Origin: Kordia antarctica | GTDB lineage: Bacteria > Bacteroidota > Bacteroidia > Flavobacteriales > Flavobacteriaceae | Assembly (NCBI RefSeq): GCF_009901525.1 | Contig: NZ_CP019288.1 | Coordinates: 4,741,501 to 4,805,500 of the forward strand | Length of the DNA: 64,000 bases | Direction: 5' to 3' | In this document: piece by piece, positions 1 through 64,000 of the stretch | How the letters are laid out: each line of letters begins with the position of its first letter | Position numbering within the stretch: position 1 is the first letter of the stretch | Notes under the pieces: generated by a model | The model's input: the letters and a program-made list of their open reading frames with translations, nothing else | What the model was told of the DNA's origin: nothing | Databases searched by the model: none | Program-made: the position numbers and the translations under genes

Positions 1-1
1 A

Positions 2-3000
2 AACCCAAAAGATTTAATTGAAACTTTGACTTCAACATTCAAGCTTTTAAAATTTGAAAATGAAATAGCAATCTCTATACCAACAATATGGTCTTGGGTT
101 TGGGATGATTTTAAAGTGAGTGGCAATAACCCAATAACTATTGGAGATGAAAAAGCAGAAATATATACCTTATTAAAGTCTAAATATACCGATGAGCAAT
201 GGCCTAAAATAATAACGCCTATCCATAATAAATTCCGCACCAAGTTGCGTGATGCATTAGTTGCATATTACATTCATAATAAGTCTTATGATAATGAAAA
301 TGATATTTATGGACACTTTCTATTAGATCCAGAGATGGAAGCTTGTATGAAGACTTCACGAATCAAATTAGCTATTTCAGGAGTACAATTACTAATACAC
401 AAAGCATTGATGGGGCTAGAACCTGAAGTTTGCCCAAATGAGGACAATAAACAAGAATGGAAATGGCGTAAAAATTATCGCGTATGGGAAGCCAATAGAA
501 AAGTATTTCTCTATCCTGAAAATTGGATAGAACCCGAATTACGTTTAGATAAAAGTGAATTCTTCGAAGAGTTGGAAGATCTTTTGTTACAAAATGAAAT
601 TAATGACGAGAATGCCGAAAAAGCAATGCAACGCTATTTAACTAACCTTAATAAAGTAGCTCGTTTAGACATTAGAGGCACGTATTTAGAAGTAGATTAT
701 AATGGCGATCCAGATCCAGGTGCGTTGCACGTAGTTGGCAGAACATTTAGTACTCCCCATGAATATTATTACAGAAAAAGAGATTCCGATAAATATTGGA
801 CAGCTTGGGAAAAATTAGAGATAGATATAGATGGAGACCATATTATACTTGTATTTCATAATAGAAAGCTGCACCTGTACTGGCCTATGTTCATTGAAAA
901 AGAGCATAGAAAAATTAAAATAGGCGAAGATAACGCCCCTTATTTCGAAATAAGAATGTGTTACTCTAAACTAGAATTTGGTAAATGGAGTTCGAAGAGA
1001 ATTTTAGAAGGTCATGTTTTGGCAGGTCATCTTGCGGGTAAAGGATGTTTCAATAACCTTAGATATAAACTAGGTCAAGATGTAGGTTCAAACGAAATCC
1101 ATAACGGCTCTCTTGTATGGGGTAATGATACTTTTTTTGATTATGCGCCAGTAAGTATGAATAAGAATAAATTCTTCTTCTGGGCAGAAAACAGAAAGGA
1201 TTCTGGTGAATTAATAATTCATATCAGAAGAGATTTTGATGATCGTTTTGATGATTATCACGATGGATATACAGAACTCGCCTATGAAGATTCGTTTAAA
1301 ATTAGTGCCTGTGATGATCGCTTAGAAATAATTCCGCCTGTAATAGAGGAAGTCATATTTGATGATTTAACAAATGGCAAACGATTTTTGGCGCGCCCTT
1401 ATAACACATTGCCAGATGGTCAATTAATGATTGAAGGTAAGGATAACGAAGAAGATATGTACCCAGTAGGAGGACTTTATGTGAAAAAGGAAATTACGCA
1501 CAGTCATGGAAGCATTAAAATATTACATAAAACAAATAGCATCTACCATTTAACGTACCCGCATCAATTTAAACACGCAACTTTCGAAATGCCTTTTTTT
1601 CTAAAAGATAATATACACACCTTATTTTTTGAGAAAAGAATTGAACAGAAGTGTGTTAAAATTCCTGTTTTTAGTAACGGAGCAACTACATGGTATACGA
1701 CTGAACAAAGAAATGTGCTTTCAAAATATTATGTACAACCACATGAGCATCCTTATGCTTGTTTAATGTTGGGTGAGTTTAATCAATATGGAATAAAAGG
1801 CTTACTGTCCTCACGCAATCCAAATAACCAACTAAGAAGACAGGCTCAGCATAACAACTATTTTATACATCAATACCTGCCAATTCTACAACAGATAAAT
1901 TACCCTTTCCCTATTGATGAATTTGACTTTAGTTATTTTGGAGCTTACCAAAAATACAATTGGGAAATATTTTTTCATGCCCCATCACTTATTGCAAAGC
2001 AACTTAAAAATAATGGACAATTTGCCGATGCTATTAAATGGTTACAATTTATTTTTGATCCAACCAATAGAGATACTGCCTTAAACGACAAGCGTTTTTG
2101 GATGATAAAACCATTTCTCAAAGATGTAAGTGAGAACTCTATTCAGAATTTAATGCATTTGCTTGGTGCAACTGGATTAAATCCTGAACAAGAGAAAAAA
2201 CGAGAAGCGCTGAAGGCACAGATAAAACGATGGAAGGACAATCCTTTTGAGCCTCATAAAATTGCAGAAATGAGGCACAGAGCCTATATGCTTTGGACAG
2301 TTTGTGAATACATAGATGTGTTAATAGAATGGGGCGATTCATTATTTAGACAGGACAGTATTGAAGCTATTAATGAAGCCACTAATTTATATATTTTGGC
2401 GGGCGAACTATTGGGCAATAGACCAAAGACTTTGAATAAACCTGCCAATGTTATTGTGGACTCTTTTGACACCATTAAAGATGGGCTAGATGATTTCTCA
2501 AATGCAGTACTGAATATTGAGAATGAAATACCTGCATATAGCCCAATAATTTGCTGTAAAGAAACGAATAACGAACGCTACCAATTACCAGATTTACTTT
2601 TTTGCATTCCAGATAATCCAAAACTTCAAGAACTTTGGAATAGAGCAGAAGATAGATTGTTCAAAATTCGTCATTGCATGAATATTGAAGGTCAGATAAG
2701 AGAGTTGCCTTTATTCCAACCGCCAATAGATCCTGCTTTATTAGTTAGAGCAACTGCAATGGGTATTGATATTGGAGAAGTTCTTCAAGAATTGAATGCT
2801 CCAACTCCACATTACAGATATACCTATCTATTACAAAAGGCGAATGAATTTACGGGTGAAGTAAAAGCGCTTGGTGGTGCGTTGTTATCTGCCTTAGAGA
2901 AAAAAGATACTGAAGAACTAAACTTATTAAGACAGCTACACGAACAGAATATTTTAAAAGCAACCCGAAATCTTAAGAAAATGGCTATTGAAGAAGCTAA

Positions 3001-4591
3001 ACTTGGCTTGGCTTCTACACAGCATAGTAAAAAATTGATTGAGATCCGATTGGCTGAATATGAAGGAAAAGATACACTCAGTGATCTAGAAAGTAGATCA
3101 ATGTCAAATACCAAAAAAGCGGAACTGTTTATGTACGCTGAACAAGCACAAGTATTGATTGCCGCTGCATTAACACCAATTCCAAATCAATATATAACTG
3201 CAGGATTACCTCCTTCGGTCACAATAGAACCCCCAACGAGTGGTGCTAAGTTAGAGAAAATTAGCAGTCTAGTTGGCTTGAGTTTTGGAATAGTAGGTTC
3301 GATATACAGAAATATTTCATCAATGCAGTTAACAAAAGCAGGCTATAAGCGCAGACAAGAAGACTGGGATTTTCAAATCACTACTGCTAAAGAAGAATTG
3401 AAACAAGTAGAAAAATCTATTCTATCAGCAGAAATACGTATAGCTATTGCCGAAAAAGATTTTGAAAATCATGAATTACAAATAGAGCAAAGTAAAGAGG
3501 TTTTTGATTTTGTAAAAAACAAATTCACCAACTTAAATCTGTATTCTTGGATGAGTGGTGAATTGATGAAACTACATTATAGAGCATATAAGCTTGCTTA
3601 TGAAATGGCTAAACAAGCACAACGAGCAATGAATAAAGAACTTAGTATTGATTTATCTATCATTGATTTTGGTCATTGGAACAGTTCAAGAAAAGGATTA
3701 TTAGCTGGCGAAAAATTAAGTATGCAACTTAAAGAATTGGATAATGCCTATATCAAAAATGATAAACGTAGGTTTGAGTTGTCTAAGGATATTTCATTGA
3801 AGTTGTTAGATCCAGGAGCTTTGGTTCATCTTATTCAGCACAAATACTGCAAGGTTAAATTAGAAGAAGAGCTATTAAATTTAGTTTTTAAATCAAGGAA
3901 TTTAACAGGCATGCAAATTAAAAGTATTGGAATTTCGATTCCTTGTGTTACTGGATCTCAGATTTCAACCAATGTAAAACTAAGAGTTCAAAACGGTGAA
4001 GAACTAATTACATCTTCTGGTGTTAATGACTTGGGAGTTTTTGAACCGAACTTCAATCAGGCAAGATATATGCCTTTTGAATATTTGGAATTGAAAGAGG
4101 ATCAAGCTGATCCTCCTAAAAAGTTCATTAATTTAGAAGTAATGTTAGAAGGTGATGATGACAAAAATCCACCTGAATACGATATTACTACTATTTCGGA
4201 TGTAGTTTTACATGTAAGATATTATGCTGAAAATAATTCAAAATCAACAGATACAATAGGTGAAGTAAATGTACCTAGTAATCAACAACATTTAGTAATG
4301 TCATGGAAGTATGATTTTCCTTTGGAGTGGCAGAAAATCAATAGTAATATACCAATAATTGACATTAAGAGTTTTGCGGAAAATCCTTTAAACAAAAGCA
4401 AAGTTCCTTATAAGTTAAGGCCTTTATCTTTCAATTTAACTGATAGTTTTAGTTATTTAATTAAAGATACCAATGATAAAATGAATTTAAAATCTGGAAC
4501 ATTTGACACCGATGGTAGCTTATTGGATAAAGACAATAATGCTTTATCTATAGAAAATATTGAAGATATTTGGTTATTTTATGGTATTTAA
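2..4591 (+). CDS. Tc toxin complex A-subunit-like protein, C-terminal part (5' end cut by window)
   Basis: The reading frame is open to the first base. A TTG at 26 is therefore probably not the real start, and about 1,530 residues are visible of a family usually near 2,500. Tc A subunits form a pentameric receptor-binding and injection channel that receives a TcB-TcC cocoon. Residues about 150-175 carry the family block 'ANRKVFLYPENWIEPELR', followed by a neuraminidase-like region. Residues about 950-1,020 ('ALLSALEKKDTEELNLLRQ') and the helical stretch to about 1,180 match the channel region. Residues about 1,300-1,410 ('SIPCVTGSQ', 'SSGVNDLGVFEPNF', 'DITTISDVVLHVRY') match the C-terminal TcB-binding domain. 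No TcB or TcC gene follows, so partners would have to lie to the left or elsewhere. Family assignment is firm; host target and activity are unknown. Confidence 0.9.
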   Translation, partial: NPKDLIETLTSTFKLLKFENEIAISIPTIWSWVWDDFKVSGNNPITIGDEKAEIYTLLKSKYTDEQWPKIITPIHNKFRTKLRDALVAYYIHNKSYDNENDIYGHFLLDPEMEACMKTSRIKLAISGVQLLIHKALMGLEPEVCPNEDNKQEWKWRKNYRVWEANRKVFLYPENWIEPELRLDKSEFFEELEDLLLQNEINDENAEKAMQRYLTNLNKVARLDIRGTYLEVDYNGDPDPGALHVVGRTFSTPHEYYYRKRDSDKYWTAWEKLEIDIDGDHIILVFHNRKLHLYWPMFIEKEHRKIKIGEDNAPYFEIRMCYSKLEFGKWSSKRILEGHVLAGHLAGKGCFNNLRYKLGQDVGSNEIHNGSLVWGNDTFFDYAPVSMNKNKFFFWAENRKDSGELIIHIRRDFDDRFDDYHDGYTELAYEDSFKISACDDRLEIIPPVIEEVIFDDLTNGKRFLARPYNTLPDGQLMIEGKDNEEDMYPVGGLYVKKEITHSHGSIKILHKTNSIYHLTYPHQFKHATFEMPFFLKDNIHTLFFEKRIEQKCVKIPVFSNGATTWYTTEQRNVLSKYYVQPHEHPYACLMLGEFNQYGIKGLLSSRNPNNQLRRQAQHNNYFIHQYLPILQQINYPFPIDEFDFSYFGAYQKYNWEIFFHAPSLIAKQLKNNGQFADAIKWLQFIFDPTNRDTALNDKRFWMIKPFLKDVSENSIQNLMHLLGATGLNPEQEKKREALKAQIKRWKDNPFEPHKIAEMRHRAYMLWTVCEYIDVLIEWGDSLFRQDSIEAINEATNLYILAGELLGNRPKTLNKPANVIVDSFDTIKDGLDDFSNAVLNIENEIPAYSPIICCKETNNERYQLPDLLFCIPDNPKLQELWNRAEDRLFKIRHCMNIEGQIRELPLFQPPIDPALLVRATAMGIDIGEVLQELNAPTPHYRYTYLLQKANEFTGEVKALGGALLSALEKKDTEELNLLRQLHEQNILKATRNLKKMAIEEAKLGLASTQHSKKLIEIRLAEYEGKDTLSDLESRSMSNTKKAELFMYAEQAQVLIAAALTPIPNQYITAGLPPSVTIEPPTSGAKLEKISSLVGLSFGIVGSIYRNISSMQLTKAGYKRRQEDWDFQITTAKEELKQVEKSILSAEIRIAIAEKDFENHELQIEQSKEVFDFVKNKFTNLNLYSWMSGELMKLHYRAYKLAYEMAKQAQRAMNKELSIDLSIIDFGHWNSSRKGLLAGEKLSMQLKELDNAYIKNDKRRFELSKDISLKLLDPGALVHLIQHKYCKVKLEEELLNLVFKSRNLTGMQIKSIGISIPCVTGSQISTNVKLRVQNGEELITSSGVNDLGVFEPNFNQARYMPFEYLELKEDQADPPKKFINLEVMLEGDDDKNPPEYDITTISDVVLHVRYYAENNSKSTDTIGEVNVPSNQQHLVMSWKYDFPLEWQKINSNIPIIDIKSFAENPLNKSKVPYKLRPLSFNLTDSFSYLIKDTNDKMNLKSGTFDTDGSLLDKDNNALSIENIEDIWLFYGI

Positions 4592-4616
4592 TTACCTGCA
4601 AATAAATGCATTGTTT

Positions 4617-4650
4617 AAAACAGAAGGCAAATTTTATTGCCTTCTGTTTT
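4617..4650. terminator. Intrinsic terminator after the Tc A gene
   Basis: A perfect 14-bp stem (AAAACAGAAGGCAA / TTGCCTTCTGTTTT) with a 6-nt loop starts 25 bp after the toxin stop codon. A-tracts and T-tracts on the two sides would allow it to work in both directions. Confidence 0.85.
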
Positions 4651-4656
4651 ATAATA

Positions 4657-4860
4657 TTATTTACTTAGCATCAATAATTGGCTAACCATAACTTCTGCAA
4701 CATAACGTTTGCTGGCTTCTGTATTATCATAACTGCAATTGGTTAGCTTTCCTTCTATCTCAATTTCTTCTCCTTTAAATAGATATTTTTCTACAAGTTA
4801 AGTCGTTTTGTTCCAATTTAAACCTAACGACTCATTTGACTCTTTACCTATATTACACAT
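4657..4860 (-). pseudogene. Decayed single-stranded DNA-binding protein (ssb) fragment
   Basis: The minus strand reads 44 codons ending at TAA 4657-4659. They contain 'EKYLFKGEEIEIEGKL', 'NCSYDN' and 'KRYVAEVMVSQLLML', the usual end of the OB fold in Bacteroidota SSB proteins. An in-frame TAA (4798-4800) separates this from an upstream stretch containing 'LNWNKTT', which sits where SSBs normally have their W-containing strand. No N-terminal strand or acidic C-terminal tail is seen, so this is a remnant. Such ssb genes are common on plasmids, phages and conjugative elements, which fits the mobile setting. The family match rests on eye alignment only. Confidence 0.6.
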
Positions 4861-4895
4861 ATTGAAGTTGCGACTAATATAGAATACTATTATCT

Positions 4896-4926
4896 AAAAA
4901 GCGCAACAAAATTTTGTTGCACTTTT
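4896..4926. terminator. Terminator-like hairpin before repeat copy A
   Basis: The palindrome GCAACAAAATTTTGTTGC (4903-4920) is extended by AAAAAG and CTTTTT arms with a single mismatch. It lies 25 bp left of repeat copy A, the same relative arrangement as at the other copies. Confidence 0.65.
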
Positions 4927-4950
4927 TGCTTAAGAAAAAAAATTCTCTTG

Positions 4951-4998
4951 TGACCGCGAACCTTCAAAGTCCGAGCTTTTTGATGGAGGATTTGAAGG
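4951..4998. repeat. TGACC repeat, copy A (48 bp)
   Basis: The pattern is TGACCnCGAACnTTCAAAG, then TnCGAnCTTTTT, then GGATTTGAAGG. Copies B (15036-15083) and C (18616-18663) align without gaps over 48 bp. All three lie just to the right of different terminator hairpins. The first nine bases (TGACCnCGA) are also shared with copies D and E. Confidence 0.7.
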
Positions 4999-5524
4999 AA
5001 ATAAGTTTGTTTGTGAAAGAATATACTGCATTATTAATCGCTTTCTAAACTATTGATAATACAACAAGATTCAAATAACTACAATCGGTCTTTTGTTGGT
5101 GTTATCAAAGTCATGTGTGAGGGTTCGCAATATTAAAATCTACTTCATAAAATTCTTAAAGAATCCATTTTATATATAACGATGTACGACAACAAATGAG
5201 TCTTGGTGGAAATACGCTTATAGAAATCTTTCATGGAACTACTATTGATTTTTCCAAGTATTATCAAGGTTTTAATGAACATAAAGCATATGGAGGATAA
5301 CAAAATAAGAAAAATACTTGTAAAATGTGGCTGTAAAACAAAATCCTATTTTAAAAGTAATACTGAAAAAACAACATTACTTTTTACTTCAATTTTCAAT
5401 TCTTATAAAATCTTATAACTATTTTATTTTCAGCATGTGTTCCTTAAATGGGATACCTTATTTTAAAATAGTTGTAGAGATAACAGTGCAATATGCAGTA
5501 ATACGTGGTTACAATTAAATCTAA

Positions 5525-6265
5525 TCAATCTAATTTATTCAATAATCTTTGTGCTCGGTTATAATCTTCGGCTTCTTTAGGAATAGTTTTTAGAATTTTT
5601 GCACATTCTTCAAAGTCATTTTGTTTTAGTTTACTTAATGCCCAATACCATTTTGCTTTGTTTTTAAATGCAGAATTGCTTTCAGAAATTTCCAATAAAA
5701 TAGCATTTGCTTTACCATAATGTTCTGTTTCAATTAATGCAATAGCGCTATACATCTGTATTTCTAAATTCTCGGAATTATCTTTTAATATTTGACTGAA
5801 TAATAACTGAGCTTCTTCGAATTTTTTTGAGTTAAAAGCATTTTCTGCTCGAGTTTTTAAGTCATTTTCTGCATCTCTAACTGTGACACTAATCGTCTCA
5901 AAATCGTTATAATCTGAATAGACTGGTGTGCTAAAATGATTGTAGGTAAAAATTCCTAAAAATATAGTTATACTAGCAACCATTGCTAATTGACTTAATC
6001 TGAATATTTTAGATTTTTTCTTTGATGTTTTGATTGAGTTAAAATGCTTGTCGGAAATTGCCTCTAAGTTTGTTTTAAAGTCAGTTATCTGTTGTTTATT
6101 TTCAATGGTATGTTCTAAGTGACTAGATATATCTTTATATAGGTTAAAAGCGTCATTGAATGCTTTGTCTGTTTTAATACGTTCTTTAAAAAGCTGTATT
6201 TCTTTATCGCTTAAATTCCCAGATAGGTACTCTTCAAAATGTATGTAATTTTCTTCTTTCATCAC
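5525..6265 (-). CDS. Anti-sigma-factor-like membrane protein with TPR domain
   Basis: This 246-residue protein begins 1 nt after the sigma gene stop, so the two are almost certainly co-transcribed. Residues 1-90 are a cytosolic acidic helical region resembling Bacteroidota anti-sigma N-termini ('FEEYLSGNLSDKEIQLF'). A basic stretch and one membrane segment follow at about 92-110 ('LAMVASITIFLGIFTY'). The outer part (about 130-246) has TPR-like helix pairs ('AENAFNSKKFEEAQLLFSQIL'). The likely role is to hold the adjacent ECF sigma factor at the membrane and release it on a periplasmic signal. There is no Cys/His zinc motif. Topology and pairing are strong; the signal is unknown. Confidence 0.72.
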   Translation of the reverse strand: MMKEENYIHFEEYLSGNLSDKEIQLFKERIKTDKAFNDAFNLYKDISSHLEHTIENKQQITDFKTNLEAISDKHFNSIKTSKKKSKIFRLSQLAMVASITIFLGIFTYNHFSTPVYSDYNDFETISVTVRDAENDLKTRAENAFNSKKFEEAQLLFSQILKDNSENLEIQMYSAIALIETEHYGKANAILLEISESNSAFKNKAKWYWALSKLKQNDFEECAKILKTIPKEAEDYNRAQRLLNKLD

Positions 6266-6266
6266 G

Positions 6267-6848
6267 TTAGTAGTTAATGTTATTAAACTTTGGTGACTCT
6301 TGTATTAACATTGTTAATTTGCCAATGCATAATGATTTTTTTTTACGTGCATATGCATAGCTAACACCTAGGTGTTCCGAGACTTTTTCCATAGATTTTA
6401 TTTTAAAAGTAGCTTTGAGCAAATCCTTACAAGCGTTGCCTAACTTTTGAAACATCTCATTAAATAACAATTGTCTTTTTTCAAAAACTGAAGTTTCAAA
6501 TGACAGTTTTTGTACATCCTCATCTTTAGATAAAGCGTCTTCATTAATTGTTACCTCTTTAAGATTACTTTTTTTTAATTCGTTTAACCATTTGCGCTTA
6601 CATAGCAAAAAAAAGTAAGCATCAAAAGGGCAAGTTAGTTTCATTTTTTTTTGGCTGGCTTGGTTGTATATAGTTACAAGTGTTTCTTGTATAATGTCTT
6701 GAGCTCTTTCTGCATCACCACTATTCTGCTTTATATAGTTTACTACTTTGGGTACAAACTTATCGTATATAGCTTGTATAATAAACGAATTATTAGAGGC
6801 CAATCCGTCAATATATTTTTGGTCTTCGTGTATTTTTTTTTCACTCAT
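6267..6848 (-). CDS. ECF-type RNA polymerase sigma factor
   Basis: This 193-residue protein has sigma region 2 at about 25-95 ('YDKFVPKVVNYIKQNSGDAERAQDIIQETLVTIYNQA', with the core-binding 'AQDIIQET'). The region 4 helix-turn-helix is at about 130-180 ('NACKDLLKATFKIKSMEKVSEHLGVSYAYARKKKSLCIGKL'). It is transcribed away from the T9SS/lipoprotein/PKD/CHAT genes and leads the anti-sigma gene. In Bacteroidota such sigma/anti-sigma pairs usually control adjacent surface-protein loci. Two downstream promoters share a motif (6894 and 8934) that could be its target. Confidence 0.88.
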   Translation of the reverse strand: MSEKKIHEDQKYIDGLASNNSFIIQAIYDKFVPKVVNYIKQNSGDAERAQDIIQETLVTIYNQASQKKMKLTCPFDAYFFLLCKRKWLNELKKSNLKEVTINEDALSKDEDVQKLSFETSVFEKRQLLFNEMFQKLGNACKDLLKATFKIKSMEKVSEHLGVSYAYARKKKSLCIGKLTMLIQESPKFNNINY

Positions 6849-6893
6849 AACCCTTTGTTTTGAACGAATTTAAAAAAAAACTTACAAAACATA

Positions 6894-6930
6894 GGTAACA
6901 AATCATAAAAGGTTTTGATGTAATGTTAAA
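6894..6930 (+). promoter_or_regulatory. Putative ECF-type promoter of the T9SS protein gene
   Basis: GGTAACA (6894-6900), a 12-nt spacer and TTTTGATGTAATGTT are present. The same elements at identical spacing occur at 8934-8967 before the lipoprotein gene. An AAC-containing -35 element is typical of ECF promoters. The assignment to the sigma factor encoded at 6267-6848 is inference. Confidence 0.45.
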
Positions 6931-6975
6931 TGGACAGAACTGCCATTATTTATTTAATCATTAAATCTATTTATC

Positions 6976-8856
6976 ATGAAAAACTTTATTTTAAAATTTA
7001 GTCTGCTTTTTTTTATAGCCTTTTCTGGATCATCAAAAGCACAAGGGCAATTAACATCTGGCGTACAGACCAGTTCTGTAACTGCTTCTATTAGCCGTTG
7101 GGTAAGTTCTACCTCAGACAAAAACAAGCAATATTACGCATCTGCCTATTGGGTAAGTGGTGTAGCTTGTGGCAACTATTTAAAAGTCTATGACGGAACT
7201 ACATTTGCCGCAACGTCTTCACAAGTACTTATTTCTAGTTATCATGGCTTTACAAGAGTTAGGTTAGATAACAATAATAATGTATATGTACTATATGTAG
7301 ACAGAACGTTTCCTGGAAGCACAGTGTACAGAACGTATTTAAAAAAGTATAATACAGCTGGTGTGCAATTGGGTTCGAGAATTGAAGTTACCAATAATAC
7401 CAATGTTACTGATATAGAGGTTGCTCCAAATGGGGATGTTCTTATTGGTTGTGTAGAAAGTAATAGAGTTAAAGTAAAAGTGTTTAGAAATTTACTTTAT
7501 AAAGGATATTTACCAGTTGGTACAATTTCTAGCATTACTAACACAAGCCCTTTTGCAATACAAATGGACATGAAAGACTCCAAGTTTGTAGTTGGGTATT
7601 CTCACGGAAGCATTACAGGTTCTCAATTATACATTAAGCGTTATAATTATTCGCCTATTTTTATGCCTGTTGGAACGCCTATTAATTTATCGAGTTTATA
7701 CTCTAATTATTCTGAAACTGGAAGCCGTTTTGAACGCAACAATAACCAAATTGCATTAAGAACCAATTGGGATGTATTTTTTAACGTTAATACATCTACA
7801 TCGTACCCATTCACAGACTTAAGAGTTAAATATTTAAACGCTGGTGGAAGTAGTATTTTTCAGTACTCAAGAGGGTTTGTAGATGTAGATATCAATAATC
7901 GTTTATTGATAAGTAAAAATTATGGTTCTGCAGTTTCTGAGAATTCTAAAGTAAAACTATTTGATGCTGGTAACAGTTTAATCCACGAGTTTGCTGTTAG
8001 CAATAAAATTAAAAATCACTTAGAAAGTATTGCAATATATGACTGTGAATTCATAATTACAGGGATAGACAGAAAGTATGGTGCAAACCCTCTATTACAT
8101 ACTTACCAAAGTTATCATCAGGTATTTAACTGTAAAGATTGTAGACCAAATATGGGTGCGACTGCAGTTGCAAAATTCAGGTTTCCTTACCAAGTTAATA
8201 AATATTCTTCAAAATACGGGCCGCAAAACGTCACTGAATTATGTTTAGAAGACAGACTACTTGTTGATGGCTCTTTAAGTAGTTGCGAAAATGGTTATTT
8301 TGTTGGACTTAGTGAGTTTAACTTAACATCTTGGACAGATACTTCAATATTACATTCTGATTGGGTATTGCCTCTAACTCAAGCGCCAAATGATATCAAT
8401 ATTGTAGATTTTTTACCACCAGGCTATCATTTAAAACCAGAAAAAATATACCGATTTAAACTTGCTGTAGGTAACCCTTGGCATTCTGTAGAAATTTTCT
8501 TTGAAGTCAGCTGTTGTAAACGATCTATTATTGATATTCCAAACGATGACGATGTGCATTATCAATACACACTTACCTTTGGAGAAGATAACGTTGAAAA
8601 TAATGGAGAAGATGCAGCTAACTTTGTGGCATATCCTAACCCAGTAAAAGACAGACTTAATTTAGATTTTAGCAATTTTAATACTAAAACACCAAAACGT
8701 ATTAGTATAAAAAATATACAAGGCAAAACGCTTTATTCGGGAGAGGTTACTTCTAAAAATAAAACAATAGATGTTAAAAGCTGGTCAGTTGGTATATATA
8801 TAGCGACTGCAATTATTGATGGTGAGACCTATCAAAATAAAATAATTAAAAATTAA
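6976..8856 (+). CDS. Secreted protein with type IX secretion C-terminal sorting domain
   Basis: This 626-residue protein has a signal peptide at residues 1-22 (ending about 'SGSSKAQG'). The long middle part is rich in beta-strands, with repeated 'YLKxY' and 'VKVK' segments like delivery-repeat/propeller proteins and no recognisable catalytic motif. The last about 75 residues are a type A T9SS sorting domain ('AYPNPVKDRLNLDF', 'SIKNIQGKTLYSGEV', 'WSVGIYIATAIIDGETYQNKIIKN'). The protein should therefore cross the outer membrane by the gliding/T9SS machinery and be attached or released. It is transcribed opposite to the sigma gene and ends at a terminator (8881-8911). Function is not recognised. 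Confidence 0.85.
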   Translation: MKNFILKFSLLFFIAFSGSSKAQGQLTSGVQTSSVTASISRWVSSTSDKNKQYYASAYWVSGVACGNYLKVYDGTTFAATSSQVLISSYHGFTRVRLDNNNNVYVLYVDRTFPGSTVYRTYLKKYNTAGVQLGSRIEVTNNTNVTDIEVAPNGDVLIGCVESNRVKVKVFRNLLYKGYLPVGTISSITNTSPFAIQMDMKDSKFVVGYSHGSITGSQLYIKRYNYSPIFMPVGTPINLSSLYSNYSETGSRFERNNNQIALRTNWDVFFNVNTSTSYPFTDLRVKYLNAGGSSIFQYSRGFVDVDINNRLLISKNYGSAVSENSKVKLFDAGNSLIHEFAVSNKIKNHLESIAIYDCEFIITGIDRKYGANPLLHTYQSYHQVFNCKDCRPNMGATAVAKFRFPYQVNKYSSKYGPQNVTELCLEDRLLVDGSLSSCENGYFVGLSEFNLTSWTDTSILHSDWVLPLTQAPNDINIVDFLPPGYHLKPEKIYRFKLAVGNPWHSVEIFFEVSCCKRSIIDIPNDDDVHYQYTLTFGEDNVENNGEDAANFVAYPNPVKDRLNLDFSNFNTKTPKRISIKNIQGKTLYSGEVTSKNKTIDVKSWSVGIYIATAIIDGETYQNKIIKN

Positions 8857-8880
8857 AAAATCCTAAAGCCCCAATAAACT

Positions 8881-8911
8881 AAGCTGCTTTTTAATTGAAG
8901 CAGCTTTTTTA
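8881..8911 (+). terminator. Intrinsic terminator after the T9SS protein gene
   Basis: Stem AAGCTGCTT / AAGCAGCTT with an 8-nt AT-rich loop, followed by a T-run, 25 bp after the stop codon. Confidence 0.85.
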
Positions 8912-8933
8912 TTTTATTTTTTTAAGAAAACAG

Positions 8934-8971
8934 GGTAACAATTTTATACTGATTTTGATATAAGGTTGTAA
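8934..8971 (+). promoter_or_regulatory. Putative ECF-type promoter of the lipoprotein gene
   Basis: GGTAACA (8934-8940), a 12-nt spacer and TTTTGATATAAGGTT match the element at 6894 with the same spacing. The gene start follows about 60 bp later. Confidence 0.45.
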
Positions 8972-9030
8972 CAGCAAAACAGCTGAAGATTTTAAAAACA
9001 AATATTAAATAATTAAAACATTTAGAAATT

Positions 9031-10005
9031 ATGAAAAATTTTAAAACAATTTTTAGAACGATGTTAATGGTAACTTTAGTATTAACAACAAGTTGTGAAA
9101 TATCAGACGACGTAGATATTATTCATACACCTGCAAGTGCACAAGCATTTAAATCTGTTAGAGATGCAGCTTTAGAAAACCATACCCAGACCTTTAATTT
9201 TAATGCGGAAGATGGTAATGTAACATTAATTTCAGATAATGGAGTTCAAATTAACATTAATGGTAACTGTTTAACTTTAAATGGTACTGCAGTAACTGGT
9301 AATGTAGATATAAAATATGTAGAACTTTTTGATAAAGGGAGTATGTTAACGACTAATAAACCTACAATGGGCGAAATGCCAAATGGAGACAAAGCCTTAT
9401 TAATATCTGGCGGAGAATTTTTTATTGAAGCGACTCAAAATGGAGATTATTTAGATACTAACTGTGGATTGCAATTAATAATTCCATCTGACTTAACTGG
9501 AGGAGCAGATACTACAATGACGCTTTGGGAAGGACGTATAAATGAGGATGAAGATTTAACTTGGGATGAGGTTGATCTTGTAACAGGTCAAGGAGGTGTG
9601 TTTGTAGAAGGAGAACAATATTATAGTTCATTAGAAAGTTTTGGATGGTCTAATGTAGATCGTTTTTATAGTGATCCAAGACCAAAAACACAAATTCAGG
9701 TGCAAGCACCAATAGGTTATAATGATTTAAATAGTGATGTATACTTATCTTATGATGGCGAAGATGTTGGTTTGGCACAATTAGATACTTATGACGGAAC
9801 ATTAAATTTATTTAGTGAGCATTATGGACAAATTCCTATAGGGTTAGAATGCCATGTAATTTTTGCAACAGAAGACAATGGGATTTGGAGATATGCCATA
9901 AAGGCTGTAACCATTGTAGCAGATGATATTATTACCTTTACTTTAGATCAAACTACTATAGGTACTGAGGCATCATTAGTAACTTTAATCAATGGATTAC
10001 CTTAA
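9031..10005 (+). CDS. Predicted surface or periplasmic lipoprotein, function unknown
   Basis: This 324-residue protein has a lipoprotein signal peptide with lipobox 'LTTSC' (Cys22). The mature part starts with acidic residues, then beta-rich sequence. It includes 'NFNAEDGNVTLISDNGVQININGNCLTLNG', a pattern of carboxypeptidase-regulatory-like or Ig-like surface lipoproteins. There is no catalytic signature. It sits between the T9SS protein and the PKD/CHAT pair and has its own putative promoter and terminator, so it looks like a separately transcribed member of the same locus. I do not recognise a named family. Confidence 0.75.
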   Translation: MKNFKTIFRTMLMVTLVLTTSCEISDDVDIIHTPASAQAFKSVRDAALENHTQTFNFNAEDGNVTLISDNGVQININGNCLTLNGTAVTGNVDIKYVELFDKGSMLTTNKPTMGEMPNGDKALLISGGEFFIEATQNGDYLDTNCGLQLIIPSDLTGGADTTMTLWEGRINEDEDLTWDEVDLVTGQGGVFVEGEQYYSSLESFGWSNVDRFYSDPRPKTQIQVQAPIGYNDLNSDVYLSYDGEDVGLAQLDTYDGTLNLFSEHYGQIPIGLECHVIFATEDNGIWRYAIKAVTIVADDIITFTLDQTTIGTEASLVTLINGLP

Positions 10006-10021
10006 TTAATCCGTTTAATTT

Positions 10022-10053
10022 AAAAAGTCAGAAATTCATTTTTCTGACTTTTT
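10022..10053 (+). terminator. Intrinsic terminator after the lipoprotein gene
   Basis: Perfect stem AAAAAGTCAGAAA / TTTCTGACTTTTT with a short loop, 17 bp after the stop codon. Confidence 0.88.
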
Positions 10054-10137
10054 ATTACGGTAATTTCAACAAATAACCGGTATTACACCAATACTTATAA
10101 ATATAATTCTTAAATTTAAGGATATTAAACCAACCCT

Positions 10138-12093
10138 ATGAAAATTCAAATTACACTGCTCGTTTTTTTAGGTTTTATACGATTTGGCTTTTCTCAGCAA
10201 GAAATAAAACAAGACACAACCCAACGTATAGCTCAAATAGAACATAAAGCTATAGGCGACCAAATAGAATTTACACCAAATGCACCTAAGCTCAATCAAA
10301 TTGCTGGTGCTCCAAAAGCCTTCTACACCAATTTTTGGGAGTTTGGAGACGGTACATTTAGTAAAGAAGATAATCCGAAAAAAGTCTACAAAAAAAATGG
10401 AGAATATACCGTAAGGCTATGGACAACTAATAATTATGGCACTGGGAAACCACCTAGAGCTCGTCCTAAAAAAATTACAATAACAAATGCCAATTCTAAT
10501 TACAATGAAGAAGCTTCTATGGATGAAAGCATACGTCTAATTCGTAATAGCGAACCTATGCCCGAGGAAGAAATTGTAGTTGTGTTTAGTTATAAAAACA
10601 AAAAGGATTACGTCACCAATGGCAAGCTGTTTTTGTTTTACAATGAAGATAAATACAAAGCTGACAATTTTGAATTATCAGAAACCAGAACCTATCATAA
10701 TGAAAAAGAAATAAATACTAATACTGTTGTTTTTTCCTCAGATGTAGACACAGATATTTACTATGCTTCTTCAGAAAATAAGTTGCTTAAATTTAAAGAA
10801 AAACAACAGGATACAACGGAAAGAGAAAATCTGCCTCTAACTTTAGAAGAAAGCAAATATGTATACAGAAACTCAAGCAGTTTAAGCTTTGATAATATGA
10901 AACCTAACGAAGAACGCCATGTGTTTCACACGCTTAAAACGACAAAGGAAATGCTAAAAGATACAAGCGCAATTATATCTGTAAGAGGTGTTTATGTGCC
11001 AGATAACGATTATGATAATCATAATATAAAGGATATGGAAATGGAAATTGTAACCTCTCACGATCCTAATAAAATGTCTTCTAATGCATCATTCTTAAAT
11101 TATAGATTGGTGCGTTTTAAACGTCCGAAATTTAAAATTAAATTTCAGAATAATGGAGAAGGACCAGCAAGAACAATACGTTTAGAAACAGATATACCAG
11201 ACATGTTTGATAAATCTTCTATTGAAGTTTTAGATATGTATCCAAAAGTTAAAATATGCCCTAAATATGAAGTAGAATATAGTTGCTTAGATACCACATA
11301 TACAGCAAAGCAAGCCATATTTACATTTAAGAATATTTATTTACCAGGTAGCGAACAAAAAAATGTAAAAGAATACGATTCAACAAAAGGTTTTGTTAAA
11401 TACAGACTAAAATTTTCCAAAGATTTTCATAAGAAAAAAACCAAATCGCGCACCGCAATTATTTTTGATAAAAACGAACCTATAATTACCAACTATTCTA
11501 CAACACGTTTTCTACCAGGAATATCTATAGGTGCAAAATCTGGTTATAATTATTTTCCAGATTTAGAAGGCTCAAAAAGTTACTTTATTGGAGCAACTGT
11601 TTCACCTTACAAATCATATAGATGGTATTGGCAAGTAGAGTTACTAAATAGTTTTCATGCCTATGATGGAAATACTACAATAACAGAAGGTATAGAAGAT
11701 ATACCAGGAGCTGGTTCTGTTTTTCAGCGTACAACAGCAAATAGCAGTTATGAAAATATAGATTGGGATATTCCGATTTTAGCACGTTATAACATTAATA
11801 ATTATATTGGTTTGGGAGCTGGTTTACAAGGCACTATATCTCTTAGTGAAAAGCGTGCCGAAGCAATAAAAATTGAACGTTTTGAAGGGCAAAATACACC
11901 ACCAGGACCATTATTAGAAACTATAGAATCTTCAAAAGAAATGTCTAGTTCTTTTTCTAATTTAAGAACTGGGTTTTTAATTGAAGCTACAGCTGGTTTT
12001 GCACGTATTGGCCCAAGTATTGGAGCACGTTATGTGTTCAGTTTTAAAGAAAACCACAATCATATACAGTTTTATGCTATATGGAAATTCTAA
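10138..12093 (+). CDS. PKD-domain protein with C-terminal outer-membrane-like region
   Basis: This 651-residue protein has a signal peptide at residues 1-20 ('FIRFGFSQQ'). A PKD domain lies at about 58-115 ('FWEFGDGTFSKEDNPKKVYKKNGEYTVRLWTTN'). The middle region resembles conserved-repeat adhesin folds ('NNGEGPARTIRLETDIPDMF'). From about residue 460 there are alternating strands ending in an aromatic 'FYAIWKF', as in small outer-membrane barrels. Its last 13 nt overlap the start of the CHAT gene, so translation of the two is probably coupled. It may display or anchor the CHAT partner at the envelope; that role is inference. Confidence 0.78.
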   Translation: MKIQITLLVFLGFIRFGFSQQEIKQDTTQRIAQIEHKAIGDQIEFTPNAPKLNQIAGAPKAFYTNFWEFGDGTFSKEDNPKKVYKKNGEYTVRLWTTNNYGTGKPPRARPKKITITNANSNYNEEASMDESIRLIRNSEPMPEEEIVVVFSYKNKKDYVTNGKLFLFYNEDKYKADNFELSETRTYHNEKEINTNTVVFSSDVDTDIYYASSENKLLKFKEKQQDTTERENLPLTLEESKYVYRNSSSLSFDNMKPNEERHVFHTLKTTKEMLKDTSAIISVRGVYVPDNDYDNHNIKDMEMEIVTSHDPNKMSSNASFLNYRLVRFKRPKFKIKFQNNGEGPARTIRLETDIPDMFDKSSIEVLDMYPKVKICPKYEVEYSCLDTTYTAKQAIFTFKNIYLPGSEQKNVKEYDSTKGFVKYRLKFSKDFHKKKTKSRTAIIFDKNEPIITNYSTTRFLPGISIGAKSGYNYFPDLEGSKSYFIGATVSPYKSYRWYWQVELLNSFHAYDGNTTITEGIEDIPGAGSVFQRTTANSSYENIDWDIPILARYNINNYIGLGAGLQGTISLSEKRAEAIKIERFEGQNTPPGPLLETIESSKEMSSSFSNLRTGFLIEATAGFARIGPSIGARYVFSFKENHNHIQFYAIWKF

Positions 12094-14681
12094 ATGAAAA
12101 AACACTATTTATAATTTGCTTTTTTGTTTTTACGATCTGCTTTTCTCAGAACTTAGAGGAGACAATTTATCTAACAACCGAAGCATTTAACAAAAATCAA
12201 AATTCTGAAACCCTAAGGGAATTAGATAGTAAAATACGTCTTTTTGAAACTGAGCTTTCTACCAAAGATGAATACTACGCCTTTATCAACCTTTTAGCAA
12301 ACAAAGCCTATTATTTAGCAAAAATTAATAATAAAAAGGAAGCTATTAATAGTTACGAAAAAGCGCATGGATTATATATAAAACATACGATTAATCAATA
12401 TGATATAATTGAGTATTGCCTCATAGAATTGGGGACACTTTACCATAAAACAAATGCTTATATAAAGGCAGAAAATATCATTAAATATTATATTGAGTTA
12501 GCTGAAAAACAAAATAACAAACAACAACAAATTACGGGGATTACAAATTTAGCAAAGCTATATCAATCCTTAAATAGGCATAAAAGTGTAATTCAAATAA
12601 CCAATAGAGGTTTAAAAATTAGTGGCATAAAAAAACAGCAAGAACGTAATCTTAACTACATAAAAAAGAAAAGCGAGCTTTTACTAAAAAATAATCAAGA
12701 AAAACTGTATTTAGAAAATGATCTAATAGTTGGTGATTTTAAAACAGAAAATGCAGAAAACTTAGAGTTAAGTTATCTGGAAGCGTTAAAAAACGAAGAC
12801 TATAAACTAGCTCTACATAGTTTTAATAAGCTAAAACAGCTTAAGATTACAAAACTTACTTCAACTAGGGAAGTCGCAAAATTTAGTTTTCAACAGGCAC
12901 AACTTTATTTTTTACTTCAGCAAAAAGAGAAAGCTTTAAAGCAAATAAAAAGCACACTGTTCTTATTACTTCCAAATTATAATAACAAAACTTTTCCCAC
13001 AAACAGCGATTTGTATGCCGAAAATATATTCTTAGATATTTTTGATTTATGGGCAGAATTACAAACAAATCCTATACAGGCCTTAAAATGTTATGACTTA
13101 AGTTTCTATGTATCAAACCTCTTAGCACAGCAAAACACCAACCAAGAAAGTGTAGCTATTAATGCTAACTTAAATAGAAGTAGAAGTGAAAAATGCATAT
13201 CAATTTTATATCAATTGTATAGCAAGCAAGGAAATAGTGAATACTTTAAATCTGCATTTAGGCATGCAGAATCATTTAAAGGATCCGCATTAAAATGGTA
13301 TTCTAATAAAAGAGAATTATTACATAAGTATCCCAAAGATAGTTTGCTTATAGAAGAAAAAAGGGTGTTAAAACAACAACAGCAATTAACTAATAGATTA
13401 CTAAATAGGTCTTTAGAAACACAATCTCAAACACAAGACAGCTTAAGATTTAAGCTTATTGCAATAGATAAAGTTTTAAACGATCTTCAAATAAGCATTA
13501 ATACTAAATACCCAGAAGCTGAAATCGCCGAAATAAACATTGAAAAGTTAAAACTTAAATTAAATACTGATAATGCATGTTTAGTAGAATTCTTTTATGG
13601 TAAAAATGTGATTTATCAATTTATTATTACAAAAAATAATTTTGAATTCAATAGCATAGAACTTTCTGAAACAGGAAGAAAAGCAATAGCCAATTTTATA
13701 GATTATTTTAATGATGCTTCAGCAATAAATAACGATATTTCAAAATACACGTCAGATGCGTTTTATTTGTATAAGTTTTTACATTTAGATCAAACTAGTA
13801 CATATAAAAATGTAATTATTGTACCTGATGGATTTTTAAATTTCATTCCATTTGAAAGTTTGCTTACAGAATCTACATCTACACTAAGTTATTCAAAAAT
13901 GCCCTTTGTAATTAAAAAGCAAAATTTAGCCTATAATATCAGTGCCCAATTTTATATTGAAAACAAGCCATATAAATTCAGTAATTCTGCGCTAGGAGTT
14001 TTTCCAGTGTTTGATAATACCAATCAAAAACTTACATATTCATTAGATGAAATGGAGAGTTTAAAAATAGTAGATGCTACATTTTTAGAGCAAAGCAAAG
14101 CCACCAAAAAAAATGTTTTAAATCAATTAAAAAACCATAGCATATTGCATTTTTCTACACATGCAAATAGTGGGAACTTTAATGAGCCTGCTTATATTGA
14201 GTTTATAGATGCCAAGCTATATGTAAATGATTTATACAACCTCGATCTCTCAAACGATCTTGTAATCCTAAGTGCTTGCGAAACAGGCGTTGGCTTATTA
14301 CAAAAGGGAGAAGGAAGTATTAATTTAACGCGAGGATTTAAATATGCTGGGATAGATAATATTGTATTTTCATTATGGAAAATAAATGATTTATCTACAT
14401 CTATTGTCATGGGAGACTTTTATAAAAACCTAGTTAAAACGGAGTCTGCTTTTATAGCTAATCAAAGTTCAAAATTATCTTATTTAGAAAATGCTGAGAT
14501 TTCTAATATTAAGAAATCACCTTATTATTGGAGTTCATTTATGTATTATGGGGATCTAACCAAACAAAAAGAACCCAATTATTTACTATTTATTAGTATT
14601 GGGTTATGTGTTGTCGTAATATTGTTATTCGTAATTTGGAACATCAAAAATAGAAGCACTAAAAGATTTTCTTCCCGATAA
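12081..14681 (+). CDS. TPR-CHAT protein (caspase-like protease), membrane-anchored
   Basis: This 866-residue protein has an N-terminal hydrophobic signal ('TLFIICFFVFTICFSQ'), so the protein is exported. Several TPR-like repeats follow (about 40-360), then a CHAT domain (about 490-830). The CHAT His is in 'HFSTHANSG' (about residue 690) and the Cys in 'ILSACETGVG' (about 732), with 'GEGSINLTRGFKYAGIDNIVFSLWKIND' as in active members. One membrane segment is at about 838-858 ('LLFISIGLCVVVILLFVIW') before a basic tail. CHAT proteases are caspase relatives that cleave partner proteins. The start at 12081 overlaps the PKD gene; the ATG at 12094 is out of frame. The substrate is unknown; the sigma, anti-sigma, PKD and T9SS products are candidates. 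Confidence 0.9.
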   Translation: MEILNEKTLFIICFFVFTICFSQNLEETIYLTTEAFNKNQNSETLRELDSKIRLFETELSTKDEYYAFINLLANKAYYLAKINNKKEAINSYEKAHGLYIKHTINQYDIIEYCLIELGTLYHKTNAYIKAENIIKYYIELAEKQNNKQQQITGITNLAKLYQSLNRHKSVIQITNRGLKISGIKKQQERNLNYIKKKSELLLKNNQEKLYLENDLIVGDFKTENAENLELSYLEALKNEDYKLALHSFNKLKQLKITKLTSTREVAKFSFQQAQLYFLLQQKEKALKQIKSTLFLLLPNYNNKTFPTNSDLYAENIFLDIFDLWAELQTNPIQALKCYDLSFYVSNLLAQQNTNQESVAINANLNRSRSEKCISILYQLYSKQGNSEYFKSAFRHAESFKGSALKWYSNKRELLHKYPKDSLLIEEKRVLKQQQQLTNRLLNRSLETQSQTQDSLRFKLIAIDKVLNDLQISINTKYPEAEIAEINIEKLKLKLNTDNACLVEFFYGKNVIYQFIITKNNFEFNSIELSETGRKAIANFIDYFNDASAINNDISKYTSDAFYLYKFLHLDQTSTYKNVIIVPDGFLNFIPFESLLTESTSTLSYSKMPFVIKKQNLAYNISAQFYIENKPYKFSNSALGVFPVFDNTNQKLTYSLDEMESLKIVDATFLEQSKATKKNVLNQLKNHSILHFSTHANSGNFNEPAYIEFIDAKLYVNDLYNLDLSNDLVILSACETGVGLLQKGEGSINLTRGFKYAGIDNIVFSLWKINDLSTSIVMGDFYKNLVKTESAFIANQSSKLSYLENAEISNIKKSPYYWSSFMYYGDLTKQKEPNYLLFISIGLCVVVILLFVIWNIKNRSTKRFSSR

Positions 14682-15000
14682 AGGATAAACATAGAAAGAC
14701 AGAACCGCTTTTGCCTATTTAAGCGATATATAACCAACCATCGCTTTTGAAGATCCCTAAGACCTATTTAACATCCCTAGCACTATTTGATTACTCTGCA
14801 CAAACAGTACAAATAAAGGAATTACTATGAATTAATTCAAGGTATGTTACTTGTATAGCATTCACTATTGTAAAACGGTTTGCCTTTAGTTTCAGTAAGA
14901 AGTTTACTAATGACATTAAGACTTGTCAGTTGTCATCTTGGTTGTCATTTTTATCTATTTACAGCATAATTTTACACTTTTGTACTTATTTAAAAACAAG

Positions 15001-15028
15001 AAAGTCTTACTATTTCTAGTAAGACTTT
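15001..15028. terminator. Terminator-like hairpin before repeat copy B
   Basis: Perfect stem AAAGTCTTAC / GTAAGACTTT with an 8-nt loop and flanking A/T tracts, 7 bp left of repeat copy B. Confidence 0.7.
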
Positions 15029-15035
15029 TATCCTG

Positions 15036-15083
15036 TGACCCCGAACATTCAAAGTTCGAACTTTTTAATAGAGGATTTGAAGG
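15036..15083. repeat. TGACC repeat, copy B (48 bp)
   Basis: Aligns without gaps to copies A (4951) and C (18616): TGACCCCGAACATTCAAAG, then TTCGAACTTTTT, then GGATTTGAAGG. Confidence 0.7.
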
Positions 15084-15262
15084 TAATTAGTGTATTTATG
15101 AGAGAGCATTTTGAATTATTAAATGCTACGTGATTTTGATTTTAACTGTAATTCTTGTAGCTTTAATAAAACTAATCTTATATCTAGGTAAATTTAGGTT
15201 TAATTATGATAGAAATAAAAGGAGATCCAGTTATACATAAGTTAACTAAGATTGAATAATAA

Positions 15263-16297
15263 ATGACTACTAAGAGAAATCTGTACAATATAACTCCAAA
15301 ACAAATTTATTCTACTAAAGGTGGATTCTTTGATTTTCAAGACCCTGAGTTCATTTACATAAACAGAGGACTGGATTTAAAGATTCAAGAAGAAATTTAT
15401 TTTCATGAAAGTTTCCATAGAACGTTGAGTAATCAAACTATTTATGGACAAACTATTATTTGCTTGAGTAAAATAATTAATCATTTAATGGAAAATCAAA
15501 ATGATTATAATAAAAAACTGCTTTCAAATTATATATATATAAGGAATTCATTTTTCAAAAACATGTATTTTGTACAAGAGGGAGGTGCTATCACAAGAGC
15601 TTTTTGCATGCTACCACTAATTTATTCTGTAAATAGCTATGAAGACTATTATAAAACAAACGAAAATTACTTTAATAATTTAGCTCCAGTATATCTTAAA
15701 ATAGCTCTTTACTACACCTCATTTATTGAAAAATTTTTTGAATTCTCATATGTTCCACAAACATTAATGTACTATTTAAATGAGACACTGACTAGGTTTT
15801 GTATGAATCTATCTGAATTTAAGAATTTAAATTCAATAATGTTCTTTATGAATGATAATAAGATAATAAACGATAAATTGTCACCTGATGAAACATTTTT
15901 TGAAGTAGTTGAATCGCTAAGAAAAAACAAAAGTAGCTTTATAGAGAACATTATTTATGCAATGGAAAAAACTTTTAAAATAGATATAACAAACCCCCTT
16001 TTTGAAGAAGCACACCGAGATTTTATAGACAAAAAAGACGTTGATGGAGAGACTTTAATTCTTGAAGTTTTTCTAGAGTGTTTTGAAAACTCTTTTCCTA
16101 CTAAATCTATTCCCTCATCAAATTACAAAAATTTAGAAGTAATGTTAAATTGGGTTAAAATTATTGAGGATGAATTTATCTCATTAGTTCCAAGCTATAC
16201 TGCAACCAAATTTACTTTCACAAATAACATGGATGAAAAACTAAAAAAATTGAAAAAAAGAAAATATTTTAAATTATTGTTGTCCGATAAAAATTAA
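15263..16297 (+). CDS. HExxH putative zinc metallopeptidase, 3' end altered by IS insertion
   Basis: This 344-residue protein has no signal peptide. It carries 'EEIYFHESFHRTL' with HExxH at residues 48-52 and a possible third ligand in 'FVQEGGA' (Glu106), the layout of gluzincin-type peptidases. The rest is helical and unrecognised. The IS4 element at 16275 begins inside the gene: the last seven codons (LLLSDKN) and the stop come from the IS end. Removing the IS and one target copy gives an ending of 'KYFKS' and a stop, so the protein is probably intact. The gene at 17690 would then have followed by 16 bp. Peptidase activity is inferred from the motif alone. Confidence 0.6.
   Translation: MTTKRNLYNITPKQIYSTKGGFFDFQDPEFIYINRGLDLKIQEEIYFHESFHRTLSNQTIYGQTIICLSKIINHLMENQNDYNKKLLSNYIYIRNSFFKNMYFVQEGGAITRAFCMLPLIYSVNSYEDYYKTNENYFNNLAPVYLKIALYYTSFIEKFFEFSYVPQTLMYYLNETLTRFCMNLSEFKNLNSIMFFMNDNKIINDKLSPDETFFEVVESLRKNKSSFIENIIYAMEKTFKIDITNPLFEEAHRDFIDKKDVDGETLILEVFLECFENSFPTKSIPSSNYKNLEVMLNWVKIIEDEFISLVPSYTATKFTFTNNMDEKLKKLKKRKYFKLLLSDKN
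16266..16274. repeat. IS4 target-site duplication, left copy
   Basis: ATTTTAAAT, identical to 17660-17668 on the other side of the IS. It lies within the codons for Tyr-Phe-Lys of the HExxH gene. Confidence 0.8.
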
Positions 16298-16374
16298 AAC
16301 CACTTGATTTTAATTTTTATTCATTTGATTTTCAGTGTTTTAATTTTCAGTTTTCATGTTTTTCTAAAAACAGG

Positions 16375-17601
16375 CTACCAATTAAATGTTAGCTGTTCAC
16401 TTTCAGCCTTATCAATTATCCAGTCTTTTTCAGGGTTTTCTAAAAATTTCATCAGATTAATATAATTGAAAAGGTGAATTTTACAGAAACTAACTAAATT
16501 AGAAAAAGCCCAACTTCTTTTTAGCCTCTTTTTTATGACTGCAAATAACAAATTGACTATTAAAACGCAATATATCTGTATTTTAATAGCATTTTCATTA
16601 TCTCCTAAAAAATATTTCAAAGGAAAATTTTGTTTTAATTGTTTAAATAATAACTCAATTTGCCATCTAATTTTATACAAAGCAGCAATTAAATCGGCTC
16701 TTAAATCAAATAAATTAGTTAAAAACTCAAATTCTCTTTTATTTACTCGATCATAAAAAGTTACTTTTCTTAATTTCAATGGGGTTTTTTCTTTGCCTTT
16801 TTTTACTTCTACTTCAATTATTTGATCTTCTAAAACTCCATTATGAATATAATCTGCAACATCTAAATCTTCAATTTTTCTATAAGAAGCATTGTCTTTT
16901 ATTCGAGTTACAAATCCTGTTTCATATGCTGTAAAATGCTCAAAAGCCCTGTAATCATTATAGCCTTTGTCAAAAACATAAATTGTGTTTTTATCACAAT
17001 TTAATTTTTCTAAAAATTTATGGTCGTGTGTTTTTGCTTCGCTAAACCAAACCAAACTCGGTACAATTTCATCTGCATTCACTACTGTATGAACTTTGAT
17101 TCCACCTTTTCTTTTACCACTTTTTGAATGTCTGCCAACACACTCCATTATATTTTTAAACAGACTTATTGTTGAACTATCAAAGATTTTAACTTGCTTT
17201 TTTATAACATCTTTAATTCGGCTGTCCGATAAAAAACCACCATATTGTTTTAATAATTGATGGTAAATATTTTCAAAAACTAAAACGTCTCTTTTTTTAT
17301 TTGCATCTGATAATGTACTTCTTTTAGGTATATGATTTAATTGAAAACTACTCGTTTTCCCAGATAAACCAAGCATTGCTCCAGATATCTCACGTAAAGA
17401 TGTGCATTTGGAAAAGGAACAAAAAAGCATACTTATCAGATGATCCTTTGTAGTAAACCGCTTCGTATAACGGTCTGAATTACACTTTTTAACTTCCTTT
17501 TTTATCATTGAATCATCAATTAAAGAAATCAGCTGTCCGAAAACAGACTTGCTAGAAAAATAAGTACTTTTGCCCATCGTATTTTGTGTTTCGCAATACA
17601 A
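16375..17601 (-). CDS. IS4-family transposase
   Basis: This 408-residue protein has an N-terminal DUF4372-like domain (about 10-85) and a DDE catalytic core. The acidic residues are Asp141 ('FDSSTI'), Asp211 ('VFDKGYNDY') and Glu316. Glu316 lies in the IS4 signature Y-x2-R-x3-E-x6-K ('YKIRWQIELLFKQLK'). Length is normal for the family and there is no frameshift. It lies inside the 19-bp inverted repeats, so the element is probably self-mobile. Confidence 0.95.
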   Translation of the reverse strand: MYCETQNTMGKSTYFSSKSVFGQLISLIDDSMIKKEVKKCNSDRYTKRFTTKDHLISMLFCSFSKCTSLREISGAMLGLSGKTSSFQLNHIPKRSTLSDANKKRDVLVFENIYHQLLKQYGGFLSDSRIKDVIKKQVKIFDSSTISLFKNIMECVGRHSKSGKRKGGIKVHTVVNADEIVPSLVWFSEAKTHDHKFLEKLNCDKNTIYVFDKGYNDYRAFEHFTAYETGFVTRIKDNASYRKIEDLDVADYIHNGVLEDQIIEVEVKKGKEKTPLKLRKVTFYDRVNKREFEFLTNLFDLRADLIAALYKIRWQIELLFKQLKQNFPLKYFLGDNENAIKIQIYCVLIVNLLFAVIKKRLKRSWAFSNLVSFCKIHLFNYINLMKFLENPEKDWIIDKAESEQLTFNW

Positions 17602-17615
17602 ATTTACGATTCATT

Positions 17616-17645
17616 TAAAGAAGCCAACTTGTTGGCTTCTTTTTT
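17616..17645. terminator. Terminator hairpin inside the IS right end
   Basis: Stem AAAGAAGCCAAC / GTTGGCTTCTTT with a 2-nt spacer, followed by a T-run that merges with the right inverted repeat. It lies upstream of the transposase start and could block incoming transcription. Confidence 0.7.
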
Positions 17646-17659
17646 ATCGGACAACAATG

Positions 17660-17668
17660 ATTTTAAAT
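17660..17668. repeat. IS4 target-site duplication, right copy
   Basis: ATTTTAAAT, identical to 16266-16274. Confidence 0.8.
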
Positions 17669-17689
17669 CATAAAAAAATATAATTTACA

Positions 17690-18274
17690 ATGGAGATTGG
17701 AAAATATAAAACAGCATTAGTGAACAAATCTAAAATTGATAATATTTTTGGTATTTTGCTATATTCTAATTCAAATCCTTTCCTTGTCAAGGTAATTAAA
17801 GATGAAGATTTTTGGAATTCATTGCACACAAATTCAGGCACAAAATTTCCAATATTTGCTTTAAAACCAAAATTAGGATATTATTCTTTACCAAATCAAA
17901 ATAATCATACTCTTTACCACTTAATTCCAATATGGAAAGAACCATCTGAAAATCAAGAATTACTCAAAGAACTTGGCATTCCAGATACAAAAAAATTACC
18001 TCTTTTAGTAATATGCACAGAAGTAAATAAAACTTACCTTTCTTGTGCTTATGAAATTAAAGGAGATAGTATTAATTCTGTATTTAATTCCTTGAATAAA
18101 TTTTGCAAAATAATAAATGATACTGTTGAGAAATTTGATGAAAAAAATTTAAAAAACAACGAATCTTTATTTAGAGAGATATCTAAAAATTTTGAATATT
18201 ATGTAGCATGGAATGAATTAAATAAAGGCTATGGAATGTTCAAAAAGATCAGAAGTTTTTTTAAACTATTTTAG
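17690..18274 (+). CDS. Uncharacterised 194-residue protein, partner of the HExxH gene
   Basis: This is a soluble, mixed alpha/beta protein without signal peptide or membrane segment. The first 130 residues alternate strands and helices ('LVKVIKDEDFWNSL', 'LPLLVICTEVNKTYLSCAYEI'). The C-terminal part is helical and basic ('MFKKIRSFFKLF'). I do not recognise the family. Before the IS insertion it began 16 bp after the stop of the HExxH gene, so the two probably formed one operon and may act together. Its transcription may now depend on an outward promoter of the IS or on a new promoter. Confidence 0.6.
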   Translation: MEIGKYKTALVNKSKIDNIFGILLYSNSNPFLVKVIKDEDFWNSLHTNSGTKFPIFALKPKLGYYSLPNQNNHTLYHLIPIWKEPSENQELLKELGIPDTKKLPLLVICTEVNKTYLSCAYEIKGDSINSVFNSLNKFCKIINDTVEKFDEKNLKNNESLFREISKNFEYYVAWNELNKGYGMFKKIRSFFKLF

Positions 18275-18441
18275 CAACTATAGCCAACAATGTATAATCT
18301 CAATTAAGGCGGGTTCGACTACGTCCTAATCCTAATTACTTCACAAAAACTTAAACTTGTACCTGATGACCATACCAAACGTTATAGATAAAAAATCTAA
18401 CCTTCAAATATTTAAATATCAAAAACTTAGATGTAAACTGC

Positions 18442-18520
18442 CCGCTCGGGTATAAAAACAAAAAACCTGTAATCTATTAAATTACAGGTTTTTACAATTT
18501 TAGTGACCGCGAAGGGATTA
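18442..18520. repeat. Direct repeat E: terminator plus tRNA-3'-end-like sequence
   Basis: It matches 23402-23480. The first 67 bp (CCGCTCGGG through TAGTGACC) differ at one position, and similarity continues weakly for about 12 bp. It contains a perfect 13-bp terminator stem AAAAACCTGTAAT / ATTACAGGTTTTT (18461-18493) and then TGACCGCGAAGGGATT. The two copies bracket the 5-kb block with the LuxR-like and M43 protease genes. Confidence 0.75.
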
Positions 18521-18567
18521 TATCATGATCCCTACAACGCTCCGCGTTGAGAATCAAAAATCCACAA

Positions 18568-18609
18568 AATCAAAAAAGCAAGCTTTATGATTTTGCTTGC
18601 TTTTTGATT
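18568..18609. terminator. Terminator-like hairpin before repeat copy C
   Basis: Stem AATCAAAAAAGCAAGC / GCTTGCTTTTTGATT, with one bulged A and an 11-nt loop, directly left of copy C. Confidence 0.7.
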
Positions 18610-18615
18610 CATTCG

Positions 18616-18663
18616 TGACCACGAACATTCAAAGTTCGAACTTTTTGGTGGTGGATTTGAAAG
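18616..18663. repeat. TGACC repeat, copy C (48 bp)
   Basis: Same pattern as copies A and B: TGACCACGAACATTCAAAG, then TTCGAACTTTTT, then GGATTTGAAAG. Confidence 0.7.
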
Positions 18664-18817
18664 CTATTTGTGTGTTTACGGAGTGGCACTCGTATCTATT
18701 GAACACTTCTTAAATTTGTCGGAAAAATTTGTAATTTTAAATAAATATGATGTAGCTTTATCATGTATAAACTATTAGTCATTCCCCTTTTAAGATTTAT
18801 TAATAATATTCGGAATT

Positions 18818-20608
18818 ATGAGAAAAATTATTCTTTTTTTTATTATTACTGCTACCTTAAGCCTACATGGACAAGAAATCACTAAAATAGATAGTCTTTT
18901 GACAAAGCTTGACTCTACAGCTAATCAAAATCAAAAGTTTGAAATTTTAGAAAAAATTATTTACATTTCTTTTAACAAATCACAGAAAGTTGACAGTCTA
19001 AGTAAATTCTACATCGAGTATATTAGAATTGCAAAGAAGAAAAATGAATATCAAAAGTTGATTAAATGCTACCTTTATTTATCTGAAAATTTCTTAAAAG
19101 AAAGACAAAAGGAAGATGCTTTTTTTTATATAGATAGTGCTACACAGGTGAATAATATTTTGAGAAGTGATAAGCAGAAAATTTTAATAATAAATCAAAA
19201 AGGAAGAATTTTTGAAGCGTTTGAAGAATATCAAAAAGCGATAAATGTTTTCAAAGATATTTATTCTATTGAAGATATTTATTCTAAATGTGGAGCAACT
19301 CCATGCAATGTAATAAGTAACATTGGAGTGGCTGAAAAAAAACTTGGAAATGCTCTCAAATCTATTGAGTATCATCTTGAGGCTCTGGAATGCTTGGAAC
19401 TAAATCCCAATCCTCAAATCTATAACTTTGTCATAAATAATATTGGCTGGGCATACATGGATATAGAACAATATGATAAGGCTGAAGAATACTTCCTAAA
19501 AGCACTAACTAGCATGGAGGCTAATGAAAATGAGCGTTCTGCGGCTAACATTTACCGATCTATTGCTATTAATTATTCTCGCTGGGGAAAATATGAGGAA
19601 GCCTTGAATTACAACAAAAAGGCTCTTGACATTTATTTAAAACAGGGTAGAAAATTATTAATCTATGATGTTACAGAAAATATTGCTATTACTTATGCGA
19701 GAATGGAAAATTTCTCAAAAGCAGAAAGTTATTCTAGTAATGCCCTTAAAATCGCTAAGGAAATCAATTTTGAACTAGGAATTAAAGGGAGTAAATTAAC
19801 ATTAGCTCAAACATTGATAAGTGCAAAGAAATTTTTAGAAGCTGAAAAATATCTTCTTGATATTAGTAAAGATACTTCTAATACAAGATTTAGACAAGTG
19901 CTTATGGAGGCTTACTTACAAAGTTCGTCAATATTATATGAGAAAACAGGAAACTATAGAGAGTCCTTAAAATTCCAACAGCGATTCAAATCATTTAGTG
20001 ATTCTATAGTTTCTGAAGGGAAAGAAAAAGAAATAACTGAAATTGAAAGGAAATATAATATAGAAAAAAAAGAAAAAGAGTTAGCCATTGAAAGAGAAGA
20101 AAAACAAGAGCTATTATACAGGAATTCTGAACTCAACTGGTATTTAGCAGTTACTATAGCAGGCATTGTATTATCAATTTTGATAATTCTATTATTCTAT
20201 CGTTCTTATAAACTTAAACGTGAAGCTGAAATTCAGAAAAAATCAAAGAAAATTCTATCCCTTGAAAATAAAATATTTACATTAATTTCAGTTCAAAAGG
20301 AGACTAAACTCCAAACAAAAATATCTTTTGATGAGCATCTTAAAGAAACATATAACATCACGAATAAAATGCTAGCATTTTGGAAGCTTCAGGCTCAAGG
20401 ATATGTAGAGAGAGAAATTGCTGAAATATTAGGTTTAAAAGAAAGCGGAATAGAAACTAGAAGAAATAGTTTATACACAAAGTTCTTTCAAAAAGAAAAA
20501 AAGAAATTCAATCGCAATACCTCGATAGGTTTATACTTGAATGAGATTACTCAATTCTATGAAGAAAAAATTCATCAAATCAATACTAGCATTAAAGATA
20601 ATACCTAA
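18818..20608 (+). CDS. TPR signalling protein with C-terminal LuxR-like DNA-binding domain
   Basis: This 596-residue protein has a signal peptide (about 1-19, 'IILFFIITATLSLHGQ'). Tandem TPR units span about 70-400 ('AYMDIEQYDKAEEYFLKALTSME', 'NYSRWGKYEEALNYNKKALDIY'), followed by a charged coiled coil at about 395-435. One membrane helix is at about 438-460 ('WYLAVTIAGIVLSILIILLFY'). A cytosolic helix-turn-helix follows at about 505-575 ('LAFWKLQAQGYVEREIAEILGLKESGIETRRNSLYTKF'). This is the usual one-component membrane regulator of Bacteroidota: sensing through periplasmic TPRs and binding DNA in the cytosol. The neighbouring metalloprotease gene is the obvious candidate target. Confidence 0.82.
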   Translation: MRKIILFFIITATLSLHGQEITKIDSLLTKLDSTANQNQKFEILEKIIYISFNKSQKVDSLSKFYIEYIRIAKKKNEYQKLIKCYLYLSENFLKERQKEDAFFYIDSATQVNNILRSDKQKILIINQKGRIFEAFEEYQKAINVFKDIYSIEDIYSKCGATPCNVISNIGVAEKKLGNALKSIEYHLEALECLELNPNPQIYNFVINNIGWAYMDIEQYDKAEEYFLKALTSMEANENERSAANIYRSIAINYSRWGKYEEALNYNKKALDIYLKQGRKLLIYDVTENIAITYARMENFSKAESYSSNALKIAKEINFELGIKGSKLTLAQTLISAKKFLEAEKYLLDISKDTSNTRFRQVLMEAYLQSSSILYEKTGNYRESLKFQQRFKSFSDSIVSEGKEKEITEIERKYNIEKKEKELAIEREEKQELLYRNSELNWYLAVTIAGIVLSILIILLFYRSYKLKREAEIQKKSKKILSLENKIFTLISVQKETKLQTKISFDEHLKETYNITNKMLAFWKLQAQGYVEREIAEILGLKESGIETRRNSLYTKFFQKEKKKFNRNTSIGLYLNEITQFYEEKIHQINTSIKDNT

Positions 20609-20748
20609 TTTTTAAATTAATTTCGCTAAAATATACCATTCCTACAAGGGTAATTTTACACAATTCACTGATAAACAGTAATTTAACTTAAATTGATATG
20701 TAATATTTTTTGTAACATTGAAGTAATATTAATTTAAAACTACTATCA

Positions 20749-23346
20749 ATGATGACAAAAAAGTTATACCAAAAATATTTAAAAATACTAGCAATCATCT
20801 TTTTATTTTTTATAAATAGTTGCTCAGAGGAAAATGATGAAATTCAGATTATTAATACTGATATTTCAGTATCTGCATCTCAAACTACAATTCTATGGAT
20901 AGATGAATTCGACTTGAATGATCAAATCAATTCATCATTCTATTTCAATTATGGAAATGTAAATTCAAATGAAGTCCAAACAAGCATAACCATTAATCAG
21001 GATTCAACTATCGTAACCGCTTTTATAGATTTCAAAGAAGAGTTTAGAAATAAATATGACGATATAAATTTGTCGAATAATACAGCATCAATCAGTTTAG
21101 AACAAGATGACCCTAATGAGTCAATTGATGAAGATGAAGAAGACGAAATTTCATCTTCAGATATAATTGATTTAAATCAGTCTTTAGAAAGTAGTTTATC
21201 AAATTTTAATCTAAATCAGATTGGCATACTTCAATTACCAATTCAAATTCATATAATAAATGATGACAGTGGCAACGGAGGTCTTGATGTTTCTGATGTG
21301 CAGACATCTTTAAATAGAATTAATTCAGCCTTTCAATTTGCAAAAATTGAATTTGTTCAATGTAACCAACCAAATATAATTAATAATAGTGATTTTTATA
21401 ATCATATAAAAAATGAAGAACAGTTTGCCGTACAAAATGATGTGCCTGACGTGTTGAATATTTATATTCCCAAAACAATAACTAAAGTAAACAATGACAA
21501 TACTACTACTAGTTTAGGCGGTTATGCTTTTTTCCCATTTGAAGATGTAGACAGAATCTATGTTAAAAAAAGCAGGTTTGATGAAACAACATTAGAGCAT
21601 GAAATAGGTCACTATTTATCTCTTTACCATACTCATTCCACTGCTGGTGACAATGGTGTTTTTGGTATAGGATGTCTTTTTGAAGGAGATGGTATTTGCG
21701 ATACACCAACTGATCCAAATTTAAGTGGAAATGTCAATTCAAATTGTGAATACATTGGAGATACGCCTAATAGTGCTCTAACAAATAATATAATGTCATA
21801 TTCAAGAAGTAATTGTAGAACTCAGTTTACTAATGAACAACTAATAAGAATGGCTTTTTCAGCTAGAATACATAGAACTAATTTAATGTGTATGAGCTCT
21901 CCTTCAAATTCCGACTTAATAGTAGAAGAGATATGGTTAGACGATGATGGAAATGGTCAATATGATATAAATACTAGAATTAAAAATATTGGTAATGAGG
22001 CGACACCAACTAATGAAGATATTTCGATAAAATATTACATAAATAATCAGTTAGTTGGTAATGATACTGAAAATCCTCTTGATCCAAATCAAGATGGAAC
22101 AGAAACATTGAATAATTATCAGTTTACAAGCTCAGGTACGTACGATTTTAGAATTGAAATAGAACCAGTTTCTAATGAAAGTAATACAAATAATAACTCG
22201 TTAACACAATCATTCCAGATCGATGTAGGAGGAAGTAATTCGTCAGACCTAATAGTAGAAGAGATATGGTTAGACGATGATGGAAATGGTCAATATGATG
22301 TAAATACTAGAATTAAAAATATTGGTAATGAGGCGACACCAACTAATGAAGATATTTCGATAAAATATTACATAAATAATCAGTTAGTTGGTAATGATAC
22401 TGAAAATCCTCTTGATCCAAATCAAGATGGAACAGAAGCATTGAATAATTATCAGTTTACAAGCTCAGGTACGTACGATTTCAGAATTGAAATAGAACCA
22501 GTTTCTAATGAAAGTAATACAAATAATAACTCGTTAACACAATCATTCCAGATCGATGTAGGAGGAAGTAATTCGTCAGACCTAATAGTAGAAGAGATAT
22601 GGTTAGACGATGATGGAAATGGTCAATATGATGTAAATACTAGAATTAAAAATATTGGTAATGAAGCAACGCCAGCAAATGAAGATATTTCGATAAAATA
22701 TTACATAAATAATCAGTTAGTTGGTAATGATACTGAAAATCCTCTTGATCCAAATCAAGATGGAACAGAAGCATTGAATAATTATCAGTTTACAAGCTCA
22801 GGTACGTACGATTTCAGAATTGAAATAGAACCAGTTTCTAATGAGAGTATTACAAATAATAACTCACTATCACAGTCATTCCAAATTTATATAGGAGGAA
22901 GTAATCCAATTTCTATTACTCCAGCGGATAATTGTTCCTCTAGTCCAATTATGCAGGTAGACACAGAGTATGAAGTAAATATTGATCTTAGTTCAAATAA
23001 TTATACATATGGTAGTCCAATAGAAGGAGAAAGCTCGGGTGGTTCAAATGTTAAAGGTGTTTGGTTAGAAATAGATATACCGAGCAATTGGTCAGGAATG
23101 CATAACATAATTATTTCAGATGTAAGTAATAATTTTGATCCTGTTATTGGTTTAAAAAGTTTTTGTAGTTCATCATTTTATCTATACCAGCCTAATACAT
23201 CATTAAGGTTTGCTAATTCAAATGGAAATGGTAACGGAGAATCGTTTCAATTCAATGCAAACGCTAGTAGTAATTTTTACATAAGGATTTATCACTATTA
23301 CGGAAATGAGACACCAAACATAAGTTTTAAAATTAAAGTTGAGTGA
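20749..23346 (+). CDS. M43-like zinc metalloprotease lipoprotein with three tandem repeats
   Basis: This 865-residue protein has a lipoprotein signal with Cys25 ('FFINSCSEE') and an acidic linker. The catalytic domain is at about 160-380. It has the metzincin motif 'HEIGHYLSLYH' (His284, Glu285, His288, His294) and a Met-turn in 'NNIMSYSRSNC', as in the pappalysin/cytophagalysin group (M43). Three 111-residue CARDB-like repeats follow ('SDLIVEEIWLDDDGNGQYD...'), encoded by 333-bp DNA units at 21913, 22246 and 22579. The C-terminal beta domain (about 725-865) resembles a PPC domain. No T9SS sorting domain is present, so it is probably a surface lipoprotein. It lies 140 bp after the LuxR-like gene. 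Confidence 0.87.
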   Translation: MMTKKLYQKYLKILAIIFLFFINSCSEENDEIQIINTDISVSASQTTILWIDEFDLNDQINSSFYFNYGNVNSNEVQTSITINQDSTIVTAFIDFKEEFRNKYDDINLSNNTASISLEQDDPNESIDEDEEDEISSSDIIDLNQSLESSLSNFNLNQIGILQLPIQIHIINDDSGNGGLDVSDVQTSLNRINSAFQFAKIEFVQCNQPNIINNSDFYNHIKNEEQFAVQNDVPDVLNIYIPKTITKVNNDNTTTSLGGYAFFPFEDVDRIYVKKSRFDETTLEHEIGHYLSLYHTHSTAGDNGVFGIGCLFEGDGICDTPTDPNLSGNVNSNCEYIGDTPNSALTNNIMSYSRSNCRTQFTNEQLIRMAFSARIHRTNLMCMSSPSNSDLIVEEIWLDDDGNGQYDINTRIKNIGNEATPTNEDISIKYYINNQLVGNDTENPLDPNQDGTETLNNYQFTSSGTYDFRIEIEPVSNESNTNNNSLTQSFQIDVGGSNSSDLIVEEIWLDDDGNGQYDVNTRIKNIGNEATPTNEDISIKYYINNQLVGNDTENPLDPNQDGTEALNNYQFTSSGTYDFRIEIEPVSNESNTNNNSLTQSFQIDVGGSNSSDLIVEEIWLDDDGNGQYDVNTRIKNIGNEATPANEDISIKYYINNQLVGNDTENPLDPNQDGTEALNNYQFTSSGTYDFRIEIEPVSNESITNNNSLSQSFQIYIGGSNPISITPADNCSSSPIMQVDTEYEVNIDLSSNNYTYGSPIEGESSGGSNVKGVWLEIDIPSNWSGMHNIIISDVSNNFDPVIGLKSFCSSSFYLYQPNTSLRFANSNGNGNGESFQFNANASSNFYIRIYHYYGNETPNISFKIKVE
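21913..22911 (+). repeat. Three near-identical 333-bp tandem repeats inside the protease gene
   Basis: Units start at 21913, 22246 and 22579. They are almost identical at the DNA level, including third codon positions, with differences concentrated in the first and third units. Each encodes one CARDB-like domain. The length keeps the frame, so copy number could change by recombination without breaking the gene. Confidence 0.92.
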
Positions 23347-23401
23347 AATACTAGCCACATTAAATAATTTTGATTTTATATATAAAATTTAAAATTTTTA
23401 T

Positions 23402-23480
23402 CCGCTCGGGTATAAAAACAAAAAACCTGTAATCTTTTAAATTACAGGTTTTTACAATTTTAGTGACCTCGATAGGATTC
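23402..23480. repeat. Direct repeat D: terminator plus tRNA-3'-end-like sequence
   Basis: Partner of repeat E (18442-18520). It has the perfect hairpin AAAAACCTGTAAT / ATTACAGGTTTTT (23421-23453). It is followed by TGACCTCGATAGGATTCGAAC, whose reverse complement has the TTCGAAT T-loop and a 3' acceptor strand of a tRNA. The rest of a tRNA is absent. This is the form of a 3'-end remnant left at an integration site. Confidence 0.65.
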
Positions 23481-23703
23481 GAACTTGTGAGAAAGCTGAA
23501 TCCGAAACTCTGAACTCCCTTTGATTTTGTTAAGCTATTTTGCTTTGATGAATTCGAATGCTTATAAAAAGTACAATTAAGTATATGATGTTTAACAAGC
23601 TTCTAATAATTCAGAATTGTTTTATAAGTATTCCCCAAAAGATATAATGTCTTTGATCAAAAACTTAGATTTTGGAATGTTGTGGGTTAGTATGGGTTTA
23701 CAG

Positions 23704-24135
23704 CTTATCGTTAAGCGATTAGTTGGATTTTTGAGTAATCACTAAGTGATGAGAATATTTTCAGCGGGGGATTCACAAACTTTTTACTAAGAGATCAACC
23801 CGTTTTTTTCAACTTATCGTTAAGCGATGAGTTGGATTTTTGAGTTAATCGCTAAGTGATGAGAATATTTTTAACGGGAAATTCACAAACTTTTTACAAA
23901 GAGATCAATCCGTTTTTTTCAGCTAATCACTAAGTGATGAGTATATCTTCAATAGAATATTCACAAACCTTTTATAAGGAGATGAATCATTTTTTTTAGC
24001 TTATCGCTAAGCGATTAGTTGGATTTTTCAATTAATCACTAAGTGATGAGTACATTTTCAACAGAATATTTGCAAATTTTTATAGAGATCAATTAGTTAT
24101 TTGTTTCCTTTTTGGCTTACCACTAAGCGATGAAT
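23704..24135. repeat. Array of paired palindromes (about 110-bp period)
   Basis: About eight copies of a palindrome family occur: ATCGCTAAGCGAT-like cores at 23704, 23813, 24000 and 24117, and AATCACTAAGTGAT-like cores at 23736, 23845, 23922 and 24032. Within a unit the two types lie 32 bp apart, joined by GTTGGATTTTT. Units repeat at about 110 bp and share TTCACAAACTTTTTA and AGATCAAnCCGTTTTTTT spacers. One unit lacks its first palindrome. It sits about 550 bp upstream of the integrase start. Confidence 0.8.
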
Positions 24136-24330
24136 GGATTTAAAAAAAGAAAATCAGAAAATATGTGTTAAAAGGTGAATAATTCCTAAAATATTTATCA
24201 TTTTCATCCATCAAAACCTAAATTTCACTTTCATTTAATCAAAATAGTGCCTTTTTTCAAACTTCCTACAATTTCTTCTTACAATCCGTGGTATCGTACC
24301 AAAATCATACCAAGGATATTCAAAAACAAA

Positions 24331-24584
24331 TTCAAATCTTTACACCTATGATACTTTAGAGAGTGTCACAAATTATTGAATTGTAGTATTATGCCTAATG
24401 AAAAAAATCTATCTGAAAAGAAAACCACTTAGAATGCACATTGGATTGGTAAACTCATAAAGGTTAAGTAATTGGTTTTTAAATTAATATCACATTTCAT
24501 TTGTACAAGCACCAAAAGTGAACAAATGATATTTGGCTACTATTTCAAATCTTTGTTTATGTGATGCTTTAGAGAGTATCGCAT
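24331..24584. repeat. Pair of direct repeats upstream of the integrase
   Basis: TTCAAATCTTT plus a GATACTTTAGAGAGTGTC hairpin-like block (24331-24368) recurs as TTCAAATCTTT and GATGCTTTAGAGAGTATC (24544-24580). The repeats lie about 100-350 bp before the integrase gene, where recombinase arm or Xis sites could be expected. Function is not shown. Confidence 0.5.
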
Positions 24585-24682
24585 AGTAGTGATTAGCAAA
24601 GTAATATCATATCTATATTATATGAATTGCTTACTATTCCCAATCTGAATTTAATAACGTATTTAAAAAAAGAGAAAACTGT

Positions 24683-26032
24683 ATGGCAAAACGAAAACAC
24701 ATGCCTAACAACAAATACAAAGGGCTCTTTATTTACTGTCATGTATGTAAGAAGCATTTTTCATGGACACGAAAAACAACTTTACGAAATACTAAAAAAG
24801 TAAAAGAAGAACCTACGTGTGGCGAAACAGGCAAAAATTATTCTACTTGCAAAAGCTTTGAAAAACATCGATATAAATCAAGGTTACACGTTCCTGGAAG
24901 TGATGGACGAAAAGCGAGTAAATCACATGATGCTACAAATTATGCAGACGCGGTAATTCAGGCGATTGATTTTGAAAAAGAATTCAAATCGGAATTACAA
25001 GGCTTAGGACAACCGATAGAAATAAGAAATCGACACTACTTATTTGATGTACAATTAAGATATATTGACTTTTTAGATAACATAGATGTTCCCGAACATC
25101 AAAAAAACACATTATCGGATCAGCGAAAAAATGAAATTATCAACTGTTTAAAAATTTTTAATAAAGCACTTGCAAAGCATAACATCAATAAGAAACTATT
25201 TATCGTTAATCGTATTAATGACATGCATGTTGGTTTATTTCATGATTATCTATTAGTAGATAAGAATTACAAAGGAAATACCTACAATGGAAAAATGAGT
25301 GCATTAAAAACGTTCTTAAGCTGGGCGATTGACAGATTTAATATTGACATGAAAAATCCCTTTGAAAAAGTACGGATGATTCCTGTCATGGTAAAACGTG
25401 ATACGATCACAAAAGAAGAATTTAAAAATCTATTAAAAATCATAAAACCCGAAAACGGAATTGAAATTCAAGGAAAATACAAACGAAACAGATACAAGTT
25501 ATATTTAAAAGATGCTTTAGAATTAGGATTGCATACAGGTGGTAGACGAGAAGAAGTTGTCGGACTTAAATGGAATATGATTCGCGAAAAAGATGGCGAG
25601 CCTGTTTATATCGAAGTTCCAAACCTAAAAGTAAAAAGAAAGAAAGGTGAACGATTCAATACAGATGTGCCACCAAAGATTATCCCTGTAACGAAAAGTC
25701 TAAAAAACATACTATATCGTTTACGTTATGATATCAACAAAGGAAAAGATAGATATATCTTAAACCCCGATAAAAGAACGGCATCATCCATCAAATCAAT
25801 GAATGATGCTTTATCATTAGGATTTTCACATTTTTACAAACAATTAAATACGGGTAGAGAATTACAGTTTAAGTGTCTTAGAAAAACATATCTAACGTAT
25901 CTATCTTCAACTTTGAAAGGAGACACAAAACGTCTATCTTCGCATGCGACAGATACAGTATTAAAAAAGCACTATATTGACGAGCGAATTGTAGATAAAG
26001 CAATTAAAGAATTAGATATATTTGAAGATTAA
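24683..26032 (+). CDS. Tyrosine recombinase / phage-type integrase
   Basis: This 449-residue protein has N-terminal Cys pairs ('YCHVCKKHF', later 'TCGETGKNYSTC') suggesting a zinc ribbon. A SAM-like core-binding domain lies at about 125-235 and the catalytic domain at about 245-445. Box I is 'GLHTGGRREEVVGLKW' (Arg about 288), box II 'CLRKTYLTYL', and the nucleophile is likely the Tyr in 'VLKKHYIDE' (about 431). Box II has Cys where His is common. It probably mediates integration and excision of a mobile element. It is the last gene before core genes resume, so it may mark the right end of the accessory region, with repeat D to its left. Confidence 0.88.
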   Translation: MAKRKHMPNNKYKGLFIYCHVCKKHFSWTRKTTLRNTKKVKEEPTCGETGKNYSTCKSFEKHRYKSRLHVPGSDGRKASKSHDATNYADAVIQAIDFEKEFKSELQGLGQPIEIRNRHYLFDVQLRYIDFLDNIDVPEHQKNTLSDQRKNEIINCLKIFNKALAKHNINKKLFIVNRINDMHVGLFHDYLLVDKNYKGNTYNGKMSALKTFLSWAIDRFNIDMKNPFEKVRMIPVMVKRDTITKEEFKNLLKIIKPENGIEIQGKYKRNRYKLYLKDALELGLHTGGRREEVVGLKWNMIREKDGEPVYIEVPNLKVKRKKGERFNTDVPPKIIPVTKSLKNILYRLRYDINKGKDRYILNPDKRTASSIKSMNDALSLGFSHFYKQLNTGRELQFKCLRKTYLTYLSSTLKGDTKRLSSHATDTVLKKHYIDERIVDKAIKELDIFED

Positions 26033-26364
26033 AAAAATAGTAAAACGGTACTCTTTGGCGGTACTCCTATGAAATTCAAGAAAATATGATTTAACGAAAA
26101 AGAGTGTAATCCCTTATAAATAGCGTGATTAAAATCAAAGTTATCGAAAACTAAAGAACTAACGAGCAGTTAACAACCAACAACCAGCAACCAACAACCA
26201 GCAACCAGCAACCAACAACCAGCAACCAGCAACCAGCAACTGTCACATTGAGCGCAGTCGAAATGCAAAACCAGCAACCAAGTCATAAGAATTCCCTATT
26301 CTCAAATAAAAGATAACTTTCCCTAAGCTGTTTCAATCATTTTAAAAAACAGTATTTTTATCTT
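26033..26364. other. Intergenic stretch with a 7-bp tandem tract and an inserted repeat
   Basis: 26169-26240 is a run of 7-bp AACCAGC/AACCAAC/AACAACC units. It is followed by the interspersed repeat containing ATTGAGCGCAGTCGAAATG (26241-26265), then more of the same tract to 26281. The last 80 bp hold the promoter region of the VOC gene. No coding sequence. Confidence 0.75.
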
Positions 26365-27021
26365 ATGAAAATTAACGAATTAACCCTTTTTACTACGAAT
26401 TTAATACAGCAGAGACACTTCTACACGAAAGTGTTAGAATTACCATTAATAGTTTCTGATGAAGAAAAGTTTACCGTAAAAATTGGCGTTTCTTCCTTGA
26501 CATTTATCGCTTCCGAAAATACAAATCCAGCGCATTTTGCCATTAATATTTCCTCTTATAAAATTAAAGAAGCGTTGCAATGGATTTTAAAGAGAACCAA
26601 TATTTTATGGTGTGAAGGCGAACAAATTGCAGATTTTTCCAATTGGAATGCAGCAGCACTTTATTTTTATGATTCAGCTAAAAATATTGTAGAATTCATC
26701 GCACGAAAAGATTTAGATATTGTAAATACGCATCCTTTTTCTGCATCAGATTTGCTAAATATTAGTGAAATAGGAATCGTTTCAAACGACAACGAAGCGA
26801 TTTATGAACAATTGAATGCAATGCGTTCGATTCCAATTTACGATGGAAATTTAGATCGTTTTTGTGCGCTTGGAAATGAAGAAGGCTTGTTTATTTTGGT
26901 TAATAATACAAAGAAAAAGTGGTTTCCTACACAAGAAGAAGCCTTGGTAGCTGATTTTTACATCAAAGGCGATTATAATTTTGCATTCCTGAATGGGGAA
27001 ATAATCACAGAAAAAGAGTAA
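26365..27021 (+). CDS. VOC (glyoxalase/dioxygenase) family protein
   Basis: This 218-residue cytosolic protein. The N-terminal half is a vicinal-oxygen-chelate module ('NELTLFTTNLIQQRHFYTKVLELPL', 'AHFAINISS', 'ALYFYDSAKNIVEFIAR'). The second half is a degenerate VOC-like repeat. VOC enzymes bind a divalent metal to catalyse isomerisation, dioxygenation or resistance reactions. Here 'H...E' pairs are present in the first module, but the substrate cannot be told. It precedes yaaA by 30 bp and is probably in one operon with it. Confidence 0.75.
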   Translation: MKINELTLFTTNLIQQRHFYTKVLELPLIVSDEEKFTVKIGVSSLTFIASENTNPAHFAINISSYKIKEALQWILKRTNILWCEGEQIADFSNWNAAALYFYDSAKNIVEFIARKDLDIVNTHPFSASDLLNISEIGIVSNDNEAIYEQLNAMRSIPIYDGNLDRFCALGNEEGLFILVNNTKKKWFPTQEEALVADFYIKGDYNFAFLNGEIITEKE

Positions 27022-27051
27022 ATTTAACAACAAAAAACGAAAGAGAACGAA

Positions 27052-27810
27052 ATGAAGATTGTCATATCACCAGCAAAGTCATTAGACATAGACAGTAAAA
27101 TTCCAACTAAGAAACATACAGAATCCTGTTTTTTAAAAGAAGCAGCACAACTAAATAAAGTATTAAAAAAGAAGTCGCGAAAAAGTTTATCAAAATTGAT
27201 GAATATTTCTGACGCTTTGGCAGATTTGAATTGGCAACGAAACCAAGAATGGGAATTGCCATTTACCTCAGAAAATTCGCGACCAAGCATTTACACATTC
27301 AGCGGCGCCGTTTTTCAAGGATTAGATGCGTTTTCATTATCAGAAGAAAAAATTGACGTTTTGCAAAATTCGTTGCGGATCTTATCAGGACAATACGGAT
27401 TGCTAAAACCGTTGGATTTAATGCAACCATATCGTTTGGAAATGGGCACAAAACTTCCCGTTGGAAAAAATAAAAACTTATATGATTTCTGGAAAAAGAA
27501 AATCACAACGCAACTAAATAATGAACTTGAAGATGGCGAATTGTTTGTGAATTTAGCTAGTAACGAATATTACAAAGCAGTTGATGAAAAAGCATTGAAA
27601 GTTCCTGTAATTACGCCAGTTTTTAAAGATTTTAAAAATGGCGAATACAAAACCATTATGACCTACGCGAAACTTGCAAGAGGTTATATGACGCGCTACA
27701 TTATAGATAAAGACGCAAAAACTATTGATGATTTAAAAGGATTCAACTATGAAGGTTACGGTTTCAGCGAAGAAATGTCTAACAAAAAAGAATTAGTTTT
27801 CACACGATAA
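27052..27810 (+). CDS. yaaA: Peroxide stress protein YaaA (DUF328)
   Basis: This 252-residue protein is close to the E. coli length. Family hallmarks are the N-terminus 'MKIVISPAKSLD', 'YTFSGAVFQGLDA', 'ILSGQYGLLKPLDLMQPYRLEMGTKL' and 'LVNLASNEYYKAV'. YaaA limits intracellular free iron and DNA damage during hydrogen peroxide stress and has a DNA-binding HhH-related fold. It lies between the VOC gene and a TPR gene that starts 4 bp after its stop. Confidence 0.92.
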   Translation: MKIVISPAKSLDIDSKIPTKKHTESCFLKEAAQLNKVLKKKSRKSLSKLMNISDALADLNWQRNQEWELPFTSENSRPSIYTFSGAVFQGLDAFSLSEEKIDVLQNSLRILSGQYGLLKPLDLMQPYRLEMGTKLPVGKNKNLYDFWKKKITTQLNNELEDGELFVNLASNEYYKAVDEKALKVPVITPVFKDFKNGEYKTIMTYAKLARGYMTRYIIDKDAKTIDDLKGFNYEGYGFSEEMSNKKELVFTR

Positions 27811-27813
27811 TAT

Positions 27814-28545
27814 ATGTTCTACTATTACGCTCTTATTGCGGTTCAAATTTACTGTTTGTATCATGCTTACAAAAATCAAAAGCCATATTATTGGTATTTT
27901 ATCATTTTCATTATACCAGGATTTGGTTCTATGATCTATATTCTTACGCAAATTGTAGACACTACAAACATTAAAGAAATAGAGAGCGAAATCACAACGA
28001 TTATCAATCCTTCAAAGAAAGTAAAAGATGCTGAAAAGCAACTCGAATTTTCAGATACGTTTCAAAACCGAGTCAACTTAGCAGATGCATATTACGAAAT
28101 TGGCGCGTATGAAAATGCTTCCATGCATTACGAATCGGCTTTAAAAGGTAATTTTCAGAAAGATTTTTATGTAATGACACAAATGATTGGCGCCATGAAT
28201 CAATCAAAAAATTATGAAGAAGTCATTCGCTTGGCGGAAGAAATAAAAAATAAGCACGAATTTAAAAACTCCAAAGCACAATATATTTACGGTTTGGCAC
28301 TTGATAAATTGGGTAGAATTGAAGAAGCCGAACAAAATTTACAACCAATAGACCAACGCTATTCTAACTACGGAGAACGTTTGGTATTGGCGGAATTTTA
28401 TGATAAAAACGGCAAGCGCACAAAAGCAATTGAAATTTTAGATGAAATCATTTCAGAATCAGAACACATGACGCCACAAAACCGTAAACTTCACCGACAA
28501 ACGATTACGAATGTGCGAAAGTTTCGAGAGGAATTGGAGAGTTGA
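27814..28545 (+). CDS. Membrane-anchored TPR protein
   Basis: This 243-residue protein has two hydrophobic segments at about 2-18 and 25-46 ('YYWYFIIFIIPGFGSMIYIL') resembling the PLDc_N membrane hairpin. TPR helices follow at about 75-240 ('VNLADAYYEIGAYENASMHYESALKG', 'GRIEEAEQNLQPI'). It starts 4 bp after yaaA, so the genes are probably co-transcribed. Likely a scaffold for protein interactions on the cytosolic face; its partner is unknown. Confidence 0.78.
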   Translation: MFYYYALIAVQIYCLYHAYKNQKPYYWYFIIFIIPGFGSMIYILTQIVDTTNIKEIESEITTIINPSKKVKDAEKQLEFSDTFQNRVNLADAYYEIGAYENASMHYESALKGNFQKDFYVMTQMIGAMNQSKNYEEVIRLAEEIKNKHEFKNSKAQYIYGLALDKLGRIEEAEQNLQPIDQRYSNYGERLVLAEFYDKNGKRTKAIEILDEIISESEHMTPQNRKLHRQTITNVRKFREELES

Positions 28546-28733
28546 AATTGAAGCCGAATTTGAACTTGATTTAACGTTGTTAAAATAAAATGCAGAATGG
28601 TACTTTTGTTTCACTCTTTTCTGAAGTATAGAAAAGGTTTTGCGTTAAGAATTTTAAAATGTGCCAATGTGATACTGTAGTAATTTAATATTCATTCAAT
28701 TTTTAAATCCTTTAATCTTTCAATCTCTATTAA

Positions 28734-29450
28734 ATGTTCCTACACAAACATCCATATCAACCTTTCATTCAGTCTAATACCGAAAAACTCATTGTCGGAA
28801 CATTACCGCCACCACGATTTTCCACTGGCGATTTGCTCGAAAAAGATGTTGATTTCTGTTACGGAAGTTACTACAATTCACTTTGGTTGTTCATTGATAA
28901 AATTCATGATCTTAACTTACGTTATGACAATTCGCAAGAAGCGATTGACGAGCGAAAATCATTTCTAATCCAACATAAAATTGGCGTTTGTGACATTGTC
29001 GGAAGTTGTGAACGTGAAAAAATAGATGCTTCTGATTTGGGAATGCAAAACATTCAATTGCGTGATGTTGTTGACTATTTAAAAAAATATCCAAGTATTC
29101 ATACGATTCTATTCACAGGCGGAAACTCCAAAAATGGTCCAGAATATTTCTTTAGAAGACATCTAAAAGAGTACAATCTAAAACTAGAAGTTGTTTCAGA
29201 TGTTGTACCTAGAATTCATCAATTTGACATAAATGCTGTCACTGAGCCAAGTCGAAGTGCAGTATCACATAAAAAACAATTGTCACATCAATCTACATCA
29301 AGAACAATCAAAACCGTCTCGCTAACTTCGGCTTCCGGAGCAGCAAACCGCGCTGTTGGAAGCATTCCGTTATACAGAAAACTAAAAAGCGAAAACCCAA
29401 CGTTTACTACGTTTGATTTCCGCGTTTTGCAGTATAAAGAGTTCTTTTAA
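28734..29450 (+). CDS. Uracil-DNA glycosylase superfamily protein
   Basis: This 238-residue protein. Residues about 18-45 ('KLIVGTLPPPR', 'DFCYGSYYNSLW') resemble the UDG motif I region. 'GVCDIVGSCEREKIDASD' follows, and the C-terminal 'TSASGAANRAVGSIPLY' resembles the substrate-binding motif of the family. It probably excises damaged or deaminated bases, but which base is not clear. Residues about 168-177 ('AVTEPSRSAV') are encoded by a copy of a genome repeat inserted in frame at 29237-29259, so this loop may be specific to this strain. Confidence 0.68.
   Translation: MFLHKHPYQPFIQSNTEKLIVGTLPPPRFSTGDLLEKDVDFCYGSYYNSLWLFIDKIHDLNLRYDNSQEAIDERKSFLIQHKIGVCDIVGSCEREKIDASDLGMQNIQLRDVVDYLKKYPSIHTILFTGGNSKNGPEYFFRRHLKEYNLKLEVVSDVVPRIHQFDINAVTEPSRSAVSHKKQLSHQSTSRTIKTVSLTSASGAANRAVGSIPLYRKLKSENPTFTTFDFRVLQYKEFF
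29237..29259. repeat. Interspersed repeat inside the UDG-like gene
   Basis: TGTCACTGAGCCAAGTCGAAG aligns with the intergenic copy at 26241-26265, with a 2-bp gap and a few substitutions. It is read through in frame by the host gene. Confidence 0.65.
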
Positions 29451-29470
29451 AAGATCCTCTAAATTATTTT

Positions 29471-29887
29471 TTAATGATTTGATTTTGTTCCAATATTGCT
29501 TAAATCGTCTGGATACGCTGCTTTTGGATCTGGTCCATATTCGTTAGGTCCAACTTGTCCTTCAGTGCACAGTAAAACAAGTAACCAAATTGTACCAATT
29601 AAAGGAATCAATGAAATAAAATACATCCAACCGCTATTTCCAGTATCATGCAATCTTCGGACAACAACAGCTAAATTCGGAATAAAAACTCCAATTACAT
29701 ATATAAATAAGATAACCAATCCTAAGATTGCAAGCGATTCTGAGGTGAAAGCTAAAATCGCCACTACGACATACAATCCCAATGTAATTAAGAAGTTAAA
29801 CAATACAAACATCCAAAACTCTTGCCGTCTTGCTCTTCCTGTAAAGTTCGCATAATTATCGCGTACTACTTTTAAATACCATTCCAT
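29471..29887 (-). CDS. DUF805 family inner-membrane protein
   Basis: This 138-residue protein carries the signature start 'YANFTGRARRQEFWMFVLFN'. Four hydrophobic helices span about 25-110, and 'VRRLHDTGNSGWMYFISLIPLIG' is the conserved DUF805 block. The tail is acidic and polar. Members are small membrane proteins of unknown function, often found as single genes. It converges with the UDG-like gene. Confidence 0.9.
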   Translation of the reverse strand: MEWYLKVVRDNYANFTGRARRQEFWMFVLFNFLITLGLYVVVAILAFTSESLAILGLVILFIYVIGVFIPNLAVVVRRLHDTGNSGWMYFISLIPLIGTIWLLVLLCTEGQVGPNEYGPDPKAAYPDDLSNIGTKSNH

Positions 29888-29964
29888 AATTTAGTGTTGA
29901 TTAGTGTTAGTTAGACTTAAATATAAATAAAATTTTATAAGTCCTTTTTTAAAAGAAGAAGAAC

Positions 29965-30462
29965 TTATAATTTTGATTCAATATAAGATGCTAATTTTCC
30001 TTTCTTTTGAAGCTTTTTATACTTTTCTACAGCTTTAATTTTTCCTAATAAGCCTTTATTTCGGTTGTAAAAAGAGATCACACTTTCAATGCCGCTTACA
30101 TTTCCTTTTAAGTTGTCTTTATAATCATCATTTTCTACACAATATGCGCCCCAACCTGCCATATAAACGATTAAGCAATCCGAAGATTCAATAAATGTAG
30201 CAATGTCTTGAGATATTGTGATGGAAACTTTTGGACTGCCTTGCAACCATTTCATGATAAATGCATACGTGTCTTTACGCTTTGTTGTTTCCTCACTCAA
30301 TGGAGTATTTGTAATCCATTTGGTAGCTTTTACAAAATCTTGTGCATACGTGTCATAATCTTCAGCTTTCACTAATTTGTAATTTTTTGGAAGCTCAAAT
30401 TCTTGTGCATACGACGTAGAAATTACACATAATACGACGAATAGTGATACTAATTTTTTCAT
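29965..30462 (-). CDS. Secreted hypothetical protein
   Basis: This 165-residue protein has a clear signal peptide (cleavage after 'VISTSYAQ', residue about 20). The mature part is helical with a hydrophobic centre ('DCLIVYMAGWGAYCVEN') and a basic C-terminus. No motif is recognised; related sequences are common in Flavobacteriaceae as small periplasmic proteins. It lies downstream of the NACHT gene on the same strand, with a 75-bp gap that shows no obvious terminator. Confidence 0.65.
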   Translation of the reverse strand: MKKLVSLFVVLCVISTSYAQEFELPKNYKLVKAEDYDTYAQDFVKATKWITNTPLSEETTKRKDTYAFIMKWLQGSPKVSITISQDIATFIESSDCLIVYMAGWGAYCVENDDYKDNLKGNVSGIESVISFYNRNKGLLGKIKAVEKYKKLQKKGKLASYIESKL

Positions 30463-30537
30463 AATAAAGGTTTTAATGAATTCAAATATACTAAAATAAT
30501 GTAAAAAATATTTACAGAAAACTCCAAGCTACATGGA

Positions 30538-32301
30538 TTAATTTTTGTTGTCTTCATTTATTATTTTGTTTCTTAGCCTTAGAAAAACTATGGCTTTCCA
30601 AATAAGTACTATGATCCATATTGATAGTAGTATTGACAAGATCATTCTTTTGTTATCATCATTGTTAAATATTTCCATTTTTAAACAAGTAAGTATTGGA
30701 ACTGTGACTGCTATAAAGCAAATGAAAAATGCGGTAAAAGTCAGAAACTGTTTTGCGGAAATTTCAAATAAGATTAATCTCCTTTCTTGTAGTGATTGTT
30801 GAACGTCATTTTTTAACGAAAAATTATTCATCTCATAATTAGACAGGCCTAGTTTCTCAAAACTGGAACGATCCTTAATTAATTCAGGATCAAACTTTGT
30901 CATCTCTAAAAAAAACTTCTTAGCTGCATCTAAATCTGAACTAAAGAAAAACTTAGCTCTAAAATCTACATTATGAATAACTTCATAAGCTAGAAAATAT
31001 TCTAAAATAGATTTATGTGAAAACTTATACTCTCCGATAGCATTTCTATTTAATAAAGATCTAGTTCCTTGGTCGTATTTGTCTATTTTAATATGATTTC
31101 CCTCTATATCTTTTAATTGTAAACCATTTGGATTATCTATAATCTCATTAACTTTTAATGTAGGTTTAGAATTTCGTTTATGTTTATTCAAATATAAATA
31201 TCTTGCTAGGGCTTTCGAAAAATTTAGTAATAATTTCTTGTATTCTTTTCCGTATTTTTTTTGGATACCTGCTTTAGTAGATTCTCTTTCTAACCATTGA
31301 TCAATTAGAGTTTCATAAATTTGAAACCCATATTTCATTTCTACGTCAGTATCAATTAAATCAGTAATACGACTCAATAGCATTGGGCGCATCATTAAAT
31401 TTGGACTTTTTAGCACTATACTATAGGCTTTCAAATACTTTGATTTTTTGAAGCTAAAAAAGTATCTAAACCGTTTTTTTAAATATCTTTTTATATCTTT
31501 TTCATCAAAAACAGAAAGGTATATTTTTTGAAAATTATATTGCCCGCCATTTGGGCCAAATTTGAATTTCCCTGTTTCAGTCGGCTCATCTTTACTCGAA
31601 GGAAAAAATTGTGTTCTACAAGTGATCACAACTTGTCTATACTCACCAATTAATTCAAGAACTTCTTTAAGTCTTTTCTTATAATTATACACAGCTTCAT
31701 TATCCTCATCAAAAGCATCTAAAAGTAGAATACAATTTTCTTTTTCTTCCGAAGACATTTCTTTAATTCTTTCAATAGTTTTTGGGTGTCCAAAGGGAAG
31801 TAATTTAATATTGTGTTTAGGTTTCTCCCAAAACCATTTGGTTTTGAACTTATATGATAAATAAAGATTGATCATAAAAGTTGTCTTCCCCATACCTGAA
31901 TCTGCCAATACTAAATAATATTTATTATCATCTTTTTCTTCTATAAATGCTTTATTTACAAATAACGGAATTAAGGGATTTCTAGCTGCAGCTATATAGC
32001 TACGTCCAGGCTCTTCATCTTCGGAAGGCGGAACATTCTGAAAATTTGTCGGAATATAATATTTGGTGGCAATTTGAACTTCTACAGAACTATAAAAAGG
32101 ATGTAAATCTTTTGCAATTAATTTGCTTCTATATTTCTTGATAAAGTACTTAACAAATAATCCAATGTATTTACTCATAATAAGAAGTGTAAATAGTATG
32201 GTAGTTACACTGATTAAGTCTCGTATAATTGAATTGCTTACTCCAAGATCTTTTAAGAGTTGTTTAAAAAAAATTAATAAATCGAATAGATTTCCCGCCA
32301 T
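30538..32301 (-). CDS. Membrane-anchored NACHT-type NTPase
   Basis: This 587-residue protein has a membrane helix at about 29-52. The NTPase has Walker A 'DSGMGKTT' (134-141), Walker B 'ILLLDAFDED' (191-200) and 'VVITCRTQFFPSS' (about 224-236), the sensor block of NACHT/STAND proteins. A winged-helix-like region follows ('NRNAIGEYKFSHKSILEYFLAYE', about 405-427). Two C-terminal membrane helices lie at about 517-540 and 550-575. No leucine-rich or TPR sensor and no enzymatic effector are seen. Bacterial NACHT proteins include anti-phage NLR-like sensors; membrane segments could be the effector here, but this is inference. Confidence 0.83.
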   Translation of the reverse strand: MAGNLFDLLIFFKQLLKDLGVSNSIIRDLISVTTILFTLLIMSKYIGLFVKYFIKKYRSKLIAKDLHPFYSSVEVQIATKYYIPTNFQNVPPSEDEEPGRSYIAAARNPLIPLFVNKAFIEEKDDNKYYLVLADSGMGKTTFMINLYLSYKFKTKWFWEKPKHNIKLLPFGHPKTIERIKEMSSEEKENCILLLDAFDEDNEAVYNYKKRLKEVLELIGEYRQVVITCRTQFFPSSKDEPTETGKFKFGPNGGQYNFQKIYLSVFDEKDIKRYLKKRFRYFFSFKKSKYLKAYSIVLKSPNLMMRPMLLSRITDLIDTDVEMKYGFQIYETLIDQWLERESTKAGIQKKYGKEYKKLLLNFSKALARYLYLNKHKRNSKPTLKVNEIIDNPNGLQLKDIEGNHIKIDKYDQGTRSLLNRNAIGEYKFSHKSILEYFLAYEVIHNVDFRAKFFFSSDLDAAKKFFLEMTKFDPELIKDRSSFEKLGLSNYEMNNFSLKNDVQQSLQERRLILFEISAKQFLTFTAFFICFIAVTVPILTCLKMEIFNNDDNKRMILSILLSIWIIVLIWKAIVFLRLRNKIINEDNKN

Positions 32302-32332
32302 GAATTAAGTTTTATTTCCAACTAAAATAAAT

Positions 32333-32358
32333 AAAAACCTATAAAAATGTAGGTTTTT
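32333..32358 (-). terminator. Intrinsic terminator after rlmF
   Basis: Perfect stem AAAAACCTA / TAGGTTTTT with an 8-nt loop, about 80 bp beyond the rlmF stop and 30 bp before the NACHT start. Confidence 0.65.
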
Positions 32359-32439
32359 GCGTATAAAAGTTAAAAATATGCGATTAGATCATATTAAATA
32401 AATACTTGAAAAATATTTTATAGAAAGTTTTTTATGATT

Positions 32440-33366
32440 TTATAAGTTGAACGACCAAGCTACAATTCTACTAATTTTATTTCCTTGTCCCATCGGAATG
32501 GTTTTTACCGTTGTTGCATTCACAAGTTTTAAAGCGTCATAAATTGCAGGCAAATTTGCTTCTTTAGAAACCAACGTTGTAAACCATAAACACGATTTTC
32601 CAAACAGTTTACTTTCGGTAATCATATTTTTAATAAACTTCTTTTCGCCGCCTTTACACCACAATTCGTTGCTTTGTCCACCAAAATTTAGTTCAGGTTT
32701 TGCGTTTTTAGTGCCTTTCAAATTCTGCAACTTTCGAGTTGTTCCAGCAAGTGCTTCTTTGGCAGATTTGTGAAATGGCGGATTGCAAATCGTAATCGAA
32801 ATACATTCAGAATGTTCTAAAATTCCCTTAAAAATTTGATTCGGATTTGTCTGTTGCCGAATCTCTATATTGTCTTTTAAATTTTTATTTTGAGAAATAA
32901 TTTGTTGCGCATTTTCAATAGAAACAACATCAATATCAGAAGCGATAAACGACCAATCGTATTCTTGCGAACCAATAATTGGATAGACTAAATTTGCGCC
33001 TGTGCCAATATCTAAGCATTTTATAGCTGTCCCTTTCGGGATTTTCCCCTGATACGTTTCCCCCAAAAGCGACGCAACATAATGAATATAATCTGCTCTA
33101 CCAGGAATTGGCGGACACAAATAATTGGCTGGAATATCCCAATAATCAATGTTGTAATACTGTTTTAACAATGCTTTATTGAGCATTTTCACAGCGTTTG
33201 GATCAAAAAAATCAATAGATTCATCGCCAAACTTATTCGGTTTTACAAAGCTAGAAAGTTCAGGAATTGCTTTTATCAACAATTCAAAATCATAGCGTTC
33301 CCGATGTTTATTCAGCGGATGCAATTTTGACTTTATTATTGGTTGTTGCTTTTTTCTTGAATCCAT
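32440..33366 (-). CDS. rlmF: 23S rRNA (adenine(1618)-N6)-methyltransferase RlmF
   Basis: This 308-residue protein, typical length for the family. Diagnostic segments are 'LHPLNKHRERYDFELL', 'YWDIPANYLCPPIPGRADYIHYVASLL', a SAM-binding 'CLDIGTGANLVYPIIG' and the N6-adenine catalytic motif 'NPPFHKS'. It methylates A1618 in domain II of 23S rRNA. Its start overlaps the end of the DUF885 gene by 31 bp, so the two form an operon. Confidence 0.93.
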   Translation of the reverse strand: MDSRKKQQPIIKSKLHPLNKHRERYDFELLIKAIPELSSFVKPNKFGDESIDFFDPNAVKMLNKALLKQYYNIDYWDIPANYLCPPIPGRADYIHYVASLLGETYQGKIPKGTAIKCLDIGTGANLVYPIIGSQEYDWSFIASDIDVVSIENAQQIISQNKNLKDNIEIRQQTNPNQIFKGILEHSECISITICNPPFHKSAKEALAGTTRKLQNLKGTKNAKPELNFGGQSNELWCKGGEKKFIKNMITESKLFGKSCLWFTTLVSKEANLPAIYDALKLVNATTVKTIPMGQGNKISRIVAWSFNL

Positions 33367-35135
33367 ACATTAATTTTATCTTCCAACAATTGCAACGGAA
33401 TACAACCTGTACTCAATACTTGATTGTGAAATTCTCTAATATCAAATTTATCTCCCAAAGTATCTTCCGCTTTAGCGCGCAACTCTCTAATTTTTAACTG
33501 CCCAATTTTGTACGACAACGCTTGCCCAGGATTTGCCATATAGCGTTCAATCTCAGAAATAATACTTGCTTCGCTTTCCGCTTCGTTATCAAGTGAATAT
33601 TGAATAGCTTTCTCACGAGTCCAACCTTTTGCGTGCAATCCTGTGTCTACAACCAAACGAATTGCACGATGCATTTCCATGCCCAACATTCCAAAATATT
33701 GATACGGATCTGTGTACAAACCGAGTTCTTTTCCTAACGATTCGGTGTACAAAGCCCAACCTTCGCCATAGGCGCTGTACCATAATGTTTTCCGAAACGC
33801 TGGCAAATCATCGTTTTCTTGCGTTAACGAAATTTGATAATGATGTCCAGGAATTGCTTCATGCAAAAACAAGGCTTCATCCGAAAATACATTATAGGTT
33901 TTTGCATCAGGAATTGGTGTATAAAAAATCCCAGGACGCGTTCCATCTAGCGAACCTTGATTATATTCGGCACTTGCAGAAGCTTCTCTAAATGCTTCCG
34001 TACGACGAACTTCGAACGGAGTTTTTGGTTTCAAATCGAATAATTTCGCAATTTGTGGCTTCATTTTGTCGTGAATTGCATTGAAATTATCAATAATTTG
34101 TTGCGCATCCGTATACGGCATTAACTCTTTATTTGATCTCACAAAATTGAAAAATGATTTAATATCGCCTTTAAAACCAACTTGCGTTTTTACTTTCTCC
34201 ATTTCTCCCAAAATTCGAGCGACTTCTTTCAATCCTAATTCGTGGATTTCACCGGCTGTCATATTGGTTGTTGTGTAGTTTTTTATAGAATGATTATAAT
34301 ACGCTTCTCCATAAGGAGTTTCAGAAATTCCAGAACTTTCTCTTCCAGCAGTCAAATAATCGGTCTTTAAAAACTGATACATTTCATTAAAAGAAGGAAT
34401 CAATTTTTCGTTTAAAAATGTGGAATATGCTGTTGTTAGTTCTTTTTTACTTTCGTCAGAAAAGTCTTTTGGAAAGTTTTTAATTGGTGAATAAAACAAA
34501 TGATTTTCTACATCGGCAGAAGCCAACACTTCAAACTGCGGAATTACTTTTTGAATCAATGATTTTGGCAGAACATACTTTTCGTTAATACCTTCTTGCA
34601 TGCGTTCTTTTGCAGTTTTTAACCAAGTATTATAACCTTCCAAACGCTTCAGCCAATTATTATAATCTTCAACCGTTTTAAAAGGTTGTGCGCCAGCGCC
34701 GCTTGCCAATTGACCAACGGATAAATTTAATGTCCACATTTGATTGACTGGAAATAACACATCATTTTTAAAACTTAATTGTCTTAATTTCATGTCGCAA
34801 TCCCAATTCAAAATAGCTTTGCTCAGTTGTTCACTTTCAGTAAGATTAGTATCTGCATAATTTTTTAGAGCATCTTTAAAAGTTCTATAATGTTTCTTTA
34901 CCTTTTCTTGATGTTCATCAGATAGAAAATCTGGAAATTGATCGTTATAGCGATTATCGCCAGCAGATGTTGCTTGCAAAGGATCTAATTCCAGTCCTTT
35001 TTGATAATAGCTCTCTAAAAATTCAGCAAAATTTTGAGTTTCTGTGACTGTTTCATTTGTGTCACTTTTCTGTTGGTCGTCACAAGCAACGAGAGAAAAG
35101 ATAAAGATTGATAAAATATAAATGTGTTTTTTCAT
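33336..35135 (-). CDS. DUF885 family lipoprotein, putative metallopeptidase
   Basis: This 599-residue protein has a lipobox 'SLVACDD' (Cys18) and fits the DUF885 family. The active-site region has 'FLHEAIPGHHYQ' (HExxxGHH) with 'YGEGWALYTESLG' and 'LDNEAESEASIISEIERYMANPGQALSYKIG', matching a gluzincin-like zinc site. Members are probable carboxypeptidases or dipeptidases of the envelope. It is the first gene of an operon with rlmF; its start is followed by a signal peptide rather than a longer alternative. Confidence 0.88.
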   Translation of the reverse strand: MKKHIYILSIFIFSLVACDDQQKSDTNETVTETQNFAEFLESYYQKGLELDPLQATSAGDNRYNDQFPDFLSDEHQEKVKKHYRTFKDALKNYADTNLTESEQLSKAILNWDCDMKLRQLSFKNDVLFPVNQMWTLNLSVGQLASGAGAQPFKTVEDYNNWLKRLEGYNTWLKTAKERMQEGINEKYVLPKSLIQKVIPQFEVLASADVENHLFYSPIKNFPKDFSDESKKELTTAYSTFLNEKLIPSFNEMYQFLKTDYLTAGRESSGISETPYGEAYYNHSIKNYTTTNMTAGEIHELGLKEVARILGEMEKVKTQVGFKGDIKSFFNFVRSNKELMPYTDAQQIIDNFNAIHDKMKPQIAKLFDLKPKTPFEVRRTEAFREASASAEYNQGSLDGTRPGIFYTPIPDAKTYNVFSDEALFLHEAIPGHHYQISLTQENDDLPAFRKTLWYSAYGEGWALYTESLGKELGLYTDPYQYFGMLGMEMHRAIRLVVDTGLHAKGWTREKAIQYSLDNEAESEASIISEIERYMANPGQALSYKIGQLKIRELRAKAEDTLGDKFDIREFHNQVLSTGCIPLQLLEDKINVWIQEKSNNQ

Positions 35136-35493
35136 GTGATGAATTTCTTTTTTGAGGGATTAAAAGTACTATTTTTTTAAGTTAACGTCAGTTTGATACA
35201 AAAGTTAAGAGCATTTTTTGTCTTTTCCGCAGTATAGAATGAATTTTTCGTTAAAAATTTTCGAATCCTTGGAGAAAATTTAGAAAAATTTATACGGTTT
35301 TAGTTTTTCCCAAAAAGAAAAACTAAAAATACCTCTGGAAAAGCGCACTTTCTTTTGTTGAAGCCTGTGCTGAACTTGATTCAGTATTCTTTGTGCGAGC
35401 AAAGACAAAGAAAATTAAAAACTAATAGCGTGTTATCATACAACTAATATTATTAAATTTTAAAGTTAGTAATTAGGTTTTTAAGCACTTACG
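35136..35493. other. Intergenic region with a hairpin and a genome repeat
   Basis: A hairpin TTTTAGTTTTTC / GAAAAACTAAAA occurs at 35298-35328. A copy of the interspersed repeat GTGCTGAACTTGATTCAGT lies at 35367-35385; its reverse complement occurs in each 193-bp unit near 42.2-42.6 kb. No gene seen. Confidence 0.65.
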
Positions 35494-36258
35494 TTATCTA
35501 ATTTTTGATACAAAATCTCCAATAGTTTTTGTTCCGTTCTGTGTCAAATGCTTTATAAATGCACTTCCAATAATTGCGCCTTTTGCTTTATTGGTTGCTT
35601 GTGTAAATGTTTCTCGATTGGAAATTCCAAAACCAACTACTTGCGGATTTTTCAAATTCATATTACCAATTCTATCAAAATAATCAGCTTGCGCATTTCC
35701 AAAACTACTTTTTGCGCCTGTTGTTCCTGCCGAACTTACCATATAAATAAATCCGTTGGAAATACTATCGATAAATCGGATGCGTTCTTCAGAAGTTTGT
35801 GGTGTAATTAAAAACACATTAATCAAGCCGTGTTTTTCAAAAATGGCTTGATATTCATTGTGATACACATCAACAGGCATATCTGGAATAATCAATCCGT
35901 CAATTCCGACTTCTTTACACTTTGCACAAAAAGCTTCAATTCCGTATTGCAACATCGGATTTAAATACCCCATAATAATTAGCGGAATAGAAACTGTTTT
36001 TCGAATATTGGCTAATTGCCCAAACAGAATCTTGCTTGTCATTCCATTTTTCAAAGCTTGCGTAGAACTTGCTTGAATCGTTGGCCCATCTGCCAAAGGA
36101 TCACTAAAAGGCAACCCAATTTCGACCATATCAACGCCGTTTTTTTCCAACTCTTGAATCACGCCAACGGTATCATTCAAACTTGGATATCCTGCAGTAA
36201 AATATATAGATAATAACTTTTTATCTTCTTGTAATTTTTGGTTTATTCTGTTCATCAA
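35494..36258 (-). CDS. trpA: Tryptophan synthase alpha subunit
   Basis: This 254-residue protein. It cleaves indole-3-glycerol phosphate to indole and glyceraldehyde 3-phosphate and passes indole to TrpB. Catalytic Glu is in 'DMVEIGLPFSDPLADGP' and Asp in 'DGLIIPDMPVDVYHNE'. Phosphate-binding glycines are in 'SSAGTTGAKSS' and 'VGFGISNRETF'. It is the last gene of the trp operon and is separated from trpB by a GIY-YIG element of 384 bp. Confidence 0.97.
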   Translation of the reverse strand: MMNRINQKLQEDKKLLSIYFTAGYPSLNDTVGVIQELEKNGVDMVEIGLPFSDPLADGPTIQASSTQALKNGMTSKILFGQLANIRKTVSIPLIIMGYLNPMLQYGIEAFCAKCKEVGIDGLIIPDMPVDVYHNEYQAIFEKHGLINVFLITPQTSEERIRFIDSISNGFIYMVSSAGTTGAKSSFGNAQADYFDRIGNMNLKNPQVVGFGISNRETFTQATNKAKGAIIGSAFIKHLTQNGTKTIGDFVSKIR

Positions 36259-36267
36259 TTATATTAT

Positions 36268-36651
36268 TTTTTCATTCCTGCGAAGGCAGGAATCTCATGC
36301 TTTTCCTCAATCGAATAATTGAAGAATTTATATATATTCAGAAAGGTCTTTCCAATCGGGATTCAATCCATTAATCAAATTAATCTTCCATTCACGCTTC
36401 CATTTTTTAATTTGGCGTTCTCTTTTAATCGAATTGTTTACATATTTCGTAGTTTCAAAATATACGAGTTTATGAACATTATATTTTCCAGTAAAAGTGC
36501 TCGTACTATTATTTTTATGTTGAATTAATCTTTGTTTCAATTGCTTTGAACGTCCAACATATAAAACTGTATGACTTTTATTTGTTAAAATGTAAACATA
36601 ATGTGTATCCATCGTTTTTGTTATGATTCCTGCCTTCGCAGGAATGAAAAA
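36268..36651. mobile_element. GIY-YIG mini-element with 27-bp inverted ends
   Basis: The left end (36268-36294) and right end (36625-36651) are perfect inverted copies. They are built around ATTCCTGCGAAGGCAGGAAT, itself a hairpin with a 4-nt loop, plus a T5C/GA5 extension. Between them is a single GIY-YIG gene. The unit sits exactly between trpB and trpA. Confidence 0.7.
36328..36612 (-). CDS. Small GIY-YIG endonuclease-like protein
   Basis: This 94-residue, single-domain protein. The start 'HYVYILTNKSHTVLYVGRSKQLKQRLIQH' gives the GIY-YIG strands (YVYIL, LYVGR). The catalytic Arg is in 'SKQLKQRL' and the metal-binding Glu in 'IKRERQIKKWKR'. This matches stand-alone UvrC/YhbQ-type nicking domains. 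It is oriented with the trp genes but is not a tryptophan enzyme. Flanking 27-bp inverted repeats suggest it moves as a unit. Confidence 0.87.
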   Translation of the reverse strand: MDTHYVYILTNKSHTVLYVGRSKQLKQRLIQHKNNSTSTFTGKYNVHKLVYFETTKYVNNSIKRERQIKKWKREWKINLINGLNPDWKDLSEYI

Positions 36652-36654
36652 TAA

Positions 36655-37836
36655 TTATAACTTGAAATATTCTATATAAGTATTCAAATCCTTGTCGCCA
36701 CGACCAGATAAATTCAGCACTACAATTTCATCTTTTTTGAATTTTCTAGTTTCAAAAATTGCCAAAGCATGCGAAGTTTCAATCGCAGGAATAATACCTT
36801 CTAATTGTGACAATTCAAGTCCAGCAGTCATTGCTTCATCATCTGTAATAGAAATAAATTCGGCACGTTTGCTGGCGTATAAATGTGCGTGCATTGGTCC
36901 AACACCAGGATAATCTAATCCTGCCGAAATAGAATACGGTTCTGTAATTTGTCCGTCTTTGGTTTGCATCAATAAAGTTCTACTTCCGTGAATAATTCCG
37001 TCTTCTCCTAAAACCGAAGTTGCTGCACTTTCACCAGAGTGAATTCCTTTTCCAGCTGCTTCCACAGCGATTAAATTGACACGTTCATCATCTAAATATT
37101 GATAAAAAGCGCCAGCCGCATTACTTCCGCCACCAACACATGCAATTACATGATCTGGATACGAGCGACCTTCTTTTTCTTGCAATTGCCATTCAATTTC
37201 TTCAGAAATTACAGCTTGAAAACGCGCTACCATATCTGGATACGGATGCGGACCAACCACCGAACCAATAATATAATGTGTGTCAACTGGATTGCTAATC
37301 CAATCGCGAATGGCTTCGTTTGTAGCATCTTTTAATGTACGACTTCCAGATAATGCGGCACGAACTTCTGCGCCTAACATTTTCATTCGAGCAACATTTG
37401 GCGCTTGTCGTGCAATGTCAATTTCGCCCATATACACAATACATTCTATGCCCATTAATGCGCAAACTGTTGCCGTTGCAACTCCATGTTGTCCTGCGCC
37501 AGTTTCGGCAATAATTCGGGTTTTACCGAGACGTTTTGCCATCAAAATTTGTCCGATTGTATTGTTTACTTTATGTGCGCCAGTATGGTTTAAATCTTCA
37601 CGTTTTAAGTAAATTTTCGTGTTGTATTTTTTAGACAAACGTTCTGCATAAAATAATGGCGACGGACGTCCGACGTAATCTTTTAATAATTGTTTGAATT
37701 CTTTTTGAAAAGAATCTTCATACATAATCTCCAAATACTTTTGACGTAATTCTTCCACATTCGGATATAACATTTCAGGAATGTACGCGCCACCAAATGT
37801 GCCGTAATATCCTTTTTCGTTTACGTGATAACTCAT
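36655..37836 (-). CDS. trpB: Tryptophan synthase beta subunit
   Basis: This 393-residue PLP enzyme joins indole and serine to give tryptophan. The PLP lysine is in '[15 protein letters not shown]'; phosphate is held by '[12 protein letters not shown]'; catalytic Glu is in '[11 protein letters not shown]'. The start codon overlaps the preceding ORF by 4 bp (ATGA), indicating translational coupling. Confidence 0.98.
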
Positions 37837-38393
37837 GATCTTATATATTTTTTAAACGTGTTGCTATAATTGTCTTGATATGTAATTTTAGTAATTTGCT
37901 TGAAGTTTGATTTATTTGGTTCTTCTAGAAAACCTTGCGCATTAAAGTATTCAATTGTAACATTTTTACTTGAAATTTTTTGAATACTTCCAATAGAAAA
38001 ATAGTTGTGCTTTTTGCGTTCACATTCTACAATAACGCATTCTTTTTTCGCTAGTAAATTTTTAAAGATTGTCTCAAATGATGTAATATCTATTATATTA
38101 TCTTTTTTAGTGATTTTCTTGAATTTTTTCGGGAATTCTTTTTCGAAAACCATTCCATAATATTCATCATTTTTATTACATCTAATATTTGTGATTACTT
38201 TAATAGGAATGCAATTAAAACCTATAAAACGGAATTCATCATTTTCTGCAATGAGTATGAAATCATTAGAACATGTTAGAATATAACCAGTAGTAGCACT
38301 GAAAACATCATTTTTGAATCCTCTACTGATTTTTACGTAATTCTTGTTTTTTATATGTGTTGCGATTATTTTTTTTATTCTTTTCTTACTCAT
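37833..38393 (-). CDS. Uncharacterised protein embedded in the trp operon
   Basis: This 186-residue, very basic, beta-rich soluble protein. Two similar halves are suggested: '[35 protein letters not shown]' and '[36 protein letters not shown]', each like a small SH3/Sm-type barrel. It overlaps trpF by 4 bp at its start and trpB by 4 bp at its end, so it is fully coupled to the operon. No tryptophan-pathway role is known to me. It may be a lineage-specific insertion or a regulator. Confidence 0.72.
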
Positions 38394-39037
38394 GATATCG
38401 CTTTTTTAAATGTTGTTAACTCCTCAACATTCTTCAATCCTGGAGCAATTTCAAACTTACTATTAATATCTAACGCATAACAATATTTTGAGGCTTTACT
38501 ATTTAGAAATGCTTCTAATTTTGGAATCGTTTCTAAACCAATTCCACCACTTAAAAAGAATGGTTTTTCGGATGGATAATTTTCTAAAACTTTCCAATCG
38601 AATGTAACGCCATTTCCGCCAGGTAATCTTCCTTTCGTATCAAACAAAAAGTAGTCAACAAAAGCTTCAAATTGTTTTAAAGTTGTAAAATCAAATTCGT
38701 CTTTTATAGAGAATACTTTGATGATTTCAACACGGACATTGAGCGGAGTCGAAATGTAATCTTTCAATTCAGAGCAAAATTCAGGACTTTCACTTCCATG
38801 TAATTGTACTGCTAGTAAATCATGTTGTATTACTTTTTCAATTATTTCTTCTTGCGAAGAATTTACAAAAACACCAGTTTTTTTGATGCTTTTTGGAATT
38901 TCAGGAATATGAGCGTCAAAAAACCGTAATGATTTTTTATAGAATATAAAACCCAAATAATCTGGTTGCAACTCGCTGATTGCAATCATATTATCTTCAT
39001 ATTTCATTCCGCATATTTTGAGTTTCGTGTGTTTCAT
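38390..39037 (-). CDS. trpF: Phosphoribosylanthranilate isomerase
   Basis: This 215-residue TIM-barrel enzyme converts phosphoribosylanthranilate to CdRP. Catalytic Cys is in 'LKICGMKYEDN' and Asp in 'FLFDTKG'; phosphate loops are 'FFLSGGIG' and 'YALDINSKFE'. The segment 'ISTPLNV' comes from a copy of the ATTGAGCGnAGTCGAAATG repeat (38736-38756) read in frame and would lengthen a surface loop before 'VEIIKVFS'. Confidence 0.96.
   Translation of the reverse strand: MKHTKLKICGMKYEDNMIAISELQPDYLGFIFYKKSLRFFDAHIPEIPKSIKKTGVFVNSSQEEIIEKVIQHDLLAVQLHGSESPEFCSELKDYISTPLNVRVEIIKVFSIKDEFDFTTLKQFEAFVDYFLFDTKGRLPGGNGVTFDWKVLENYPSEKPFFLSGGIGLETIPKLEAFLNSKASKYCYALDINSKFEIAPGLKNVEELTTFKKAIS
38736..38756. 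repeat. Interspersed repeat inside trpF
   Basis: ATTGAGCGGAGTCGAAATG matches the intergenic copy at 26247-26265 with one difference. Confidence 0.75.
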
Positions 39038-39121
39038 TAAATGATTAAAATATTAAATAATTAAAAGCAATTTATCTAAAGTAATAGTGCTTTTCATAAC
39101 TCATAACTCATAACTGAAAAA

Positions 39122-39907
39122 CTAAGAACGCAACTCCTCAATAAATGCCAAAGCACTTTCGCCAGGATTCTCCGTTTTCATAAAATTTTCTCCAATCAAG
39201 AAACCTTGATAACCGAATGGTTTTAAATCTTTAATTGCTTTCACAGAACTGATTCCACTTTCGGAAACTTTTACGAAATCATTTGGAATATGAGTTGATA
39301 ATTCTTTGCTAATAGCTGTGCTAACTTCAAATGTTTTTAAATTGCGATTGTTTACGCCTAACATATCTAATGACGGCATGATTGATTTTTGCAATTCTTC
39401 CAAATTATGAACTTCTAATAAAACATCTAAATTCAAACTTTTTGCTGTTTCCGATAGTGTTTTGATTTCGTCTCTTGTCAAAACTGCCGCAATTAATAAA
39501 ATAACATCAGCACCATGCGCTTTTGCCTCGATGATTTGATATTCGTCTACAATAAATTCTTTTCGCAAGATTGGAAATTGCACGCTCGCTCTTGCCAATA
39601 AAATATCATCAAGCGAACCTCCAAAGTATTTTCCATCTGTCAATACAGACATTCCGCAAACGCCAGCATTTTCATATCCTTTTGCCACATCTTGTACACT
39701 TGCACTTTGATTGATGACTGATTTTGAAGGCGAACGTCTTTTAAATTCTGCAATAATTCCTGTGTCACTTTCGCGCAACGCTTTTGCCAACGAAGAAGTT
39801 TCACGATTAAATAATACAGAACTTTCTAATTGCGATATTGGAATGATGCTTTTTTTGAGAGCAACTTCCTTGTATTTATCTGCGATGATTTTATCTAAAA
39901 TGGTCAT
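39122..39907 (-). CDS. trpC: Indole-3-glycerol phosphate synthase
   Basis: This 261-residue TIM barrel closes the indole ring from CdRP. Conserved blocks are 'IIAEFKRRSPSK', 'SVLTDGKYFGGS', 'PILRKEFIVDEYQI', 'LLEVHNLEEL', 'LGVNNRNLKTFEV' and 'SESGI'. It is separated from trpF by 84 bp containing a short AACTCAT tandem tract. Confidence 0.97.
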   Translation of the reverse strand: MTILDKIIADKYKEVALKKSIIPISQLESSVLFNRETSSLAKALRESDTGIIAEFKRRSPSKSVINQSASVQDVAKGYENAGVCGMSVLTDGKYFGGSLDDILLARASVQFPILRKEFIVDEYQIIEAKAHGADVILLIAAVLTRDEIKTLSETAKSLNLDVLLEVHNLEELQKSIMPSLDMLGVNNRNLKTFEVSTAISKELSTHIPNDFVKVSESGISSVKAIKDLKPFGYQGFLIGENFMKTENPGESALAFIEELRS

Positions 39908-39925
39908 AAAAATTGAAAATTTTTA

Positions 39926-40042
39926 TTCCCGTGCAAACGGGAAACTATATTTTATTCCTGATGAATCGGGAAACGTATTTTTTTAATTCCGATAAATCGG
40001 GAAACGTATTTTTTTTAATTTTTATTCCCGATAAATCGGGAA
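39926..40042. repeat. Cluster of four TTCC...GGAA hairpins between trpD and trpC
   Basis: Palindromes occur at 39926-39943 (TTCCCGTGCAAACGGGAA), 39955-39972, 39987-40003 and 40025-40042 (TTCCCGATAAATCGGGAA), separated by T-rich spacers. The same type appears at 47275-47357 and at the GIY-YIG ends. They could form mRNA hairpins within the operon. Confidence 0.75.
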
Positions 40043-40053
40043 TCTACGCTGTG

Positions 40054-41046
40054 TTATTTGCTCAATTCCTGCAACTTCTTCAAAACTCGCAACGCTTTTC
40101 CAGAATGCAACGATTCTTTCGCGATTTCGAAACCTTCTTTAACTTCGAAACCATTTACTGTTGCAATCGCCATTCCTGCATTTGCACAAACTACATTGTT
40201 TTGCGGATTAGTTCCGTTTCCTTCTAATATGTTTGTGAAAATTTCTGCCGCCGAAGCAACCGAATCGCCACCATAAATATCAGCTTGTAAATGTTGTGGA
40301 ACTCCGAAATCTTCTGGAGTTAATATTTCTTCTGAGTTGTTTCTGATTGCTTTGGTTGAACCAGTTAGTGAGATTTCATCATAACCATCTAACGCATGTA
40401 AAATGGTGTAATTCTTATCTGTATTTTGGTATAAATAACCATACATTCTCGCCAATTCTAAGTCGAAAACACCAACCATTTGATTTTTCGGAAACGACGG
40501 ATTTACCATTGGACCCAACATATTGAAAAAAGTTTTTACACCTAATGCTTTACGAATTGGCGCCACATTTTTCATTGCTGGATGAAATAAAGGCGCATGC
40601 AATACACAAATTCCTGCTTTGTCAATACATTCTTCAAGGAAATCGGTGTCGTCAGTAAATTTGACTCCTAAATGTTCCATCACATTTGATGAACCACTAA
40701 CCGAAGAAACGCCGTAGTTTCCGTGTTTGGCAACTTTTACGCCAGCACCAGCTGTAATGAAAGAAGCCAAGGTTGAGATGTTGAAAGTATCTTTTCCGTC
40801 GCCGCCAGTTCCGCATAAATCAATTGCGTTGTACGCAGATAAATCCACAGGAATACATAATTCTAGTAATGCATCGCGGAAACCTTTGAGTTCTTCAAGT
40901 GTAACACTTCGCATCATAAAAACCGTTAGGAAAGAAGCAATCTGACTCGGATTGTACATGTCTTTCGAAATGTTTACCAATACTTGTTTGGCTTCAGTTT
41001 CTGTGATGTTTTCGTGATTTATGAGTCTGTTTAGTAGGTTTTTCAT
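40054..41046 (-). CDS. trpD: Anthranilate phosphoribosyltransferase
   Basis: About 330 residues from ATG at 41046 ('MKNLLNRLINHENI'). An ATG 30 bp further upstream would add ten residues read from a repeat-like sequence and is less likely. PRPP is bound by 'DLCGTGGDGKDTFNIST', anthranilate by 'KHGNYGVSSVSGSSNVMEHLG', and metal by 'HALDGYDEISLTG'. It transfers phosphoribose to anthranilate. Confidence 0.97.
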   Translation of the reverse strand: MKNLLNRLINHENITETEAKQVLVNISKDMYNPSQIASFLTVFMMRSVTLEELKGFRDALLELCIPVDLSAYNAIDLCGTGGDGKDTFNISTLASFITAGAGVKVAKHGNYGVSSVSGSSNVMEHLGVKFTDDTDFLEECIDKAGICVLHAPLFHPAMKNVAPIRKALGVKTFFNMLGPMVNPSFPKNQMVGVFDLELARMYGYLYQNTDKNYTILHALDGYDEISLTGSTKAIRNNSEEILTPEDFGVPQHLQADIYGGDSVASAAEIFTNILEGNGTNPQNNVVCANAGMAIATVNGFEVKEGFEIAKESLHSGKALRVLKKLQELSK

Positions 41047-41306
41047 GTTGTTTGATTGAAAGATTGAAAGATTCAATAATTGAATAATTCAAAATCTTAA
41101 TTCTGTAATTTATTTATACTTTTTGTTTTTTCAAATTACTTCTCGATACAAATTTGTTTCACAAATTCACTCGAAGTGACGTTTCGTTTTTTTTATTTAA
41201 AATTGAGCATTTAACATTTATAATATTTAAGAAACAGATTGCTTCGGCGAAAAGCCTCGCAATGACATTTCTGAGAATCTCAATATTAATATCTAAAATC
41301 TCATTA

Positions 41307-41873
41307 CTATTTAGTAATCCAATTTTCTAGTATTTTTTTCCCATTCGGTGTTAATATCGATTCTGGATGATATTGAACGCCACGAACATCATATATTCTG
41401 TGACGAAGCGACATGATTTGTCCGTTTTCATCAAAAGAAGTAGCTTCTAAACTTGGCGGTAACGGACTTGCAACAATCCATGAATGATAACGTCCAACTT
41501 CAAACGATTTTGGCAAACCATCAAAAAGTGATTCGTCATCAACAGAAACTTCTATTTTTGTGGCAACTCCATGATAGACTTCTGATAAGTTTGAAAGTGT
41601 TCCGCCAAAGACTTCGCCGATTGCTTGTTGTCCTAAACAAACACCTAAAATACTTTTTGTAGCTGCATATTTTGCAATAATTGGTTTTAATAAACCTGCT
41701 TCATCGGGAATTCCTGGGCCTGGCGAAAGAATAATTTTTTCGTAATTATCTACTTCTTCCAACGAAAGTTGATCGTTTCTTTTTACCGTAACATCGCAGC
41801 CTAAATCTTCTAAATAATGCACAAGATTGTACGTGAAACTGTCGTAATTATCTATGACTAATACTTTTTTCAT
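41307..41873 (-). CDS. trpG: Anthranilate synthase component II (glutamine amidotransferase)
   Basis: This 188-residue class I amidotransferase. Oxyanion loop 'SPGPGIPDEAG', nucleophile Cys in 'GVCLGQQAIGEVFGG', and catalytic His-Glu in 'GVQYHPESIL'. It supplies ammonia to TrpE. A 947-bp repeat-filled gap separates it from trpE, unusual for partners of one complex. Confidence 0.97.
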   Translation of the reverse strand: MKKVLVIDNYDSFTYNLVHYLEDLGCDVTVKRNDQLSLEEVDNYEKIILSPGPGIPDEAGLLKPIIAKYAATKSILGVCLGQQAIGEVFGGTLSNLSEVYHGVATKIEVSVDDESLFDGLPKSFEVGRYHSWIVASPLPPSLEATSFDENGQIMSLRHRIYDVRGVQYHPESILTPNGKKILENWITK

Positions 41874-41923
41874 TTTTTTGTTTAATTAAAAGATTGAATA
41901 ATTCAATGATTAAAAAATCTCAA

Positions 41924-42670
41924 TTCTGGTCTCTTTTATCTCTTTTCTTCAAAGCACTTCTCGATACAAATTTGTTTTACAAATTCACTCGAAGTGACGT
42001 TTTGTTTTAATTTAAAATTGAGCATTCAACATTTACAATTTCTAGGAAACAGATTGCTTCGACGAAAAGCCTCGCAATGACGTTTTGTTTATCTCAATTC
42101 TTACTACTAATATCTTACATCTATTTTATCTTATTGTTTTTAAAGTACTTCTCGATAGATACTGAATCAAGTTCAGCACACTCGAAGTGACGTTTTGTTT
42201 TAATTTAAAATTGAGCATTCAACATTTACAATTTCTAAGAAACAGATTGCTTCGGCGAAAAGCCTCGCAATGACGTTTTGTTTATCTCAATTCTTACTAC
42301 TAATATCTTACATCTATTTTATCTTATTGTTTTTAAAGTACTTCTCGATAGATACTGAATCAAGTTCAGCACACTCGAAGTGACGTTTTGTTTTAATTTA
42401 AAATTGAGCATTCAACATTTACAATTTCTAGGAAACAGATTGCTTCGGCGAAAAGCCTCGCAATGACGTTTTGTTTATCTCAATTCTTACTACTAATATC
42501 TTACATCTATTTTATCTTTTTGTTTTTAAAGTACTTCTCGATAGATACTGAATCAAGTTCAGCACACTCGAAGTGACGTTTTGTTTTAATTTAAAATTGA
42601 GCATTCAACATTTACAATTTCTAAGAAACAGATTGCTTCGGCGAAAAGCCTCGCAATGACGTTTTGTTTT
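41924..42670. repeat. 193-bp tandem repeat array
   Basis: Units begin at 42092, 42285 and 42478, exactly 193 bp apart, with a shorter divergent unit before them and another divergent copy at about 41155-41270. Each unit joins two palindrome-like elements: ACTTCTCGA...TCGAAGTGACG and AGATTGCTTCG...CTCGCAATGACG. The first carries ACTGAATCAAGTTCAGCAC. Confidence 0.92.
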
Positions 42671-42724
42671 TAATAGAAAGTTTAACGTTTAAAAGTTTAA
42701 ATTGTAACTGCAAATGGAGATTTT

Positions 42725-42817
42725 CTCACAACTCACAACTCACAACTCACAACTCACAACTCACAACTCACAACTCACAACTCACAACTCACAACTCACA
42801 ACTCACAACTCACAACT
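42725..42817. repeat. 7-bp tandem repeat (CTCACAA), about 13 copies
   Basis: A nearly perfect run ends 3 bp from the trpE stop codon. It is expected to vary in copy number. Confidence 0.95.
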
Positions 42818-42820
42818 ATT

Positions 42821-44215
42821 TTATATTGTTTCCGCAATTTCCAACGCCGTATTCAACGCTCTTAGTTTGTTATAAACTTCTTGATTTTCGTTTTCTTCTT
42901 CGGATTTTGCTACAATTCCTGCGCCAGCTTGGTAATGCAATTCATGATTTTTGCTTAGAAACGTTCTGATCATAATTGCGTGATTAAAGTTTCCATCAAA
43001 ATCCATAAAACCAATTGCACCGCCATAAAAATCACGGTTGGAGGTTTCATATTTTTCAATTAATTGCATCGCTTTGTGTTTTGGTGCGCCACTTAAAGTT
43101 CCTGCCGGAAATGTATCAGCCACAACTTGCATCGTTGAAACATTTGTGTGTTTTTGAGCCGTTACTTTAGAAACTAAATGGATTACATGCGAGAAGAATT
43201 GTAATTCTTTATACGTTTCTATTTTGACTTGATTACCGTTTCGACTTAAGTCGTTTCGAGCTAAATCGACGAGCATAACGTGTTCTGCATTTTCTTTTGG
43301 GTCGTCAAATAATTCTTTGGCAGATTTTGCATCTTCTTCATCATTCCCAGAACGTTTGAAAGTTCCTGCGATTGGATGAATTTCTGTGTGATTGTCTTGC
43401 ACAACTAATTGCGCTTCTGGCGAAGAACCAAAGATTTTGAAATCGCCATAATCAAAATAGAACAAATATGGAGACGGATTTATACTTCGCAACGCGCGAT
43501 ATACATTGAATTCGTCTCCTTTAAATTTTTGAATGAATCTTCTCGATAATACTAATTGAAATACATCGCCGCGAAAACAATGTTTTTTGGCTAAGGCAAC
43601 ATTTTCTTTAAATTGTGCATCATCTAAATTTGACGTTCGTTCGCCATCAATCGTAAATTTATACGTTGTAAAGTTTCTGGATCTTAATAAATGTTCAATC
43701 GTATCAATATTATCTTCTTTTTCATAAGAATGTGAAAAAATGTATGCTTCATTTTTAAAGTGATTAAACGCTATAATGTTTTGATAAACAGCATAATATA
43801 TATCTGGAATGTCAAGTGATTTTTCTTTTTTAGAGATTTCTACATCTTCAAAATACCGAACTGCATCGTACGCTATGTAACCAAATAAACCATTATTGAT
43901 GAATTTAAAATCGTTTTTATCCGTTTTAAATTGTTGCGAAAATTCATGAATTAATGCAGGAACATCGGTTGTCGCAGTAATAGGAGTGACGAGTTTTTCT
44001 CCGTTTGGAAATTCCCGCGTAAGCGTTTCATTCATCACTTTAATACTCGCGATCGGATTGCAACATACATACGAAAAACTGTTTCCGCTTGCGTGATAGT
44101 CGCTACTTTCTAAGAGTAAACTGTTCGGATATTTATCTCTGATTTTGAGATAGACACTTACAGGCGTAATTGTGTCTGCCAGAATTTTTTTATATGTTGT
44201 TTTTAAAGAATACAT
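42821..44215 (-). CDS. trpE: Anthranilate synthase component I
   Basis: This 464-residue chorismate-utilising enzyme makes anthranilate from chorismate with ammonia from TrpG. Conserved blocks include 'FQLVLSRRFIQKF', 'PSPYLFYFDYGDFKIFGSSPEAQL', 'PIAGTFKRSGNDEED', 'EHVMLVDLARNDL', 'GTLSGAPKHKAMQLIEKYE' and 'RDFYGGAIGFMD'. It is first in the operon, preceded by an attenuator terminator and a Trp-rich leader peptide. Confidence 0.97.
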   Translation of the reverse strand: MYSLKTTYKKILADTITPVSVYLKIRDKYPNSLLLESSDYHASGNSFSYVCCNPIASIKVMNETLTREFPNGEKLVTPITATTDVPALIHEFSQQFKTDKNDFKFINNGLFGYIAYDAVRYFEDVEISKKEKSLDIPDIYYAVYQNIIAFNHFKNEAYIFSHSYEKEDNIDTIEHLLRSRNFTTYKFTIDGERTSNLDDAQFKENVALAKKHCFRGDVFQLVLSRRFIQKFKGDEFNVYRALRSINPSPYLFYFDYGDFKIFGSSPEAQLVVQDNHTEIHPIAGTFKRSGNDEEDAKSAKELFDDPKENAEHVMLVDLARNDLSRNGNQVKIETYKELQFFSHVIHLVSKVTAQKHTNVSTMQVVADTFPAGTLSGAPKHKAMQLIEKYETSNRDFYGGAIGFMDFDGNFNHAIMIRTFLSKNHELHYQAGAGIVAKSEEENENQEVYNKLRALNTALEIAETI

Positions 44216-44230
44216 AGTTGAGTTTGTTTC

Positions 44231-44266
44231 AAAAAAAAAAGACTTGTCGTGATTGACAAGCCTTTT
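44231..44266 (-). terminator. trp operon attenuator terminator
   Basis: On the minus strand AAGGCTTGTC / GACAAGTCTT forms a 10-bp stem (one G-U) with a 6-nt loop, followed by ten T, ending about 15 bp before the trpE start. Its loop contains TCACGA, complementary to TCGTGA at the leader stop codon (44300-44305), a candidate antiterminator pairing. Confidence 0.85.
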
Positions 44267-44299
44267 TATATATCTATTAATAGTAAATAGGGACTTCGT

Positions 44300-44356
44300 T
44301 CACGATTTTTTTGTTCGTAAGTTCCACCACCAAGTATTTACTAAATTTAATTTCAT
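44300..44356 (-). CDS. trpL: trp operon leader peptide
   Basis: ATG at 44356 reads MKLNLVNTWWWNLRTKKS and stops at TGA (44300-44302). Three consecutive TGG codons in 18 residues, a promoter just upstream and an intrinsic terminator just downstream make this a classical transcription-attenuation leader. Ribosome stalling on the Trp codons at low tryptophan would free the region around the stop codon to interfere with the terminator. At high tryptophan the terminator forms. The mechanism is inferred from the sequence. Confidence 0.88.
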   Translation of the reverse strand: MKLNLVNTWWWNLRTKKS

Positions 44357-44373
44357 CTGTTATTTTGTTGTGA

Positions 44374-44381
44374 CAAATATA
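44374..44381 (-). promoter_or_regulatory. trp operon promoter -7 box
   Basis: TATATTTG on the minus strand matches the Bacteroidota -7 consensus TAnnTTTG. It lies 17 bp before the leader ATG, giving a very short 5' leader. The -33 region is T-rich without a perfect TTTG. Confidence 0.7.
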
Positions 44382-44408
44382 GGAATGAATTTTATAATAA
44401 AAAATATT

Positions 44409-44975
44409 TTAGAATTTTAATTCTACGTTTAAATCAAATTCATCGTTGATTGCTTTGTCTTTTAATCCGTCAAAGAAAGAAGCTGAACCGTATTTGATTC
44501 CATATTTTGTACGATCTACTTTTAATTTCGCTTCCGCTGAATTGTTCTCAACTTCAATGTCAAATGTAATTGGCGATTTGTTTCCCTTGATTGTTAAATC
44601 GGCAGCAACTCTGTATACATTGTCATCAGTTTCTACAACTTTTCTGAAGTTTAAGATTGCATCAGGATATTTTTCAACTCCAAAAAAGTCGTCAGATTTT
44701 AAATGTCCTTCTAATTTTGCTTTTCCGCCACCTTTTAAATCTGTAACATTTATCGTTGCCATGTTAATGGTAAACGTTCCGCCAATAAGTTTTCCGTCTT
44801 TAAATTCTAATGCGCCGCCTTTAAAATCAATTGTTCCTTCGTGCTGACCTGTTACTTTATAACCTGTCCATGTGATTGTACTTGCGTCTGCATCAATTCT
44901 TTTTTCCTGTGCAAAAGCAGTTGTAATTCCAGCAAATATAAATAATGCTACTAATGTAAAGATACGTGTTTTCAT
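44409..44975 (-). CDS. YceI-family periplasmic protein
   Basis: This 188-residue protein has a signal peptide (to about residue 22, 'GITTAFAQ'). The lipocalin-like YceI fold is shown by 'DADASTITWTGYKVTGQHEGTIDFKGG', 'GHLKSDDFFGVEKYPDAIL' and 'ADLTIKGNKSPITFDIEV'. YceI proteins bind isoprenoid-like lipids. The MarR gene precedes it by 38 bp on the same strand, so it is probably controlled by that regulator. Confidence 0.93.
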   Translation of the reverse strand: MKTRIFTLVALFIFAGITTAFAQEKRIDADASTITWTGYKVTGQHEGTIDFKGGALEFKDGKLIGGTFTINMATINVTDLKGGGKAKLEGHLKSDDFFGVEKYPDAILNFRKVVETDDNVYRVAADLTIKGNKSPITFDIEVENNSAEAKLKVDRTKYGIKYGSASFFDGLKDKAINDEFDLNVELKF

Positions 44976-45013
44976 TTTTTTGTTTTTAGTGTGTGTAATT
45001 TTTTAGGGCAATT

Positions 45014-45481
45014 TTATAAGGATTGCGAACCTCTCAATTTTTCTAATAATATATTTAATGTTTCAGCTTCTGCTATTGTGAGCTGTTGCATATTTTTTTC
45101 TTCTAATTCGTTTAATTTCGGATCGATTGTGTCTAATAATTCCAAACCACTTTTTGTGATCAAAATTTCCACTTTTCGGCGATTTTCTGGACAAATAGTT
45201 CTGTCTACAAATCCTTTTAAAATCAATTTATCAATTAAGCGTGTTGTGTTGCTATTTTTATGAATCATGCGTTCTTGAATCGTAGCCAAGTTTGCAGGTT
45301 TCCCTTTTTGACCTTTTAAGATGCGTAACACATTAAATTGTTGTCCAGAAATGTCATATTGTTTAAAAAAGTCCAAATACTTTTCTGATAACACTTTATT
45401 CGTAATCATAAAATTCAGCGCAGTTTGCTTCGCTAAAGGCAAGGTTGCATTACTTTTTAATATGTCTTGTAATTTATTCAT
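45014..45481 (-). CDS. MarR-family transcriptional regulator
   Basis: This 155-residue dimeric winged-helix regulator. 'YDISGQQFNVLRILKGQKGKPANLATIQERMIHKNSNTTRLIDKLILKGFVDRTICPENRRKVEILITKSG' gives the recognition helix and the wing with the DxRR-like 'NRRKVEILIT'. It leads the yceI gene. Its promoter region contains TTGT-N4-ACAA sites at 45481-45492 and 45496-45507 that could be autoregulatory operators. Confidence 0.93.
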   Translation of the reverse strand: MNKLQDILKSNATLPLAKQTALNFMITNKVLSEKYLDFFKQYDISGQQFNVLRILKGQKGKPANLATIQERMIHKNSNTTRLIDKLILKGFVDRTICPENRRKVEILITKSGLELLDTIDPKLNELEEKNMQQLTIAEAETLNILLEKLRGSQSL

Positions 45482-45512
45482 TGTATGTACAACAATTGTA
45501 TAGACAAATGTA
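45481..45512 (-). promoter_or_regulatory. marR-yceI promoter with two candidate operators
   Basis: The inverted-repeat sites TTGTATGTACAA (45481-45492) and TTGTATAGACAA (45496-45507) overlap a minus-strand TACATTTG -7 box (45505-45512) and the start codon. Binding there would block transcription. TTGT...ACAA half sites are usual for MarR proteins. Confidence 0.5.
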
Positions 45513-45866
45513 ATTTAATTTTTTAGTTGTGAAGTGTTTGGAATGTTAAAGTTTGATTAAAGTTGATGAAAAGGAAACGTCATTTAGAGTATTATTGAGA
45601 TCAAAATATATTTTAACAATGCTCGATATGACAGGAAATCACTTCTTTAGATTTGTTATTTCATTCCGTCATTGCGAACGATAGTGAAGCAATCTGTTCC
45701 TCAAGAAGCAGATTGCCACGAATTTTTACAAATTCTCGCAAAGACGTATTAAAATAATTTAAAATAATTCGTGTATTCGTGGCAAGAAAAGCTTGAAATT
45801 TTCTACAATTTATACCAAATTAAACTTTTTCAACGTTTTAAAGTCTTAAGATAAAAGCTGTTCCGT
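45482..45866. other. Intergenic region with interspersed repeats
   Basis: Besides the marR promoter it holds GTCATTGCGAACGATAGTG, then GAAGCAATCTG (about 45668-45702), a member of the same family as the 193-bp units. It also holds ATTCGTGTATTCGTGGCA (about 45766-45784), which recurs near 50900. Confidence 0.65.
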
Positions 45867-47240
45867 ATGACGTTGCAAGAAATAGTTCACATATATTATA
45901 GAGTAGGATTTGGGATTTCGTATGCGGAAGCAACTATTTTGCAGAAAGAATCTAAAGAAACTATCGTTAATGAACTGTTTAACGCTTCTCGCGAAGTAAA
46001 ACCGCTTGCAATTGATATTTCTGAATTAACAGCGAAAGTTAAAAATCTAAATATGAAAGATCGTAAAAAGCTGCGTTCTTTGATAAAAGATAGTACTAAA
46101 AAAGTACACGAATTAAATATTGCTTGGATTTATAAACTTGGAAATACAGAACAATTGTTACGTGAAAAGATGACGCTTTTTTGGGCGAATCATTTTGTGT
46201 GTCAAGACAATAATATTCTTCACATTCAGCACTACAATAATACGCTTCGAAAACATGCTTTGGGAAATTTTAAAGATTTTGTCATTGCCATTTCCAAAGA
46301 AGCTTCCATGATTAAATATTTAAACACAAAACAAAATAAAAAGGCAAAACCGAACGAAAATTTTGCACGTGAATTGATGGAATTGTTTACGCTTGGACGC
46401 GATAATTATTCTGAAAAAGATATTAAAGAATCGGCACGTGCTTTTACAGGTTGGAATCATGATTTTATGGGAAATTTTCGTTTGCGTAGATTTCAACATG
46501 ATACTGAAGAAAAGACTTTTTTTGGTGAAACTGGAAATTTTGACGGCGAAGATATTATCGATATTATTTTGAAACAGAAACAATGTGCGAAATATATTTG
46601 TGAAAAAATCTACCGTTATTTTGTGAATGATACGATTGACGATTCTCGCGTAAGCGAAATGACCACTATTTTTTTTAAAGATTATGATATTGAAAACTTA
46701 ATGCGTTTTGTATTGCTTTCTGATTGGTTTTACGATGAAAAAAATATTGGAACGAAGATAAAATCGCCCATAGAGTTTTTAGTTGGCGTTCATAGAATCG
46801 TGCCAATGCAGTTTGAAAAACCACGTGAATTGATCTATTTGCAAAAATTATTAGGACAACATTTATTGTTTCCGCCAAATGTTGCAGGTTGGAAAGGCGG
46901 CAGAAATTGGATCAATCCAAATACGATGATGTTGCGACTCAATTTACCTTCTGTTTTATTAGCAAATGGCCCAATTTCGTTGGATGAAAAAGGCGAATTC
47001 GAAGACGATTTTCAGCGTTTCAATAATAAGCGAAACAAACAACGAAAACTAAAAGTATTACCAGATTGGGAAACGTTTCATTCGCAACAAAAAGATGTAA
47101 CGTTAAAGCAATTACAACAAACAATCATTGTAAGTCCGTTGAATAGTGGAACAGCAGCATATTTAGAGAAATTAGAAACGCAAGATTTGAAAAAATATAG
47201 CATTCAATTGATGTCGTTGCCAGAATATCAATTGTGTTAA
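45867..47240 (+). CDS. DUF1800 family protein
   Basis: This 457-residue protein. Conserved DUF1800 blocks are 'RVGFGISYAEA', 'LREKMTLFWANHFV', 'NENFARELMELFTLGRDNYSEKDIKESARAFTGW' and 'LLGQHLLFPPNVAGWKGGRNWINPNTMMLR'. The family is nearly always encoded with a DUF1501 protein, as here (137 bp downstream). No clear signal peptide is seen. The biochemical role is unknown. Confidence 0.92.
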   Translation: MTLQEIVHIYYRVGFGISYAEATILQKESKETIVNELFNASREVKPLAIDISELTAKVKNLNMKDRKKLRSLIKDSTKKVHELNIAWIYKLGNTEQLLREKMTLFWANHFVCQDNNILHIQHYNNTLRKHALGNFKDFVIAISKEASMIKYLNTKQNKKAKPNENFARELMELFTLGRDNYSEKDIKESARAFTGWNHDFMGNFRLRRFQHDTEEKTFFGETGNFDGEDIIDIILKQKQCAKYICEKIYRYFVNDTIDDSRVSEMTTIFFKDYDIENLMRFVLLSDWFYDEKNIGTKIKSPIEFLVGVHRIVPMQFEKPRELIYLQKLLGQHLLFPPNVAGWKGGRNWINPNTMMLRLNLPSVLLANGPISLDEKGEFEDDFQRFNNKRNKQRKLKVLPDWETFHSQQKDVTLKQLQQTIIVSPLNSGTAAYLEKLETQDLKKYSIQLMSLPEYQLC

Positions 47241-47274
47241 ACGTGGATTTTTATTGAAATCAATATAATTGTAG

Positions 47275-47357
47275 ATTCTCATTTCAATGAGAATACAAAT
47301 GAATGGATTTCCATTTTCATTGGAATACAAATAAATAGGTTCCCGCTTTCGCGGGAA
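47275..47357. repeat. Three ATTC...GAAT hairpins
   Basis: Hairpins ATTCTCATTTCAATGAGAAT (47275-47294), an imperfect one around 47308-47326, and TTCCCGCTTTCGCGGGAA (47340-47357) fill the space between the DUF1800 and DUF1501 genes. Confidence 0.7.
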
Positions 47358-47376
47358 TTCAAAAATAAATTTTTGA

Positions 47377-48567
47377 ATGAACAGAAGAAATTTTATAAAA
47401 AGCGCATCGTTGGCAAGTACAGCATTGTTTTTGCCTAAATTCGTTTCAGGATTTAGCCTTTTGGACGAAGCCATTGCGACAGGAAAAAAGCTAGTGATTA
47501 TTCAACTTTCAGGTGGAAATGATGGTTTGAATACAATTGTTCCGTTCAGAAATGATATTTATTACAAAAAACGTCCTTCGTTGGCGCAACAAAAAAGTAA
47601 CCTCATCGGAATTACAGACGAAATTGGTTTCCACGAAAGTCTCATCGCGCATAGCAATTTATATAACAACGGAGAATTGTGCGTTGTGAATAATGTTGGA
47701 TATCCAAATCCGAATCGTTCGCATTTTCGTTCTACGGATATTTGGCATACGGCGAGCGATTCTAACGAATATTTGCAATCGGGTTGGATTGGTCGTTATT
47801 TGGATGCTTCCAAAAGTAAATCGTTAGATGCCATCGAAGTTGACGATACATTATCACTTATGTTAAAAGGCGAACAAACTGACGGAATTGCGAATAAGAA
47901 TCCAGCTCTTTTCTATAAAACAACACAAGCTCCATATTTTAAAAAAGTGGTTGAACATCATAACGAAGCACATTTAAGCGAACATAATTTGGGCTATTTA
48001 TACAAAACAATGGTGACAGCTTCTTCTTCGGCAAAATATATGTATGAAACTTCAAAAACATTCACCACAAAAACTACCTATCCGAATACTGGATTTTCAA
48101 AACAATTGAAACAAGTTGCGGATTTTATCAATTCAGGATTGCAAACAAAAGTGTATTATGCGTCGCTTGGCGGATTTGACACACATGCAAATCAAGTGAA
48201 CAAGCAAAAACGATTGTTGAAAGTTTATGACGAAGCGATGGAAGCTTTTGTGAAAGATTTGAAAGAACAAGATTCTTTTAAAGACACCTTAATTTTGACC
48301 TTTTCAGAATTTGGTCGTCGTGTGCAACAAAACGCAGCAAATGGAACTGATCACGGAACGGCGAATCAAGTATTTTTGATTGGAAACCAATTGAAAAAGC
48401 AAGGTTTTTACAATCCGATGGCTGATTTATCTAACTTAGACACAAATGGAGATTTGAAATATGATATTGATTTTCGAGAAATTTATGCGTCTGTCTTGAA
48501 CAATTGGTTAGACATTGATGCAAAAAAGGTACTAGGGAAACCGTTTTCTGGTTTGAATATTGTTTAA
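47377..48567 (+). CDS. DUF1501 family exported protein
   Basis: This 396-residue protein has a Tat-type signal 'MNRRNFIKSASLASTALFLPKF'. It has the sulfatase/alkaline-phosphatase-like fold of DUF1501 ('VIIQLSGGNDGLNTIVPFRN', 'FRSTDIWHTAS', 'GWIGRYLD', 'LGGFDTHANQ', 'FSEFGRRVQQNAANGTDHGTANQVFLIG'). It probably acts in the periplasm after folding in the cytosol, together with the DUF1800 partner. The substrate is unknown. Confidence 0.92.
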   Translation: MNRRNFIKSASLASTALFLPKFVSGFSLLDEAIATGKKLVIIQLSGGNDGLNTIVPFRNDIYYKKRPSLAQQKSNLIGITDEIGFHESLIAHSNLYNNGELCVVNNVGYPNPNRSHFRSTDIWHTASDSNEYLQSGWIGRYLDASKSKSLDAIEVDDTLSLMLKGEQTDGIANKNPALFYKTTQAPYFKKVVEHHNEAHLSEHNLGYLYKTMVTASSSAKYMYETSKTFTTKTTYPNTGFSKQLKQVADFINSGLQTKVYYASLGGFDTHANQVNKQKRLLKVYDEAMEAFVKDLKEQDSFKDTLILTFSEFGRRVQQNAANGTDHGTANQVFLIGNQLKKQGFYNPMADLSNLDTNGDLKYDIDFREIYASVLNNWLDIDAKKVLGKPFSGLNIV

Positions 48568-49004
48568 AGCAAATCTTCTCGATCAATAATAGAATCTAGG
48601 TCATTTCCAAAAAGATCCGACATGCATACACATTCACATTTTTTTGCCATATAAATTGCCAAAATGGATTCGCAGTCGGGAAGAGCGCCTCTACATAACC
48701 TTTCACAAAGTCTTTGAAGTTTTTTATGAGTCTTACTATTATAATAAGAAGTGATGCCATATATAGTTTCGCCTTTGTAAGTTACCAATACAAAATCATT
48801 TGGTGATTTTCTTAAGATAGTTAGTACATCTTCTATTTTTGTTTTCGAAGTGACTTTGTGCATTTTTGCATCTTTAGATTTAATAAATTCTTTCATTGTA
48901 GTTGCATCAATAACATATATTGATTGTAGAGAATTGGAAGTCTTTTTTTGAGCTAATCCAGAAAAACTGATGCATACGAATAGTAGTAAGATTTTTAGTT
49001 TCAT
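48564..49004 (-). CDS. Small secreted protein, function unknown
   Basis: About 146 residues from ATG 49004, where a signal peptide begins ('MKLKILLLFVCISFSGLAQ'). The upstream ATG at 49040 would place 12 residues before it and is unlikely. The mature part has a possible TonB/secretin-like fold and a C-terminal Cys cluster ('LCERLCRGALPDCES', 'KKCECVCMSD'), which could bind metal or form disulfides. It converges with the DUF1501 gene with a 4-bp overlap at the stops. Confidence 0.65.
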   Translation of the reverse strand: MKLKILLLFVCISFSGLAQKKTSNSLQSIYVIDATTMKEFIKSKDAKMHKVTSKTKIEDVLTILRKSPNDFVLVTYKGETIYGITSYYNSKTHKKLQRLCERLCRGALPDCESILAIYMAKKCECVCMSDLFGNDLDSIIDREDLL

Positions 49005-49222
49005 AATTGTATTTTTTTTGGTTAAATTATTTGTAATCAAATGTATAGAACATGTAAATTAGAAAAGAAGTACTTTCACTAATTCTCATGGGTTAATACA
49101 CTATTTTTGCATAGGTATAATCATCCGTAATTTTGAACATAGAAAATGAATACTCTTAAAATCTGTTAAATTGAATCATTGTGTTATAGACTTTTAGTAC
49201 TTTTAAATGATAATTTAGAATT

Positions 49223-49771
49223 ATGATGAAGAAAGCCCTTTTTATATTGTTTATAATGATTTTTATTTCGTGTAAAAACGAATCAAAATCAACTGAAATT
49301 GCACAAACAACCACTAAAGAAACAACTACTGAATTGAAATCAGAAATAGTTGAAACTACTTCCGATATTCCTGTTTTAAATTTTGAACAGTTTGAAAAGT
49401 ATCTTCAAATCGAAGATGATAATATTCATGTTGTCAATTTTTGGGCAACTTGGTGTGCACCTTGCGTGAAAGAATTGCCGCATTTTGAAGCTGTAAATCA
49501 AGAATATAAAGACAAAAACGTAAAAGTATTGTTAGTCAGTTTAGATTTTAATCTCAAGAAATTGAATTCATTCTTAGTGAAAAACGAATTGAAATCTGAA
49601 AAAGTTCTATTGGACGATCCAGATCAAAACGCTTGGATTTCGAAAGTGTCAAAAGATTGGTCAGGCTCAATTCCGGCAACGGTAATTTATAAGAAAGGTA
49701 AACGAAAATTTTACGAACATTCGTTTACTAAAGCTGAATTAGAAAGTGAATTAAGAAATTTTATAAACTAA
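49223..49771 (+). CDS. TlpA-like thioredoxin-fold lipoprotein
   Basis: This 182-residue protein has a lipobox 'FISCKNE' (Cys17). Thioredoxin domain from about 60, with active site 'WATWCAPCVKEL' and cis-Pro in 'SGSIPATVIY'. TlpA/ResA-type proteins reduce disulfides in the periplasm. A second redoxin gene starts 14 bp later, so the pair is one operon. Confidence 0.9.
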   Translation: MMKKALFILFIMIFISCKNESKSTEIAQTTTKETTTELKSEIVETTSDIPVLNFEQFEKYLQIEDDNIHVVNFWATWCAPCVKELPHFEAVNQEYKDKNVKVLLVSLDFNLKKLNSFLVKNELKSEKVLLDDPDQNAWISKVSKDWSGSIPATVIYKKGKRKFYEHSFTKAELESELRNFIN

Positions 49772-49784
49772 TAAAACCCACAAA

Positions 49785-50456
49785 ATGAAATTAATAAAAT
49801 TAGTACTATTGTCTGTACTTTTCATGACTTTCTCTTGTACAGATAAGAAGAAAGCAGATGCAAAATCGGAAACAAAAACCGTTGTAGAAAATGTAGAAAA
49901 GCCAACGAAAGAAATGACAAATGGCTACCAAGTTGGTGATATTGTTAAAGATTTTTCATTGAAAAATGTAGATGGAAAAATGGTGTCAATGTCAAATTTC
50001 AGTGACGCAAAAGGATTTATTATTACGTTTACCTGTAATACGTGTCCATATTCTGTAGCATACGAAGATAGAATTAATGAATTAGACAAAAAATATGCAA
50101 GCAAAGGATATCCTGTAATTGCGATTAATCCGAATAATCCTGATGCAAAACCAGGCGATAGTTTTGAAGCAATGCAAACAAGAGCTAAAGAAAAAGGATT
50201 TACGTTTCCATATATTTTAGATGATGGACAAAAAGTGTATCCAGTATTTGGAGCTTCTAAAACGCCACATATGTACGTGCTAGCTAAAACGCCAAAAGGT
50301 CACCAAGTAAAGTATATTGGCGCAATTGACGATAATTATAAAGATGCTGGAGCAGTTTCAAAACGTTATGTAGAAGATGCAGTTGACGCTTTGTTAGCAG
50401 GAAAAGAAGTTGAGGTAACGACTACGAAAGCGATTGGTTGTTCGATTAAGGTGTAG
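49785..50456 (+). CDS. AhpC/TSA-type redoxin lipoprotein
   Basis: This 223-residue protein has a lipobox 'MTFSCTDK' (Cys18). The thioredoxin-fold domain has 'TFTCNTCPYSVAYEDRI' (CxxC) and 'FGASKTPHMYVL' with the cis-Pro. The CNTCPYS form is typical of Bacteroidota thioredoxin-family proteins next to TlpA-like genes. Probably envelope redox homeostasis with its upstream partner. Confidence 0.88.
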   Translation: MKLIKLVLLSVLFMTFSCTDKKKADAKSETKTVVENVEKPTKEMTNGYQVGDIVKDFSLKNVDGKMVSMSNFSDAKGFIITFTCNTCPYSVAYEDRINELDKKYASKGYPVIAINPNNPDAKPGDSFEAMQTRAKEKGFTFPYILDDGQKVYPVFGASKTPHMYVLAKTPKGHQVKYIGAIDDNYKDAGAVSKRYVEDAVDALLAGKEVEVTTTKAIGCSIKV

Positions 50457-51048
50457 ATTTTCTTAGACTTCTTAGACTTCTTAGACTTCTTAGACTTCTT
50501 AGATTTTTAGACTGACTTAGACTTTGTTAGATTTATTTTGATTCTTTAAATTGTTGATTTGTCTGTTTGTCAATTTGTCTGTTTGTCAATTTGATGATTC
50601 GTTAATTTGTTAATTGAATGAATCTAAAAATATAAGGCATAAAATTTGCCTGTAAAAAGCTGAAGTGAAGAACTTCGGCTTTTTTTAGTGAAACTTAATT
50701 TTGAGAAGTCTCTATGACGAACTCAAAATTATAAGTTGAACTAATCCTGCTGAAAAGCGGGATCTCTTGTTTAATGCTTTTTTAGTAAAGAAAATCTTCT
50801 GAAAAAGTTTAACTTTGAACCACTAATAATAAAAAGAAGTGAGCTGTTAGAATTGCGTATTGAGAATTTGAAAACAGCGTACAGCACTGAATAAAAATAT
50901 TCGTGAATTCGTGGCAGAAAAGGGGAAAGAATTAGATTTTAATAGTAGGATTTTAAATTAAAAAGTAATTTATTACAAACAACAAACAACAAACAACAAA
51001 CAACAAACAACAAACAACAAACAACAAACACAACATATAATTACAGTT
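50457..51048. other. Intergenic region with tandem tracts and a terminator
   Basis: Contents are a 9-bp CTTAGACTT tandem run (50460-50505), a terminator AAAAAGCTGAAGT / AACTTCGGCTTTTT (50653-50686), a copy of ATTCGTGAATTCGTGGCA (about 50900), and a 7-bp AACAAAC tract of about 8 copies (50975-51030) ending 20 bp before the rhodanese start. No gene seen. Confidence 0.75.
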
Positions 51049-51360
51049 ATGGCAGATTTATCACAAAAAGAATGGCAAGAACAATTTGCAAACGATACCA
51101 ACGCAGTACTTTTGGATGTACGTACACAAGACGAAGTTGATGAAGGACATATTCCGGATGCAAAACATATTGATATTTTTTTAGGACAAGGTTTCATCGA
51201 TGAAGTTAAAAAATTAGATGCTTCTAAAAACTACTATATATACTGTCGCTCAGGCGGAAGAAGCGGACAAGCTTGTGCTGTCATGAACAGTATAGGTTTT
51301 GAAAATACGTACAACTTGATGGGTGGATTTTCAGAATGGCAAGGCGATAAAACTAATTAA
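51049..51360 (+). CDS. Rhodanese-like protein, cytosolic
   Basis: This 103-residue single rhodanese domain. 'LLDVRTQDEVDEGHIPDAKHIDI' and the active loop 'YIYCRSGGRSGQA' contain the catalytic Cys. It may transfer or carry persulfide sulfur. A second rhodanese gene, a lipoprotein, starts 12 bp downstream, so they act as a cytosolic/envelope pair in one operon. Confidence 0.92.
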   Translation: MADLSQKEWQEQFANDTNAVLLDVRTQDEVDEGHIPDAKHIDIFLGQGFIDEVKKLDASKNYYIYCRSGGRSGQACAVMNSIGFENTYNLMGGFSEWQGDKTN

Positions 51361-51371
51361 ATTCAACACAC

Positions 51372-51770
51372 ATGAAGTTTCGAAAACTAGCTTTCGTATT
51401 TATTTTACTCTCTTTTATATCATTTTTCGGGTGTTCTACAACGCCTAAAGAAAATGATATTACGGTTGCAGAATTGCATGCTTTTTTAGAAGATGCAAAT
51501 GTAGTTGTATTAGATGTACGAACACCTGAAGAAATTGCATTAGGAAAAATTACAGCGGAAGCATTAGAAGTAGATTTTTATGATGCAGCTTTTATGGAAG
51601 ACACTAGAAGTAAAATTACGAAAGATCAAACGGTTTATGTGTATTGCAGAAGTGGAAGACGAAGTGCAGAAACGGTTTCGAAACTTCGAGAATTAGGATA
51701 TTTAAAAACATACAATGTAGAAGGTGGCATTATTGCTTGGGAAGCAGAAGGTTTTGCGATAGAGAAGTAA
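51372..51770 (+). CDS. Rhodanese-like lipoprotein
   Basis: This 132-residue protein has a lipobox 'SFFGCSTT' (Cys21) and a rhodanese domain with 'VVLDVRTPEEIALGKI' and active loop 'VYVYCRSGRRSAE'. It is the periplasmic counterpart of the upstream gene and has the same catalytic Cys. Confidence 0.9.
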   Translation: MKFRKLAFVFILLSFISFFGCSTTPKENDITVAELHAFLEDANVVVLDVRTPEEIALGKITAEALEVDFYDAAFMEDTRSKITKDQTVYVYCRSGRRSAETVSKLRELGYLKTYNVEGGIIAWEAEGFAIEK

Positions 51771-51775
51771 TGCAA

Positions 51776-52690
51776 TTACACATTCTCATCAATGATTTTC
51801 AGTAAAATAGACGGTTCAGGACGAGAGCGATACTGATCGGTTTCATTGGTGTAAATGATTTTTTCATTAGAATCTGTAATGACAACTGTTGGTAGAATCA
51901 TGTCAGATTTAAAACCAAAAATTTGAAAGCCAAATGGCAAACCGTATTCGGTAAAAATATTCAATTGCTTGGCAACATTACAATTGATATCGACTAAAAA
52001 CTGAAAATCTAGCGGATATTTTTTGGCTAATTTTTTACTAAAACCATGTGGTTGCGAACTTATAAAAATAGTATTGATGTTTCGTTTGGTAAGTTCTTCA
52101 TGCTGATTTATTATTTCTTTAATTTGCGCCATACAAAACGGACACCAATTTCCACGATAGAACATAAATATACTTGGTGTTCCGGCAAATCGTTCGGTAG
52201 TCACAATTTCTTTCTTACTGTTTTCAAAAGTCAACAACGGAAGTGTTTTCCCAACTTTTAAAATATCGTTATGATCAGGATTTCGCTTCTGAAAATAGGA
52301 ATACCATACTAAATAGATAATCCAACCTAACGTCAATATAATATTAAAAATAGTACAACTTAGGCGAAAAACGACTCCTTCTTCTAAACTCAAAGCTAAC
52401 GAAGCCAATAAACATCCTAAAAAGATACTAAATGTATATGGTTTTAAAACCGAATCTGTTCGCGGTATTGGTTTAATGTAAATTCGAGAGAAGAAAAAAA
52501 CAATGGAAGCAGCTGTTAGTAAGTGCGTTATGTGTAATAATGTAATTCCAGTATTCAGTACATACCAAAAGCTATCTATCATTGCAAACACAGCAAAAGC
52601 AGGAAATAGGACAATGAAAATGGATTTTAGTAGGGAGTTCATTAAATATAAAGGTTCAGGTCGTATATAGTATTCAGAAAATTTGTACAT
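51776..52690 (-). CDS. Redoxin with N-terminal membrane domain
   Basis: This 304-residue protein has four hydrophobic segments at about 18-130. An AhpC/TSA-like domain follows at about 145-300 with 'FYRGNWCPFCMAQIKEI' (CPFC) and 'LPTVVITDSNEKI'. It probably faces the periplasm and uses the Cys pair in redox reactions. It converges with the rhodanese lipoprotein and is divergent from the DUF2851 gene. Confidence 0.85.
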   Translation of the reverse strand: MYKFSEYYIRPEPLYLMNSLLKSIFIVLFPAFAVFAMIDSFWYVLNTGITLLHITHLLTAASIVFFFSRIYIKPIPRTDSVLKPYTFSIFLGCLLASLALSLEEGVVFRLSCTIFNIILTLGWIIYLVWYSYFQKRNPDHNDILKVGKTLPLLTFENSKKEIVTTERFAGTPSIFMFYRGNWCPFCMAQIKEIINQHEELTKRNINTIFISSQPHGFSKKLAKKYPLDFQFLVDINCNVAKQLNIFTEYGLPFGFQIFGFKSDMILPTVVITDSNEKIIYTNETDQYRSRPEPSILLKIIDENV

Positions 52691-52801
52691 TACAATGTAT
52701 AAAAATAAAATGTAAAATCGTATATTTTTACACTATTTATCCTACAAAAAATAATAAACCTCTTTCCTCATTGAAATTATTAAAATTTAATAATTATCTA
52801 T

Positions 52802-54079
52802 ATGACTGTGAAAGAAGATTTTCTGTATTATTTATGGAAATTTGGGAAACTACATCTGCAAAAGCTAGAAACTTCTCAAAAAGAAACTATTCAAATTATT
52901 AACTTAGGAACGCATAATCATCATGCTGGACCAGATTTTTTTAATGCGCAATTACGTGTTGGAAATCAATTATGGGCAGGAAATGTGGAAATGCATGTCA
53001 ATGCTTCAGATTGGTTTGTGCATCATCATGAGAAAGATAAAAATTATGATAATGTCATTTTGCATGTCGTTTGGAATCATGATATGGATGTGCATCGAAA
53101 AGACAATTCTGTCATTCCCACAATAGTGTTAAAAGACTTTACTGACTTTACACAAATCCAGCGGTATGTTACCTTGATGAATTCACCCAAAAAGTGGATT
53201 AATTGTGAAAATGAGTTTCCCGTACTGGATGATTTTCAGCTTGAAAACTGGCTCGAACGTTTGTATTTGGAGCGTTTGGAAACAAAATCGATTGAGATAG
53301 AAACATTAGTAAAAGCAACGAAGTATGATTGGGAAGCTGTTTTATTCAGATTGCTTGCCAAAGGTTTTGGGCTTAAACTAAATAGTGAAGCCTTTTTTGA
53401 AGCGGCTTGTTCGGTAGATTTTTCTACAATACGAAAACTCAGCGCGAAACAATTTTCTTTGGAAGCATTTCTCTTTGGGATTTTTGGATTGCTTTCGCAA
53501 GAGGTAACTCAGGAAAAATACTATGAACAATTGTTGCGGGAATACAACTATCTCACGCACAAGTTTGAGTACGCTAAAAAGGCAGCAATTCCAGTGCAAT
53601 TTTTCAGAACGCGTCCGCCAAACTTTCCGACTATTCGCGCATCACAATTGGCAACTTTGTATCATCAACAAGATAATTTATTTTCAAAAATAATTACTTC
53701 AACTTCCATTGACGAATTGTATACAATCTTACGAGTGGCAACAGCTTCTTTTTGGGAAACACATTATACTTTTGAGAAAATTTCGCCCAAGCGAAAAAAA
53801 ATCCTTTCCAAAAATTTTATAGATGTGTTGTTAATCAATAGTATTATTCCGCTTAAATATTGTTACGAGCGTTATTTGGGAACATCGAATATAGAAGACA
53901 TTTTTGCATTGCTCCGAACCATTACACCAGAGAAAAATAGCATCATTCAAAAATTTTCAACTAAAAATATTGCTATTGAAAACGCAATGCATACGCAGGC
54001 TTTGTTAGAGTTAAAGAAAAAGTATTGCAATGCACATCAATGTTTGCAATGTGCTGTTGGAAATGCGCTATTGAAATAA
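52802..54079 (+). CDS. DUF2851 family protein
   Basis: This 425-residue protein. The family start 'EDFLYYLWKFGKLHLQKLETS' and 'NLGTHNHHAGPDFFNAQLRVGNQLWAGNVEMHVNASDWFVHHHEKDKNYDNVILHVVW' are typical. The C-terminus ends in a Cys-rich 'YCNAHQCLQCAVGNALL'. DUF2851 is common in Bacteroidota and has a nuclease-like N-terminal pattern, but its activity is not established. Confidence 0.92.
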   Translation: MTVKEDFLYYLWKFGKLHLQKLETSQKETIQIINLGTHNHHAGPDFFNAQLRVGNQLWAGNVEMHVNASDWFVHHHEKDKNYDNVILHVVWNHDMDVHRKDNSVIPTIVLKDFTDFTQIQRYVTLMNSPKKWINCENEFPVLDDFQLENWLERLYLERLETKSIEIETLVKATKYDWEAVLFRLLAKGFGLKLNSEAFFEAACSVDFSTIRKLSAKQFSLEAFLFGIFGLLSQEVTQEKYYEQLLREYNYLTHKFEYAKKAAIPVQFFRTRPPNFPTIRASQLATLYHQQDNLFSKIITSTSIDELYTILRVATASFWETHYTFEKISPKRKKILSKNFIDVLLINSIIPLKYCYERYLGTSNIEDIFALLRTITPEKNSIIQKFSTKNIAIENAMHTQALLELKKKYCNAHQCLQCAVGNALLK

Positions 54080-54252
54080 AAATGTTAGCTGTAAAGTAAA
54101 GATTATCAGTGATTTAATTTGATTGAAATGTGATATAAGAAATATTTCAAATGAGGTATTTCATCGAAAACAAATTATTTACCTAGTTGGAGTCGTCATA
54201 AATTGATACTTTAGAAAGGAATTAACCTAATAAAAAACCAAAAACCTTAAGT

Positions 54253-55089
54253 ATGAAAACCAAGAAATTTTTATCAATTTTAGCTGTATTTGCGCTTGTA
54301 TTCGCAACGTTTACATCTTGTCAATCAGATCAATCTGATGAACTTTTACAGGATGAAGCAAAAATTAATCCAGATGTTTTAGCAAAATTAGATGCTGCAT
54401 TATTCGACACAACAAACGCTCGCGCTATGAATTTCATGGGAGAAGAAGGAATTGCCGTGGAAGACATGTTTTTCTCGTATGTACAAATAGACGAGTTAGC
54501 ACCAACAGATCCTTTAGCGAAGCATTACCGAACTTCAAACTTAGTAAAAAAATTACCAAGAGTAATCACCATTAGCGTGGATCCAGATTTAGGAACATTA
54601 GGTTCTGATGCTTTAGACGTAACTATTACAATGTATAATAACTTAGGATTACGTCTTTCTTTTGCTAGAGTTGCTTTTGGACAACGCGGAAAAAACAAAG
54701 CAAATATTGAAGTAACTGAGTTTTACGAGCTAGAATCAGGTGGATATATTACTTTAGGAAGAGCAGCTGGTTTTCCAACACGTAAAGGAGATCCTGCAAA
54801 AGGATTTGGAATCAACAGTCGTTGGTTTGAACTTTCAATAAGTCCAACAGTAAACGAATTGGCAGGCACAATGGCGCACGAAATTGGACATTGTATTGGC
54901 TTCCGTCACACCGATTACCAAACACGCCAAAGTTGTGGTCAGAATGTAAATGAAGGAAGTGCAGGAGTTGGAGCCATTCATATCAATGGAACACCAACCG
55001 GTTCAGATTCATCTTCAATAATGCAATCATGTGGACCCGCAATTAATTTCAATAATAATGATGTTACTGCTTTAGAAGCACTATACTAA
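54253..55089 (+). CDS. M57-type zinc metalloprotease, probable lipoprotein
   Basis: This 278-residue protein has a lipoprotein-like signal ('FATFTSCQSD', Cys23). The metzincin motif 'TMAHEIGHCIGFRHTDY' supplies the three zinc His residues and 'SSIMQSCGPAINF' the Met-turn. Family M57 members are secreted endopeptidases of Bacteroidota. It is monocistronic with a terminator at 55112-55141. Confidence 0.9.
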   Translation: MKTKKFLSILAVFALVFATFTSCQSDQSDELLQDEAKINPDVLAKLDAALFDTTNARAMNFMGEEGIAVEDMFFSYVQIDELAPTDPLAKHYRTSNLVKKLPRVITISVDPDLGTLGSDALDVTITMYNNLGLRLSFARVAFGQRGKNKANIEVTEFYELESGGYITLGRAAGFPTRKGDPAKGFGINSRWFELSISPTVNELAGTMAHEIGHCIGFRHTDYQTRQSCGQNVNEGSAGVGAIHINGTPTGSDSSSIMQSCGPAINFNNNDVTALEALY

Positions 55090-55111
55090 GAATAGCAATT
55101 ATTAGAATTTT

Positions 55112-55141
55112 AAAAGTCACTAAGTATTAGTGGCTTTTTTT
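55112..55141 (+). terminator. Intrinsic terminator after the M57 gene
   Basis: Stem AAAAGTCACTAA / TTAGTGGCTTTT (one G-U) followed by T-run, 23 bp after the stop codon. Confidence 0.85.
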
Positions 55142-55203
55142 ATGTAAAAAAAATTATCTTGCACCTAATGTGTAAAAGCAATTTTAAGCTAATAAATGAT
55201 TAG

Positions 55204-55431
55204 ATGAAATTTATATACAAACTGCGTTATTTTTTTGAAAAACACGGATTCGGAGCGTTGTCACGTTTGGCAGAACGTTTGGGAATGCGTGCCAAAAATG
55301 TGCGTTTATTTTTCATTTACGTAACGTTTGCAACGCTTGGCGTAAGTTTCGCGATATACCTAACATTGGCTTTTATTTTAAGATTAAAAGACTTAATTTA
55401 CACCAAACGAACCTCCGTATTTGACTTATAA
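55204..55431 (+). CDS. PspC-domain-like small membrane protein
   Basis: This 75-residue protein. 'FFEKHGFGALSRLAERLGMRAKNVRLFFIYVTFATLGVSFAIYLTLAFIL' is an amphipathic helix plus one membrane segment, as in PspC-type proteins. It ends 3 bp before the potassium channel gene, suggesting co-expression and a membrane stress link. Confidence 0.75.
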   Translation: MKFIYKLRYFFEKHGFGALSRLAERLGMRAKNVRLFFIYVTFATLGVSFAIYLTLAFILRLKDLIYTKRTSVFDL

Positions 55432-55434
55432 CTT

Positions 55435-56442
55435 ATGTATCGATTCTTCAAGTCAAAATTCTATCTCGCTTTATCCTTACTTGTAATTGTATTTACAATA
55501 GGAGTTATGGGTTTTCATATCATTTCAGATATGAGTTGGATAGATGCAATATATATGACTACCATTACAATAACTACAGTTGGTTTTGGAGAAGTCGTTC
55601 CTTTGGATCAAAATGCACGTTTATTTACCGTATGCTTAATCATTGTGAGTGTATTTGTGCTTGCATATGCAATTTCTGTGATTACAGAATACATTATTAG
55701 TAGAAGTACCTTAAGAAATATTATACATCGCAAGACTTTAAAAAAAATCAGAAGCATGGAAAATCATATCATTATTTGTGGATTTGGAAGAAATGGAAGG
55801 CAGGCTTCTGAAAAACTTAGAGCGCACGATCAAGAATTTATCATCATTGAAAAAGACAGAGATGTGATTGAAAGATACGAAGATGTAGAAACGTATTTTA
55901 TAGAAGGAAATGCAAGTGATGATGAAATTTTACTAAAAGCGGGAATTGAAAAAGCAAGCTCATTAATTACAGCGTTGCCAAGTGATGCAGACAATTTGTT
56001 TGTGGTTTTATCTGCGCGTCAAATAAACAAAGAATTGCTCATTATCAGTCGTGCTTCTCAAGAAACATCATATAAAAAATTAAAACTTGCAGGCGCAGAT
56101 AATGTAATTATGCCCGATAGAATTGGTGGCGAACATATGGCTTCTTTGGTTGTTGTGCCCGATTTAATAGAATTTATTGATAAACTTTCTATCAGTGGTA
56201 AAAACACGACAAACATTGAAGAAATCAATATTGAAAGCTTAACCTCTTTTGATAGAGAAATATCTTTAAAAGAACTCGATTTACGAAAAGAAACAGGTTG
56301 CACTGTCATTGGTTACAAAACGCCTGAAGGTGATTACATTATCAATCCGGAAGCGGAATTAAAACTGTCGCCAGCATCTAAAATAATTGTGCTTGGACGA
56401 CCAGAACAAGTAGAATCGTTAAAGCGAAAATACAATCTCTAA
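55435..56442 (+). CDS. Potassium channel with RCK (TrkA-N) domain
   Basis: This 335-residue protein has two membrane helices (about 9-28 and 63-88) around a pore loop with selectivity filter 'TTVGFGEVVP'. A Rossmann nucleotide-binding RCK domain follows ('HIIICGFGRNGRQASEKL', acidic 'IIIEKD') and an RCK-C domain (about 250-335). It is a homotetrameric, ligand-gated K+ channel of the MthK/Kch type. The filter has F where Y is common (TVGFG). Confidence 0.9.
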   Translation: MYRFFKSKFYLALSLLVIVFTIGVMGFHIISDMSWIDAIYMTTITITTVGFGEVVPLDQNARLFTVCLIIVSVFVLAYAISVITEYIISRSTLRNIIHRKTLKKIRSMENHIIICGFGRNGRQASEKLRAHDQEFIIIEKDRDVIERYEDVETYFIEGNASDDEILLKAGIEKASSLITALPSDADNLFVVLSARQINKELLIISRASQETSYKKLKLAGADNVIMPDRIGGEHMASLVVVPDLIEFIDKLSISGKNTTNIEEINIESLTSFDREISLKELDLRKETGCTVIGYKTPEGDYIINPEAELKLSPASKIIVLGRPEQVESLKRKYNL

Positions 56443-56558
56443 AAAGAGTTGAAAAATCTTATTTAAGGCGTTAAAACTTGATTAAACAATTTTTTTTTAG
56501 CATCTTGCTAGCTTTATAAATCAACTACATATAAATATTAACTAACTGACATTACATT

Positions 56559-58145
56559 ATGAAGAAATATCTTCTCTCATTAATTACAATCTTATTACCC
56601 ATATTAACCTTTGGACAAGAAGTTGCTGCGGAAGGAATAGATCAGCAAATCGATGCAGCTTTTAAGCCTATTTCAGATTTCTTTGGGAATGTTATCTTTT
56701 TTCAAATAGGAGGAATTCCATTTGTATTAATACTCTTGGTTGGTAGTGCATTATTTTTTACAATTTACTTTGGCTTTGTAAACATAAGACGATTTCCTAC
56801 GGCAATCAACGTTGTTAGAGGTAAGTATGATGAAGTTGACGATCACGGTATTGAAAAAACAGATTTACCAATAGATGGAGATATTCCAGATACGATTAGA
56901 GATGAAAGTAAAGATGGAGAAGTAACACACTTTCAAGCATTGGCAACTGCGGTTTCTGGTACAGTAGGAAATGGAAATATAGCTGGTGTAGCATTAGCAA
57001 TTGCCTTAGGCGGACCTGGAGCTACATTTTGGATGATAGTATGTGGATTACTTGGAATGTCTACAAAATTTGTAGAATGTACTTTAGGAGTTCAATACAG
57101 AGACGTTGGAGAAGATGGAACTGTATATGGAGGTCCAATGTATTATTTAAGTAGAGGTCTTAAAGAAAAAGGTTTTGCAACGCTAGGTAAAATAACAGCA
57201 GTTTTATTTGCTATATTTTGTATTGGTGGATCTTTTGGAGGTGGAAACGCAGCTCAATCCAATCAAGCTACGATCGTATTAAAAGAATTAATGGGATTAG
57301 AAAGTACAAGCGCAGGAGCAATTATTGGAGTTGTATTAGCAATATTAGTTGGTATCATCATTATTGGAGGTATCAAAAGAATTGCATCTGTAACAGAAAA
57401 AATAGTTCCATTTATGGCAGTATTGTATTTAGTTGCTTGTTTGTATATTATATTGAGTAATTTCTCCTTAATTGATGATGCTTTTGGACTTATTTTTAGT
57501 GAAGCATTCAACCCAACAGCAATTGGAGTAGGTGGTTTTATAGGAGTACTACTTGTCGGGTTTAAAAGAGCCGCTTTCTCTAACGAAGCAGGAGCAGGTT
57601 CAGCATCCATAGCACACTCAGCAGTAAAAACAAAATATTCAGCTTCTGAAGGTTTAGTTGCTTTACTAGAACCGTTTATTGATACAGTAGTAATTTGTAC
57701 GATGACAGCTTTAGTTATTATCATCTTTAACTTTGGTGGAGCATTTGAATACGGTGGAGATGGCGCAGTAATGATTGATGGTGTAATGGTTGAAGGTGCA
57801 GGAATTACTTCAAAAGCTTTTGCAGCATATATTCCGTATTCTAATCTATTCTTAACTGTAGCAGTCGTATTATTCGCAGTCTCAACAATGATTTCGTGGT
57901 CATACTACGGTTTACAATCATGGAAGTATTTATTTGGACGCGGTAAAACAGCAGATTTAGTATACAAAGTATTGTTTTTAATCTTTGTTGTAATAGGAGC
58001 TGCGGCAAGTATGAAATCTATATGGGACTTCTCAGACGCGATGATTTTCGCAATGGTATTCCCTAACATGGTAGGTTTATTCTTCCTATTCCCAGTAGTG
58101 AAAAAACAGTTGAAAAGATATTTGGATGCAATAAAAGGTATCTAA
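56559..58145 (+). CDS. Sodium/alanine symporter (AGCS family)
   Basis: This 528-residue protein has a signal-like N-terminus and about ten membrane helices. AGCS motifs include 'ALATAVSGTVGNGNIAGVALAIALGGPGATFWMIVCGLLGMSTKFVECTLGVQYR', 'GGPMYYLSRGL', 'FKRAAFSNEAGAGSASIAH' and 'TMISWSYYGLQSWKYLFG'. It imports alanine or glycine with Na+. The long pre-TM1 segment (about 22-45) is typical of Bacteroidota members. Confidence 0.93.
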   Translation: MKKYLLSLITILLPILTFGQEVAAEGIDQQIDAAFKPISDFFGNVIFFQIGGIPFVLILLVGSALFFTIYFGFVNIRRFPTAINVVRGKYDEVDDHGIEKTDLPIDGDIPDTIRDESKDGEVTHFQALATAVSGTVGNGNIAGVALAIALGGPGATFWMIVCGLLGMSTKFVECTLGVQYRDVGEDGTVYGGPMYYLSRGLKEKGFATLGKITAVLFAIFCIGGSFGGGNAAQSNQATIVLKELMGLESTSAGAIIGVVLAILVGIIIIGGIKRIASVTEKIVPFMAVLYLVACLYIILSNFSLIDDAFGLIFSEAFNPTAIGVGGFIGVLLVGFKRAAFSNEAGAGSASIAHSAVKTKYSASEGLVALLEPFIDTVVICTMTALVIIIFNFGGAFEYGGDGAVMIDGVMVEGAGITSKAFAAYIPYSNLFLTVAVVLFAVSTMISWSYYGLQSWKYLFGRGKTADLVYKVLFLIFVVIGAAASMKSIWDFSDAMIFAMVFPNMVGLFFLFPVVKKQLKRYLDAIKGI

Positions 58146-58217
58146 AACGTAAATAGTCATCATAGAATAATAAACCCAAAAATATTCATGTAACGGTTCA
58201 CTTAAAAAATCGAAAAC

Positions 58218-59324
58218 ATGAAAAATATCAAATCCTACTTCAAGTTTGTGAAAGCAGAACGAAGTGGGATTTTGTGTATTATATTCCTAATCTTCATCGT
58301 GCAAGGAATCTACTTTTACACAAATCCCAAAAAAACGCCAATGTTGTTTGCAGACGCAGAAGTAGCGATCTATCAGCAACAAATAGATTCACTCAAAATT
58401 CTTTCAATAGAACAACGAAAACCGAAAATATTTCCATTCAATCCTAACTTCATTTCCGATTACAAAGGATTTACTTTAGGAATGTCAACAGAAGAAATTG
58501 ATCGTTTACACGAGTTTAGAGAAACCAACAAATATGTGAATTCCGCCAAGGAGTTTCAAACCATCACAAAGGTTTCTGATTCGTTGCTCAGCGTATTACA
58601 ACCGTATTTCAAATTCCCCGAATGGGTTACCAATAAAAAGAAGAAAAAGTGGAATTACAAATCGTATGGATCTAATGAAAAAGATGAGGTTATTCTGGAA
58701 AAGATCGACCTTAACAAAGCAACGATTGAAGAACTCCGAAAAGTATACGGAATCGGTGAAAAGCTCTCTGCCCGAATTGTAAAATACAGAGCAAGTCTTG
58801 GCGGATTTGTCACGGAATCTCAATTAGAAAATGTCTATGGCTTAAAGCCAGAAGTGATTCAGAAAGTATGGAAACGTTTCTATCTAAATAAGACAAATAC
58901 ATTTAAGAATACAGAAGTTGTTTTGGAAAAGGTCAATCTCAACAAAGCAACGATTGAAGAACTTCGAAAAATATATGGAATCGGCGAAAAACTCTCTGCT
59001 CGAATTGTAGAATACAGAGAAAAATTAGGCGGATTTGTCATGGAATCTCAATTAAAAGATGTCTACGGCTTAAAGCCAGAAGTAATTCAGAAAGTCTGGA
59101 AACGTTTCTACCTAGAAATACCCAACATCACGAAAGTGAATGTCAACACATGTTCAGTAGACGAATTACAAATAATTCCGTACATCAATTACGAATTGGC
59201 AGACGAAATCATCAACGAACGAATTCTCCGAGAAGGATTTAAAACTTTTGAGGAATTGACAAAAATTCGCAACTTTCCAACAAACAAAATCAAGATAATT
59301 GAATTATATTTGTCAATTGAATAG
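58218..59324 (+). CDS. ComEA-like protein with duplicated helix-hairpin-helix domains
   Basis: This 368-residue protein has one N-terminal membrane helix ('GILCIIFLIFIVQGIYFYT', about 16-34). Three HhH modules follow. Two of them are near-identical ('LNKATIEELRKVYGIGEKLSARIVKYR' and 'LNKATIEELRKIYGIGEKLSARIVEYR') from a 228-bp DNA duplication; the third ('NVNTCSVDELQIIPYINYELADEIINERI') is divergent. The HhH modules suggest DNA binding at the envelope. It lies 14 bp before the acyl-CoA dehydrogenase gene. Confidence 0.85.
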   Translation: MKNIKSYFKFVKAERSGILCIIFLIFIVQGIYFYTNPKKTPMLFADAEVAIYQQQIDSLKILSIEQRKPKIFPFNPNFISDYKGFTLGMSTEEIDRLHEFRETNKYVNSAKEFQTITKVSDSLLSVLQPYFKFPEWVTNKKKKKWNYKSYGSNEKDEVILEKIDLNKATIEELRKVYGIGEKLSARIVKYRASLGGFVTESQLENVYGLKPEVIQKVWKRFYLNKTNTFKNTEVVLEKVNLNKATIEELRKIYGIGEKLSARIVEYREKLGGFVMESQLKDVYGLKPEVIQKVWKRFYLEIPNITKVNVNTCSVDELQIIPYINYELADEIINERILREGFKTFEELTKIRNFPTNKIKIIELYLSIE

Positions 59325-59337
59325 AAAAATATAAAAA

Positions 59338-60513
59338 TTGCCTTATATGGAAAGTATGTACTTTAATGAAGAACATCAACTTTTTAGAGAAAGTCTCCGA
59401 GATTTTTTAAAGAAAGAAGTCGTTCCTCACATTGATAAATGGGAGAAAACAGGAACCATAGAACGCTTCATTTGGGAGAAATTTGGTGAAATGGGATACT
59501 TCGGATTGGCATATCCAGAAGAATACGGCGGACTTGATTTAGATCTTTTCTACACAGTCATTTTATTAGAAGAATTACAACGGATCAATTCTGGCGGATT
59601 TGCAGCAGCAATTTGGGCGCATGCATATTTAGCAATGACGCACGTAAACAAAGAAGGAAATCACGATATAAAAGAACGCTATTTAACACCAGGTATTACA
59701 GGTGAAAAAATTGGTTGTTTATGTATTACAGAACCTTTTGGCGGATCGGATGTTGCAGGAATGCGATCAACGGCTGTTAAAAAAGGCGACAAATATATAA
59801 TCAACGGTTCTAAAACGTTTATCACAAATGGCTTATACAGCGATTACTTAGTAGTTGCAGCGAAAACGAATCCAGAATTAGGAAACAAAGGAATCAGTAT
59901 TTTTATCATGGATAGAGATACGCCAGGAATCTCAGCAACAAAACTAGATAAGTTAGGTTGGAGAGCTTCTGATACTGGAGAAATTGCGTTTGATAATGTT
60001 GAAATTCCACTAGAAAACCTAATGGGAGAAGAAAACAAAGGGTTTCCATATATCATGCAACACTTTGCGTTAGAGCGTTTAATTATGGGAATCAATGCGC
60101 ATGCAAGAGCAGAATATGCAATTGAATACGCAATACAATATATGTCGGAACGAGAAGCTTTTGGAAGAACAATTGATAAATTTCAAGCGTTGCGTCATAC
60201 AATGGCAGACTTGGCTACGGAAGTTGAGATTTGTAAAACATTCAATTACACAGTAGCATATAGACTTAACAAAAAGGAATACGTTGTAAAAGAAGCAACA
60301 ATGTCCAAACTGCAATCAACCAAAATGGCAGACACTGTAATCTATCAATGTTTACAAATGTTAGGCGGTTACGGATATATGGAAGATTATCCAATGGCAC
60401 GTTTATTACGCGATAGTCGTTTAGGTCCAATTGGCGGTGGAACTTCTGAAATCTTGAGAGAGATTATTGCCAAAATGATTATTGACAAAAAAGATTATAA
60501 GCCTGCAACGTAA
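59338..60513 (+). CDS. Acyl-CoA dehydrogenase
   Basis: This 391-residue FAD enzyme. 'CLCITEPFGGSDVAGMRSTA' and 'YIINGSKTFITNG' bind FAD and substrate. 'QHFALERLIMG' places the catalytic Glu as in long-chain/isovaleryl types, and 'MLGGYGYMEDYPMARLLRDSRLGPIGGGTSEILREIIAKMI' is the C-terminal signature. It catalyses the first step of fatty-acid or branched-chain beta-oxidation. An approximate copy of its last 48 bp lies at 60552-60599. Confidence 0.93.
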   Translation: MPYMESMYFNEEHQLFRESLRDFLKKEVVPHIDKWEKTGTIERFIWEKFGEMGYFGLAYPEEYGGLDLDLFYTVILLEELQRINSGGFAAAIWAHAYLAMTHVNKEGNHDIKERYLTPGITGEKIGCLCITEPFGGSDVAGMRSTAVKKGDKYIINGSKTFITNGLYSDYLVVAAKTNPELGNKGISIFIMDRDTPGISATKLDKLGWRASDTGEIAFDNVEIPLENLMGEENKGFPYIMQHFALERLIMGINAHARAEYAIEYAIQYMSEREAFGRTIDKFQALRHTMADLATEVEICKTFNYTVAYRLNKKEYVVKEATMSKLQSTKMADTVIYQCLQMLGGYGYMEDYPMARLLRDSRLGPIGGGTSEILREIIAKMIIDKKDYKPAT

Positions 60514-60551
60514 GTTTGCTTAAATTATTTTGGCAAAAATTCCACTCAGGA

Positions 60552-60599
60552 ATTGCCAAAATGATTATTGATAAAAAAGATTATAAGCCTGCGACTTAA
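60552..60599 (+). repeat. Duplicated 3' end of the acyl-CoA dehydrogenase gene
   Basis: ATTGCCAAAATGATTATTGA and the following 28 bp to the stop codon repeat 60466-60513 with about four differences. It is not attached to a reading frame start, so it is a non-coding scar of a tandem duplication or recombination. Confidence 0.85.
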
Positions 60600-60624
60600 A
60601 AATAGTTGTTAGTTAACAAATACA

Positions 60625-60655
60625 AAAGATCACTTTAACGAGTGGTCTTTTTTTG
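60625..60655 (+). terminator. Intrinsic terminator after the acyl-CoA dehydrogenase gene
   Basis: Stem AAGATCACT / AGTGGTCTT (one G-U) followed by a T-run. Confidence 0.8.
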
Positions 60656-60720
60656 TTTAGATATAATTCAGAAGTCCTTTTTAGCTACGGTAAAACCGTA
60701 TAAAACAGAAACTTATTAAC

Positions 60721-60736
60721 ACGAAAACGTTTTCGT
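60721..60736. promoter_or_regulatory. LacI-type operator before the amylase gene
   Basis: ACGAAAACGTTTTCGT is a perfect 16-bp palindrome with the central CG typical of LacI-family operators. It lies 15 bp upstream of a TTG...TACATTGA promoter-like pair (60751-60779). A maltose/starch-responsive regulator is the obvious candidate but is not in this window. Confidence 0.6.
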
Positions 60737-60802
60737 TAACCTTGTGATTATTGTGCTACAAAATAAATTTCTACATTGATAGGAACTTTAACCACATAAA
60801 CC

Positions 60803-62182
60803 ATGAAAACAACTAAAATATTCTATTTCTTATTGATCAGTTTATTCTTTATAAGCTGTTCTGAAGATGAAATTACGCAAGAAAACGAGCAAAGTACAGA
60901 AGCTGTCAAAGAAACAGTTGTAACTGCCAAAAACAACTTAAAACCAATTGGATCTGGAGTCATGATGCAAGCATTTTATTGGGACGTTCCTGCAGGTGGA
61001 ACTTGGTGGAATGTTGTCAAAGGAAAGGTAGACGATTGGAGCAATGCAGGAATTGATGCCATTTGGCTTCCGCCAGCTTCCAAAGCGCAAAACGGACCAT
61101 TTTCTATGGGTTATGATCCTTTTGATTACTTCGATTTTGGAGAATACAACCAAATGGGAAGTGTAGAAACGCGTTTTGGCTCTACTGCCGAATTGCAAAG
61201 TTTAGTAAATACAGCTCATAACAATGGATTGAGCGTAATTGCAGACATTGTATTAAATCACAATAGTGGAGGCGCTAGTGAGTACAATCCGTTCAAAGGA
61301 ACAAGCACATACACAGATTATCAACCAATGTCAGGAATGTTCAACAGAACGTACTATGACTTTCATCCAAATGATTATCATGCAAATGATGAAGGTGCAT
61401 TTGGTGGCTTTGCCGATTTATGTCATCACAAAACATATGTACAAGATTGGCTTTGGAACAATTCAAACTCAGTTGCCAAATACTATAAAAATGTAATTGG
61501 TTTTGACGGATGGCGTTTTGACTATGTAAAAGGATTTGCTCCTTGGGTTATAAAAGATTGGAAAAATGCTGTTGGAGGTTTCTCTGTTGGAGAATATTGG
61601 GACGCAAATGTAAATACCTTAGATTGGTGGACAGGACAAGCGGAAGTAAGCGCGTTCGATTTTGCTTGTTATTACAAAATGAAAGATGCTTTCAGTGGAA
61701 ACGACTTGACAAAATTAAACGATGATATGTTATGGAAGCGAAACGCATCAAAAGCAGTTACATTTGTGGCAAATCATGATACGGATGAAATTGTAAACGG
61801 AAAAATTCTCGCGTATGCGTACATATTAACACATGAAGGATATCCAACAATATTCTATAGCGATTACGAACAATGGTTAGATAAAAATAAATTAAACAAT
61901 CTGATTTGGATTCATAACAACTTAGCAAGCGGAAGTACATCAATTATGTATGCGGATAATGACGAATATATTGCAAGAAGAAATGGAAACAATAGTGCTG
62001 GAATAGTTGTGTATATCAACAACTCAAATAGCTGGCAAGAACGCTGGGTAGAAACCAATTGGTCAAACACACGAATTAAAGACTTCACAGGTCATTCTGG
62101 TTGGGAACCTGTAACGCAAGGTGGAAAATGGGTAAAAATTCAGGCACCACCAAAAAGCTATTCTGTTTGGTCTGTAAAATAA
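60803..62182 (+). CDS. Secreted alpha-amylase lipoprotein (GH13)
   Basis: This 459-residue protein has a lipobox 'FFISCSED' (Cys19). The four GH13 regions are present: I 'DIVLNHNSGG', II 'GWRFDYVKGF' (nucleophile Asp), III 'SVGEYWDAN' (acid/base Glu), IV 'FVANHDTDE' (third Asp). The C-terminal beta domain (about 385-459) is 'GIVVYINNSNSWQERWVET...'. It hydrolyses internal alpha-1,4 bonds of starch at the cell surface. A palindromic operator lies upstream, suggesting starch/maltose control. No susCD genes are nearby. Confidence 0.95.
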   Translation: MKTTKIFYFLLISLFFISCSEDEITQENEQSTEAVKETVVTAKNNLKPIGSGVMMQAFYWDVPAGGTWWNVVKGKVDDWSNAGIDAIWLPPASKAQNGPFSMGYDPFDYFDFGEYNQMGSVETRFGSTAELQSLVNTAHNNGLSVIADIVLNHNSGGASEYNPFKGTSTYTDYQPMSGMFNRTYYDFHPNDYHANDEGAFGGFADLCHHKTYVQDWLWNNSNSVAKYYKNVIGFDGWRFDYVKGFAPWVIKDWKNAVGGFSVGEYWDANVNTLDWWTGQAEVSAFDFACYYKMKDAFSGNDLTKLNDDMLWKRNASKAVTFVANHDTDEIVNGKILAYAYILTHEGYPTIFYSDYEQWLDKNKLNNLIWIHNNLASGSTSIMYADNDEYIARRNGNNSAGIVVYINNSNSWQERWVETNWSNTRIKDFTGHSGWEPVTQGGKWVKIQAPPKSYSVWSVK

Positions 62183-62670
62183 CATGATACTCAAAATATC
62201 ATTATTCAATTGTTACATTGAAAAATTGTTACATTAATAATTAGGGCATTCCGCAATGAAAAATTGCGGACGCGCTTTCGGCAGTCGCTCTCACAAAACA
62301 GAAATAAACGAGTTCACTCAGTGGAATCGAAGTGAGGAGCTTCAACAAAGCCTCAATCGCTAATGCAGAAAAAAACAATTCTAACAATCATTCGAAACTA
62401 GTATAAAAAATCAATATGTTGTCACTTCGGGCGCAGTCGAGAAGCCAATAAACATCTTAGTTTCATTGAATCTCAACTGCACTCGATTTGACATATTATG
62501 ATAAACCTGTTTAGTTTCATATAGAAAAACACTTAATTATCAGTCAATTATCGTCAAGTCTTGATGCTAGATTCCAAAAGCAGCTTGTGCTGAGCCTGTC
62601 GAAGTAAGCGGTCTAATATCTTTTATCGGGCAATACATTCAAATTATTTCAATATTCTTTGGTGTAAATA

Positions 62671-62700
62671 TTTGTAATCAAAAAATAGTCTCTATATTTG
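62671..62700 (+). promoter_or_regulatory. rpsU promoter
   Basis: TTTG (62671-62674), an 18-nt spacer and TATATTTG (62693-62700) match the Bacteroidota consensus TTTG-N(18-19)-TAnnTTTG, about 40 bp before the start codon. Confidence 0.8.
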
Positions 62701-62721
62701 CAATCGTAAAATCTAAAAGAG

Positions 62722-62728
62722 AGGAGGT
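62722..62728 (+). promoter_or_regulatory. Strong Shine-Dalgarno sequence of rpsU
   Basis: AGGAGGT at nine bases before the ATG is a near-full complement to the 16S rRNA 3' end. Most genes in this window lack such a site, as usual in this phylum. An SD on rpsU fits the known autoregulation of bS21, whose incorporation occludes the anti-SD. Confidence 0.75.
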
Positions 62729-62736
62729 TAAGGACT

Positions 62737-62931
62737 ATGTTAATTATACCAGTTAAAGAAGGAGAAAATATAGACAGAGCACTGAAACGTTTCAAGCGAA
62801 AATTTGATCGTACAGGTGGAATGCGTCAACTAAGAGCTAGAAAACACTTTTCAAAGCCATCAGTAGTGCGTAGAGCGCAGATTCAGAAAGCTCAGTACAT
62901 ACAAAATCTTAGAGATCAAGAAGAAGTTTAA
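62737..62931 (+). CDS. rpsU: 30S ribosomal protein bS21
   Basis: This 64-residue, strongly basic protein. 'MLIIPVKEGENIDRALKRFKRKFDRTGGMRQLRARKHFSKPSVVRRAQIQKAQY' matches bS21. It binds the small-subunit platform next to the 16S 3' end. It has its own promoter, a strong SD and a terminator, and precedes a xerC-type gene, a common Bacteroidota order. Confidence 0.97.
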   Translation: MLIIPVKEGENIDRALKRFKRKFDRTGGMRQLRARKHFSKPSVVRRAQIQKAQYIQNLRDQEEV

Positions 62932-62950
62932 GATTTTTAGAACAAAATTA

Positions 62951-62982
62951 AAAAGGTTTCCATAACGGAAACCTTTTTTTGT
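62951..62982 (+). terminator. Intrinsic terminator after rpsU
   Basis: Stem AAAAGGTTTCC / GGAAACCTTTT with a 6-nt loop and T-run, 20 bp after the stop codon. Confidence 0.9.
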
Positions 62983-63079
62983 GTGTATAATTCAAATATT
63001 AAATACAACTTTAGTAACTTTAAACAAATAAAATGGAGTTTATCAGTTTAAGAGTTTATCAGTTTAATTTCGCATTAAT

Positions 63080-63106
63080 AAAAGTTAAAAGTTAAAAGTT
63101 AAAAGT
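63080..63106. repeat. 7-bp AAAAGTT tandem tract
   Basis: About four units upstream of the xerC-type gene, followed by a looser ACAAACAA stretch (about 63150-63170). Confidence 0.7.
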
Positions 63107-63186
63107 GAACAGTTGAAAGTGAAAAAGTGATCAGTTAAGAGTAAATTAACGAACAAACAAACAAACAAAGCGACTAAAACCCAAAA

Positions 63187-64000
63187 CCCAAAAATGACCT
63201 TCACTTCCTTCACAGAATATCTAAAACTCGAAAAGAACTATTCGGTGCATACGGTAACAGCTTATGAAAAAGATTTGCGTTCGTTTTCGGAATTTTGTGA
63301 AACTGCATATGAGGATGATAATATAAAAGGAGTTCATTATGTGCAAATTCGGAATTGGATCGTTTCTTTAGTAGAAACGGGTTTGATGAATGCAACGATA
63401 AACAGAAAAGTATCTTCACTCAAAACCTATTACAAATACTTACTCAAAACAAAACAAATAGAAGTAAGTCCATTAATAAAACACAAAGCATTAAAAACGT
63501 CAAAAAAAATACAAGTACCATTCTCTAAAAAAGAAATGGATCAAGTATTAGAAAACATAGTCTTTAAAAATGATTTTGCAGGTATACGCAACAAAACGAT
63601 CATTGAAATGTTGTATGCAACAGGAATGCGGCGGAGTGAATTAATCAATCTAAAAGAATCAGACATAGATTATACTTTAAAAACAATTAAAATATTAGGT
63701 AAAAGAAACAAAGAGCGAATTGTTCCATTGCTGCAAAAGCTTGAAGTACAGTTAAAAGAATACAATACCCAAAGGAAATCAATAGCTATTCATAAAACGG
63801 ATGAATTATTTTTAACGGCTAAGGGAAATAAAATCTATCCGAATCTTGTATATCGTCTAATAAATGATTATTTTAGTGTAGCATCAACAAAAACAAAAAA
63901 GAGTCCGCATATTCTCAGACATACATTTGCGACTCATTTATTAAATCAAGGTGCAGACTTAAATGCTGTAAAAGAATTACTTGGTCATGCTAGCTTAGCT
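63187..64000 (+). CDS. xerC: XerC/XerD-type tyrosine recombinase, 3' end cut by window
   Basis: ATG at 63187 opens a frame with no stop to the window end (271 codons visible of about 295-300). The N-terminal SAM-like domain is 'TEYLKLEKNYSVHTVTAYEKDLRSFSEFC'. The catalytic domain shows 'LYATGMRRSELINLKESDID' (Arg) and 'SPHILRHTFATHLLNQGADLNAVKELLGHASLA' (HxxR and box III); the Tyr lies just beyond the edge. The position after rpsU fits the chromosome-dimer resolvase gene of this phylum. XerC versus XerD cannot be told. Confidence 0.9.

Follow-up and report, generated by a model that had tools for sequence, protein, structure and literature searches.

A probable Bacteroid-trp attenuator with a bipartite antiterminator and a candidate lysine-codon counterpart ahead of aspartokinase genes

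The Bacteroid-trp family was listed as a motif by Weinberg et al. 2010 (PMC2864571, Table 1). For Flavobacterium psychrophilum, this element before the trp operon was likened to the E. coli trp leader in 2019 (PMC6414381), and a transcriptome study of 2021 described strong indications of leader-peptide attenuation ahead of amino-acid operons of this species (PMC9723704).

We analysed a 64-kb stretch of DNA, hereafter called the window, in which the family is recognised by its Rfam model RF01692, 'Bacteroidete tryptophan peptide leader RNA'. The match at 44255..44376 of the minus strand spans the full model (1-131 of 131) with 60.6 bits against a gathering cut-off of 49 (E = 6.3e-05 for the whole window). 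An ORF with Trp codons lies inside the motif, trp genes follow 3' of it, the host belongs to the Bacteroidota, and its genome carries one copy of this leader. Besides RF01692, no Rfam family scored above its cut-off in the 64-kb window, and no T-box covariance-model match reached the cut-off there; GibS (31.6 of 115), STnc370, RsaE, Thr_leader (22.9 of 55) and others remained far under their Rfam cut-offs and were dismissed as chance matches. An earlier sequence-only reading had described the leader as apparently unannotated. Indeed no annotation came with the window, but Rfam recognises the element above a curated cut-off. The trp attenuator is real but of an already known kind, because RF01692 exists in Rfam and the 2019 report likens the element to the E. 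coli trp leader; phylum and proposed function are thus in print. We assign a probability of about 0.9 to the reading that the locus controls the trp operon by ribosome-mediated transcription attenuation and belongs to the Bacteroid-trp family.

Layout of the leader and the trp operon

The whole leader element and the trp genes are located on the minus strand of the window, to which all coordinates of this section refer. Every part that the sequence-only reading had placed ahead of trpE was recovered there, i.e. a promoter box, an 18-codon ORF, three TGG codons, a terminator and a T10 tract. The promoter box TATATTTG (44374..44381) is of the TAnnTTTG type, which we take to be the Bacteroidota promoter -7 box. 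The leader peptide ORF MKLNLVNTWWWNLRTKKS of 18 codons (44300..44356) starts with ATG at 44356, ends with the stop codon TGA at 44302-44300 and contains the three TGG (Trp) codons proposed as the sensor (44324..44332). An outer helix is formed in the predicted fold by TAGTAAATA (44335..44343) as the 5' strand and TATTTACTA (44281..44289) as the 3' strand, which are also paired in the RF01692 alignment.

The intrinsic terminator hairpin AAAAAGGCTTGTC-AATCAC-GACAAGTCTTTTT (44236..44267) has its loop at 44249-44254 and runs into the T10 tract (44231..44240), five T of which form the last part of the stem. This stem had been given as 10 bp; the hairpin scan yields 13 pairs including the A:U part, and 8 without A5:U5, one of them G.U. 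The motif TCACGA (44252-44247) comprises four loop bases and the first two bases of the terminator 3' arm, and the hexamer TCGTGA (44300..44305), which overlaps the leader stop codon, is its exact reverse complement. We consider TCGTGA as part 1 of the antiterminator strand, as indicated by duplex folding, conservation and covariation, and AAGTC (44292..44296), whose partner in the duplex fold is GGCTT in the terminator 5' arm (44258-44262), as part 2. A candidate protector strand TTACGA (44315..44320) is the partner of TCGTGA in both the minimum free energy and the centroid fold of the ribosome-free RNA.

Downstream follows trpE (42821..44215, start at 44215), identified by the Pfam domains Chorismate_bind and Anth_synt_I_N. 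Pfam matches further identify trpG (GATase, 41307..41873), trpD (ORF 40054..41076, with the match on 40054-41046), trpC (39122..39907), trpF (38390..39037), trpB (36655..37836; a PALP enzyme, the gene name being taken from its place in the operon) and trpA (35494..36258). The gap of 947 bp between trpE and trpG (41874-42820) holds 3.5 tandem copies of a 193-bp unit (41986-42669, 98% matches) and 13.3 perfect copies of the 7-bp unit CTCACAA (42725-42817). Between trpF and the trpB-like gene lies an ORF of 186 aa (37833-38393), which overlaps each of them by four bases and is without a Pfam or NCBIfam match.

Conservation of sensor codons and helices

RF01692 matched 11 of 11 genomes of the genus (the window's own included), 79 of 395 genomes of an order sample and 42 of 395 of a phylum sample. 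In all eleven genus genomes the Trp codons and the hairpin are retained, which answers in the affirmative the comparison with close relatives proposed in the sequence-only reading. Together these searches gave 95 distinct loci (L001-L095), which are related to one another, so that the counts are not independent. Three consecutive Trp codons (WWW) were found in 90 and two (WW) in 4 of the 95 loci; L079 yielded no ORF that starts with ATG and bears TGG, and was excluded from the analyses of 94 loci. A trpE-like gene follows in 89 of the 95 loci, 86 times within 430 nt and three times at about 1.3 kb. Of the 94 loci, 89 have the promoter motif TAnnTTTG at most 45 nt 5' of the leader ATG; 4.9 are expected from shuffles.

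In 87 of 94 loci, the stop codon of the leader follows the last Trp codon at +9 to +27 nt, so that, with known ribosome footprint sizes, a terminating ribosome would cover the hexamer and a ribosome on the Trp codons would not. Of the 94 leaders, 70 contain TCGTGA itself. In 59 of these the TGA serves as the stop codon; in five it precedes the stop and is out of frame, and in six it comes after the stop. The hexamer is conserved as RNA and not as codons, because it stays while the reading frame or the stop of the leader moves.

We also constructed a model from the trp leaders (R1), which matched 60 of 390 genomes of the phylum. It missed two genomes of the RF01692 phylum list (G351, G394) and added 20 others, 13 with a WWW leader, one with a WW leader, two with a leader before an aspartokinase gene and four that were unreadable (L145, L149, L150, L151). 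Five WWW leaders matched by R1 and not by RF01692 (L134, L135, L136, L140, L148) are followed by similar ORFs which by eye are trpD-like rather than trpE-like, and the WWW leader L152 stands ahead of an ORF that is, again by eye only, maybe a second type of trpB. Six weak second R1 matches in the genus (L097-L102) were rejected, as they show no interpretable leader ORF with repeated sensor codons; L099 has one TGGTGG around which no ORF was found.

The terminator part of the window folds with z = -4.30 (none of 200 shuffles equally stable) and the whole leader with z = -2.51 (1 of 200). Pairing was counted in 37 sequences hand-picked from 91 distinct ones, a choice that omits near-duplicates and most of the loci whose stop is displaced or whose antiterminator differs, and, as a correction that lowers the pairing, in all 91. 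In the 37 sequences, 99.7% of the cells of the terminator are paired and 7 of 10 pairs changed on both sides. For helix 1 of the antiterminator (UCGUGA:UCACGA), 99.1% of cells are paired with 2 of 6 pairs changed on both sides in the 37 sequences; with fixed columns in all 91, the values are 94.5% and 3 of 6, and 73 of the 91 form six pairs of six. The whole structure is paired to 88.6% in the 91 sequences, compared to 20.8-46.1% in slid controls. Changes on both sides are modestly above shuffles, 22 of 500 of which reach the observed number for the 37 sequences and 2 of 500 for the 91. The number of additional pair types shows no clear excess (reached by 100 of 500 and 57 of 500 shuffles, respectively). 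Terminator and antiterminator are both conserved and covarying, and they are mutually exclusive because they share bases.

In a test designed after the pairing of TCGTGA with TCACGA had been noticed, a hexamer starting 8-28 nt after the last Trp codon was compared with the last four loop bases and two bases of the 3' arm. Six of six pairs were obtained in 72 of 94 loci, whereas 2.1 were expected from shuffled leaders. Exact TCGTGA/TCACGA accounts for 68 of these 72, and informative variants are TCGTAA/TTACGA (L088), GTGAGG/TCTTAC (L028) and GTGAGT/ACTCAC (L095); in L044, the loop TGACGA pairs via TCGTCG three bases upstream. The proposal that the hexamer over the leader stop can pair with the terminator loop is consequently borne out by an exact complement that is conserved and covaries in the wider relatives.

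The antiterminator is bipartite, as helix 1 is joined by AAGUC:GGCUU in line with it on the terminator 5' arm (helix 2), and duplex folding of both helices in the window gave -11.8 kcal/mol. Relatives have AAG(C/U)C or AAGCUU after the stop and GGCUU or GACUU in the terminator. Helix 2 is looser: with four pairs counted, 85.1% of cells are paired in the 37 and 79.9% in the 91 sequences, and the pair of columns 52:115 is unpaired in 35 of the 91. In the duplex test, 15 of 94 loci were matched by more than 5% of shuffles. Helix 1 shares no more than two bases with the terminator stem; helix 2 does more of the competing with the terminator. The earlier suggestion of trp attenuation with TCGTGA as the antiterminator strand is therefore supported by conservation and covariation, but these six pairs by themselves would hardly touch the stem. 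Duplex folding also revealed other solutions in some distant lineages: L060 and L061 use GGCAGCCU on GGGUUGCC as antiterminator, and in members of the L056 clade the whole antiterminator is UUCAAAGUCUUG, paired with the 5' arm. The leader stop of L056, L077, L080, L085, L087, L091 and L092 lies at +39 after the last Trp codon, and the L056 clade is at odds with the rule that a ribosome at the stop codon masks the antiterminator strand.

Proposed switch and alternative explanations

The effect of ribosome position was modelled by removal of the footprint from the folded RNA. With transcripts made as far as the loop, removal of the footprint of a ribosome stalled at the Trp codons gave folds with six or more antiterminator pairs in 93 of 94 loci; removal of the footprint of a ribosome at the stop codon did so in 8 of 94. 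The pair count as such discriminates poorly, as shuffles reach on average at least six pairs in 67.3 and at least nine in 43.4 of 94 loci, where the observed number is 93 for both. Energies of the stalled state do separate: in 78 of 94 loci at most 2 of 40 shuffles are as stable, and for the window this holds for 7 of 1000. At full length, the terminator forms in 94 of 94 loci with the ribosome at the stop, and it is still favoured at equilibrium in 89 of 94 with the ribosome stalled. As the terminator wins at equilibrium even then, the switch would have to be kinetic, with the antiterminator forming first.

Most likely, transcription of the trp genes would be halted by this leader switch when tryptophan is plentiful. 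RNA polymerase would start just 5' of the leader ORF with a ribosome behind it. If charged tRNA-Trp is scarce, the ribosome would stall on the three Trp codons and cover the protector TTACGA, leaving the stretch from TCGTGA onward free. This stretch could then pair in two steps, AAGUC with GGCUU in the 5' arm and UCGUGA with UCACGA in the loop and 3' arm, before the remainder of the 3' arm is synthesised; no terminator would form and trpEGDCFBA would be transcribed. With plentiful tryptophan, the ribosome would reach the stop codon and sit on TCGTGA, the antiterminator would be blocked and transcription would end in the T10 tract. Sequence and comparison establish the parts of the leader, their conservation and the covariation of terminator and antiterminator, whereas ribosome stalling, coupling, the logic of the footprints and a response to tryptophan are what we infer. 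The protector is the least certain step. The ribosome-free fold of the window contains the hairpin TTACGA:TCGTGA, and 53 of 94 loci have TTACG at most 15 nt past their Trp codons; in many relatives the modelled protector helix is doubtful, because 68 of 94 ribosome-free folds hold at least six antiterminator pairs.

The ORF 44409-44975 on the same strand ends 27 nt 5' of the promoter box, and one can ask whether the hairpin merely terminates this ORF while the small ORF arose by chance. This is very improbable, as the WWW ORF, the hairpin and trpE travel together in relatives, and the loop is conserved as a complement of the leader, for which a plain terminator has no need. We give equally little credit to sensing of tryptophan by a T-box or by a TRAP- or TrpR-like Trp-binding protein, systems that exist in other organisms, with only a secondary role of the leader peptide: 94 of the 95 loci retain Trp codons, and RF01692 is the sole Rfam family at cut-off in the window, a comparison that covers RNA families.

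It is conceivable, though rather unlikely, that the functional antiterminator consists mainly of the helix on the 5' arm and that TCGTGA:TCACGA serves as a nucleating loop contact. The two bases that helix 1 shares with the terminator stem and the L056 clade with its antiterminator wholly on the 5' arm speak for this arrangement, but helix 1 is the better conserved one (94.5 vs 79.9% of cells). An added role of the leader peptide in trans, as reported for peTrpL of Sinorhizobium (PMC7298713), would agree with the recurrence of LR a few residues past WWW in many leaders; however, the RNA sequence of LR, TTACG, is explained by the protector helix and the end of the peptide is variable, which makes such a role distinctly improbable. 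Under the reading we prefer, a ribosome-mediated attenuator, the conserved antiterminator gives this family, which the 2010 paper listed as a motif, a mechanism that is concrete and open to testing. As the device needs transcription and translation to be closely linked, its retention across Flavobacteriales argues for coupling in this order.

Lysine codons before aspartokinase and comparison with known leaders

The trp-leader model R1 also matched a leader without Trp codons and of the same layout, located before an aspartokinase gene in another family of the order; among Chryseobacterium genomes, it finds this leader in 18 of 118. The Trp-codon-free pattern TCGTGA-(18-48)-TGTC-(0-4)-TCACGACA was matched a single time in each of 36 genomes, out of 246 of the order, and the matches are 31 trp leaders and 5 aspartokinase leaders; the reversed-pattern control gave none among the matches listed. 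A model of the aspartokinase leaders (R2) matched 17 of 116 Chryseobacterium genomes with E values up to 1.3e-26, besides two marginal matches, and a scan of named genomes gave 16 Chryseobacterium, 3 Elizabethkingia and 1 Paenimyroides record. In the order sample, where 37 of 296 genomes were matched overall, R2 in turn recovered 27 trp leaders (E from 5.0e-9 to 3.3e-4), two weak matches (G427 and G642) and an aspartokinase leader within the window's own family (G622), in which the residues read NKVKK. Leaders with Lys codons lie before aspartokinase in L189 (1498-1620, minus strand), L186 (1475-1597, plus strand), L218, L228, L242 and others.

The 44 aspartokinase-leader loci, which include some genomes twice since two collections were used, encode 17 distinct peptides, all of 18 residues. 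Besides the start, Lys 8, 10 and 11, Leu 14, Arg 15 and Ser 18 are invariant, and Lys 7 is present in 16 of the 17; Lys 8 is encoded equally often by AAA and by AAG (22 loci each). The downstream protein was identified as aspartokinase by its Pfam domains AA_kinase and ACT; the best NCBIfam model, 'lysine-sensitive aspartokinase 3', scores 386.7 bits, under its cut-off of 455. Both antiterminator helices form in each of four aspartokinase leaders folded, and Rfam gave no match at the two such loci tested. Like the trp leader, these leaders have 18 codons, the TATATTTG promoter box, LR at residues 14-15, TCGTGA at the stop and TCACGA in a near-identical terminator; unlike in the trp leader, KKxKK replaces WWW and the gene behind encodes aspartokinase.

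On balance, we favour an exchangeable device in which swapped sensor codons serve a second pathway, the KKxKK leader being probably a lysine-responsive ribosome-mediated attenuator. Sensing of lysine is suggested by the place of the codons, their repetition and the gene behind the leader. Three points speak against this reading: Lys codons are frequent in any A-rich leader, a single genus supplies most of the sequences, and within it the entire peptide is conserved. To our knowledge, no leader-peptide attenuator of a biosynthetic gene with lysine as the sensor amino acid has been described, and our literature search, in a collection with few subscription journals, found nothing on such a lysine leader. 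If true, the Lys-codon twin would represent a device re-aimed by a change of codons.

The leader of the window resembles RF01692 in its full-model match and in a Trp-codon leader peptide 5' of trp genes in Bacteroidota. As compared to Rfam's model (Weinberg's own motif drawing may show more), it extends further, since that model stops inside the terminator hairpin after the 5' arm, which is left unpaired, and contains neither the 3' arm of the window's terminator nor the two antiterminator helices. Compared by layout rather than by sequence, the window leader shares with E. coli trpL a leader peptide with Trp codons and mutually exclusive antiterminator and terminator structures, to which a candidate protector is added. 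The E. coli leader has two Trp codons, whereas three consecutive ones are found here. In E. coli the antiterminator strand pairs with the 5' strand of the terminator, whereas that of the window overlaps the leader stop codon, and its partners are the terminator loop and part of the 5' arm.
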